The position numbers and the translations under genes were made by a program. The notes beneath the pieces were generated by a model that saw only the letters and a list, made by a program, of their open reading frames with translations, searched no databases and was not told the origin of the DNA. DNA of 35,628 nt from a virus: the IMG/VR virus record IMGVR_UViG_3300028815_000049, positions 1 to 35,628 of that record; one strand, written 5' to 3'. This document shows, piece by piece, positions 1 to 35,628 of the stretch. Numbering within the stretch: position 1 is the stretch's first letter; each line of letters opens with the position of its first letter.

Positions 1-143
1 AGTTCAAGCATGTAAGCTACTCGAAAACCATGGTCATGCGGGCAAAATATGCAGAAATGCTTGCGGAGCGCTTGCCGTACCTGGACGAGATGCTGTGGGA
101 TTCGTTCGAGAGCAAATCCCGCACGTACGAGGAGATGGAGTGA
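1..143 (+). CDS. C-terminal fragment of an unidentified protein, cut by window edge
   Basis: An open frame runs from the left edge (first full codon at position 3) to TGA at 141-143 and gives 46 residues. The fragment is helical and charged, with a cluster of acidic and aromatic residues (YLDEMLWDSFES) and an acidic end (EEME). The next gene starts inside its stop codon (TGATG), the same junction style as the rest of the block, which supports a real gene end. The family cannot be recognised from this fragment, and the start lies outside the window. Confidence 0.6.
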   Translation, partial: FKHVSYSKTMVMRAKYAEMLAERLPYLDEMLWDSFESKSRTYEEME

Positions 144-250
144 TGGAATTCTACCTGGACAGCTTGCCCGGCTACGTGGTGTTGACATGCGTGCTGGGCT
201 GGTTTGGCTGGCGCGTGTACTGTTGGATTCGTGAGGTGCTAAACCGATGA
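143..250 (+). CDS. Small single-span membrane protein, 35 aa
   Basis: This short gene starts at the ATG overlapping the previous stop codon (TGATG) and ends in an ATGA overlap with the next gene. The product has a polar N-terminus, a hydrophobic aromatic stretch at about residues 10-30 (GYVVLTCVLGWFGW, then VYCWI) and a basic end. That is the layout of a single transmembrane helix. No family is recognisable. Support comes from the tight coupling on both sides. It is the first of three tiny membrane proteins in the replication block (also 1210-1353 and 2108-2272). Confidence 0.6.
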   Translation: MEFYLDSLPGYVVLTCVLGWFGWRVYCWIREVLNR

Positions 251-480
251 ACATGCAACGTACCTTAGCCCGCTACCTGGAGCCGCATCAGCATTTCATG
301 CATCACGGCAAATGGTACCGGCGCATTGACGATAGTGAACGGCACATCGCACGGGCAGAATTGAAGGAGTACTGCTGGGTGGGTGCTTACACGGTCCCAG
401 GACCAAATGAGCGAAGCGCACCGATACCAGTCTCGTTTAACGGAGGCTGCGAGGTGTGGGTAGAGGTGGAGGATGTTTGA
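247..480 (+). CDS. Hypothetical protein, 77 aa
   Basis: The gene starts in an ATGA overlap with the 35-aa membrane protein; a GAGGTG at 235-240 lies close upstream. The product is soluble, His- and aromatic-rich in its first half (HQHFMHHGKWYRR) and ends in an acidic beta-like stretch (CEVWVEVEDV). There is no signal peptide or membrane segment. No family is recognised. It overlaps the next gene by 8 bases, so it is probably translationally coupled to it. Confidence 0.6.
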   Translation: MNMQRTLARYLEPHQHFMHHGKWYRRIDDSERHIARAELKEYCWVGAYTVPGPNERSAPIPVSFNGGCEVWVEVEDV

Positions 481-778
481 CGACAGAGAGTATTCGGATT
501 CCATGCGCGGCGACGAGACTGACGGGGTGGATTTCTTGCTGAAGTCCACGCATGCCAAGTCACAGGCCAGGGATATTCTGGACGCCGCCAATAGGTTCAT
601 GATCGTGGCCGTGGTGCCACACGATGAAGAATCTGAGCAGTGGCTGACACTGATTGGCGGCATGCACACTGGAGACCTGGCGCACTTGGGGCTGCGCTTT
701 GGGATGATCTTGCAGGAACTGGTCGAGGTTTGTATCGATGCTGAAGACGATCAAGGAACACCTGGAGCAACTGACTAG
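473..778 (+). CDS. Hypothetical protein, 101 aa
   Basis: The ATG at 473 follows a purine-rich stretch (GAGGTGGAGG) that can serve as ribosome binding site. The product is acidic at both ends with a more hydrophobic core at about residues 40-85 (RFMIVAVVP, then WLTLIGGMHTGDL, then LGLRFGMILQELVEV), which suggests a small alpha/beta domain. No catalytic motif was recognised. Its last 41 bases overlap the next gene in another frame. Confidence 0.6.
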   Translation: MFDDREYSDSMRGDETDGVDFLLKSTHAKSQARDILDAANRFMIVAVVPHDEESEQWLTLIGGMHTGDLAHLGLRFGMILQELVEVCIDAEDDQGTPGATD

Positions 779-896
779 CAAGTTGCGTACAGGAAAATTC
801 GTAGAACGACGCCGAGATTTCAACCGAGAGCGTGCGCACCGCCACCCGGCGCTGATGAAAGCTGCACGCAGGAGTAAGCTGAAAAGGAGAAACTAA
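738..896 (+). CDS. Small highly basic protein, 52 aa
   Basis: This frame starts at ATG 738, nine bases after GAGG (725-728), inside the end of the previous gene. It ends with TAA at 894-896, whose last base begins the next ATG (TAATG). The product is very rich in Arg and Lys (VERRRDF, RERAHRHP, ARRSKLKRRN) with no hydrophobic segment. Such composition suits nucleic-acid binding, but no known domain is visible. The call rests on start-site spacing and coupling to both neighbours. Confidence 0.55.
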   Translation: MLKTIKEHLEQLTSKLRTGKFVERRRDFNRERAHRHPALMKAARRSKLKRRN

Positions 897-1213
897 TGTC
901 TGAAGCTGGACCCAATGACGCTCAGGAAAAGCTGGAAGCAGAGGCTGCGCAGGAGCAGGTTGATGCCCCGGAGATTGCGTACGGCGTGACGCTGTATATG
1001 ACGACCGAAGGACAGTATGGAGCGGAACCAATCAACGACATTCCGCTGCTTGACATGCTGGCCCTGCTGGCACGTGCTACGGAAGGTGCACGGTCGCAGT
1101 TCTATGCCATGCGCACTGCGCAATTCCAACAGCAGATGTTACATCAGCAACAGCAGCATCAGCACAGTAACCTTGTCGTTCCTAAGCCAGGCATTCAGGT
1201 GGTGGGAGAATGA
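896..1213 (+). CDS. Hypothetical protein with glutamine/histidine-rich tail, 105 aa
   Basis: ATG 896 lies six bases after AAGGAG (884-889), a strong ribosome binding site. The product has an acidic, Ala/Glu-rich N-terminus (1-25), a middle segment with a hydrophobic helix (PLLDMLALLARA) and a low-complexity Gln/His stretch at about residues 77-90 (QFQQQMLHQQQQHQHS). It ends in an ATGA overlap with a small membrane protein. No family is recognised. The middle part could be a small oligomerising domain followed by a flexible tail. Confidence 0.65.
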   Translation: MSEAGPNDAQEKLEAEAAQEQVDAPEIAYGVTLYMTTEGQYGAEPINDIPLLDMLALLARATEGARSQFYAMRTAQFQQQMLHQQQQHQHSNLVVPKPGIQVVGE

Positions 1214-1353
1214 CGGTACCCCAGGTGCTGATATTCATTAGCGCGGTCGGCTTTGTGCTGGCCGCTGCTGTCTTGATTGGAGAGATCGTATGGCCTGCAT
1301 TCGTACGTTGGAGGACTTCATTGGTCCGACGCGCACATCAGGCACGCAGATAA
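1210..1353 (+). CDS. Small single-span membrane protein, 47 aa
   Basis: ATG 1210 overlaps the previous stop (ATGA), and the gene overlaps the primase start by 64 bases in a different frame. The N-terminal half is a strongly hydrophobic helix (about residues 4-28: VPQVLIFISAVGF, then VLAAAVLIGEIVW). The C-terminal half is basic (VRWRTSLVRRAHQARR). This fits an N-out, C-in single-span protein by the positive-inside rule. No family is recognised. Because the overlap with primase is long, the gene is less certain than its neighbours. Confidence 0.5.
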   Translation: MTVPQVLIFISAVGFVLAAAVLIGEIVWPAFVRWRTSLVRRAHQARR

Positions 1354-2111
1354 ACTTCCAGTTCTGCCCAGTGTGTGGCAGTGACAAGTGGAAAGTATAC
1401 GTCGACCCTGTGTCCGGTCGATGGTACTGTTTTGCAGGTGGACATAGTGGCGGGGGCCGCGTGGAGGTGGGCCTCCCACAGGAGGGCGTGGGACGACAGA
1501 TTCTGGAGCAATTGAACGGCAACTCACGCGGGGAATCTCGTACCGAGTGGCCGGAAATCCAGCTACCGCCATTCATGGAATTGTCGTCCCGCGCTGTCCG
1601 ATACTTGCGGGCGCGAGGTTTGAGTGATGAAACTATCAGATTTGCGAAACTCGTGGAGTGGGATCACCCTGACAAACTCCGCGTACTGTTCCCGTTCTTC
1701 GGGCCAGAAAAACAGATCATTTATTGGTCGAGTCGTACGTATTCAAGCTTGGATCAAAGTCCCAAGTATCTTACTGCACCTGGGAAGCATCCTTTTTATG
1801 TGCTTCCGGAGTGGCGTCAAGAGAAAGAAAGAGTGGTAGTGGAAGGAGTTATGGATGCACTCGCTGTCTATCAGTGGACGAGGCTTCCCGTACTGGCCCT
1901 CTGTGGAAAGAGTTTGCCGCGCTATCTTGAAGCAGCGTTTACCTCGCTCATTACGGAGAGCGCACGACTACTACTTGACGGCGATGCGTTGCGAAGTTCG
2001 CTTCGGTTACGTACCCGACTTAGCAGCCGGCGTGACATTCGGATTACGCCGTTACCTGTAGGCCAGGATCCAGCGGATCTCGGGCCAGAGCTTGAGGAGT
2101 ACTTGAGATGA
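1290..2111 (+). CDS. DNA primase (zinc finger plus TOPRIM)
   Basis: This is a 273-aa primase that would synthesise RNA primers for the phage polymerase, probably together with the DnaB-like helicase encoded at 7979-9295. The N-terminus has a zinc-binding pattern (C26, C29, C47, H52, in CPVCGS and CFAGGH). The C-terminal half carries TOPRIM signatures: VVVEGVMDAL with E185 and D189, LLLDGDA with D230 and D232, and a DnaG-like GQDPADL near residue 258. It is much shorter than bacterial DnaG and lacks a helicase-binding extension, as in many stand-alone phage primases. ATG 1290 follows GGAGAG (1279-1284) by five bases. It ends in ATGA with the next gene. Confidence 0.9.
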   Translation: MACIRTLEDFIGPTRTSGTQINFQFCPVCGSDKWKVYVDPVSGRWYCFAGGHSGGGRVEVGLPQEGVGRQILEQLNGNSRGESRTEWPEIQLPPFMELSSRAVRYLRARGLSDETIRFAKLVEWDHPDKLRVLFPFFGPEKQIIYWSSRTYSSLDQSPKYLTAPGKHPFYVLPEWRQEKERVVVEGVMDALAVYQWTRLPVLALCGKSLPRYLEAAFTSLITESARLLLDGDALRSSLRLRTRLSSRRDIRITPLPVGQDPADLGPELEEYLR

Positions 2112-2272
2112 AAGCGTTAGCAGTTTATGTGTTGCGTTTCCTAGGACAGTCGGCGTTGTTGTTTGCCGGCTGGAACATCGGGGCGGCGGAGTTTGGTGCG
2201 CCAGACGTGACGTTCTGGCATTGCATGGCGATGATCGTGCTGCTGCGTACAGTGAAGGACGCATTCCGTTGA
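2108..2272 (+). CDS. Small membrane protein, 54 aa
   Basis: ATG 2108 overlaps the primase stop (ATGA). The product has two moderately hydrophobic stretches, residues 4-22 (LAVYVLRFLGQSALLFAGW) and 35-48 (VTFWHCMAMIVLLR), so it may be a hairpin of two short helices or one span with an amphipathic partner. It ends with a basic tail. No family is recognised. It is the third tiny membrane protein interleaved with replication genes. Confidence 0.55.
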   Translation: MKALAVYVLRFLGQSALLFAGWNIGAAEFGAPDVTFWHCMAMIVLLRTVKDAFR

Positions 2273-2317
2273 TACCTTTTTTACGCGAGGCGGGGTTCCG
2301 AAAAATTGGAGGGTGGC

Positions 2318-2590
2318 ATGAAAGTCGATGATCGAGGACGAGTCCGGTTTACATTTAAAAACGTGCGCTACGAACTAACTAGGACATCGTTCGCCATGTA
2401 CGAGCGAGTGTGCAAGCGAGAGCGTCCGTGCCGTTACCTGGACACGGCGATTGAGTTAGCGTATGCTATGGACTACCAGGAGTTCCGGGAGAAACTGCGG
2501 CGGGCACTGAATCTGCTGCATGATTACACCGGGAACAAGGTATTTACGACAGCCATCCATGTTCCCGTGCGAAAGGTCGGTGAGTTTTGA
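2318..2590 (+). CDS. Hypothetical protein, 90 aa
   Basis: ATG 2318 is chosen over an in-frame TTG at 2306 because GGAGGG (2308-2313) sits just before it and would be inside the gene if TTG were used. The product is basic and mixed alpha/beta: an N-terminal strand-like part (GRVRFTFKNVRYELT) followed by helices with many Arg/Glu pairs (EFREKLRRALNLLHDY). No catalytic motif was recognised. It ends in a TGATG overlap with the nuclease gene. Confidence 0.65.
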   Translation: MKVDDRGRVRFTFKNVRYELTRTSFAMYERVCKRERPCRYLDTAIELAYAMDYQEFREKLRRALNLLHDYTGNKVFTTAIHVPVRKVGEF

Positions 2591-2937
2591 TGGACTTCAA
2601 CCATGCGAACCGAGTAGGTGGCGTGGCCGAGTTGATGGTGGCCGTCAAGGCTGCGCAGTCCGGGTGGACTCCCAGCATACCGGCGTATCCTGTGGACTAC
2701 GACCTGATCGTGGAGCGGGACGGCGTGTGCAAGAGAGTACAAGTGAAATCAGTTGTAATCAACAAAAACAACCCGGTCGTGCACGTGTGCAAGAAGAACC
2801 GTGCGTATGCAGACGATGCGTTTGACTGGATCATAGCAGTGGACGTGGACACCGGCAAGATGTGGCGCTTCGAGTGGAAGGACGTCACGCAACGACGGAG
2901 CCTGAGTCTCCGCAAGCGAGAGGATGCGGTGTGGTAA
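2590..2937 (+). CDS. Small PD-(D/E)XK-fold nuclease
   Basis: The 115-aa product has the core of a PD-(D/E)XK nuclease: a conserved Glu in the first helix (E14, in GGVAELMVAVKAAQSGW), the metal-binding Asp (D38, in VDYDLIVE) and the QxK pair (Q51, K53, in RVQVKS). The pattern resembles group I intron-associated endonucleases and Hjc-like resolvases; I cannot tell which. ATG 2590 is used rather than the preceding in-frame TTG because of the TGATG coupling. Its end overlaps the start of the polymerase gene, so it may act in replication or recombination with it. The fold is well supported, the substrate is inferred. Confidence 0.75.
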   Translation: MDFNHANRVGGVAELMVAVKAAQSGWTPSIPAYPVDYDLIVERDGVCKRVQVKSVVINKNNPVVHVCKKNRAYADDAFDWIIAVDVDTGKMWRFEWKDVTQRRSLSLRKREDAVW

Positions 2938-5276
2938 AGAGCGCAGTGTTTGTGCTGGGCAGCATGCACCGGGATGTCGGTCGGACTGGCGATGCCATTG
3001 CACCTAACGAGATCGACCTGCTTCAGCAGGTGGCGACAGAACTGCGGCTGGAAGTGGACCTGTTCCTGGCCGTGGAAGATCCGGCGCAGGCAGGCAAGGG
3101 GTCGTCCGTGCCCATGAATGTCATCCGGGAGGAACGGCCCCGGCTTATCGAGCAGATAGAGCGGGCCAACCCTGACATCGTGGTGTGCTTCGGGCCGACC
3201 GCAATCAAGTCTGTCTTCAACAAAGGCAACATGGTCCAGCGTGAGATGATGCGGCAGAAACATAATGCTCCTGATGTTGCGTGCCCAGTAGTGGTGACGC
3301 ACTCGATGGAGGCGTTGGCGATGTCGCCGGGCATCAAGAAGTGGATCCGCATGGACATACAGGCAGCAGTCGAAGGCCATGTGGAAACAGAATGGGGCGA
3401 CTATGTATACATTAGGAGTGATGACCCTAGCTGGAGCGTTGCTCCTGACTGGGTACATGGCTTACAACCTGGGGTTTGCATTGGTTTTGACCTGGAAACA
3501 TACCCCGGTCTGGATCCACATGCAGAAAATTCTAGGATTCGAATGGCTGTACTCTCCCATATGGTCGGACGTGCGACGGTCGTACTTACCGACCCGTACG
3601 GAGCCTTACCTGAGTGGGTTACAACCCTGGCGTCCGACAACAGTATTATCAAGGCAGGCTCGAACATCAAGTTTGATTACAGGTGGATGCACCGGTTTGG
3701 GTACGATCTGCGAAACTTACACGATACCTCAACCGCAGACCATGTGCTCGACGAGACCAACCCGTTCAAAGACCTCAAGTCACTTACCTTTAAGTACCTG
3801 CCCAGACTTGGAGACTACTCCAAAGATCAACGTGCCAGAGTCGCAGAACTTGGAGGATGGGAACACGTGCCCGACGACGAGATGTTGCAGTACGCAGGAG
3901 GAGACGGAGAAGCCAGCCTCGCCGCCGCCCACGCACAACGACGGATCTTGAGAGAACATAACCTAGAGCGTCCGTTCAGGCTGTCGATGGATTTGTATGA
4001 GGTGTTGGCTAAGATGGAGGTGCGCGGTGTTGGCATCGACATGGGTATTAATAAAGAATTGGACGCATCATTTAGTGACAATCTGTCGGAAGTGCGGGAC
4101 AAGATCACCGATGCGCTCGGGCCTATCAACCCGAACTCGCCGGTCCAACTGGCGGATGCGTTACTACGCACCGTTCCCGACATTGATCTTGCAAAGCGAG
4201 GGCTGCGCCACTATCTGGAAGAGCGACCTACTGAGGAGGCTAGCACAGCGCGTGATGTTTTGGAGAGGGAAGCCTCGAAGCATCCGGTCATCGAAGATAT
4301 TCTATTGCACCGACGTCTCCAGAAACTACACGGAACCTATATCAAAGGAATCAGGGACAAGTACATAACAGAGAGGAATGGGAAGTACTACATCCATCCG
4401 CAGTACCGGACGGACGTGGTACACACCAATAGGCTATCGTCGAACAGCCCGAACGGACAGAACATTCCGCGCAAGCCGGACCCGGATGATCCGCACCCGA
4501 TCCCGCAGGAACTGAACATCAAGCGACAGTTTGTGTCTCGCTTTGACGGCGGGCAGATCATGGAGGCGGATCTGTCGCAGGCGGAGCTACGTGTGGCAGC
4601 ATGGCTGTCCCGTGACCCGAATATGATTGGAATCATCGAGCACGGCGGTGACATCCACCGCAACACAGCCAGCCTGGTGTACGGCGTGCCACTGGATGAG
4701 GTCACGGATCTGCAACGCTATAATTGTAAGCGCGTGAACTTCCTGACGCTGTACGGCGGCGGGGCCAACACGCTGGGCAGGCAACTTGGCATCAGCAAGA
4801 ACCAGGCCAAGGAGATACTGGACCAGTACTTCCGCACGTTCCCAGGACTGCGCACTTACATTGATCGGATCAACGTGCGGGTGCAGCGGGATCTGTATGT
4901 GGAGTCGCCCTTCGGATACCGGCGCAGGTTCGAGCGTCCGCTGCGTTGGATGTCCTGGGATGGCTGGCGGGTGCAGCGCCAGGCGTGGAACCATATCGTG
5001 CAGAACACAGCGGCTGCGCTGTGTTACGTTGGTATGATAAATGTCCAGGGATACCTGGAAGACACATTAAAGAGCCATATCATTATGCAGGTACATGATT
5101 CAATTATCGTGGACGTGTATCCAGGAGAGCTAGATCATGTAGCCACAATCACTAAGGCGTACATGGAAGAACCCAGCTTGGATAGATATGGCGTAGATAA
5201 CTTCGACATCCCACTGGTCTGTGACGTAGAAGCCGGCCCATCGTGGGGAGAGATGAAACCTATTGCATTCGAGTGA
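2931..5276 (+). CDS. Family A DNA polymerase with UDG-like N-terminal domain and 3'-5' exonuclease
   Basis: This 781-aa protein is the replicative polymerase. Residues 1-150 resemble the uracil-DNA glycosylase fold (PDIVVCFGPTA near 81-91, VVVTHSMEAL near 121-130) but lack the GEAPG-type catalytic motif. A DEDDy exonuclease follows: D187/E189 (FDLE), N245 and D249 (GSNIKFD), Y321 and D325. Polymerase motifs are A (D547, ADLSQAELR), B (R596, K600, F604, Y608, G609, with the same spacing as Taq R659 to G672) and C (H722, D723, S724). Motif C has Ser where Pol I has Glu. GTG 2931 follows AGAGGA by six bases; the open frame extends to a GTG at 2862 but without a better binding site. The 5' end overlaps the nuclease gene by seven bases. 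Confidence 0.93.
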   Translation: MVKSAVFVLGSMHRDVGRTGDAIAPNEIDLLQQVATELRLEVDLFLAVEDPAQAGKGSSVPMNVIREERPRLIEQIERANPDIVVCFGPTAIKSVFNKGNMVQREMMRQKHNAPDVACPVVVTHSMEALAMSPGIKKWIRMDIQAAVEGHVETEWGDYVYIRSDDPSWSVAPDWVHGLQPGVCIGFDLETYPGLDPHAENSRIRMAVLSHMVGRATVVLTDPYGALPEWVTTLASDNSIIKAGSNIKFDYRWMHRFGYDLRNLHDTSTADHVLDETNPFKDLKSLTFKYLPRLGDYSKDQRARVAELGGWEHVPDDEMLQYAGGDGEASLAAAHAQRRILREHNLERPFRLSMDLYEVLAKMEVRGVGIDMGINKELDASFSDNLSEVRDKITDALGPINPNSPVQLADALLRTVPDIDLAKRGLRHYLEERPTEEASTARDVLEREASKHPVIEDILLHRRLQKLHGTYIKGIRDKYITERNGKYYIHPQYRTDVVHTNRLSSNSPNGQNIPRKPDPDDPHPIPQELNIKRQFVSRFDGGQIMEADLSQAELRVAAWLSRDPNMIGIIEHGGDIHRNTASLVYGVPLDEVTDLQRYNCKRVNFLTLYGGGANTLGRQLGISKNQAKEILDQYFRTFPGLRTYIDRINVRVQRDLYVESPFGYRRRFERPLRWMSWDGWRVQRQAWNHIVQNTAAALCYVGMINVQGYLEDTLKSHIIMQVHDSIIVDVYPGELDHVATITKAYMEEPSLDRYGVDNFDIPLVCDVEAGPSWGEMKPIAFE

Positions 5277-5291
5277 GAGTTGTGGTATACT
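5263..5291 (+). promoter_or_regulatory. Sigma70-type extended -10 promoter before the SSB gene
   Basis: TATACT at 5286-5291 is preceded by TGG (5283-5285), giving the extended -10 pattern TGnTATACT. A weak -35 (TTGCAT, 5263-5268) sits exactly 17 bases upstream and overlaps the end of the polymerase gene. Transcription would start near 5298, leaving a short leader with AGGAGG (5314-5319) before ATG 5326. This would give the SSB gene its own expression from host RNA polymerase, suiting a protein needed in large amounts. It is seen by pattern only. Confidence 0.6.
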
Positions 5292-5325
5292 AGTACCAAG
5301 TAGACACCCAAATAGGAGGCAGAAC

Positions 5326-6042
5326 ATGTCTACATTCCGAGTCAACGTCAAGGCCAACATCGAAAGCACCGTGCGCAAGACTGTGTTTTTCGACATCAAG
5401 CCCGACAGCATGAACCGCATCCGTGTGGTCCCACCGGTCGACGAGACTGGTATGATCTTCACCAAGGCGGTCAACCATTTCAAGCTGAAGAACGAGGACG
5501 GCTTCGGCATTGCGCTAGCTTGCTTGGAGGAGCACGGCGACGAGGGTACCTGCTATCTGTGCAAGCTGATCAAGTTCCTGGAGAAGACGGGCGACAAGTC
5601 AGACGCCAAGGTAGCGAAGATGCTGGCGGCTAGTTCCCGCTGGTATCTCCAGGCATTCATCGGAGAGAAGGATGTGGACGGCAACCTGAACTACACTGGC
5701 CCCAAGCTGGTGGGGTTGAGCAAGACCACCGCCGAGAAGGTATCCAACTTGCTGACGACGCAGGACCAGATTGGCGATGTGTTCTTCTGCGACCCGGACA
5801 ACGGCCAGGATCTAGTGGTGCAGCGCATCGGCACTGGCTTCAAGACCAAGTACGAAGTGCAGTTGACAGGCAAGCAGGTTGCGCTGTCGGATATTGTGCC
5901 TGACTGGGAAGACAAGCTGATCACGGATGTGAACGAGGCATTGAACATGAAGGTTCGGACACCGGAGGAGCAGCGTGAGGCCGTGCTGCGGACGTTCGGA
6001 GACGAGTTGGATTGGGACACAATCGATGCGGCTGTGAGCTAG
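5326..6042 (+). CDS. gp32-like single-stranded DNA-binding protein with zinc motif
   Basis: This 238-aa protein would coat single-stranded DNA at the fork and contact polymerase, helicase and nucleases. H51, C66, C76 and C79 form an H-x14-C-x9-C-x2-C pattern that closely follows the zinc site of T4 gp32 (H-x12-C-x9-C-x2-C). The N-terminus is basic and the C-terminus acidic (GDELDWDTIDAA), as in gp32, where the tail binds partners. Length is shorter than T4 gp32 (about 300 residues). ATG 5326 is preceded by AGGAGG at a six-base spacing and by its own promoter-like site. The stop codon lies inside a long inverted repeat that begins the structured region downstream. Confidence 0.85.
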   Translation: MSTFRVNVKANIESTVRKTVFFDIKPDSMNRIRVVPPVDETGMIFTKAVNHFKLKNEDGFGIALACLEEHGDEGTCYLCKLIKFLEKTGDKSDAKVAKMLAASSRWYLQAFIGEKDVDGNLNYTGPKLVGLSKTTAEKVSNLLTTQDQIGDVFFCDPDNGQDLVVQRIGTGFKTKYEVQLTGKQVALSDIVPDWEDKLITDVNEALNMKVRTPEEQREAVLRTFGDELDWDTIDAAVS

Positions 6043-6172
6043 TCAACCGACCATGGGCGGCAGGGCCAAGGAGCACGACGGTGCATGTGGCTGGAGAGGT
6101 AGGACGTGACCAGGCTGCTGGGAGTGCTCGGCGGTTGCAGGTGTACCCTTAGACAGGCCCGCTAGCTCACAG
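6032..6172 (+). ncRNA. Candidate structured RNA closed by an 11-bp perfect inverted repeat
   Basis: The gap between the SSB and Cas4-like genes is bounded by CTGTGAGCTAG (6032-6042) and its exact reverse complement (6162-6172), extendable by a G.U pair. Nested inside are CAACCG/CGGTTG (6044-6049 with 6132-6137), GAGCAC/GTGCTC (6071-6076 with 6124-6129) and CTGG/CCAG (6091-6094 with 6110-6113). GGGCC (6063-6067) can pair with GGCCC (6156-6160), which would cross the second helix and make a pseudoknot. The SSB stop codon TAG is in the left arm, and the right arm ends four bases before the ribosome binding site of the next gene (6176-6182). I see no known RNA family. It may be a cis-regulatory element, a processing site or an independent RNA. 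Confidence 0.5.
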
Positions 6173-6186
6173 ACGAAAGGAATAAC

Positions 6187-7068
6187 ATGGATCCGATCCA
6201 GAAACTATACAACATCCGGAATGAGAACGGACTGGAGCAGGTGCGCAACCACAAGAAACCCCCATTGCGCTTTAGGGCCAGCGAGGTTGCGGATTGTGCA
6301 CGCAAGATCTGGTACCGTCTGTCCGGGTACCTGCCTGCCCCAAGAAATGCCAGGTCCGACGACTACGGCGTGGACGGGGACGCGCACCACGACGTGATCC
6401 GTCAGATGTTGGAGCACTATGACATCCCCATCCGGGGCATCGCGTTCGAAGAAGATGGCGAGCAAAAGGAGACTCGCTTCCTGACTAAAGAGTTCAACGT
6501 CGATGGGCTGAACATCACGGTGGCGTCCAGGTGTGACGGCGAGATATACCTGGAAGATCTGGATAAATGGGCGCTGCTGGAGATCAAGTCCGCCGGGTAC
6601 TGGAAGTACAAATATCTGAACGATGCTTTCGTGGACGGCGGGACGACCGGCGCAATTGCTTACATGAAAGAGAAGAGGCAGAATTACTACCTACAATCAC
6701 TCATAACAGCAACCATGCACGGCAACGACTTGGTGTACCTGGTGCTCAAGGATAGGTCCGACTGTAACATTGGACTGTGGAGTGGTGTCTTGCATCAGGG
6801 ATTGCTGTTCGAAGTGGGCGAGGACGATGTGCAGGCTATCCTGCGCAAGCTGGCCAGCATCCACCGCAAGGTCATGGACGGAGACCCGCCTGTGCCTGGG
6901 TACCTGCCCGGCAGCAATGACTGCAAGTGGTGCGAGTTTCGCTACGCATGTCACGACTACACCAAGCGCAAGAAGAAAGGGCAGGAACCTCACCTGCTGT
7001 ACCCTGATCCGGCCATTACGTTGCCGGACGCGCCGGAGGAAGGCGATGAAGACACTGACTCAGGATGA
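6187..7068 (+). CDS. Cas4-like PD-(D/E)XK exonuclease with iron-sulfur cysteines
   Basis: The 293-aa protein has the RecB/Cas4-type nuclease layout: first cysteine C37 (VADCARKIWYRL), H67 (GDAHHDVI), D117 (CDGEI), E132 and K134 (LEIKSAGY), Q165 with a following YYLQ helix, and three C-terminal cysteines C246, C249 and C255 (CKWCEFRYAC). Four cysteines in this arrangement usually hold a 4Fe-4S cluster. The family resects DNA ends. There are no CRISPR genes here, so a role in phage recombination or replication is more likely. ATG 6187 follows AAAGGAA (6176-6182). The C-terminal 20 residues are acidic and the gene overlaps the HAD gene. Confidence 0.88.
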   Translation: MDPIQKLYNIRNENGLEQVRNHKKPPLRFRASEVADCARKIWYRLSGYLPAPRNARSDDYGVDGDAHHDVIRQMLEHYDIPIRGIAFEEDGEQKETRFLTKEFNVDGLNITVASRCDGEIYLEDLDKWALLEIKSAGYWKYKYLNDAFVDGGTTGAIAYMKEKRQNYYLQSLITATMHGNDLVYLVLKDRSDCNIGLWSGVLHQGLLFEVGEDDVQAILRKLASIHRKVMDGDPPVPGYLPGSNDCKWCEFRYACHDYTKRKKKGQEPHLLYPDPAITLPDAPEEGDEDTDSG

Positions 7069-7495
7069 GAAGTATGTCAAGTACTACCAAGCTAGCCGAG
7101 AGGTGCTAGTGGACTTCGATGGTACGCTGTGCGAGTTCCAGTATCCTGACTTCGGCCCGCCTAGACGTGGTGCTAAGGCATTCATGGAGTGGCTGACGAA
7201 CAAGGGGCTGCGTCCGGTGGTGTGGTCCAGTCGATTAAGTAGAGAGTACGCGCTGAATGCATCGCAACGTGCAGCTATTGCGTTCAATATTCGCAACTGG
7301 CTAGAACGCTACGACTTCCATTACTATGATATCGACACCGGGGAACTTGGCAAGCGACTAGCTTTAGCCTACGTGGACGACAGGGGTGTAGCGGCTGGAC
7401 CGGGCACGACTTGGGCAGCAGCACGCAAGCGTATCAACGAGATCCATCGCCGGGAGATGGCACGCTGGGAGGAACACAATGATAGTAGCACTTAG
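7046..7495 (+). CDS. HAD-superfamily hydrolase (phosphatase)
   Basis: The 149-aa product shows HAD motif I (LVDFDGTL, nucleophile D23 and D25), motif II (VVWSSR, S61 or S62) and motif IV (YVDDRG, D111 and D112), so a phosphatase acting on a small phosphorylated substrate is expected. The cap domain is small or absent. The frame is open much further upstream, but ATG 7046 has GGAGGAAGG (7035-7043) in front of it and gives a protein starting just before motif I. It overlaps the Cas4-like gene by 23 bases and the kinase gene by 17. Its position between nuclease and dNMP kinase suggests nucleotide metabolism or end processing, which is inference. Confidence 0.8.
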   Translation: MKTLTQDEKYVKYYQASREVLVDFDGTLCEFQYPDFGPPRRGAKAFMEWLTNKGLRPVVWSSRLSREYALNASQRAAIAFNIRNWLERYDFHYYDIDTGELGKRLALAYVDDRGVAAGPGTTWAAARKRINEIHRREMARWEEHNDSST

Positions 7496-7979
7496 TGGCT
7501 GGAAGGAGTCCGGCAAGTCGACAGTGGCAGACTACCTGGTGCGCACGCACAAGTTCCGCAAGCTATCGTTCGCTGCCCCGTTGAAGGCAGAGGTGCGGCG
7601 GGCTGGCTTCTGCAACGTGCTGGCCAAGCCCACACCACCACACATACGCCGGCTGTTGCAGGCGTGGGGACAGGCACGGCGGGCGGAGGATCCAGACTAC
7701 TGGATACGACTGATGGACGCCGAACTCAATCAGCGCAGCCTGTTCGACGAGCACTTTGTCATCGACGACCTGCGGTTCTTGAATGAGTACAATTATTTGC
7801 ATGGTCGTGGCGCACATATGATTCGCATTCAGCGCATGAACCAACGGAGTGAAGACACTGATATTAGTGAGCACGACCTGGACGACGTGCCATTTGATTG
7901 GCACTTCGGTGCAGTGTACGGGGACATCAACAGTCTACAGAAACAGATGGAGTTCTTCATGCAGGAGGTGGCTAGGTAA
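7479..7979 (+). CDS. Deoxynucleoside monophosphate kinase
   Basis: The 166-aa protein begins with a strand and P-loop (MIVALSGWKESGKST, K13 in the Walker lysine position), as in T4-type dNMP kinases, which convert dNMPs to dNDPs for phage DNA synthesis. Further family-like parts are FAAPLKAEVR near 32-41 and QAWGQARRAEDPDYWIRLM near 62-80, with DDLRFLNEYNYL later. ATG 7479 is preceded by GGGAGG (7468-7473). The stop codon is shared with the helicase start (TAATG). Confidence 0.85.
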   Translation: MIVALSGWKESGKSTVADYLVRTHKFRKLSFAAPLKAEVRRAGFCNVLAKPTPPHIRRLLQAWGQARRAEDPDYWIRLMDAELNQRSLFDEHFVIDDLRFLNEYNYLHGRGAHMIRIQRMNQRSEDTDISEHDLDDVPFDWHFGAVYGDINSLQKQMEFFMQEVAR

Positions 7980-9295
7980 TGGACACACTCCCAGCGACTG
8001 TCTTGCGTTCGATGCTAACCAAGGAATGCTGGAGTGCCTTCAACGATCTAGTAAAGCCGGATGTGTTCACGAACATGGACTACAGGAAAGTGTTCCAGCA
8101 CATCAATGAACTGCACGAGGGCACCGACAAAGACTTGACAATCAGTGACATTCGGATGGAACTGGAGTCCACATACAAGGACACCAGGCTGGAGGAGTTG
8201 GATGGGATTGTGACGCAGGTCGAAGAGATGGAGCCACGCTCCCCCGATGAACTGCGCCGGTACATCCAGAAATTTCTGCAACGGGAATACCTAACTGAAG
8301 GTGCAAACTATGTGGCTGCGCACATCCACTCTGGCGAAATTGACGTGGAAACTGCCTTCGAATTTTTCGCAAGAGCACGAGAGCTTGCGTCTGTTATTGA
8401 CGCCGAAGTCCTGGACTTTGCTCAAGCAGACCTTCCGGGACACGCAGACGACAGACCAATGGTTACTTCGCTTGGTGTATCTGACAGCCTGGATGCGTAC
8501 CTTCATGGCGGCGTCGGTGCGGGTGAGCTTCTTATTTATCTTGCACCTCCTAGTCGTGGTAAAACTTCCTTTCTGTGGGCGACAGGAGCGGCGGCGGCAG
8601 CGCAAGGACGCAACGTCCTCGGCATCACGCTCGAACTCTCGGCCCGCAAGTGCGTCCGTCGAGTCGACCAGTGTCTTACCAACTTCACCCGAGACGAACT
8701 CATTGGCCAGCCTTTGCGGGTCTCTGCCGCTCGAAAGGACATGCCAGGGAAACTGTACATCAAGGACTGGTCATACACCGGAGTCACCGTGGATGACATC
8801 AAGGCTTTGGTCGTGCGGATGCGACAGCGAGGCGAACCAGTAGACTACCTGCTGGTGGACTACCTGGAACTGGTCAAGCCGGTGCGCTACAATCGCCACG
8901 CGGAGCGGCACAACTGGTCGCAGACGGCGCAGGATCTCCGGGCGCTGGCGGTAGATCTACATATCCCAGTGATCACGGCGTGGCAGGTCAACCGAGAGGG
9001 CAGCGAGCAGCACGTGCTGTCCCCGCGTGACGTGTCTGAGTGCTGGGACATCGTGAAGCACGCCGACATCATACTGGGGCTGAACCAGAGCCAGGCGGAA
9101 ATGGCAGAGCGAGTCATGCGCGTCAACATCATCAAGCAGCGAGAGTCTACGGAACGTCCGCAGGTGTACCTGTACTGTGACATGGACCGCATGATTATAC
9201 GAGACGGCGATGAGGAGGCCGATGATGACACAACCAGAACGGTGGGTGTTAGGCTTGGATCCGGGCTTCACACTGACCGGAATGTGCCTGCGTAA
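7979..9295 (+). CDS. Replicative DNA helicase, DnaB-like
   Basis: The 438-aa protein has a DnaB N-terminal-like helical region (about 1-140) and a RecA-like motor domain (about 160-410). Walker A is APPSRGKT (189-196), Walker B is YLLVDYLEL (290-298), and ITAWQVNREG (332-341) resembles motif H3. The first Gly of Walker A is Ala, a change also seen in other phage DnaB-like helicases. It would unwind the fork on the lagging strand and work with the primase at 1290. AGGAGG lies upstream of ATG 7979 (TAATG with the kinase). The last 71 bases overlap the resolvase gene, and the tail is acidic (DEEADDD). Confidence 0.92.
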   Translation: MDTLPATVLRSMLTKECWSAFNDLVKPDVFTNMDYRKVFQHINELHEGTDKDLTISDIRMELESTYKDTRLEELDGIVTQVEEMEPRSPDELRRYIQKFLQREYLTEGANYVAAHIHSGEIDVETAFEFFARARELASVIDAEVLDFAQADLPGHADDRPMVTSLGVSDSLDAYLHGGVGAGELLIYLAPPSRGKTSFLWATGAAAAAQGRNVLGITLELSARKCVRRVDQCLTNFTRDELIGQPLRVSAARKDMPGKLYIKDWSYTGVTVDDIKALVVRMRQRGEPVDYLLVDYLELVKPVRYNRHAERHNWSQTAQDLRALAVDLHIPVITAWQVNREGSEQHVLSPRDVSECWDIVKHADIILGLNQSQAEMAERVMRVNIIKQRESTERPQVYLYCDMDRMIIRDGDEEADDDTTRTVGVRLGSGLHTDRNVPA

Positions 9296-9809
9296 CCTGG
9301 AACACGGCGAGTGCCATACGCAATGCTTCTCTTTGGACCACAAGGAGGGCGGCTATATGCATGACGGATTGCGTGCGGCGTCACTAGCCGCAAGCATTGG
9401 CGACCAGGTGGCAGCGTGGGTACAGAAGTACGACATCCAAGACCTGGAAGTATGCATCGAGACGCCGATCCTGAACGTCAGCCGCCCGGTTGGCCCGGTG
9501 AATTACTCGAAGCAGATCCGATTACTGCACGCCATCGAGATGGTCCTGTTCGTCATGCCCATCCGCAACCTGTGGATCACGCATGTGGCTCCGGCTACCA
9601 GCAAGCGACTAGCCACAGGCGACGGGCGGGCCAAGAAGGACGAGATCATTGCCAAGAGTCCAGTCAGTGACGAACGATTTGGGTTCACCAAAGCACAGCG
9701 CGAAGCCCTGGCCGATGCGTGGGCACACTCGCTGTCGGCAGGTGATCGCCAGTGGTTCTTCACACGTGAGTACCTGGTGGTATGCCCGCCAAAGTTTGGA
9801 GGAAACTAA
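9225..9809 (+). CDS. RuvC-like Holliday junction resolvase
   Basis: The 194-aa protein has an RNase H/RuvC fold signature: D12 in VLGLDPGFTLTGM, E79 in VCIETPI and a C-terminal acidic residue, probably D164 in ALADAWAH. KRLATGDGRAKKDE near 128-140 matches the basic region before the last helix in RuvC proteins. It would resolve branched DNA before packaging. ATG 9225 is chosen because GAGGAGG (9212-9218) lies six bases upstream; ATG 9222 and ATG 9210 are in frame but too close to or before that site. It ends in TAATG with the next gene. Confidence 0.85.
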   Translation: MTQPERWVLGLDPGFTLTGMCLRNLEHGECHTQCFSLDHKEGGYMHDGLRAASLAASIGDQVAAWVQKYDIQDLEVCIETPILNVSRPVGPVNYSKQIRLLHAIEMVLFVMPIRNLWITHVAPATSKRLATGDGRAKKDEIIAKSPVSDERFGFTKAQREALADAWAHSLSAGDRQWFFTREYLVVCPPKFGGN

Positions 9810-10021
9810 TGCACATGCGTATTAAAGGCAAGCTGATGCCGGATGATTATGCCGAAGCCGCGCCGTATCATTTTGTTGGCGAAATAGAATTGCCAAAACA
9901 GCTAGCTGAAGTTATTCGGCTGGCAGCATGTAAAAGCATATCAGTGAACGAAGCGAAATTTGACCGCATGGTTATGGCTACATTTGACGCGGAGGAGGAT
10001 AACAATGAAGAATCTAGCTGA
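9809..10021 (+). CDS. Hypothetical protein, 70 aa
   Basis: ATG 9809 overlaps the resolvase stop (TAATG) and follows GGAGGAAA. An in-frame ATG six bases later (9815) is also possible. The product is soluble with an acidic tail (FDAEEDNNEESS) and no recognised domain. Its central part (GEIELPKQLAEVIRLAACKSISVNEAKFDR) looks alpha/beta. It overlaps the GroES-like gene by 17 bases in another frame. Confidence 0.6.
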   Translation: MHMRIKGKLMPDDYAEAAPYHFVGEIELPKQLAEVIRLAACKSISVNEAKFDRMVMATFDAEEDNNEESS

Positions 10022-10358
10022 ACGTGCCGAAGCTATCGCCGGCTGGAAGGCCATGGGCTATAAAGTCTATGGCTCGAAGGTTGCAATAGTTCGTGACGAA
10101 GCAGAAGAAACCACAGCGGGAGGCATTGTCATCCCGGAGACAGCCCGTGCCAAGCTGCCTGTCGGGACAGTCATTGCCATTGGTGAGATGTTTGAAGAAG
10201 ATGGGTGGGACTATGGGATTGTGGAAGGAGAGCGTGTGCTGTTTTCGAAGTATGGCGGGACATCCTTTGACGTGAAGATGCCTGACGGCAGCAAGCTTCT
10301 CGTTGAACTGGTGCACGCCAAGGATGTGTACGTTGGCTGGAAAGGTGAGGAACAATGA
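10005..10358 (+). CDS. GroES-like co-chaperonin
   Basis: The 117-aa protein matches the GroES/Cpn10 layout: an N-terminal strand (YKVYGSKVAIVRDE), a mobile loop with the hydrophobic chaperonin-binding tripeptide (GGIVIPE, I41-V42-I43), VGTVIAIGE, then GIVEGERVLFSKYGGTSFDV and a C-terminal strand (LVELVHAKDVYV). Phage GroES homologues, such as T4 gp31, replace host GroES on host GroEL so that the major capsid protein can fold. No GroEL is in this window. ATG 10005 is preceded by GGAGGAGG (9991-9998). The start gives an extra 20 residues before the canonical first strand. It ends ATGA with the next gene. Confidence 0.88.
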   Translation: MKNLAERAEAIAGWKAMGYKVYGSKVAIVRDEAEETTAGGIVIPETARAKLPVGTVIAIGEMFEEDGWDYGIVEGERVLFSKYGGTSFDVKMPDGSKLLVELVHAKDVYVGWKGEEQ

Positions 10359-10795
10359 AGGTTAGAAAGGGATACTTGGTAGCTCTGGCTGTGTCCCTGG
10401 TGCTGGCGGCGGGATTCCTGCTGTACAATCACCAGCATCGGGACCGGGACATAGGGCTGGACTACCGTATCGTAGCAAACCAGGTGCTGTTGTCCTGGGA
10501 TAGGGTGGACGGAGCACTCTTGTACGCTGTGGAGGGCAGCTTCATGGGGCAGGAGTATCGGCTGATTGGTCTGACGGACACAATGACCTCGACCATCAAC
10601 GTTAGTAATGGACTATTCCAATTTCGTGTTAAGGTGTACGGACCAGATGGCTACATGTTTGCATCAAAGCCGACGTCCGTGATACACGTCGATCATCAGC
10701 TACGCCCTCCAGTGCAGGAGCCGGGCAAGCGCAACTACGATCCGAAGAGTCCGCGTGAGTCGGACATGTTCGGAGCACCAAACCTGGACTGGTAG
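10355..10795 (+). CDS. Membrane-anchored protein with fibronectin III-like domain
   Basis: The 146-aa product begins with MKVRKGY and a hydrophobic helix at residues 7-24 (signal anchor; no lipobox Cys). A beta-rich segment follows at about 38-122 (VLLSWDRVDGALLYAVE, then FQFRVKVYGPDGY), which has the spacing of a fibronectin type III fold. The tail is proline-rich and polar (RPPVQEPGKR). It is probably exposed in the periplasm. It is the last gene of the + block, coupled to GroES by ATGA. A role in changing the host envelope, such as superinfection exclusion, is possible but unproven. Confidence 0.65.
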   Translation: MKVRKGYLVALAVSLVLAAGFLLYNHQHRDRDIGLDYRIVANQVLLSWDRVDGALLYAVEGSFMGQEYRLIGLTDTMTSTINVSNGLFQFRVKVYGPDGYMFASKPTSVIHVDHQLRPPVQEPGKRNYDPKSPRESDMFGAPNLDW

Positions 10796-10805
10796 TCCGG
10801 GGACC

Positions 10806-10840
10806 GGGGCCAGTCGCAACCGGTGCCCGTGGCTGGCCCC
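10806..10840. terminator. Hairpin at the convergence of the two transcription blocks
   Basis: GGGGCCAGTC (10806-10815) and GGCTGGCCCC (10831-10840) form a 10-bp stem with one G.U pair on the + strand transcript and a 15-base loop. It sits in the 49-base gap between the last + gene and the last - gene, where a terminator for both directions would be expected. Neither side has a U-run, so it is not a classic intrinsic terminator; it may need a factor or act as a 3' end stabiliser. Confidence 0.5.
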
Positions 10841-10844
10841 AATA

Positions 10845-11309
10845 TCAGATTCCACGGTCGGCTTGAAGTCCCAGGAATAAACCTATCAACAACCACACCC
10901 GATGATCCTTCAGTATCTTGGCGTACCATGGATCTTCCTGCCGCTCGAATGCCTTGATGACACGCTCGTACGACTCCTGGTAGATGCGGATCTCCCGCTG
11001 CCAGTACTCTTCGTGTATCGCCTGCACCGAATCCGCGTGTGCTAGCCGGATGTTCCGCAACTCGATCTCAAGATCCAGACTGTCAATCACTGCGACGGAC
11101 CTACGTAGCATCTCCGTAGGGACAGTCACGCTGTCCGGTGCCGCAGGTTCACCGGTCGAGTCGGTCGCGAAGATCAGCAACGACATCGCCACTATGGCGG
11201 CGATCACCCATGCTCTCACGCGCATCCGCTTCTCTGCGCTCTCGATTTCGCTGGGCGTTGATAAGCCGCAGTCGCAACCGGGCTGCGTTTGTACTGCGCC
11301 GTTCCTCAC
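10845..11309 (-). CDS. Membrane protein at end of lysis module, spanin-like
   Basis: The 154-aa product has a short N-terminal tail with two Cys (C12, C14), a hydrophobic helix at about 31-48 (WVIAAIVAMSLLIFA), a long helical, probably coiled-coil part (70-125) and a second hydrophobic stretch near the C-terminus (VWLLIGLFLGL). GTG 11309 is taken as start because GAGGAGGTG lies six bases upstream (11315-11323); an ATG at 11225, just before the helix, is an alternative. Its first 161 bases overlap the next upstream gene in another frame, as spanin genes often do. No lipobox is present, so it is not a typical outer-membrane spanin. Confidence 0.55.
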   Translation of the reverse strand: MRNGAVQTQPGCDCGLSTPSEIESAEKRMRVRAWVIAAIVAMSLLIFATDSTGEPAAPDSVTVPTEMLRRSVAVIDSLDLEIELRNIRLAHADSVQAIHEEYWQREIRIYQESYERVIKAFERQEDPWYAKILKDHRVWLLIGLFLGLQADRGI

Positions 11310-11412
11310 GTAACACCTCCTCTGTCTTCTTTACGTCCTTGCCCGTGCGCTTTTTACCGTACATTAGCGCACCTGCCAGGAAAGCGATGGCCGTGATGAT
11401 GACGGTCCACAT
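11149..11412 (-). CDS. Inner-membrane spanin-like protein (Rz-like layout)
   Basis: The 87-aa product has one N-terminal transmembrane helix (residues 2-18) followed by a very charged helical region (KKTEEVLREERRSTNAARLRLRLINAQRNRE region, about 27-60). That is the general layout of a small i-spanin, which would help disrupt the outer membrane at lysis. ATG 11412 overlaps the holin-like stop (TAATG) and is preceded by GAGGAGGAAAG. The function is inferred from layout and position next to holin-like and amidase genes; sequence similarity was not tested. Confidence 0.5.
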   Translation of the reverse strand: MWTVIITAIAFLAGALMYGKKRTGKDVKKTEEVLREERRSTNAARLRLRLINAQRNRERREADARESMGDRRHSGDVVADLRDRLDR

Positions 11413-11609
11413 TATTCTTTCCTCCTCTTGACTGCATCGGAAACATGGACCGCAGCGTTAGCACCAAACACCGCAATGATTAATGTCTTCAACACGTCGG
11501 CGTTCTGCTGCGGGAAATCAAACAGACACAGAGCTACCATCAATACAACAAACATCATAAACTTACCGGACGACAACTTGCGCCCCAATCGTTCCAGAAA
11601 GGCTTTCAT
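11412..11609 (-). CDS. Holin-like protein, two transmembrane segments
   Basis: The 65-aa product has a basic N-terminus (ERLGRKLSSGK), two hydrophobic segments (about 17-32 and 39-56) and a charged C-terminus (DAVKRRKE). Size and topology match small holins, which form the membrane lesion that times lysis. It is coupled to the ClpP-like gene upstream (ATGA) and to the spanin-like gene downstream (TAATG). Holin sequences vary too much for a family call by eye. Confidence 0.6.
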   Translation of the reverse strand: MKAFLERLGRKLSSGKFMMFVVLMVALCLFDFPQQNADVLKTLIIAVFGANAAVHVSDAVKRRKE

Positions 11610-12160
11610 TTCAATATCCTATCAGCTAGCCCCAATTCGACAGCATCCTGGGCGGACAGATATACTTCGTCTTCGAGCATTTTCTTCAGCCGCCGTGCAG
11701 AGAACTTGGGATTGACCGCCCGTATACGTTCTAGATACGTCTCTTCCATAATGGTATTTAGGCGTTCCATTTCTTTATTTAGTACCCGGAAGTATTTCAC
11801 GTGGTCCTCGTAGCCCCAGTTACCATAATGTATCATAACCGTGGCGTTGGGCGACAGCACGCGGTCGTCTGCGGACTGCAATATCCAAGAACCTGCGGAC
11901 ATGGCGTGCCCATATGCCACGATGGTGACGTGCGCCTTGCAACTAGCGATAGCATCGTATATCGCTAGGCAATGATATTCATCTCCACCCAAGTTATTCA
12001 TCAATATCTTGATAGGTTGATCATTAGTAGATAACATGGCCAGTCCTTTGATAACTGACTCGGCCATTATCTCATCCGTCTCTGTTCCCATGAACAGCGT
12101 GCGCGTGGGCACGTGGATGTTGAAATCATAAAACCTATCGATGTCCTCCCGTCGCAACAT
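11606..12160 (-). CDS. ClpP-like serine protease
   Basis: The 184-aa protein has the ClpP/crotonase fold signatures: NNLGGDEYHCLAIYDAI near 55-71, the catalytic Ser in YGHAMSAGSWIL (S88), the catalytic His in MIHYG (H111) and a C-terminal YLSAQDAVELGLADRI matching the end of ClpP. The third catalytic residue, Asp in E. coli ClpP, aligns with E165 or D164. In phages such proteases usually process capsids near the portal gene; here it lies between endolysin and holin. ATG 12160 follows GAGGAGG and overlaps the amidase by 26 bases. Confidence 0.82.
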   Translation of the reverse strand: MLRREDIDRFYDFNIHVPTRTLFMGTETDEIMAESVIKGLAMLSTNDQPIKILMNNLGGDEYHCLAIYDAIASCKAHVTIVAYGHAMSAGSWILQSADDRVLSPNATVMIHYGNWGYEDHVKYFRVLNKEMERLNTIMEETYLERIRAVNPKFSARRLKKMLEDEVYLSAQDAVELGLADRILK

Positions 12161-12587
12161 GTAGCTCCTCCTCTACAATCTGGCGCAACAGATCCATGTC
12201 AAATACAGTACCGGGGCATGTCTTGTTGGCGAAGCTCCGGTGGGCGAATATATTCGAAGGTTCTATTCCGTAAGTAATGCACCAGTCAACCAGTACTCGC
12301 CTAGCTGCCACGCGGAGGACGGCTTCAGGTGGTGGAGATTCGTCAAAGCAACCGACAAAGCAGAATCCAAGTGAGCGGCTGTTCTGCCCGACCGTGTGGG
12401 CACCTGACATCCAGTTTGGACGTCCGTACATACAAACCAGCAGCCCTCGTACTTTTTCGATCCCGGCATGGTAACCTATATCCTTCCACCCTCTGGTTAT
12501 AACATGGTAATCTTCGATAGCACCCCACGAATACGTGTCTCCATCCGGGGTAGCACTATGGTGTATTATGATTCGATCCGGTGTCAC
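12135..12587 (-). CDS. Endolysin: N-acetylmuramoyl-L-alanine amidase (T7 lysozyme-like)
   Basis: The 150-aa enzyme would cleave the amide bond between N-acetylmuramic acid and L-alanine in peptidoglycan. From the start chosen, the zinc ligands are H9 (IIIHHSAT), H116 (FAHRSF) and C124 (KTCPG), with Y39 and K122 in the positions of the T7 lysozyme catalytic Tyr and Lys. GAHTVGQNSRSLG (62-74) is also typical. There is no signal peptide, so release depends on a holin. GTG 12587 is preferred over the longer frame (to 12632) because GGAGGG lies seven bases upstream. It overlaps both neighbours. Confidence 0.9.
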   Translation of the reverse strand: MTPDRIIIHHSATPDGDTYSWGAIEDYHVITRGWKDIGYHAGIEKVRGLLVCMYGRPNWMSGAHTVGQNSRSLGFCFVGCFDESPPPEAVLRVAARRVLVDWCITYGIEPSNIFAHRSFANKTCPGTVFDMDLLRQIVEEELHVATGGHR

Positions 12588-12792
12588 CGCTCCTCCCTCC
12601 CAGATGCCGCATGATCCACTTGATGTCCTCATGCACTTCGTCTATCTTGTCCTCAAGGCTGTCGACCCGATAGTCCACTTCGGACTTGGAGTAGACGTCC
12701 CGGTTCGAGAACGCCAACACGCCCTGCGCCAGTGCTGCCAGCACGATGATCCACGCCCAGCTAGGCATCAGTTGTACGCTTCGCCGCACCAT
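12556..12792 (-). CDS. Membrane protein with coiled coil, lysis-module accessory
   Basis: The 78-aa product has a transmembrane helix at about 11-29 (PSWAWIIVLAALAQGVLAF) and a coiled-coil segment at 38-62 (VDYRVDSLEDKIDEVHEDIKW), then a polar tail. ATG 12792 is used (TGATG with the upstream gene, GGAGG nearby); a GTG one codon earlier is also open. It resembles XhlA-like or spanin-like accessory proteins in composition, but the order of helix and coil is reversed compared with XhlA. Its place just before the amidase supports a lysis role. Confidence 0.55.
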   Translation of the reverse strand: MVRRSVQLMPSWAWIIVLAALAQGVLAFSNRDVYSKSEVDYRVDSLEDKIDEVHEDIKWIMRHLGGRSGDTGSNHNTP

Positions 12793-15700
12793 CACTCCTC
12801 CTCCGGTAGCTTGCCGGCTGGCAACAGGCCCTCTTCAGTCATGATCTCGATCACCTGGGGCAGTAGCTTCTTGTTGTCGTCCAACTCTCGCAGCCACCAC
12901 TCCAAGTTCTCGGCCTCTATTCGTCGCACAAACTCATTGGTGCTCACGTTGATGGGGAATCCCCTGTCGTTCAGATCCTGTGCAGCACGCTCGAAGATCT
13001 CCGGCTTGCCTTCGTGCACAGCCTCGATGAATGTGCGCATCAGCGATTCGGTTTCGTACATGTAGTCACGCTGGAGCTTGCTGATTCGCTTGCGTGCCCG
13101 CTCGGTGGCTCGGCCCTTCATGGACTTGACTTGCATGATCACGGACATCAGGTCGCCTCGCTGTCCCTTGCGACCCATGTCTAGTTCCAGCCGGCGAGTC
13201 AGTTCGCCGCGTGCGGTGGTCTGCGTGCCGAACTCCACCGCTTCTGCCTGCTTGGCTAGCTGCTCGACGCCGATCCGCAGTGGCACCAGATTCTCAGCCG
13301 ACGTCATCAGCCGTTCCGTCCGGTCGTCCACAGTCTTCAGGTCGCCCTCGCCAAACATCAGGTCGTTAGTCGCAGTCATCCAGCGCGTCAAATCCCACAT
13401 CAGTTCCACGCCAGGAGCCGTCACATCTTCCACGCCACGCGGCATGTAGCCAAACCCCAGATACTCGCTCAGGTCTACGCCCAAGTCCTCGGCGCTTGTG
13501 CGCTGGAGCCAGCCGGCTAGCATCAGGTACCGCAGGATGTAGCCAGGATTCTCCTTATAGAGCGCCCACACTTGCTCTGTTTGCTTGGGTGTGAAGGACA
13601 GGAACTGCGTGCCCAGCCGGCCAGCCGACGCCGATAGCCTGTCGAAGATCGGCGGGCGAGAGCCGGCCCCAAAGTAATGGTTGACTTCCTCCGTGGTGCG
13701 GATCGCGTCCATGATGGCACGATTCTTGTACGGGGAATTGTACAGGTCATCCAAGCTGGAGTACCCAAACTTAGTGGCGATGTCGTCCAGCGCAGCGTGC
13801 ATGGTCATGCCACGGATCAGCGCCTCCGTGTCCTGCACGGACGGCCTGCCGGGGAACCGCAGCTTGGTGATCTTCTCCGTCAGCCGCTGCACCGTGCCGT
13901 CGATCTCCAGGATCTGCGCCCAGTGCTTGCGCACGCCCGTCGCATTGATTAACGCCTGCCCCTCCGCAGTAGCTGACGAGAACAGACCGCGCAACGTACG
14001 CAGCGTGCCATACTTGGACCCCGTGGTGTTCAGTGCGGTCGCAATGGACATGATGGGGTACCGCAGATTCCCGGACAGCAGAGCGGTGTATAGCAGGCTA
14101 CCCAACGCACCTAGCTTGCGGCTCAGTCCTCCGGGGCTGTAGCTAGGCTGCACCAGTTCCTTGCCGAACGCCTTGACTGGCCCGCTGGATGCAGCGATGT
14201 CTCCCAGGAACCTGTCCACCAGGGATCCGACAAAGGATCGCTGTCCCTTGGCGTTGGCGACGAAGTTGTCCATGTAGTGTTTGTACCAGCGGTTGCTGCG
14301 ATGTAATGAAACGGCCTCGGCTCCCGCTTGCATCTGCTTGAGCGCAGGTTCGAGCCACAACTTGCGCCCCATTGACCGAGTATATACATCCAGCGCAGCA
14401 ACCGCATCGGGGCGGAATCCTGCCTTGCCCGTCCTGTCGAGGAGGTGGGCCACAAACACGCTGGCCTGTGGCGACATTCCGCGCATCTCAGGAGGAACCG
14501 CCCCTTTGGCAAAGTTTTTCTTGTCGAACATGTGGTGGATATAGCCCTCCAGGTACTTGTCCGTACCAGTCAGACCCTGCTTCTCGGCAGCGCGATCCAA
14601 CACTGTTCGTATGTTCTGCACCGCTTCCTTCTGTGTGTCCGTCAGTTCGTCCATCAGCCGCACGTGCTCGGGATCGTCAGCGGTGGTGTTCAATATAAGG
14701 AATAATCGCTCGGATAAGTCCTCATTTACCTTATAAGAAACCGGCTCACTCTCCACGACCAACGACCGAATCTTGGGGGTCTTGGATGACGCCAGTGCAC
14801 CGAACCTCTCTAGCTCTCTGTGGAACAGATTGTTGAACCGCCCGATCTCACCCTCCATACCGCGTGTAGCGTTACGCCAGATGCCCCAGGCACCGGGGTC
14901 CATGCCCTCGATGACACGTTGTGGGTCACGCAGGTTGAACAGGAATGCCTTGATTGCGCCAGGCATACGCATGCGCGTGCTGTTGGGATACAGCGCCCGG
15001 CCCATCATGTCGGCAAACGCAGCCTTGAATCCATCTAGGTTGCTGGATATCTTCGGCAGCGCATCCCAGTCGAACTTGATTTCCTGCTGAGTGTCCAGTT
15101 TCTTGAGCTTGGTGCGCCACTGCTTGAGCGTGCGGTTAACCCTGTGCATGTCGATCAGGCCAGCCTTGGTCACGCCCGGAGCCATCGAGCTACTAGCATT
15201 CATGGCTGTTGGGAAGCTTAGGCTGCTCATGGTCGCGTCGTCCACTGTCCCGCCATTCAGCAGGATGCGCATGGCATCGCCGGCATCCTCGCCAGCATCG
15301 GCTCCCACGATACGCTTGGCAGCTTCCCCCAATGGAAGTTCCGGATCTCCGTAGTCCATGATGGGCGGGTACTCTTCCTCCAGTGCACGCATGCGCTGGG
15401 CACGCAGTTCGGCCCCGATTTCCTCGGCGGTTCGGGTGCGAATCTGCTCGCCGCGCACAGTCAGCACGTCCGGGATCTCGTCTTCATCCATTTTGCGTAT
15501 CTTCTTACGCAATTTGTCTAACTCTTTGTACCGGATCTTGGCGTCCGGAGCCATCTTGCTGGGTAGACCCTCGGCATCCACCAGGTCGTCCACCCTGTCC
15601 TGCAATTCCTTCAACGCACGTTCACGGGACACACCCCTGGTCGGGGACAGCGGTACGATCTCCTCCGTGATGGGAGTGCGCTCGGTCATGCGTACCGCTT

Positions 15701-16895
15701 CAGGCTTGCGGCGTATAGCATGGCCGTACGTAATAGTCTCAAACGCGCCAGGATCCTTCATGTCGTCCAGGCGCTTGACATTCTTGGCGTGATTGTATGC
15801 AGCCTGCTTCAGCCGCTCGTTGGTGACAGTCGAAGGGTTCTGCCGCTGCGCCCGCAACATGGCTTCCAGGTGTTCCTTGGATGCACGCACGGCTTCCTGG
15901 GCTTTGTCTAGTGTCTGTATACGCTGTGCTACCCGCGCAGTCTTAGCCGCCTTGACAGACGTCGGCAGTAGTTTACGTCCAACGTTGACCGCCATCACGG
16001 GTGCGTCCGCCGCCATAAACAGCGGGTCCACAAAGATCTCACCCCCAGCGTACAGCGTGGCCAGAGCACCCATGGCTATCTTGCCCGGTACCCCTGCGTC
16101 AGACATCTGGCGGTACATCTCGTCCATGCGTAGCGCACCGACCGCCTCCTTGGTGCCGGTGGGATCCTGCGACAGCGGGGTGGCCCCGCCAGCCCAGGCG
16201 TCCACCACTTCGGAGAACTCGCGGATGTTGGACTGCGCATACATTTCGTTTACGCGCTTGACCTGCTCCATGTCTGGCATGTCTTCTACGCCGGCCACCT
16301 TGCCCCACAGGTACTGCGTGGTCTCCAGCAGTGGCGTGGTGATGTAGTATTCGCCGGTCTCTTCGTCCATCAGGAACGGATTGAACAGGTCGTCGATGAT
16401 GACGTCCATGCCGCCCTCGCCAGCCAGCCAGTCGAACAGCGCCTGCTGCCCTCGGATGAACGGGTCCGCTAGGCCCAAGCCGATAGCCACCACGTCGCCG
16501 GCCTTGTCCTTGCCCTTCTGTAGCAGCCGGGTGTAGTTGTCCGCTTGCTCTTCGCGAGTCTGCTGCTTGGCCTTACGCAGCAGCGACAGGGCCTCGGATG
16601 TAAACGGCACCACCGCTCCGGCAGACTTGAAGACCTTGGCGAACCAGTTGTCGTCCTGGACGTCCGGGATCTCCGCCTCCATCTGGTGGTCCTGGACCTG
16701 CTGTGCTAGCTGCAAGGCACCAGCCGTCTCGTTGTCCGGGTAGCCGACGACCTCGGGGGCTTGCCCGCTAGTTGCAAACCCGGAGCCACCGAATACAATC
16801 TTGTTTACTTCTTGCCTGCTGTAGCCCTCCTCCAACAGCATGTCGCGAATGCGCTCTGCTTCGGAGATTGGATCCGGACGGGTAATGTCGCCCAT
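12792..16895 (-). CDS. Very large virion protein (candidate internal/ejection protein), 1367 aa
   Basis: This is the largest gene of the window. The product is mostly helical, with long charged segments, and has moderately hydrophobic stretches near 930-960 and 1115-1130. No enzymatic motif such as a transglycosylase Glu site was recognised. It starts with a region resembling the beginnings of multi-helix podovirus internal proteins (EAERIRDMLLEEGYS). Position after two other helical proteins and before the lysis genes matches the internal core or ejection proteins of T7-like phages (gp14-gp16). It could instead be one of the large polyvalent phage proteins. ATG 16895 follows AAGGAG by eight bases. 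The stop overlaps the next ATG (TGATG). Confidence 0.6.
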   Translation of the reverse strand: MGDITRPDPISEAERIRDMLLEEGYSRQEVNKIVFGGSGFATSGQAPEVVGYPDNETAGALQLAQQVQDHQMEAEIPDVQDDNWFAKVFKSAGAVVPFTSEALSLLRKAKQQTREEQADNYTRLLQKGKDKAGDVVAIGLGLADPFIRGQQALFDWLAGEGGMDVIIDDLFNPFLMDEETGEYYITTPLLETTQYLWGKVAGVEDMPDMEQVKRVNEMYAQSNIREFSEVVDAWAGGATPLSQDPTGTKEAVGALRMDEMYRQMSDAGVPGKIAMGALATLYAGGEIFVDPLFMAADAPVMAVNVGRKLLPTSVKAAKTARVAQRIQTLDKAQEAVRASKEHLEAMLRAQRQNPSTVTNERLKQAAYNHAKNVKRLDDMKDPGAFETITYGHAIRRKPEAVRMTERTPITEEIVPLSPTRGVSRERALKELQDRVDDLVDAEGLPSKMAPDAKIRYKELDKLRKKIRKMDEDEIPDVLTVRGEQIRTRTAEEIGAELRAQRMRALEEEYPPIMDYGDPELPLGEAAKRIVGADAGEDAGDAMRILLNGGTVDDATMSSLSFPTAMNASSSMAPGVTKAGLIDMHRVNRTLKQWRTKLKKLDTQQEIKFDWDALPKISSNLDGFKAAFADMMGRALYPNSTRMRMPGAIKAFLFNLRDPQRVIEGMDPGAWGIWRNATRGMEGEIGRFNNLFHRELERFGALASSKTPKIRSLVVESEPVSYKVNEDLSERLFLILNTTADDPEHVRLMDELTDTQKEAVQNIRTVLDRAAEKQGLTGTDKYLEGYIHHMFDKKNFAKGAVPPEMRGMSPQASVFVAHLLDRTGKAGFRPDAVAALDVYTRSMGRKLWLEPALKQMQAGAEAVSLHRSNRWYKHYMDNFVANAKGQRSFVGSLVDRFLGDIAASSGPVKAFGKELVQPSYSPGGLSRKLGALGSLLYTALLSGNLRYPIMSIATALNTTGSKYGTLRTLRGLFSSATAEGQALINATGVRKHWAQILEIDGTVQRLTEKITKLRFPGRPSVQDTEALIRGMTMHAALDDIATKFGYSSLDDLYNSPYKNRAIMDAIRTTEEVNHYFGAGSRPPIFDRLSASAGRLGTQFLSFTPKQTEQVWALYKENPGYILRYLMLAGWLQRTSAEDLGVDLSEYLGFGYMPRGVEDVTAPGVELMWDLTRWMTATNDLMFGEGDLKTVDDRTERLMTSAENLVPLRIGVEQLAKQAEAVEFGTQTTARGELTRRLELDMGRKGQRGDLMSVIMQVKSMKGRATERARKRISKLQRDYMYETESLMRTFIEAVHEGKPEIFERAAQDLNDRGFPINVSTNEFVRRIEAENLEWWLRELDDNKKLLPQVIEIMTEEGLLPAGKLPEEE

Positions 16896-16898
16896 GTA

Positions 16899-18314
16899 TT
16901 ATTCTCCTTGATCGCCAGCCTCGATGCTTTGGATCACCATGCGTACTGCATTTCGTAGCTCATCTGGGTTGGCCTCTGATAGTCTGGTCAGTCCCAGCAG
17001 TTCTTTTACTTTGGCCATGGCTTCCTGTGTGCGAGCCGCAAGCTCCGGCCCTTCGAATCCCTTGGCCCGCCATGCTGCCCGTATATCATTACTGTGGCCG
17101 ACCAATTCCGTAGCCTCTGTCTGTCGGCGCAGCGCGTTCTGCACACCAACCTGGTCCTCCATGATTTTCTGGAAGTATTCCGGACGCTTGGTTGGGTCAG
17201 TCAACACGCCCTGCATAGCAGCATCCACGATGCTGAACTGCTGCATGGTGCGCATGATGTTGCTTAGTAGCTGTTCATTGGTCAGGTTCTCCGCGCCCTT
17301 GAAGCCGCCCTTGCTGCGCAAGAACCCGGCGTCGGCAGTAGTGCCTTCGGATGCTACCCATGCGTCCACTGCTATCGCCGTGTCCTCCGCCCGGAATGGC
17401 TCGCCATCTGGTGACCGCAACCATGCTTCAAACTTCTGTGCAGCTTCCAACATGCGAGCCGTAAACGCTTCGTTGGGAGATCCCACTTCTGGCGTGCGTA
17501 GCTTGCCCATGTATAACGGCATGATATCTGGATGGAACAAGTCCACGCCCTGCATCTGAGCCGCTAGCAGTGCGTCAGACAGCGCGTTAGTGTCAAAGTG
17601 TTCGATCAGAGTGTTAAATAGTTCCCGCTGGTTTGACGGGCGGGCAAACACATCGATGGCTTCCTGTGGCAGACCCAGATCCATCATGACATTCATTGTT
17701 TCCAGTACTACGGCGCGTGCTTCATCAGTTTCAGCTTGTTTCATTAGCTCACTCAAGACAGGATACATGCCCTTCTGGCCTTCAGTCTTGGTCATCATGG
17801 CGAACTTGGACGCGGGGGATACCGGGAATGGCAAGCCCGCTAGCGGGCCAAGCGCCTGCGGATCCACCAGGTTCTGCCCCTGGTTGTCCAGGAATATCCC
17901 AGGCTGCGCCTGCAACAATGTGGTGATGCGTGTGCGTTGCTTTTCTATTTGGTCTTCCAGCTTGGCGATGTAGTCCTGCTGGGCCTGCTGTTCTTCCTGC
18001 GCGGCCTGCTGTGCTCCGCCCATGACACCAGACAGAAAGGGTAGCCCGGCCTGGGGAGCACCCAATGCGGTTGCGCCGGCACCCAGTCCGAGTGCGGCCA
18101 GTCCTGCTGGGGACAACAGGCGCTGGATTGCACTGGCCGGTTCCTCTTGTTCTGCGGCCTGCAAGTCTTGCAGCATGCGATACTGGTCCACGGAGTTCAG
18201 CAGCAGGTCCAGGCGAGGGTCCACACCCAGGTTGTCTGCGGCCTGCCCGGCCTGTGCGCCAGACTCGATACCTAAATTACTGAGGCGCGGGTGGATCATA
18301 GGTCCGTTCGCCAT
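16899..18314 (-). CDS. Candidate internal virion protein, 471 aa
   Basis: The product has a Gly/Ala-rich hydrophobic stretch (about 68-100, with GLAALGLGAGATALG) followed by a Gln-rich coiled coil (101-136) and a long helical remainder. That pattern is common in ejection proteins that cross the host membrane with the DNA. ATG 18314 is chosen over the longer open frame because GGGAGG lies just upstream and it clears the stop of the preceding gene (18316). Function is inferred from composition and neighbours. Confidence 0.6.
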   Translation of the reverse strand: MANGPMIHPRLSNLGIESGAQAGQAADNLGVDPRLDLLLNSVDQYRMLQDLQAAEQEEPASAIQRLLSPAGLAALGLGAGATALGAPQAGLPFLSGVMGGAQQAAQEEQQAQQDYIAKLEDQIEKQRTRITTLLQAQPGIFLDNQGQNLVDPQALGPLAGLPFPVSPASKFAMMTKTEGQKGMYPVLSELMKQAETDEARAVVLETMNVMMDLGLPQEAIDVFARPSNQRELFNTLIEHFDTNALSDALLAAQMQGVDLFHPDIMPLYMGKLRTPEVGSPNEAFTARMLEAAQKFEAWLRSPDGEPFRAEDTAIAVDAWVASEGTTADAGFLRSKGGFKGAENLTNEQLLSNIMRTMQQFSIVDAAMQGVLTDPTKRPEYFQKIMEDQVGVQNALRRQTEATELVGHSNDIRAAWRAKGFEGPELAARTQEAMAKVKELLGLTRLSEANPDELRNAVRMVIQSIEAGDQGE

Positions 18315-18315
18315 A

Positions 18316-18939
18316 TCAACCTCCCAGTCCTGCGCCAAATGTCTGCCCGGCTCCCTGTGTAAACTGTCCAACCAATTCGCCAAGTCCCGGAGTGGTCGTA
18401 GCTATGCTAGTGGGCTGACTCAGCCGCTCGCTTAGACGGGTTTGCAGCACTGGAGTGGTGGTGCCTACCAATTGCTGTAGCAGCGCCTGGTTTGCGCCCA
18501 ACTGCACGTTGGCCCTCTGGAAGGGCAGGTTCAACATGCCTTCTGCCATCTGCTGTTGCTGCTGAGCGTTGATGTCTGCCAACTGGCGAGCCATTTCGCG
18601 TCCACCAATGGCGCGAGTGACGGCCTCGATGCTGCTGCCCTCGATGCCGCGTTCCAGTGCACCGGCTTCCACCTGGCGCATGATGTCCTCTAGCTGTTCC
18701 CGCGCAGCACGTTCTGCGATCTCGCGGCTTGCGCCCGTGGCCTGCTCCAGCAGGGAGATGTCCTGCCCGGTGGGTGCTAGGAGTTGGCCGCTAGCTAGCT
18801 GGCCAAGGATGGTCGGGTCCAGGATACCAGCGGCACCCTGCCCTGCACCAAGCAGCATGTTGAGCACTGCACTTTCCTGCCGCCCGGCACCGGGGATGGT
18901 GGTCTGAGTTTCCTGTTTGGTCTTGAAGATGTCGCCCAT
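18316..18939 (-). CDS. Candidate internal virion protein, 207 aa
   Basis: The product is low in aromatic residues and rich in Gln, Ala and Gly. It has helices at about 70-140 (REIAERAAREQLEDIMRQVE) with a QQQQQ run near 126-130 and a Gly-rich tail (GQTFGAGLGG). This resembles small internal proteins such as T7 gp14 in character, not in detectable sequence. It begins two bases before the GNAT stop, with GGGAG upstream, and is followed closely by the 471-aa protein. Probably the three proteins form one ejection complex. Confidence 0.55.
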   Translation of the reverse strand: MGDIFKTKQETQTTIPGAGRQESAVLNMLLGAGQGAAGILDPTILGQLASGQLLAPTGQDISLLEQATGASREIAERAAREQLEDIMRQVEAGALERGIEGSSIEAVTRAIGGREMARQLADINAQQQQQMAEGMLNLPFQRANVQLGANQALLQQLVGTTTPVLQTRLSERLSQPTSIATTTPGLGELVGQFTQGAGQTFGAGLGG

Positions 18940-18940
18940 T

Positions 18941-19330
18941 TCAATCTCCCAGCTTGCGGAACGCTATCTTATAGTCCCCATGAATAGCTCCGCCCATTGC
19001 CTCTGCGATGCGCAGTGCCTCTTTGTTATCTTTGTGTATGGATGCTCGCACGTACTCGACGCCCTTGTTGCGCAGGTCTCGCAGTGCGACCACGAGTAAT
19101 TTCACCCCTACTCCAGAATGCTGATATTCCGGGATGACCGACAGCATGTCCAGGTAACAGTGTCGCCCGCAGCGCATGATCCACATGCAGGCCACCACCT
19201 GGTCGTCGGTCTCGGCCAGCAGTACGTGGCCGTCCAGAGTCGAGGCATCGATTGGCCCGTAATACTGAGTGGATGCAATGCACTTGGTGATGGCGGGCAG
19301 GTCATTGATTGTTGCGTAACGGTACTTCAT
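18941..19330 (-). CDS. GNAT-family N-acetyltransferase
   Basis: The 129-aa protein has the acetyl-CoA binding motif A of GNAT enzymes (VIPEYQHSGVGVKLL, 65-79) after the strand LDMLSV, and motif B-like helix NKEALRIAEAMGG (102-114). It would transfer an acetyl group to a small molecule or protein amine; the substrate is unknown. It lies among virion genes, with a strong ribosome binding site (GGAGGAGG) before ATG 19330. It may modify a virion or host protein, but that is a guess. Confidence 0.85.
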   Translation of the reverse strand: MKYRYATINDLPAITKCIASTQYYGPIDASTLDGHVLLAETDDQVVACMWIMRCGRHCYLDMLSVIPEYQHSGVGVKLLVVALRDLRNKGVEYVRASIHKDNKEALRIAEAMGGAIHGDYKIAFRKLGD

Positions 19331-19350
19331 GGCTCCTCCTCCATTAGGTA

Positions 19351-19806
19351 CTATTGACTAGTTCTCCACAGAATATTGTGTAGCGCGTCTCCCACAGTGC
19401 CGTCTATCTCGTGGTCAGACAATGGCTCGTCCAGAATAGCGTCGACCGGCGGCTCGACTAGTCCGGCGGAGTTTGCTGACGCCACTGACACTTGGTTACG
19501 ATTGATAACGTCCAACACATTGTGGTTGGCACCATACAGGTTGACGCCGTATTGGCCATCTTCGAATGTAATGGTATAATCGTTGATAAACTCGACGACC
19601 TTGGCCAACGTCACGTTACCAACAGTCACCGACGCAAAGTGCTGATGCGTATCTGGGAACGGCATGCCCTCTTCGTCATCTTCCAGCGCCTTCAACGCTA
19701 GCCGCAATGTATCTACGCTATACTCGTACAGCGTACCACTAACCAGTGTCAAGTCAGCCTGTGGAACGGTAATAACTTTTGTGCCCCAGTTCACTGACAC
19801 AGCCAT
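19351..19806 (-). CDS. Hypothetical virion-associated protein, 151 aa
   Basis: The product starts with a beta-like segment (VSVNWGTKVITVPQADLTL) and has mixed alpha/beta composition with a patch FEDGQYGVNLYGANHNVLDVI. No membrane segment or signal peptide. The same N-terminal style is seen in small proteins encoded near phage tail appendages, but I cannot name a family. It is coupled by TAATG to the coiled-coil protein upstream. Confidence 0.6.
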   Translation of the reverse strand: MAVSVNWGTKVITVPQADLTLVSGTLYEYSVDTLRLALKALEDDEEGMPFPDTHQHFASVTVGNVTLAKVVEFINDYTITFEDGQYGVNLYGANHNVLDVINRNQVSVASANSAGLVEPPVDAILDEPLSDHEIDGTVGDALHNILWRTSQ

Positions 19807-20075
19807 TAGCTTACCTCTGCATCCAATCCATGCGCCTTCAGGCGGGACCGTAAATCTTCTATATGTTTGGCAGACTGTGCCACTCTGGTGTTGAGTTCAT
19901 CGCCCAATAGCTGGTTGTTCAATTTCTCCACCGCCAACTGAGCCGACAGTCTGTTGTTATCGTTAGCTAGTCTTTTCAACTCATTCTGCATCTGCATGAT
20001 ATGATCATTTTGTTTCAGCGATGCTCTGACCAGCGAATTGTATCGAGTCTCTAGATCTTTGTATTCCTTGTTCAC
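19806..20075 (-). CDS. Coiled-coil protein, 89 aa
   Basis: Nearly the whole product is a heptad-like helix (YKDLETRYNSLVRASL, then MQMQNELKRLANDNNRLSAQL, and so on), so a dimer or trimer coiled coil is expected. It begins with GTG 20075, preceded by AGGAG. It lies between appendage genes and may be an assembly chaperone or connector for a fibre. Function is not visible from sequence. Confidence 0.6.
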   Translation of the reverse strand: MNKEYKDLETRYNSLVRASLKQNDHIMQMQNELKRLANDNNRLSAQLAVEKLNNQLLGDELNTRVAQSAKHIEDLRSRLKAHGLDAEVS

Positions 20076-20083
20076 ACCTTCTC

Positions 20084-21937
20084 CTAATCGTCAGGAATCA
20101 TAAAGACGATTACTGAGTACCCATCTGCGCTATCGACAGTAAACGACAGCGGGCTTGTTTTGTATCTATTAGCACCCGTTGAATACCGCACACGACCAGT
20201 CATTGGCTGGTCTTTCGATATTGATCTGGTGTCAGAAACTACGCCGCTTGCGTTTGTCAAGTCGTTAAAGTATCCTCCAGTAGATTCAATGGTGCCAGTC
20301 GCTGGTGACGTAGGTGTCCCAGGAACTGTGTACGTGTACGTGTTTGCTGTGGTCACTGTAATCGGGAACGCTCCATTGTACTCATTCTGATTTGCACCAG
20401 CAATGAGTGCAATGTCTCCTGTTGCCATGCCGTGCGCAGTGTGATTAACCGTGGCAGTACTACCAGAGCGGTTAATGGACGTTACGGATTCTTCAAACGG
20501 CAGATCTCCGGTGGCATCGGCAGCTACCAATAACACACGAGCATCTTCTAATGCGTTCTGTGTGTTGATATCTTTAACAGTTATAGTAACCGTTATCGGA
20601 TCAGACACAGCAGTCAGCGTACCCGCCCCTGCATTTTGGATAGACGGAGTATCAGCATCGTAGTTACAGTCGTAATCTGAAGCACCTTCATAACGTACAT
20701 CGTACGTGTTACCGCTGAATGACATGCCAGTAAGCGTCATGTTTGCGGTCAACGTGGGGACTTCGATGCCCACAGGGTTGTTCACAAACAGGCAGTATTG
20801 CGCGTCAATCTCTGCCTCGTCCCACAACAGTGCGCCGGACGTAGCTACTGCAACGGTGTTCAGGAAGTTGCAGTTACGCACTGCTGCGCTGCCGGTGTTG
20901 ACCTGATCACATCCGTCAAATGAGCACCCGGCTATCTCGTCACTAGACGTAGCCGTTTCGAAGTTGATATCGCCGGCCAATTGCCGGAAAGTACTGCCGA
21001 ACAGATCCAACAGATTGACGTCTGCTGTTGAGGAAACATCTACGGTAACACTAGATGTCTCTCCCATGATGGTAGATCCGTTGCGCCCGGTACGTCCGGA
21101 GCCGCTGCCTACACCAACACCAATTTGAATATTTGTGGTATTTGTAGAATTACCGACAAAATTCAATTGGTATAGAGTGGACGTAATCACCTCCCCTGAT
21201 ACGGAAGCATCTAAGAACACGACCGTTTCGTCCTGGGATGCGAAATTACCGTAGTTGGTGCCGCTGCTGTCACCAATGGTGATGCGCCCGCGCACAAAGA
21301 AGATGCCGCCGATCTTCTCGATGATACCGTACTTGTTGGTGGTGTTGTTGGCAATGGCTTCAATGTCTGCAAAGTCAAACGCTGTAGACGTAGACTCATA
21401 GCATGTGATGCCAGTACCAAATCGAATGACGTCAATATATGTATTTTCAATTGAACGGATGTTACCGGAGTTGCTGTTGTCAACAACAATTCCAATGCTG
21501 CGTACGTCCGATAACGTCAGCGTGCCATTTGATGAGTTTGGTGTAGCGTTGACATCAATAATAAATGTCTTCCACTCGCCGTACCATTCAATGGATGACG
21601 TGTTGTCGACAATGCGCCATTGTTCGTAGTCGGTAGTTCCGGCGCTTGTGCTTGACAGCCGGAAGTACAAGTAGTCTATAAACGGAGCGATGTCGCACCG
21701 CATGTGTATATACAAATGCGTATCCGTAGCGGACATGTCGGCAGCAGTGTTGCTGTTCTTGGTATAGTAATCGAAGATTGCAGTTTCGCTTGCGTTCTTT
21801 GAAACTATCCAACCCTCAGATGAAGTGCCCTGCTGAAAGATTTCTGTGGACACGCCATCTGTGCCAGTCCAATACGTAGAGTCGGCAGACAAGCCCTCTG
21901 TTATAGTTGTAAGATTAGGTGAAACAGTAAGAGCCAT
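20084..21937 (-). CDS. Beta-rich tail appendage protein, 617 aa
   Basis: The product is rich in Thr, Ser, Asn and Gly with few Lys and no membrane helix. The centre (about 290-430) has short repeated turns typical of a parallel beta-helix (IAGCSFDGCDQV, AVRNCNFLNTV, DAQYCLFVNN). Near residues 500-552 is a domain often found in phage virion proteins (HGMATGDIALIAGANQNEYN, then TYTVPGTPTSPATGT). It is probably a spike or fibre component. GGAGGAGGAG precedes ATG 21937. No catalytic site is recognised. Confidence 0.7.
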   Translation of the reverse strand: MALTVSPNLTTITEGLSADSTYWTGTDGVSTEIFQQGTSSEGWIVSKNASETAIFDYYTKNSNTAADMSATDTHLYIHMRCDIAPFIDYLYFRLSSTSAGTTDYEQWRIVDNTSSIEWYGEWKTFIIDVNATPNSSNGTLTLSDVRSIGIVVDNSNSGNIRSIENTYIDVIRFGTGITCYESTSTAFDFADIEAIANNTTNKYGIIEKIGGIFFVRGRITIGDSSGTNYGNFASQDETVVFLDASVSGEVITSTLYQLNFVGNSTNTTNIQIGVGVGSGSGRTGRNGSTIMGETSSVTVDVSSTADVNLLDLFGSTFRQLAGDINFETATSSDEIAGCSFDGCDQVNTGSAAVRNCNFLNTVAVATSGALLWDEAEIDAQYCLFVNNPVGIEVPTLTANMTLTGMSFSGNTYDVRYEGASDYDCNYDADTPSIQNAGAGTLTAVSDPITVTITVKDINTQNALEDARVLLVAADATGDLPFEESVTSINRSGSTATVNHTAHGMATGDIALIAGANQNEYNGAFPITVTTANTYTYTVPGTPTSPATGTIESTGGYFNDLTNASGVVSDTRSISKDQPMTGRVRYSTGANRYKTSPLSFTVDSADGYSVIVFMIPDD

Positions 21938-21946
21938 CTCCTCCTC

Positions 21947-24463
21947 CTACGCATCACTGATTCGAGACGCTGTTGCGCTGCCCCCGGTTGAACCCAGTGA
22001 ACTATTGGCTTCATACGTCTTGATTGGCGTGCCGCCGCCATCTCGCACGCGCACGCGGAGATCCTGTGCAGACTCATACTTGACGGTATAACTTTCTGTG
22101 CTGCTTGTTGCAGCCAGATCCAGGTACGCAAGCATCACCCCATTAGTTGCTATCGCATCTTCTGGGTCGGTGAAGTCCGTACTTGGTATAGTAAACTCGT
22201 CATCACCATCGTGACTGGTGTACGGCACACGTTTGATGCGGCCATCGTCAAGTGTGATACGCAGCACCCCGCTAGTCGGAGTATTGTCCGGAATATTCCC
22301 TGTACCGACATCCACAATTGTCGTAGTACTATTTAGCCCCGTATTCAACGTCATCTGATCAAAGTCGAATGCATCGCCGGTATCTTTGGGACCGACCAAA
22401 ACCCTGTCACCTATGACCAGACCGTAGAGATACCACGTCACGTTGTTGGGTGCCGAGTTCACGTCGCCGTCTAAGTCTGTGACCGTATCCGGGAAGCTGA
22501 GGTCGTCCTTGTCCACGCCAAGTCCGAACCCGCCAATCAGAGATCCCACAAAGGATCCGATAAATACCGGCGTCACCGTCTGGCCGGTCACGCTGCCGTT
22601 GACATCGCAGTCTGCGCCAGACGAAAATCCGTATATGTACGAGTTATCCACCGGGGCAGCACCAGTGCACAACATGATGTGGTGCTTGGTGCCGGTGGTG
22701 TCGTTGGCCAGCAACAAGCCGCTACCGCCCTCCTTGTCGTTGTCTGTAACGGTGACGTTGATGTCCGCAGTAACTCCGGTTGCGCCGTTGCCTTCTCCCA
22801 TTTGATATTCAGTGATGGTCTCTTCGTCTGTTTGTACTGCTACGTTGTCGTCACCAGGGGTCAATGTGAACCCTGTGCCAGATCCATCGGTTGAAGACTG
22901 AGTAAGCTGTACGCCGCTAAATGCTCCCGTGCAATTGGTATTGCTAACCGTAAACTCTGTAACGGTTCCAGTGGAGTGATTATCGACTGTAATTTCACAG
23001 CCACACGACAAGGTGATTACGTCGTTTGCTTCATAATCAGAACCGCCACTGAACGTGCCTTCAGTAGTCGGGGAATTGTCATATGAAGTTTCGTCTTGCG
23101 CGTCAACCAAATCCTTCAATGACTTGGACGTGTCTTCTAACGCAACAATCATGCTCGTCGAACCATTGTCCCACATAATGCGGCCCGCTGCTCCGTTTGC
23201 GCCGATACGCACGTAGTTGCCCACTGTAAAGGTTCCGCCAGCCAACGTGTCATAGGTAATCTGCGTACCCCACACCACGGTCTCACCCTCGCGGAATGTA
23301 CCGGTCAAGCCATCGTAGCTATACGTGTGCGTGATGCCTTTGTATAGCTCGCCGTCCACGCCAGCCACGTGTTTGGCAGTACCAGTCTTGGTCAGGTCTT
23401 TTGCAAACTCCCAGACGGCCTTAAGTTGGTCACCGCTGGTGTCCGCGCCGTATGTCCACTTACTGTAGTACGGCTGGTCTCCGTTGCCGTCCTCAATGTC
23501 GATCTGCTGGAATCCGCCGACCGGACGGTCCTCGTCGATCTCCACGTTGTCGGTGTCTGGCGTCAAGTAGAAGCCCGTGCCGGAGCCGCTGGTAGATACC
23601 TGGTCAAGCTGCTCTGCGCTAGCTGCTCCGGTGCAGCCACTAGCATCCACGGTAAATTCAGTAACTGTACCAGTAGAATGATTATCTACAGTTATAATTG
23701 TTCCGTCTTCTAAAGTAATTGTATCAGCGGTATTATAACCAGATCCGCCATTAAACGTACCCTCTGAAGTCGGACTGTTGTCATAGCTGGTCTCGTCTTG
23801 CGCGTCAACCAGTACAGTACCAGAGTTGACGACGTGTGTGTACGCAGTCACTGTGCCTTCCGCCGTATCATTCTGCGGATCGTCCACTGTACCGAGAGCG
23901 GCCACGGCCTCTCCAGTACCAAGCGTCACATTAAAGAATGAGTAGCTGTCTCCGTAGTTACGCGCCTGGACAATGATGTTTTTCTGGTCAATGTCGCAGC
24001 CCCACTCACGGGATTTCACCAAGATGCGCATCAGCACGTTGCCGCCGCCATTGAATGCGCTAGTCTGGTCGCCCCAGAACGGCGCATCACCGTCGTACAA
24101 CACCTTGTCCTGCACCACTTGAATCTGCGTGTCGGCGCTGACCACAGAGCCTAGCACTTTTAGTCCAGAATAAATAGTTTCCGTTGCGCCGGATCCCTGT
24201 GTAATAGAGCCACCGTACAGAAACTCAGCCGCAGCGTCGTTAATATTATAGGTGCCCAAGAGAGTGATAATGTCATTAGTGGACCTCTCACTGGGCGTAT
24301 CTGACGTGATGTCAAGAATATCATCCGAAGCACCGGCTGTGCTTGCATTGTCTGCCAAATCTTGTAACCATCTGTGCAGTTCTAGTACCGTGTACGTGCT
24401 AGTGCCAGATTCGTGCCGGATATCTCCAGCCGTATTCACTGAGAAATCATCACCGATAGCCAT
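21947..24463 (-). CDS. Large beta-rich tail appendage protein with duplicated domain, 838 aa
   Basis: The first 210 residues include ELHRWLQDLADNA and YSGLKVLGSVVSADTQIQVV, a layout also seen in other large phage structural proteins. Residues 218-309 and 452-543 are two copies of one domain (shared parts DAQDETSYDNSPT, TVDNHSTGTVTEFTV, GSGTGF.LTP). The C-terminal part is acidic and beta-rich (TSHDGDDEFTIPSTDFTDPED). It is probably part of the virion surface or tail, following the fibre gene. AGGAG lies nine bases before ATG 24463. Role is inferred. Confidence 0.7.
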   Translation of the reverse strand: MAIGDDFSVNTAGDIRHESGTSTYTVLELHRWLQDLADNASTAGASDDILDITSDTPSERSTNDIITLLGTYNINDAAAEFLYGGSITQGSGATETIYSGLKVLGSVVSADTQIQVVQDKVLYDGDAPFWGDQTSAFNGGGNVLMRILVKSREWGCDIDQKNIIVQARNYGDSYSFFNVTLGTGEAVAALGTVDDPQNDTAEGTVTAYTHVVNSGTVLVDAQDETSYDNSPTSEGTFNGGSGYNTADTITLEDGTIITVDNHSTGTVTEFTVDASGCTGAASAEQLDQVSTSGSGTGFYLTPDTDNVEIDEDRPVGGFQQIDIEDGNGDQPYYSKWTYGADTSGDQLKAVWEFAKDLTKTGTAKHVAGVDGELYKGITHTYSYDGLTGTFREGETVVWGTQITYDTLAGGTFTVGNYVRIGANGAAGRIMWDNGSTSMIVALEDTSKSLKDLVDAQDETSYDNSPTTEGTFSGGSDYEANDVITLSCGCEITVDNHSTGTVTEFTVSNTNCTGAFSGVQLTQSSTDGSGTGFTLTPGDDNVAVQTDEETITEYQMGEGNGATGVTADINVTVTDNDKEGGSGLLLANDTTGTKHHIMLCTGAAPVDNSYIYGFSSGADCDVNGSVTGQTVTPVFIGSFVGSLIGGFGLGVDKDDLSFPDTVTDLDGDVNSAPNNVTWYLYGLVIGDRVLVGPKDTGDAFDFDQMTLNTGLNSTTTIVDVGTGNIPDNTPTSGVLRITLDDGRIKRVPYTSHDGDDEFTIPSTDFTDPEDAIATNGVMLAYLDLAATSSTESYTVKYESAQDLRVRVRDGGGTPIKTYEANSSLGSTGGSATASRISDA
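22835..23110 (-). repeat. Second copy of the 92-residue duplicated domain
   Basis: This segment encodes residues 452-543 of the 838-aa protein. It differs from the first copy mainly in the middle, where LEDGTI is replaced by LSCGCE, adding two cysteines. The copies are offset by 234 residues, with an unrelated 142-residue segment between them. Confidence 0.85.
23537..23812 (-). repeat. First copy of the 92-residue duplicated domain
   Basis: This segment encodes residues 218-309 of the 838-aa protein. Compared with the second copy, the protein is well conserved while many codon third positions differ. One 19-base stretch is identical in both (reading TCGTCTTGCGCGTCAACCA on the + strand). Confidence 0.85.
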
Positions 24464-24479
24464 GTGGTGCCGCTCCTAA

Positions 24480-26114
24480 TTATTTAAGGCCATACCCAAT
24501 TATTGTAAGGTCAACTGTAGCTGTACCGGCTTCATCGTCCCAGTACAGATGAACTTCGTCGCTTGCGTCTTCATCTTCGTAAGCGTAGTCCAAAGAGATA
24601 ATCATGTCTCCGCGCCCGCGCTCCATTAATTGCATCGCCCCAATACTTGCATCGTCTGTGATCAAACCATTATCGTTCTGTAGCAGATACAGGTTCCACC
24701 TGTTAGACAGAGTTTCAACCCGAATGGTTTTGATCAATGCTTTTGATGTTGCCCAATTGGTGGCGTCAGATAAGTGAATATCTCCTTCCGTCAAACCTGT
24801 AGCTATGATACGTTTATACACCGGACAATCATCCTTGTCTTGGGGTTGCCATTGCCCGGCGGTTGAGTTCCACACGGCGATCTGGCCGGATGTTGCACCA
24901 GAACCGCCGATGTGCGTGATGGCTAATGTGCTGCCATTTACTTTATACCCTACGGTTGCGTCGATATCTCCTGTGACATGCAGAGATGTGCTGGTTTCAA
25001 AACGAGAATCACCGTTGTCCCATTTAAAGTATTGTCCGCTCGCATTGGCATTATCTCTAAAATATATCCAGCCATCTCCGTCCGTTGAAGCCAGTCCGCG
25101 CACATAAATAGCGCCAGCTTCCGTCCACAAGGCACCACCTGTGAATTCGAAAACACCTAAATTCTGGAATCGCATTGCCCAATTGCCAAAACTATCAACA
25201 ACACGAATAAAATTATTATAAGCACCATTACCAAAATATACAATTGAGGTGGTAATGTTGTTATCTTGATTTATATACAGGTCTCCGTCAACAAAACAAT
25301 CCCCGCCAATACTAACGTCATCAGTGAATGTTGCATTTACTCCATTTAAAGTTGAGGATATAGACACTTGCCCAACGACATCAAGCTCTACGCTCGGAGC
25401 TGTGGTGCGTACACCAACACGCAAGTTAGACGTATCGAACGACATGATTTGATTAAAAGCTGATCCGTTAGTAGAACCTTTGATATTTAAAATGGCATCA
25501 CCGTCTGTGTCTATTCGTGCCTTAGCTGTGCCGCTGGTAGTCTTGAACGTGATATAAGGAACGGATCCAATGCTTCTCTGTAGCTCCACCCTATTCCCTT
25601 GAATCCCATATATTCCCAAATTTAGGTCGTCGTTCATTTGGAACTGGTTATCCGAGTCATCCCACTTTATGTATCGCCCACTCGGAGATGCGGACTCATA
25701 GAAGTAAAGGTAACTATCCCCGTCTAATCCATCATAGTTGATATATACATCGCCGTTGGACCGCAGAGTATTGGCAGTCAGCGTGCCAGCAAATGTCGGG
25801 TCGTCAACAACGGCCACCGTCACATTAGATACTGATGTACTTATCTGGATGTTTGTGCCCGCGCTAATTAAGTTAACGAATGTCGGCTTACCAGTCACCT
25901 CGTCCCAAGGATGCGTGTGCGGATCCGGCGGAAATGTGCCTGTGCAACAAGTGCTAGATACTTCACCCCATACCGCTACGCCATCCGGACCAACCAGCAA
26001 TGCATTACCTGGCGATCCTTCATTAGTTGGTATATCTTGAATCCATCGCCAATTCAATATGCGATTGAATGCTAAATCTAAATCATCGTCGGCATAGAAC
26101 TTGCCACGAATCAT
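24480..26114 (-). CDS. Tail fibre protein, 544 aa
   Basis: The product begins with a short helical part (DLDLAFNRILNWRWIQDIP) and then the fibre-type motif PHTHPWDEVTGKP (65-77), whose HxH group binds metal in several phage fibres. Next is a long repetitive beta-rich shaft containing two copies of a 35-residue element (128-162 and 343-377). GNALLVGPDGVAVWG (36-50) and GQIAVWNSTAGQWQP (410-424) are also typical of fibre shafts. The C-terminal 100 residues form a separate domain. The gene is coupled to the beta-helix spike upstream (TAATG) and has AAGGAG before ATG 26114. Confidence 0.78.
   Translation of the reverse strand: MIRGKFYADDDLDLAFNRILNWRWIQDIPTNEGSPGNALLVGPDGVAVWGEVSSTCCTGTFPPDPHTHPWDEVTGKPTFVNLISAGTNIQISTSVSNVTVAVVDDPTFAGTLTANTLRSNGDVYINYDGLDGDSYLYFYESASPSGRYIKWDDSDNQFQMNDDLNLGIYGIQGNRVELQRSIGSVPYITFKTTSGTAKARIDTDGDAILNIKGSTNGSAFNQIMSFDTSNLRVGVRTTAPSVELDVVGQVSISSTLNGVNATFTDDVSIGGDCFVDGDLYINQDNNITTSIVYFGNGAYNNFIRVVDSFGNWAMRFQNLGVFEFTGGALWTEAGAIYVRGLASTDGDGWIYFRDNANASGQYFKWDNGDSRFETSTSLHVTGDIDATVGYKVNGSTLAITHIGGSGATSGQIAVWNSTAGQWQPQDKDDCPVYKRIIATGLTEGDIHLSDATNWATSKALIKTIRVETLSNRWNLYLLQNDNGLITDDASIGAMQLMERGRGDMIISLDYAYEDEDASDEVHLYWDDEAGTATVDLTIIGYGLK
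24984..25088 (-). repeat. Fibre shaft repeat, copy 2
   Basis: Encodes residues 343-377 of the fibre. Core pattern is DGDGWIYFRDNANASGQYFKW, closely related to copy 1 at 25629-25733, and suggests extension of the shaft by duplication. Confidence 0.65.
25629..25733 (-). repeat. Fibre shaft repeat, copy 1
   Basis: Encodes residues 128-162 of the fibre. Core pattern is DGDSYLYFYESASPSGRYIKW followed by D-x-x-x-x-F. It matches copy 2 at 24984-25088 in protein sequence. Confidence 0.65.
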
Positions 26115-27832
26115 TATTGCTCCTTATGGCCGACAACCTTCGCGCTGAACACATTAAGCGTCACATAATCCGTAGTGTTTGCAACATATGACGTAGCAAT
26201 AAATGTATTGGCACTAGTCCTGTCGAACGGAAACTCAGAGCCGCCGCCAGGATACCCTCCTGTGGGCGCATTGTGCATATTGCCGTACCACAACAGACCA
26301 GTTGTATCGCTGACTATATATACATGTGCCACCATCATCGCCGCTTGTGCGCCCGCTGAACTATATATTTGTTGGCCGACAATAGTGCCGCTAACGCTGC
26401 CGATGCGCACACGCACTGTAGCAGTGTCGTTGGCATTGGTCTTATTGGTGTGTACCTGGTACATTATCTCGTCGCCAACTTCTAGCTGGCCTGCGGGCAC
26501 GGTAAAACTGGCCATGGCCGTCTCCACCGTGGTACCGAACGTGGTGTTGTACACATCCAAATGCAGGATGTTGCCGGGTAAGCTGCCCGTCTGGCCTTTG
26601 TTTCCGTAGTGCCGCAGGTCTGTCCCGCCGAACTGGATGCCCTGTGTGGTGGCCCCGTCCAGGTCGTTGTTGATCACCCGGCAGTCTGACGTGCTAGCCG
26701 TCAGCACCCCGTACGCACCCGCGTTACGCAGCACGTTGCCCTGGACTGTGACATACCGACTAGACCCCATGTCCACGCCGTCGCTGGTACAGTCGCCAAA
26801 GTTGCAATCAGACACCACGCCCTCGTCCACGTTCATGCTGATGCCATCCGCCGGAGCACCTGTTGCACCTGCGTACACGCACTCCGAAATAGACACGCGC
26901 TGTAGCTTGCCGGTTACGGTGCCTGCCACGATAGCGTCCTCGGCGTCCTGACCCTCGATCTTACAGCCACGAATGGTAACGTCGCCCCAGTAGCTAGCCC
27001 CGGTGCCGTTGGCTCCGGCCACGTAGATGCTTTCCTTGGCGCAGTTATCTATAACGCAGTCCGTTATAGCCACCCTGGACATGTACTGCGTGCCGGCTGC
27101 GGCCAGTTCGATGGCCTGCTCGGGACAGTCTATGGACACGCAGTTCTTGATGTGCAGATCCTGCACGTCGTCGCCTTGGATGTGGTGATCGTCGCCCGTC
27201 TTGAAGATACAATTGTCCACGTACACCCGCTGGCAACGGTTGCTGCCGCCATCATTGGTAAGCTGGAGAGCGATCCCTGAGAAGTCGTCGAAGATCACGT
27301 TCTGGAAGAACACGTCCGAAGCTCCGCGCACGATCACGCCGGCCTGTGCAGATCCTGCCCCAGTGTTGCCGTCCAGCGTCAGGTTCGAGAACATCAGACC
27401 GGACACGCCGCCAACATCCGTGCGGAACATGTATCCGGAGGTAGGCGAGGCGGTGAATTGCACCACGGACGACGGCCCGCAGCCGATGATTGCGACCCCG
27501 CTACCGACAAACGTGATGCCACCGCCCGTAGTGATGGTTGTATCTGGCGGAATCAACACCACGCCACCAGCGCCCGCCGCTGCCACGGCGTCGGCCAGGC
27601 TGTCGTAGCCCCCGGCGTGCACGATGTTCATAATCTTCTTGCCGCCAAGAATGGAGTAACCGGAGCTACCGGTCCCCATGTTCAAATCGCCTTCAGCCAG
27701 CAAGGGCCACTGGATATCGCTCGCGTTGAATCCAGACGTAAACTTGGACTCCAAAGACTGAACCCATGCATTCAACTTTTCAGCGGTCAGTATTTCTTTG
27801 TCCGCAAAAGTTGGGAACGAAACAGTAGCCAT
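26114..27832 (-). CDS. Tailspike-like protein with pectate-lyase-type beta-helix, 572 aa
   Basis: A short head (1-65, MATVSFPTFADKEILTAEKLNAWVQ) is followed by the start of a right-handed beta-helix (GGYDSLADAVAAAGAGGVVLIPPDTTITTG, 74-103) with many later coils (LMFSNLTLDGN, DVFFQNVIFDD, DLHIKNCVSID, RVAITDCVIDN, DVTIRGCKIEG). The last 150 residues form a separate beta domain. The fold is that of phage spikes that bind or cut host surface polysaccharide; catalytic residues cannot be assigned by eye. It overlaps both neighbours by a TAATG junction. Confidence 0.82.
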   Translation of the reverse strand: MATVSFPTFADKEILTAEKLNAWVQSLESKFTSGFNASDIQWPLLAEGDLNMGTGSSGYSILGGKKIMNIVHAGGYDSLADAVAAAGAGGVVLIPPDTTITTGGGITFVGSGVAIIGCGPSSVVQFTASPTSGYMFRTDVGGVSGLMFSNLTLDGNTGAGSAQAGVIVRGASDVFFQNVIFDDFSGIALQLTNDGGSNRCQRVYVDNCIFKTGDDHHIQGDDVQDLHIKNCVSIDCPEQAIELAAAGTQYMSRVAITDCVIDNCAKESIYVAGANGTGASYWGDVTIRGCKIEGQDAEDAIVAGTVTGKLQRVSISECVYAGATGAPADGISMNVDEGVVSDCNFGDCTSDGVDMGSSRYVTVQGNVLRNAGAYGVLTASTSDCRVINNDLDGATTQGIQFGGTDLRHYGNKGQTGSLPGNILHLDVYNTTFGTTVETAMASFTVPAGQLEVGDEIMYQVHTNKTNANDTATVRVRIGSVSGTIVGQQIYSSAGAQAAMMVAHVYIVSDTTGLLWYGNMHNAPTGGYPGGGSEFPFDRTSANTFIATSYVANTTDYVTLNVFSAKVVGHKEQ

Positions 27833-30063
27833 TATATGCCCTCTCTTTCAGGCCCGTCTGGCACGAAGTCTACTTCGTACCCCTGTAATACCAAGTCTTC
27901 CCCGTCATAGTCTTCAGCGGTCTTAATACGAAACTTAATATAGCGACCGCGTGCGTCCAGCGGAATCTCTATAGTACCAATCAATTGGTTGCTGTGTAAC
28001 ACGCCGTCTTTGTCTACAGTCAGACGGAAATCTTCGGATATAGTCTGCACATTAAATACGTTCTGTGTCACCGTTCGCGTCTGCCACCCGGTGATATCCG
28101 TCTGCCATTCTAGTTCCAAGTCCCAAGCCCCGCGTGGCTGCACAAACAGGCGCAGGTGCTTCCAGGTCTTCTTCTGGTGCTGGAGCCTAGCGTCTAGCGA
28201 GCGCCCGTTCAGATACGGACTTTCGAAGATTAGCTGCATCCGCTGGTCAAAGTTCATCTTCCAGTTGATATCGGTGACGCCCACGCGGCCATCGCTGGTG
28301 CCGTGCATGACCACCTGGATCACGGGGCTAGCCACCTCGACGCTAGACACAAACGTTGTGTCGGTAATCCATGGTCCATACCACTGGCCGTTAGCCACGT
28401 TGAACACGTACACCGCCGATACATCCGCTGCGCCCACCTGCTGGAACGCAAAGTACAGCAGCCCCAGCGTAGGGTTCCAGGCCACGGATGCTTTGTCCAT
28501 GGCGTCCTGGTCCACGCGGAACTGTTGGTTGGGAATCAGATCCCACATGTCCGCGATGGGTGCGCTTGGAGACTGTGCCTTGATGTCGCCGAATCGCTCG
28601 CTTGTCATCAGAGTGGTGAAGCCCTGCCTGCCGGCTAGCCACAGGTCGTTGCCCATGCGCTCGATGCAAGCTTGCCCGCCAGCACCCACGTCCTGCGTGA
28701 TGTTCTGCACCTGGAACGACTGTGGTGACGCACCTGTGATGCGCCAGGCACCCCGGTTGGTAGTCACAATGACACTGCCGTAGTACTCGCCGTACAGTCC
28801 GGTGATGGAGTCGCCGCGTTTGCCGGGAATGATCAGGTAACCTGCGTTGACGACCTCATCATAGGTTTCATCTGGATCAACATCTGGGGCAAACCAGACA
28901 TTGGGTTGACGGGACGCCGTGAAGTACACACGTAGAGGGTGGTTGCGGTCTCCCGCTGCAAACAGGCGTGTTCGGTGTTCCGTGCCAAAACGAACGTTCG
29001 GGGCGTCATCAAGAATCTGTACTGTGCCTTCTCCGTTCCAGGAATAGACTTGAGTGCTGAATCCATCGTCGCCGTCAAATATAATAATTTGGTCTTGAAA
29101 TTGCGCAAACTGAGCCTCGATTCCCGAGAGTTTTAGCAGTGGTGCCCAACTTTTTGTCAAGGCGTAGTCGACATACACGTAATTCACACTGCCGACCATC
29201 AGGTACCTGCGCACCGACGCTCTGCCCGTGATGACTTTGAAGTCCGTGCCGGAGGACATGCGGCTGGCCACGAACGCGGAACTGGTCTCGTCGTCGTCGA
29301 ACATGAAGTCGTACAGGTAGAAGGTCCATCGATCCGACAGAGTATTGTCCGTCTCTACCTCGATCTCGATATAACTGCTGGTCGAGAATGCCTGGTGTAG
29401 ATCGCAGCCTGTGGCCGTAGCATTCTCCACTTCGTCAATCAGCAACGTAGCCGTGGTCCCATCCCAACGGATCTCTATAGTGTGCGGCACACCGTCGCCT
29501 ACAGTTGCGTCCGTGGTCGACAGAGCAGCCCACGACGCACCATTCCAGTAATTTACCACAGTGTCGGTAAACTGGAAGGAGCAGCCCGTTTCTCCTGTGT
29601 CCGACCGCACCATCAGCGTCCAGGTGGCATCGGACGGCATGTTATTACATCGTTGTGTGAACCGTATAGACCACGTGTCGCCGCCGGAGTCGGTCAGCGT
29701 GCCGTCCGGGATCCACCCCAGATTGTATGTTTCCGTCCCGGCTGTAGTTGGAAAAACACTCAGCCTAAGCTGCCCGTTGTTAGTAACGGAGTCAAAATGA
29801 TCTTCGCTGCTATTGCTCTCCACCCAGTTTGTCAGATCGGTAAATGGTTCGTAATAATAGATATTGCCCAAACCTGCGGGCAGCTTGAGCACCTGGCCCC
29901 ACTGCTCCAGGCCAGGGCATTTGGAAATCAACCCGTCAAGACCCGCGTAGCAGTTCTGCGCACCCCATAGTTGGTTCTCGGCAATACTACCCTGCTGGCC
30001 GGCTGTAGTCAGCCCGCCGCGCAGAGGCATATTGTTAATCGTCAAGACTCTGCGCTTGCTCAT
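27832..30063 (-). CDS. Tail nozzle protein (tail tubular protein B / stabilisation protein-like), 743 aa
   Basis: The protein begins with NNMPLRGGLTT and AENQLWGAQNCYAGLDGLISKCPG, typical of short-tail nozzle proteins (T7 gp12, P22 gp10 type), which form the tail tip tube. The beta-propeller part includes TEHRTRLFAAGDRNHPLRVYF (361-381), ASRQPNVWF and VIVTTNRGAWRITG. Residues about 70-256 look like an inserted concanavalin/LamG-like beta sandwich (WSIRFTQR, TIEIRWDGTTATLLIDEVEN), which would sit on the outside. It is coupled to the adaptor gene by ATGA. The family call relies on these motifs and gene order. Confidence 0.75.
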   Translation of the reverse strand: MSKRRVLTINNMPLRGGLTTAGQQGSIAENQLWGAQNCYAGLDGLISKCPGLEQWGQVLKLPAGLGNIYYYEPFTDLTNWVESNSSEDHFDSVTNNGQLRLSVFPTTAGTETYNLGWIPDGTLTDSGGDTWSIRFTQRCNNMPSDATWTLMVRSDTGETGCSFQFTDTVVNYWNGASWAALSTTDATVGDGVPHTIEIRWDGTTATLLIDEVENATATGCDLHQAFSTSSYIEIEVETDNTLSDRWTFYLYDFMFDDDETSSAFVASRMSSGTDFKVITGRASVRRYLMVGSVNYVYVDYALTKSWAPLLKLSGIEAQFAQFQDQIIIFDGDDGFSTQVYSWNGEGTVQILDDAPNVRFGTEHRTRLFAAGDRNHPLRVYFTASRQPNVWFAPDVDPDETYDEVVNAGYLIIPGKRGDSITGLYGEYYGSVIVTTNRGAWRITGASPQSFQVQNITQDVGAGGQACIERMGNDLWLAGRQGFTTLMTSERFGDIKAQSPSAPIADMWDLIPNQQFRVDQDAMDKASVAWNPTLGLLYFAFQQVGAADVSAVYVFNVANGQWYGPWITDTTFVSSVEVASPVIQVVMHGTSDGRVGVTDINWKMNFDQRMQLIFESPYLNGRSLDARLQHQKKTWKHLRLFVQPRGAWDLELEWQTDITGWQTRTVTQNVFNVQTISEDFRLTVDKDGVLHSNQLIGTIEIPLDARGRYIKFRIKTAEDYDGEDLVLQGYEVDFVPDGPEREGI

Positions 30064-31076
30064 TTAAAGCCTACTCTATCTGAGCGGTCAAACTCATCGC
30101 CCCAGTCGATCTTCCTGGTGCCGTATTGCCACTTGCGGTATTGCATCTGTCTGTGCCGGCTGTCCGGTGTCAGTCGCGGAGCAGCTTCCGTCAACTCTGG
30201 CTGGCCGCGCTGGTTGTTGAACTCCCGCACAAAATCGCGCAGAACCACGTCCATCTTATCGGAATTTTCATAGTCCCTATTGGCCAGATGCAGCACGGCT
30301 TCGATGATCATGCTGTGATAGGTGTGCGGATACAGGATTCGGTCATTATCATTAACAACATCTGGATGAATCTTTTGGTACTCAAATGACAGCAACCGCT
30401 GGTTTTCAGGGTACGGATCAAAATGAATCAGGCGGTGCACTCCGTCCGGCGACAATCCCCACATGGTAAATACTTGTGGATCTGATATCAGAATAGAGTT
30501 ACCTCTGGCACGTCGACGCCTGGACATTTCTGACGGGGATACGTAGTCAATGCCATATGGAGCAAAGAAATTCTTCCACGAACCCAATGGACGCCCGAAG
30601 TCTTCCGGCAATGTGTACTGATCCTGCACAATCTTGTACAAAAGTTCCTCGCCGCTCAGCCCGCCGGTAGTTGTGTCGCCCAACCACGGACGGCTCAATT
30701 CCACCTGTATATTAGAATTGATTTGCGTTATTCGATATACGGTGTTCTCAGCGCCAATCTGCACTGCCCGGTTCTTGTAGCTTTGGTCCCAGTTTAGATC
30801 TCCTGTACGATTGGTCACCGATTGCTGCCATGTTTCGTCGCCGTTGGCCAACATAAAGAAGTCGTTGTCTTCCTCGCCGGGAATCAACAGCAAATCACCT
30901 TCTTCGCGCAACAGCGGCCAGTCCGCTCCGGCGTCCAGGGACTTCAAGACGCGATTGGTAAGCTTCAGAATCTTCCGCTGTTCTGGCTCTAGTTCGCCAG
31001 CACCTTCCAGCGTGGAGATCTGCTTCCAGCCCAACCGGTCCACAATCTCATTCATTAAGTCGAGTCCAAGTATCAT
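30060..31076 (-). CDS. Head-tail adaptor (tail tubular protein A-like), 338 aa
   Basis: The start MILGLDLMNEIVDRLGWKQ, the helical segment ILKLTNRVLKSLDAGADWPLLREEG, the beta part YTLPEDFGRP and the late helices HSMIIEAVLHLANRDYENSDKMD follow the layout of T7 gp11 / P22 gp4-like adaptors, which link the portal to the nozzle. ATG 31076 is chosen over a start at 31115 because GAGGA lies seven bases upstream and it clears the preceding stop (31078). Its pairing with a nozzle gene downstream is the usual short-tail order. Confidence 0.78.
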   Translation of the reverse strand: MILGLDLMNEIVDRLGWKQISTLEGAGELEPEQRKILKLTNRVLKSLDAGADWPLLREEGDLLLIPGEEDNDFFMLANGDETWQQSVTNRTGDLNWDQSYKNRAVQIGAENTVYRITQINSNIQVELSRPWLGDTTTGGLSGEELLYKIVQDQYTLPEDFGRPLGSWKNFFAPYGIDYVSPSEMSRRRRARGNSILISDPQVFTMWGLSPDGVHRLIHFDPYPENQRLLSFEYQKIHPDVVNDNDRILYPHTYHSMIIEAVLHLANRDYENSDKMDVVLRDFVREFNNQRGQPELTEAAPRLTPDSRHRQMQYRKWQYGTRKIDWGDEFDRSDRVGFK

Positions 31077-31077
31077 C

Positions 31078-31536
31078 TCAAGTCCTCGGGCTAGCCATGA
31101 TATTGAGCGAAGCATCGCCAGTGGTAGTGGTGACGCTGGAAACTAGCAGGGTAATGTACATGCCGTATGGTAATTGCAGGCCGTCTAAGCCTACCGCGCT
31201 GGTAAACGGCAGAACACGAAAATGGCTGACTGGAGATACTGAGCTAGTGGCCTGTGTAATCACAGTAGCCGACGTCGCGCTGCCAACTTCCAGAAGATCC
31301 AGTACAGTTGCTTTGGCCGCCGTCTGACTCTCGTTGCCATAAGAATAGGCTTTAATAGACAGACCGGACACGCTAGCCACGCCCGTTACCACCACGTCAA
31401 CAACTTTCTCCCCAGGAGGCACGTTAACTGTGTAAAGGCCGTCTGCCGTGGCGGCAGTGCAACTTATGGTTGTTTGGTACCTGGTGACCTCGCCGCCAGG
31501 AAAAAAGCTCCTACCTTGTACATACGGGTATGCCAT
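31078..31536 (-). CDS. Small beta-rich virion protein, 152 aa
   Basis: The product is rich in Ser, Thr, Val and Ala with predicted strands (GLYTVNVPPGEKVVDVVVTGVASV, GMYITLLVSSVTTTTGDASLNIMA) and no helices or signal peptide. It resembles the 138-aa protein encoded at 34993-35409 in composition and size, so both may be capsid or tail surface proteins. AGGAG lies upstream of ATG 31536. No family is recognised. Confidence 0.6.
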   Translation of the reverse strand: MAYPYVQGRSFFPGGEVTRYQTTISCTAATADGLYTVNVPPGEKVVDVVVTGVASVSGLSIKAYSYGNESQTAAKATVLDLLEVGSATSATVITQATSSVSPVSHFRVLPFTSAVGLDGLQLPYGMYITLLVSSVTTTTGDASLNIMASPRT

Positions 31537-31544
31537 GTCTTCTC

Positions 31545-33494
31545 CTAATCCACGATTGCGACTAGCACCGTGGCGCTATAAGTAGTACTGTCATTGCGCA
31601 GCGTCAACGTCTGATAGTTTCCACCGGCCAGAATAAGGAAGTTGCAACCAGGCCAGAAGTATGTGCTATTGCCGACAGCCACACGGACTGGTGTCGTCGA
31701 TTGCACGGCCAGGTGCTCGGCGGTCTGCACGCCGCCCATGTTGATGGTTTGGGTGGTATTGGTTGACAGGACCAGGCGTCTTATGGTTGATTCGCTCCAC
31801 CTCTCGGGTTCCACCTCATCGCGCCAGTCGATGTGAAGGACACGATTGCGCTTGGTTTTGACCCGTGCAAGTGAGTTCAAGCGCAGCGTCGGCTCGTAAA
31901 AAGGCAGCACGTCCAGGTACACGGGGTTGGTAACTGCATCTCCTGGATCGGGGCCGGGATCAATGGTTTCATAAGTAGAGCAGTTAATCGTCACCGTAGT
32001 GATGTTGGACCACGTGATGCCGTCAGTAGCCTGATACGTAAATGTGACTGAGCCGGAACAATAAGGATCCGACACATAAGTAAAGCCACCATCAGTTCTA
32101 AGACTCAGCGTGCCGGTGGTTACATCCGACACCAAGCTGGCAGAAAGCGTATCTAAGTTGGGATCTGTATCGTTGGCCAGCACGCCGCTGCCCGCTGTCA
32201 CGTTCAAGGTTTCACCGGCAGTAACACTGTATACGTCCGGGTTGGCTACGGGCGGAGAATTAAATGGGTCCAGTGCACCTACCTGGTCGCCAGTGCTATC
32301 GGCTGTCGTGCCGACTCTGGCCCGCAGGTCAGGGACGGTCAGCGTATAGTGGCTCGACACGACCCAAGAGTAGTTAGAGGTAACGTCACCAAAGATCTCG
32401 CCCGTGGTAACGGACTGCGTTAGTACGTCGGTAGACATCACGTCGTCGACGCCAGTGCCAGTGGCAATACTTGACCACGGCTTGCCATAAATACCGCCAC
32501 CGGTCCAGCTACCAGTAGTAGTAAAGTCAGTACCAAGTGCCCAGTAGTTATACCCAATGGTAGAATTTGTAGTATTGACTGTAGCCGTCGATGCTGCGTT
32601 GCCTTGTACCAGCCCGTTGGGTATGATGCCGGCACCTGTTACTGATTCCTTGGAAATGTAGACCAGATTGTTATAACAACGTAATGCCGCATTGCCCGTG
32701 GTCGGGCCGTAACGCACAGGGATTGCTGCCGGAGTAGGCGATGCAGCACCAGTTCCCTGGTAACTAACGTACATTGTGTTTTGCTTGACACTTCGTTCGT
32801 GCACTGTGTCCGCTGCGGTCGTGAACACTACCTTGGTGCTGGCGGACGTGTCGTCTGGAGTATTCCAGAAGACGCACTCTTCAACAATTAGTGTAGCAGC
32901 AGACGATGATTGGTCGAACGGCACGCGGCAGTTCTGCAAGTAGCATCTGTATAGATCGCCCGTGTACGCCGGAAATGTAGACTCCGGTGCCAGCACATTA
33001 AGGTGCTGTGAGTTGGAACCGTGTCCTGTTTTAGTTGCGCCATAGAATTCACAGTACTGAAATCTTACAGGTCCGGAAGTTCCATCGCGCATTCGAGCAA
33101 CTTGCACGTTGGATACGGAGTCGGTGGTGGGCGTGCCGTCGAAGATGATTCCTTCAATAATCCAGTACTGGGCACCAGCACGCATGTACGCAATAGGATG
33201 ATTGAAAACACCGGCTGCTGACTGGATGATCGGCATGTCCGTGCCGATTGTCTGGCTGCCGGTGGTGTTGACTCCTCGAATTATCGCGCCTGGATCACCC
33301 CAAGCAGTTCCGGTGGGACCATTTCTTGCTAATAGTGTAGTTGGCCATGTATACGTTCCATTGTTTACAACATTTAATATGTCGCCTTTACTGGCCAGCA
33401 GATTGACCCCTGCGTACACTGTCTTCTTGGCGTTCGCAAAGTTTGTTCCGCTCGCCGTATCGGTCCCACCGGTACTGATCCAGTAAGTTGCCAT
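31545..33494 (-). CDS. Spike-like protein: beta-helix plus bacterial cadherin-like domain, 649 aa
   Basis: The N-terminus (YWISTGGTDTASGTNFANAKKTVYAGV) is typical of right-handed beta-helix proteins. Later coils include YWIIEGIIFDG, VRFQYCEFYGA, DLYRCYLQNCRV and LIVEECVFWN. At about 415-510 there is a cadherin/Ig-like repeat (PPVANPDVYSVTAGETLNV, GVLANDTDP, FTYQATDG) of the kind used in bacterial adhesins. The last 130 residues form a separate beta domain (TQTINMGGVQTAEHLAV and so on). It likely binds the host surface or decorates the capsid. It overlaps the GT-MT gene by TAATG. Confidence 0.75.
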   Translation of the reverse strand: MATYWISTGGTDTASGTNFANAKKTVYAGVNLLASKGDILNVVNNGTYTWPTTLLARNGPTGTAWGDPGAIIRGVNTTGSQTIGTDMPIIQSAAGVFNHPIAYMRAGAQYWIIEGIIFDGTPTTDSVSNVQVARMRDGTSGPVRFQYCEFYGATKTGHGSNSQHLNVLAPESTFPAYTGDLYRCYLQNCRVPFDQSSSAATLIVEECVFWNTPDDTSASTKVVFTTAADTVHERSVKQNTMYVSYQGTGAASPTPAAIPVRYGPTTGNAALRCYNNLVYISKESVTGAGIIPNGLVQGNAASTATVNTTNSTIGYNYWALGTDFTTTGSWTGGGIYGKPWSSIATGTGVDDVMSTDVLTQSVTTGEIFGDVTSNYSWVVSSHYTLTVPDLRARVGTTADSTGDQVGALDPFNSPPVANPDVYSVTAGETLNVTAGSGVLANDTDPNLDTLSASLVSDVTTGTLSLRTDGGFTYVSDPYCSGSVTFTYQATDGITWSNITTVTINCSTYETIDPGPDPGDAVTNPVYLDVLPFYEPTLRLNSLARVKTKRNRVLHIDWRDEVEPERWSESTIRRLVLSTNTTQTINMGGVQTAEHLAVQSTTPVRVAVGNSTYFWPGCNFLILAGGNYQTLTLRNDSTTYSATVLVAIVD

Positions 33495-34933
33495 TACCGC
33501 TCCACAATACAGATCAGATGGTTGGCATCGGCCTGGTCAATAGACACTGACCAAACTTGCAGCCCGGCATCTGTAATTAATTCCAGCAAATACTCGCTGT
33601 TGAACAGCGCGGTGTGTTCCGGCACCTCCTCCGGTCCCATGCAGTTGTCCGGGCATGTGATGATGATCCGACGTACGGATGTTTCGTGATTGATCAGACT
33701 GAGCAGATTCACGGCGTCAGCGCGGTCCATGTGCTCGATCAATTCGGTCATCACCACTGTATCGTTTCCAAGATCCGCTGGCGTGATGTTATTGACGTCC
33801 AGCACCCGCGCATCCAGAAACCGAGATTTCGCCATGTTAACCGCAACTTCAGAAATGTCATAACCGACATACTTGACGCTGCGCTCGGCAGTCAATTTAC
33901 TTCCGAGTATTCCGACCCCACATCCTAGCTCTATCACGGACGATCCGGCCAGCACGGCATCCGACACCTTCTGGAACATCTCGGGATACTTGCGCCAGCT
34001 ATCCGCGCCTTCACTTGTGTATATCTGATCCCAGTATGTCTGGGTATTGATATTGCGCTTTTTGAACCCCGGAGCGTCGTGTGGTATCATCACCGTGCGC
34101 CCCGTGCGCAGGTCGTGGTGGCCACACAGCACGCGCCCGTCCACGTATACCGGCCAATTCTGCTCGTTCAACAACTTGCAGAATCGAATGTCGTGACCCC
34201 ACATCACGCGATGCTGACTCTCGCCGTGCGCTCCCTCCTGCGGCACCTGGCGTTCGTCCGCCCAAATTGGGATACCAGGATGATCGTCCATCCAGTCCTT
34301 GATAGCTTCCACGCGGGCCAGTAGACAGCCGGCTCCTGCGCCGAAGATCGGCTCTGGCGTAGCGCCGTCACCCATCTCGAAATCCCAGGCGCAACCGGCT
34401 CCGTGCTCACGATAGATCAACGGCTCGGGCGGATCCTCGCGGGTGGTGTACACGCCGCTAACGGCCCCGATCTTAGGATTGCGCTCCATGAAATTATGTA
34501 ATGTGTACAGGCCCTTGGGAGGAATCAGCGTGTCATCGTCGACGTAGAAGATGTACTTCGCGTTCATGCGAATCGCTTCCATGGTCATGATCTGGCGGGC
34601 CTGCGCAGATAGCATGCCAGTCTGGACCATATACGCCATCGAGACGTTCAACGGTGGCACCCAATTCATATGCGCCAACATGAACTGGGCGGGAATCATG
34701 GCAGGTGCGCGGAATCCGTCGTCCACCGAAAACCGATAGTGCTCTTCCTGGCCCTGCTCATGCCGCACCAAACACTGCGGGCATTCCAGCACGGTCGACA
34801 CGGGCTTGCAGCCAATGGGGATAGCCACAATGATCTGTGGCTTCTCAGCCAGCTTGATGCTAGCCCGCCTGGGCACTACGATATCCGGTGTACCGTCCAG
34901 TACCACATCGGGATTTACCATATGATCAGGCAC
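33494..34933 (-). CDS. Glycosyltransferase-methyltransferase fusion, 479 aa
   Basis: Residues about 30-290 form a GT-A/family 2-type glycosyltransferase: KPQIIVAIPI at the first strand, the metal-binding DDD in YIFYVDDDTLIPP (132-134), FGAGAGCLLARVEAI (198-211) and the acidic site GHDIRFC (247-252). Residues about 315-479 form a class I SAM-dependent methyltransferase: motif I VIELGCGVGIL (333-343), D359 in YDIS and ELIEHM (397-402). GTG 34933 is preceded by GGAGGAGG at six bases. The protein may build and then methylate a sugar on a virion or host component. The gene sits directly after the capsid genes and before the spike. Domains are clear; the substrate is unknown. Confidence 0.88.
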   Translation of the reverse strand: MPDHMVNPDVVLDGTPDIVVPRRASIKLAEKPQIIVAIPIGCKPVSTVLECPQCLVRHEQGQEEHYRFSVDDGFRAPAMIPAQFMLAHMNWVPPLNVSMAYMVQTGMLSAQARQIMTMEAIRMNAKYIFYVDDDTLIPPKGLYTLHNFMERNPKIGAVSGVYTTREDPPEPLIYREHGAGCAWDFEMGDGATPEPIFGAGAGCLLARVEAIKDWMDDHPGIPIWADERQVPQEGAHGESQHRVMWGHDIRFCKLLNEQNWPVYVDGRVLCGHHDLRTGRTVMIPHDAPGFKKRNINTQTYWDQIYTSEGADSWRKYPEMFQKVSDAVLAGSSVIELGCGVGILGSKLTAERSVKYVGYDISEVAVNMAKSRFLDARVLDVNNITPADLGNDTVVMTELIEHMDRADAVNLLSLINHETSVRRIIITCPDNCMGPEEVPEHTALFNSEYLLELITDAGLQVWSVSIDQADANHLICIVER

Positions 34934-34960
34934 GTCTGTCCTCCTCCGACAGATTAAGGT

Positions 34961-34986
34961 GGGGCTAGCCCCTGAGAGCTAGCCCC
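34961..34986 (-). terminator. Hairpin between the capsid-side genes and the GT-MT gene
   Basis: GGGGCTAGC (34961-34969) and GCTAGCCCC (34978-34986) form a perfect 9-bp stem with an 8-base loop. It lies in the 59-base gap after the small capsid-side gene. On the - strand transcript the stem is followed by ACCTTAATC, not a U-run, so it may act as partial terminator, RNA stabiliser or processing site and lower expression downstream of the abundant capsid message. Confidence 0.55.
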
Positions 34987-34992
34987 TATACA

Positions 34993-35409
34993 CTAGCTGC
35001 GCCAGGCTTCGCTATCAGGCGGAGCACACACGTAGCCAGAAATAGTCACGGAAACATTTTCCGCTGTGTCATCGGCATCAGCCACAACACGGACATCCAA
35101 TCGATCACCGGACGTGACCAGGTTGCTCTTGAGCGTCAACGAACCCAAATTGGTCGTGACATTCACAGAAGCAACGATCTCCGTACCAGCGGCAGTGGTC
35201 CCCATTGTCAGTGCAGGGTCACTAGCGACAGTGCCGCTGTAAACCTCTACGTCAACAATATAGAATGCCATGCCGTCCGGCATCACGATCTGCCGGTGCA
35301 CCGTCTCGTTGCTAGCAACGTCGTCAAAGCCAACGCTGATAACTTGCAGTGCGCCGGACACCGGGCCGTCACGATCAGACTGACGGTCGTAAAAGCGAGT
35401 GAGAGCCAT
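34993..35409 (-). CDS. Small beta-rich protein next to the major capsid gene, 138 aa
   Basis: The product (MALTRFYDRQSDRDGP at the start) is mostly beta strands, with few helices (FYIVDVEVYSGTVA, VNVTTNLGSLTLKSNLV, RLDVRVVADADD). There is no signal peptide. ATG 35409 is used rather than a longer frame to 35445; it lies just past the capsid stop (35412-35414). Position and fold suggest a head decoration or head fibre protein. No family is recognised. Confidence 0.65.
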   Translation of the reverse strand: MALTRFYDRQSDRDGPVSGALQVISVGFDDVASNETVHRQIVMPDGMAFYIVDVEVYSGTVASDPALTMGTTAAGTEIVASVNVTTNLGSLTLKSNLVTSGDRLDVRVVADADDTAENVSVTISGYVCAPPDSEAWRS

Positions 35410-35411
35410 GA

Positions 35412-35628
35412 TTACGCCCCCTGTCCGCCAACAGTACCCCGCCAATCGGAAGCGCCGGTTGACAATCGATAGGTCATCTTGGACTTCATGTTGCCAGTAT
35501 CAAAGTCCAGCGCATGATCGCTGACGGGTTCCATCCGCCAGTAAACCAGCACACGGTGCTGATCCGGACGGGCAAACAGGAACCAGTCGTCATCGCCGGT
35601 CAGATACTTGGACATGACGATTTGCAGA
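35412..35628 (-). CDS. Major capsid protein, C-terminal end only
   Basis: The open frame continues past the window edge and gives 71 residues here. The pattern DDWFLFARPD, then MEPVSDHALDFDTGN, then KMTYRLSTGASDWRG is the usual ending of many HK97-fold phage major capsid proteins. An internal ATG at 35615 is not a start because the frame is open upstream with capsid-like residues. The N-terminal part and any scaffold or protease genes lie outside the window. Confidence 0.75.
   Translation of the reverse strand, partial: LQIVMSKYLTGDDDWFLFARPDQHRVLVYWRMEPVSDHALDFDTGNMKSKMTYRLSTGASDWRGTVGGQGA

Follow-up and report, generated by a model that had tools for sequence, protein, structure and literature searches.

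A candidate structured RNA domain directly downstream of the single-strand DNA-binding protein gene in a small group of phages

Introduction

The mRNA of bacteriophage T4 gene 32 is bound by its own product, the single-strand DNA-binding protein (SSB) gp32, at a 5' pseudoknot, and the gene is thereby autoregulated (PMC3014915). RNase E cuts the same mRNA near the stop codon, at a site that ribosomes may shield (PMC3014915). In the present study we analyzed a stretch of 35,628 nt, the IMG/VR record IMGVR_UViG_3300028815_000049, which is referred to here as the window and its virus as the window phage. Like the T4 pseudoknot, the RNA element found in the window is a structured part of a phage SSB mRNA, and post-transcriptional control is plausible. 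However, the T4 pseudoknot is located on the 5' side, 67 nt ahead of the start of its gene, whereas our element is located 3' of ssb, is larger and multi-branched, and has no conserved pseudoknot.

An RNA of similar size is the phi29-type pRNA of phages, which is closed by a helix, has a three-way junction and makes contacts between molecules through its loops. The three-way junction of pRNA has been described previously (PMC5340915). While the phi29 pRNA is a separate transcript that serves the phi29-type packaging motor, our element lies in a replication operon of a phage with a family A polymerase and DnaB, and it has no match in Rfam. The STAXI motif resembles our element in that it often occurs near genes for single-strand DNA-binding proteins, but it is a tandemly repeated pseudoknot (PMC2864571), whereas the element is one multi-branched unit, present as a single copy and lacking any STAXI-type tandem pseudoknot. 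Structured domains in the 3'-UTR of a bacterial or phage gene are also represented by the L17 downstream element and the phage retroregulators (PMC2864571), for which we found no sequence or structural relation to the element; such 3'-UTR RNA domains have been called unusual in bacteria (PMC2864571). Lastly, OLE, GOLLD and ROOL are structured RNAs with loops that switch between palindromes, as in our element, and GOLLD and ROOL are phage-borne (PMC12286853). GOLLD is often over 800 nt long, and both GOLLD and ROOL are found near tRNA islands (PMC12286853). These RNAs are several times larger than our element and have other secondary structures, and the kissing and multimer formation of the element are putative.

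Results and Discussion

The gap downstream of ssb and its relatives

The gap under study is preceded by the gene for a phage SSB (positions 5326 to 6042, + strand; PHROG 1192, E=2.7e-20) and followed by the gene for a Cas4-like nuclease (6187 to 7068, + strand; PHROG 1706/1990, E about 1e-10); both proteins were recognized by PHROG matches and are without a Pfam match at E≤0.001. From the SSB stop at 6042 to the Cas4-like start at 6187 the gap measures 144 nt. A preliminary description of this DNA had drawn attention to it as a sizeable non-coding gap, and when obvious overlapping reading frames are allowed for, no other clearly non-coding gap on the replication side of the genome is as large. 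The sole open reading frame (ORF) within it (6012 to 6152, TTG start) overlaps the SSB gene and has no counterpart in relatives.

Relatives were sought in IMG/VR contigs with SSB, Cas4, polymerase and DnaB queries. The gene order Pol-SSB-gap-Cas4-like-(kinase)-DnaB is kept in five near phages, namely the window phage, L003, L019, L022 (where the kinase was not detected) and L025 (a 5.7-kb fragment), and the SSBs of these near relatives are 51–57% identical to the window SSB. The same order was observed in the distant relatives L026 (equal to L027) and L028. The ssb-Cas4 gap is 193 nt long in L003, 112 nt in L019, about 485 nt in L022, about 386 nt in L025, about 270 nt in L026/L027 and about 470 nt in L028. 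The element directly follows ssb in four phages (window, L003, L022 and L025), while most of the gap in L026/L027 and L028 is taken up by coding sequence in place of the element. When translations of the gap were compared by eye, the frames proved to be broken and unlike one another in L003, L019, L022 and L025, so that no conserved protein-coding frame, named beforehand as evidence that would speak against a structured RNA, was found.

The surplus gap length in L022 and L025 is accounted for by a small ORF downstream of the element (L022, about 2955–3262; L025, about 1157–1371). These ORFs are unrelated, which suggests that this spot takes up small genes. In L022 a second inverted repeat (GGGACGGG...CCCGUCCC, with about 55–60 nt between the arms) was observed at 2873–2955, downstream of the element and ahead of the small membrane-like ORF.

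Searches outside this group were less productive. Among 50,697 phage records there were no DNA relatives of the ssb-Cas4 region and only distant SSB matches (about 30% identical). The L022 element had no sequence-level relatives, and the L025 element gave a weak 45-nt match to a cyanophage (E=0.1). A DnaB relative is located on a 20.7-kb contig (L023/L032, LJTR01000014.1) that was binned in a Phycisphaerae MAG and does not include the ssb region. This binning makes a host among the Phycisphaerae possible, as a weak hint; the SSB alignment gave no match in 392 genomes of the phylum to which this MAG belongs. Elsewhere in the window, positions 31545–33494 (− strand) encode a virion-side protein of 649 aa that carries an Ig/cadherin-like domain of the bacterial type (Pfam Big_9, Cadherin_4) and adjoins an SU10-type adaptor protein at 30060–31115. 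A 1367-aa protein at 12792–16895 (− strand) is without a PHROG match, the rest of the phage genome being recognizable.

A multi-branched fold predicted in four phages

The overall plan in the four phages, on the coding strand, is P1[P2; P5[P3 - linker - P4]], and the P1-P2-P5 junction was obtained in all four when each sequence was folded alone. All positions given below are on the + strand of the window. For one sampled pair per helix, the predicted pairing probabilities in the window are 1.00 (P1), 0.88 (P2), 0.90 (P5) and 0.92 (P3).

P1, as defined by four-phage pairing, consists of the arms 6032–6042 and 6162–6172, extended by U6043-G6161, and its core GCUAG/CUAGC is common to the window, L003, L022 and L025. 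These arms form an exact 11-bp inverted repeat inside a 14-nt arm pair (93%), and the UAG stop of the SSB gene (6040–6042) lies within the 5' arm. Both the perfect closing stem and the inclusion of the stop codon in its left arm had been noted in the preliminary description and are borne out here. The P2 hairpin (6047–6060) has a CCG/CGG stem of just 3 bp plus a bulge and the loop ACCAUGGG, and a hairpin is found at the equivalent place, a few nt after the P1 5' arm, in L003, L022 and L025. P5 is formed by GGGCC (6063–6067) and GGCCC (6156–6160), the latter flush with the P1 3' arm. The pairing between these two arms had been proposed previously as a pseudoknot; the pairing itself stands, but the arms form a stem nested inside the outer stem. 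With nested arms and a position 3' of ssb, the element does not correspond to an operator of the T4 gene 32 type, which is a pseudoknot in the 5' leader.

P5 is connected to P3 by the linker AAGG (6068–6071), aligned with GAGG in L003, L022 and L025 (consensus RAGG). P3 (6073–6084) is the hairpin GCAC-GACG-GUGC, and the window, L003 and L022 share its GACG tetraloop; L025 carries a larger arm there, and its inner domain differs from that of the other three. It is followed by the purine-rich linker AUGUGGCUGGAGAG (6085–6098), with a similar RUGUG...GGWGRA sequence in L003, L022 and L025. The variable arm P4 (6098–6147) is a window-only prediction with a GGUA/UACC base and an 8-bp hairpin (6115–6122/6127–6134; probability 0.98), and its size and sequence differ among the phages. 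The motif RACA directly precedes the P5 3' arm (GACA at 6152–6155; GACA/AACA/GACA/AACA in the four phages).

The inner part of the fold thus differs from the earlier proposal, which did not include P2 and P3. The three inner helices proposed instead are complementary, but their predicted probabilities (one sampled pair each) are low and the homologues do not keep them: 6044–6049/6132–6137 (0.002; at most 3/6 pairs in homologues), 6071–6076/6124–6129 (0.009; at most 1/6) and 6091–6094/6110–6113 (0.09; at most 1/4).

Evidence for conserved pairing

The folding energy of the window sequence is modest, with minimum free energy (MFE) z-scores of −1.4 and, for the exact element, −1.7, and the case for a structured RNA therefore rests on the comparison with relatives. 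Homologous SSB-Cas4 junctions were compared, following the proposal in the preliminary description, and covarying pairs were found in them. In a plain, structure-free MAFFT alignment of three phages (A13), 8 of the 23 pairs change on both sides, a number that was reached by none of 500 shuffles, and slid partners gave only 0–3 such pairs. MAFFT did not align the 3' half correctly when given all five sequences or when L025 was included, and for this reason the structure-free count was limited to three sequences. When L025 was added by means of a model, 10 of 22 pairs change on both sides (1/500 shuffles), although an alignment made in this way leans to the structure.

In a strand-swap test on the four phages, based on a helix alignment made by hand, native strands paired in 75 of 76 cells versus 157 of 216 after swapping between phages. 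For the individual helices these numbers were 12/12 versus 24/36 (P2), 16/16 versus 31/48 (P5) and 12/12 versus 9/24 (P3), and all four loop-proximal pairs of P3 change on both sides. In P1, 35 of 36 cells are paired over 9 pairs, two of which change both sides (A-U/G-C, G-C/U-A).

Covariance models were made from three phages, leaving out L025 (R1), and from L003 plus L022 (R2); the E-values of both are rough. R1 found L025 at the orthologous site as its best non-training match (18.8 bits, E=0.054, 201 kb), and R2 found L025 at E=0.0021. R2 missed the window site with default filters and recovered it weakly without them (12.4 bits, E=0.12, rank 5, 35 kb). With E=0.59 in 4.5 Mb and a location within a coding ORF, a match of 20.1 bits in the Phycisphaerae genome L037 was dismissed as chance; no second copy of the element was found in the model searches. 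A first descriptor with a strict P2 missed the window because of its short, bulged P2 stem. With a descriptor that includes RACA, the ssb junction came out on top in each of the four sequences scanned, which, as the descriptor was designed after sight of the sequences, is support and not proof; since most P2 stems were counted at 3 bp, the scores are slightly underestimated. A looser descriptor without RACA was unspecific, the site not being at the top in L003 or L022. Trimmed, N-containing sequences served only for viewing the core. Taken over the four sequences on which the conservation evidence rests, these comparisons make it very probable that the gap RNA is a genuine conserved structured RNA, as first proposed, of which the shape is kept and the letters are not.

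None of the known RNA families accounts for the element. The 4227 families of Rfam 15 gave no match to the window at the gathering score and none to the gap at E≤10, there was no match in the window to the OLE, GOLLD, ROOL, phage pRNA or STAXI models, and only sub-threshold chance matches were obtained with L003, L019, L022 and L025. ARAGORN found no tRNA or tmRNA genes in the window, L019, L003 or L005. The sequence CUGACGA in L003 was considered as part of a hammerhead ribozyme and rejected, because its GACG forms a tetraloop on top of a perfect stem of 6 bp.

The 112-nt gap of L019 has no shared fold (z-score +0.2), and model R1 did not find the site. A reading by eye of L019 as a divergent member is not supported by its own fold, its z-score and the model search. 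L019 and L025 are sister phages whose DnaB proteins group together and share 75% identity; the absence of the fold from L019 implies that the element is dispensable, replaceable or losable. The post-ssb gap of L019 (L019:9108–9219) does contain CCGC-GCAA-GCGG and GGGCAA/UUGCCC; these may be what is left of the fold or something that has taken its place.

Proposed role and alternatives

The gene that follows the element is Cas4-like in the window and L003, and an unrelated small ORF in L022 and L025. The Shine-Dalgarno sequence of the next gene (AAAGGA, 6176–6181, + strand, in the window) is outside the fold in all four phages. As the following gene varies while the position behind ssb is constant, the element belongs to ssb and not to Cas4, which weakens the earlier suggestion that it ties SSB translation to the next gene. 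Between 5200 and 7200 no terminator-like site (GC hairpin followed by a T run) was found on the + strand, every such site in this interval being a − strand one that falls outside the element, and a scan for sigma-70-type promoters gave no candidate near it. Without a promoter or + strand terminator nearby, the element is probably part of the operon mRNA.

The reading we tentatively prefer, at somewhat below even chances, is that of a cis-acting intercistronic or 3'-UTR domain that controls the ssb mRNA. The element would be an RNA domain of roughly 140 nt in the replication-operon mRNA, directly after ssb, co-transcribed with ssb and acting in cis, most likely by setting the stability or processing of the ssb mRNA segment. 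By analogy with T4 gp32, SSB itself might be the ligand. A less certain part of this reading is that two such RNAs would kiss through the palindromic P2 loop described below. Where the P1 5' arm holds the stop codon, it would be melted by ribosomes that finish translating ssb, as was suggested at the outset. Such opening is possible in three of the four phages (window, L022 and L025), in which the UAG is inside the P1 arm, but in L003 P1 begins about 39 nt downstream of the SSB stop, which indicates that a coupling to termination does not hold throughout.

The strongest competing explanation is a trans-acting phage RNA that is cut from the operon transcript and forms a homodimer or larger assembly via a kissing loop in P2. 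The P2 loop carries a 6-nt palindrome in all four phages: CCAUGG in the window (6051–6056; putatively self-kissing), UGAUCA in L003 and CCUAGG in both L022 and L025. About 4% of the hairpin loops of 7–9 nt in these genomes hold a 6-nt palindrome, and permuting the letters of each P2 loop yields 8–11% palindromes. Three independent palindromes are therefore unlikely to have arisen by chance (about 6e-5 to 8e-4, for a feature that was noticed after the fact), and they suggest kissing-loop dimers. Switching of a loop from palindrome to palindrome has been taken as evidence for symmetric kissing loops in OLE and GOLLD (PMC12286853). The P2 loop covaries in this way, which supports a likeness in working to OLE, GOLLD and ROOL and not membership of these families. 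A trans-acting RNA would also fit with a self-contained fold closed by P1, with its independence of the downstream gene, and with its separation from the ssb stop in L003. Against it speak the absence of promoter-like (sigma-70 scan) and + strand terminator-like sites nearby, the absence of a second copy elsewhere, and the fact that the element is always beside ssb, for which cis linkage is the simpler reading. We therefore regard a trans-acting RNA as possible but doubtful. Equally doubtful is a new small class of phage RNA on the ssb transcript, which would form a kissing-loop dimer and sense free SSB or act in trans while the phage replicates, and which would be a compact equivalent of the large multimeric RNAs of phages.

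A third explanation is an RNase III- or RNase E-type processing site or a barrier to mRNA decay, with the fold presenting or protecting the cut site. Lambda-type retroregulation is a precedent for such processing. The position just past the stop codon, the long and GC-rich P1, and the RNase E cut close to the stop codon of T4 gene 32 (PMC3014915) point in the same direction. However, a plain stem-loop would suffice for this purpose, whereas the GACG, RACA and linker motifs and the multi-branched plan ask for more. In addition, P1, with its 8–12 bp, is shorter than expected of a classic RNase III site. We consider this explanation unlikely.

Improbable is a DNA element, such as the replication origin proposed earlier or a single-strand initiation site, that would fold as single-stranded DNA. 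Its position among replication genes and beside ssb and the inverted GCTAG repeats at its flanks would suit such an element, but P1 in each of the four phages includes G-U pairs, as do other helices, and with RNA parameters the + strand, which is the coding strand, gives the more stable fold, its advantage over the − strand being about 4–19 kcal/mol (−61.0/−50.8, −54.6/−41.7, −41.1/−35.6 and −79.0/−59.9 kcal/mol for the + strand and its complement in the four phages). The use of G-U pairs and the better folding of the + strand favor RNA with the sense of the coding strand. Finally, a chance structure without function in a GC-rich gap, which could be read from the merely modest MFE z-scores in the window and the loss of the fold in L019, is likewise improbable in view of the covariation, the shared motifs and the recovery of the orthologous site by the model.

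Conclusions

The element is a new candidate RNA family. Its general kind, structured phage mRNA domains, is known, while its 3' position is unusual and a dimer loop is possible. Rfam contains no conserved, covarying RNA fold located immediately 3' of an SSB gene in phages. The four natural variants, together with one natural loss in L019, provide ready-made comparisons. If the palindromic loop works, the element would be a small, tractable self-associating phage RNA, the known ones (OLE, GOLLD and ROOL) having so far been giants. If the ssb mRNA is controlled by it, these phages would have a second, differently placed answer to the problem that T4 handles via the gene 32 pseudoknot.
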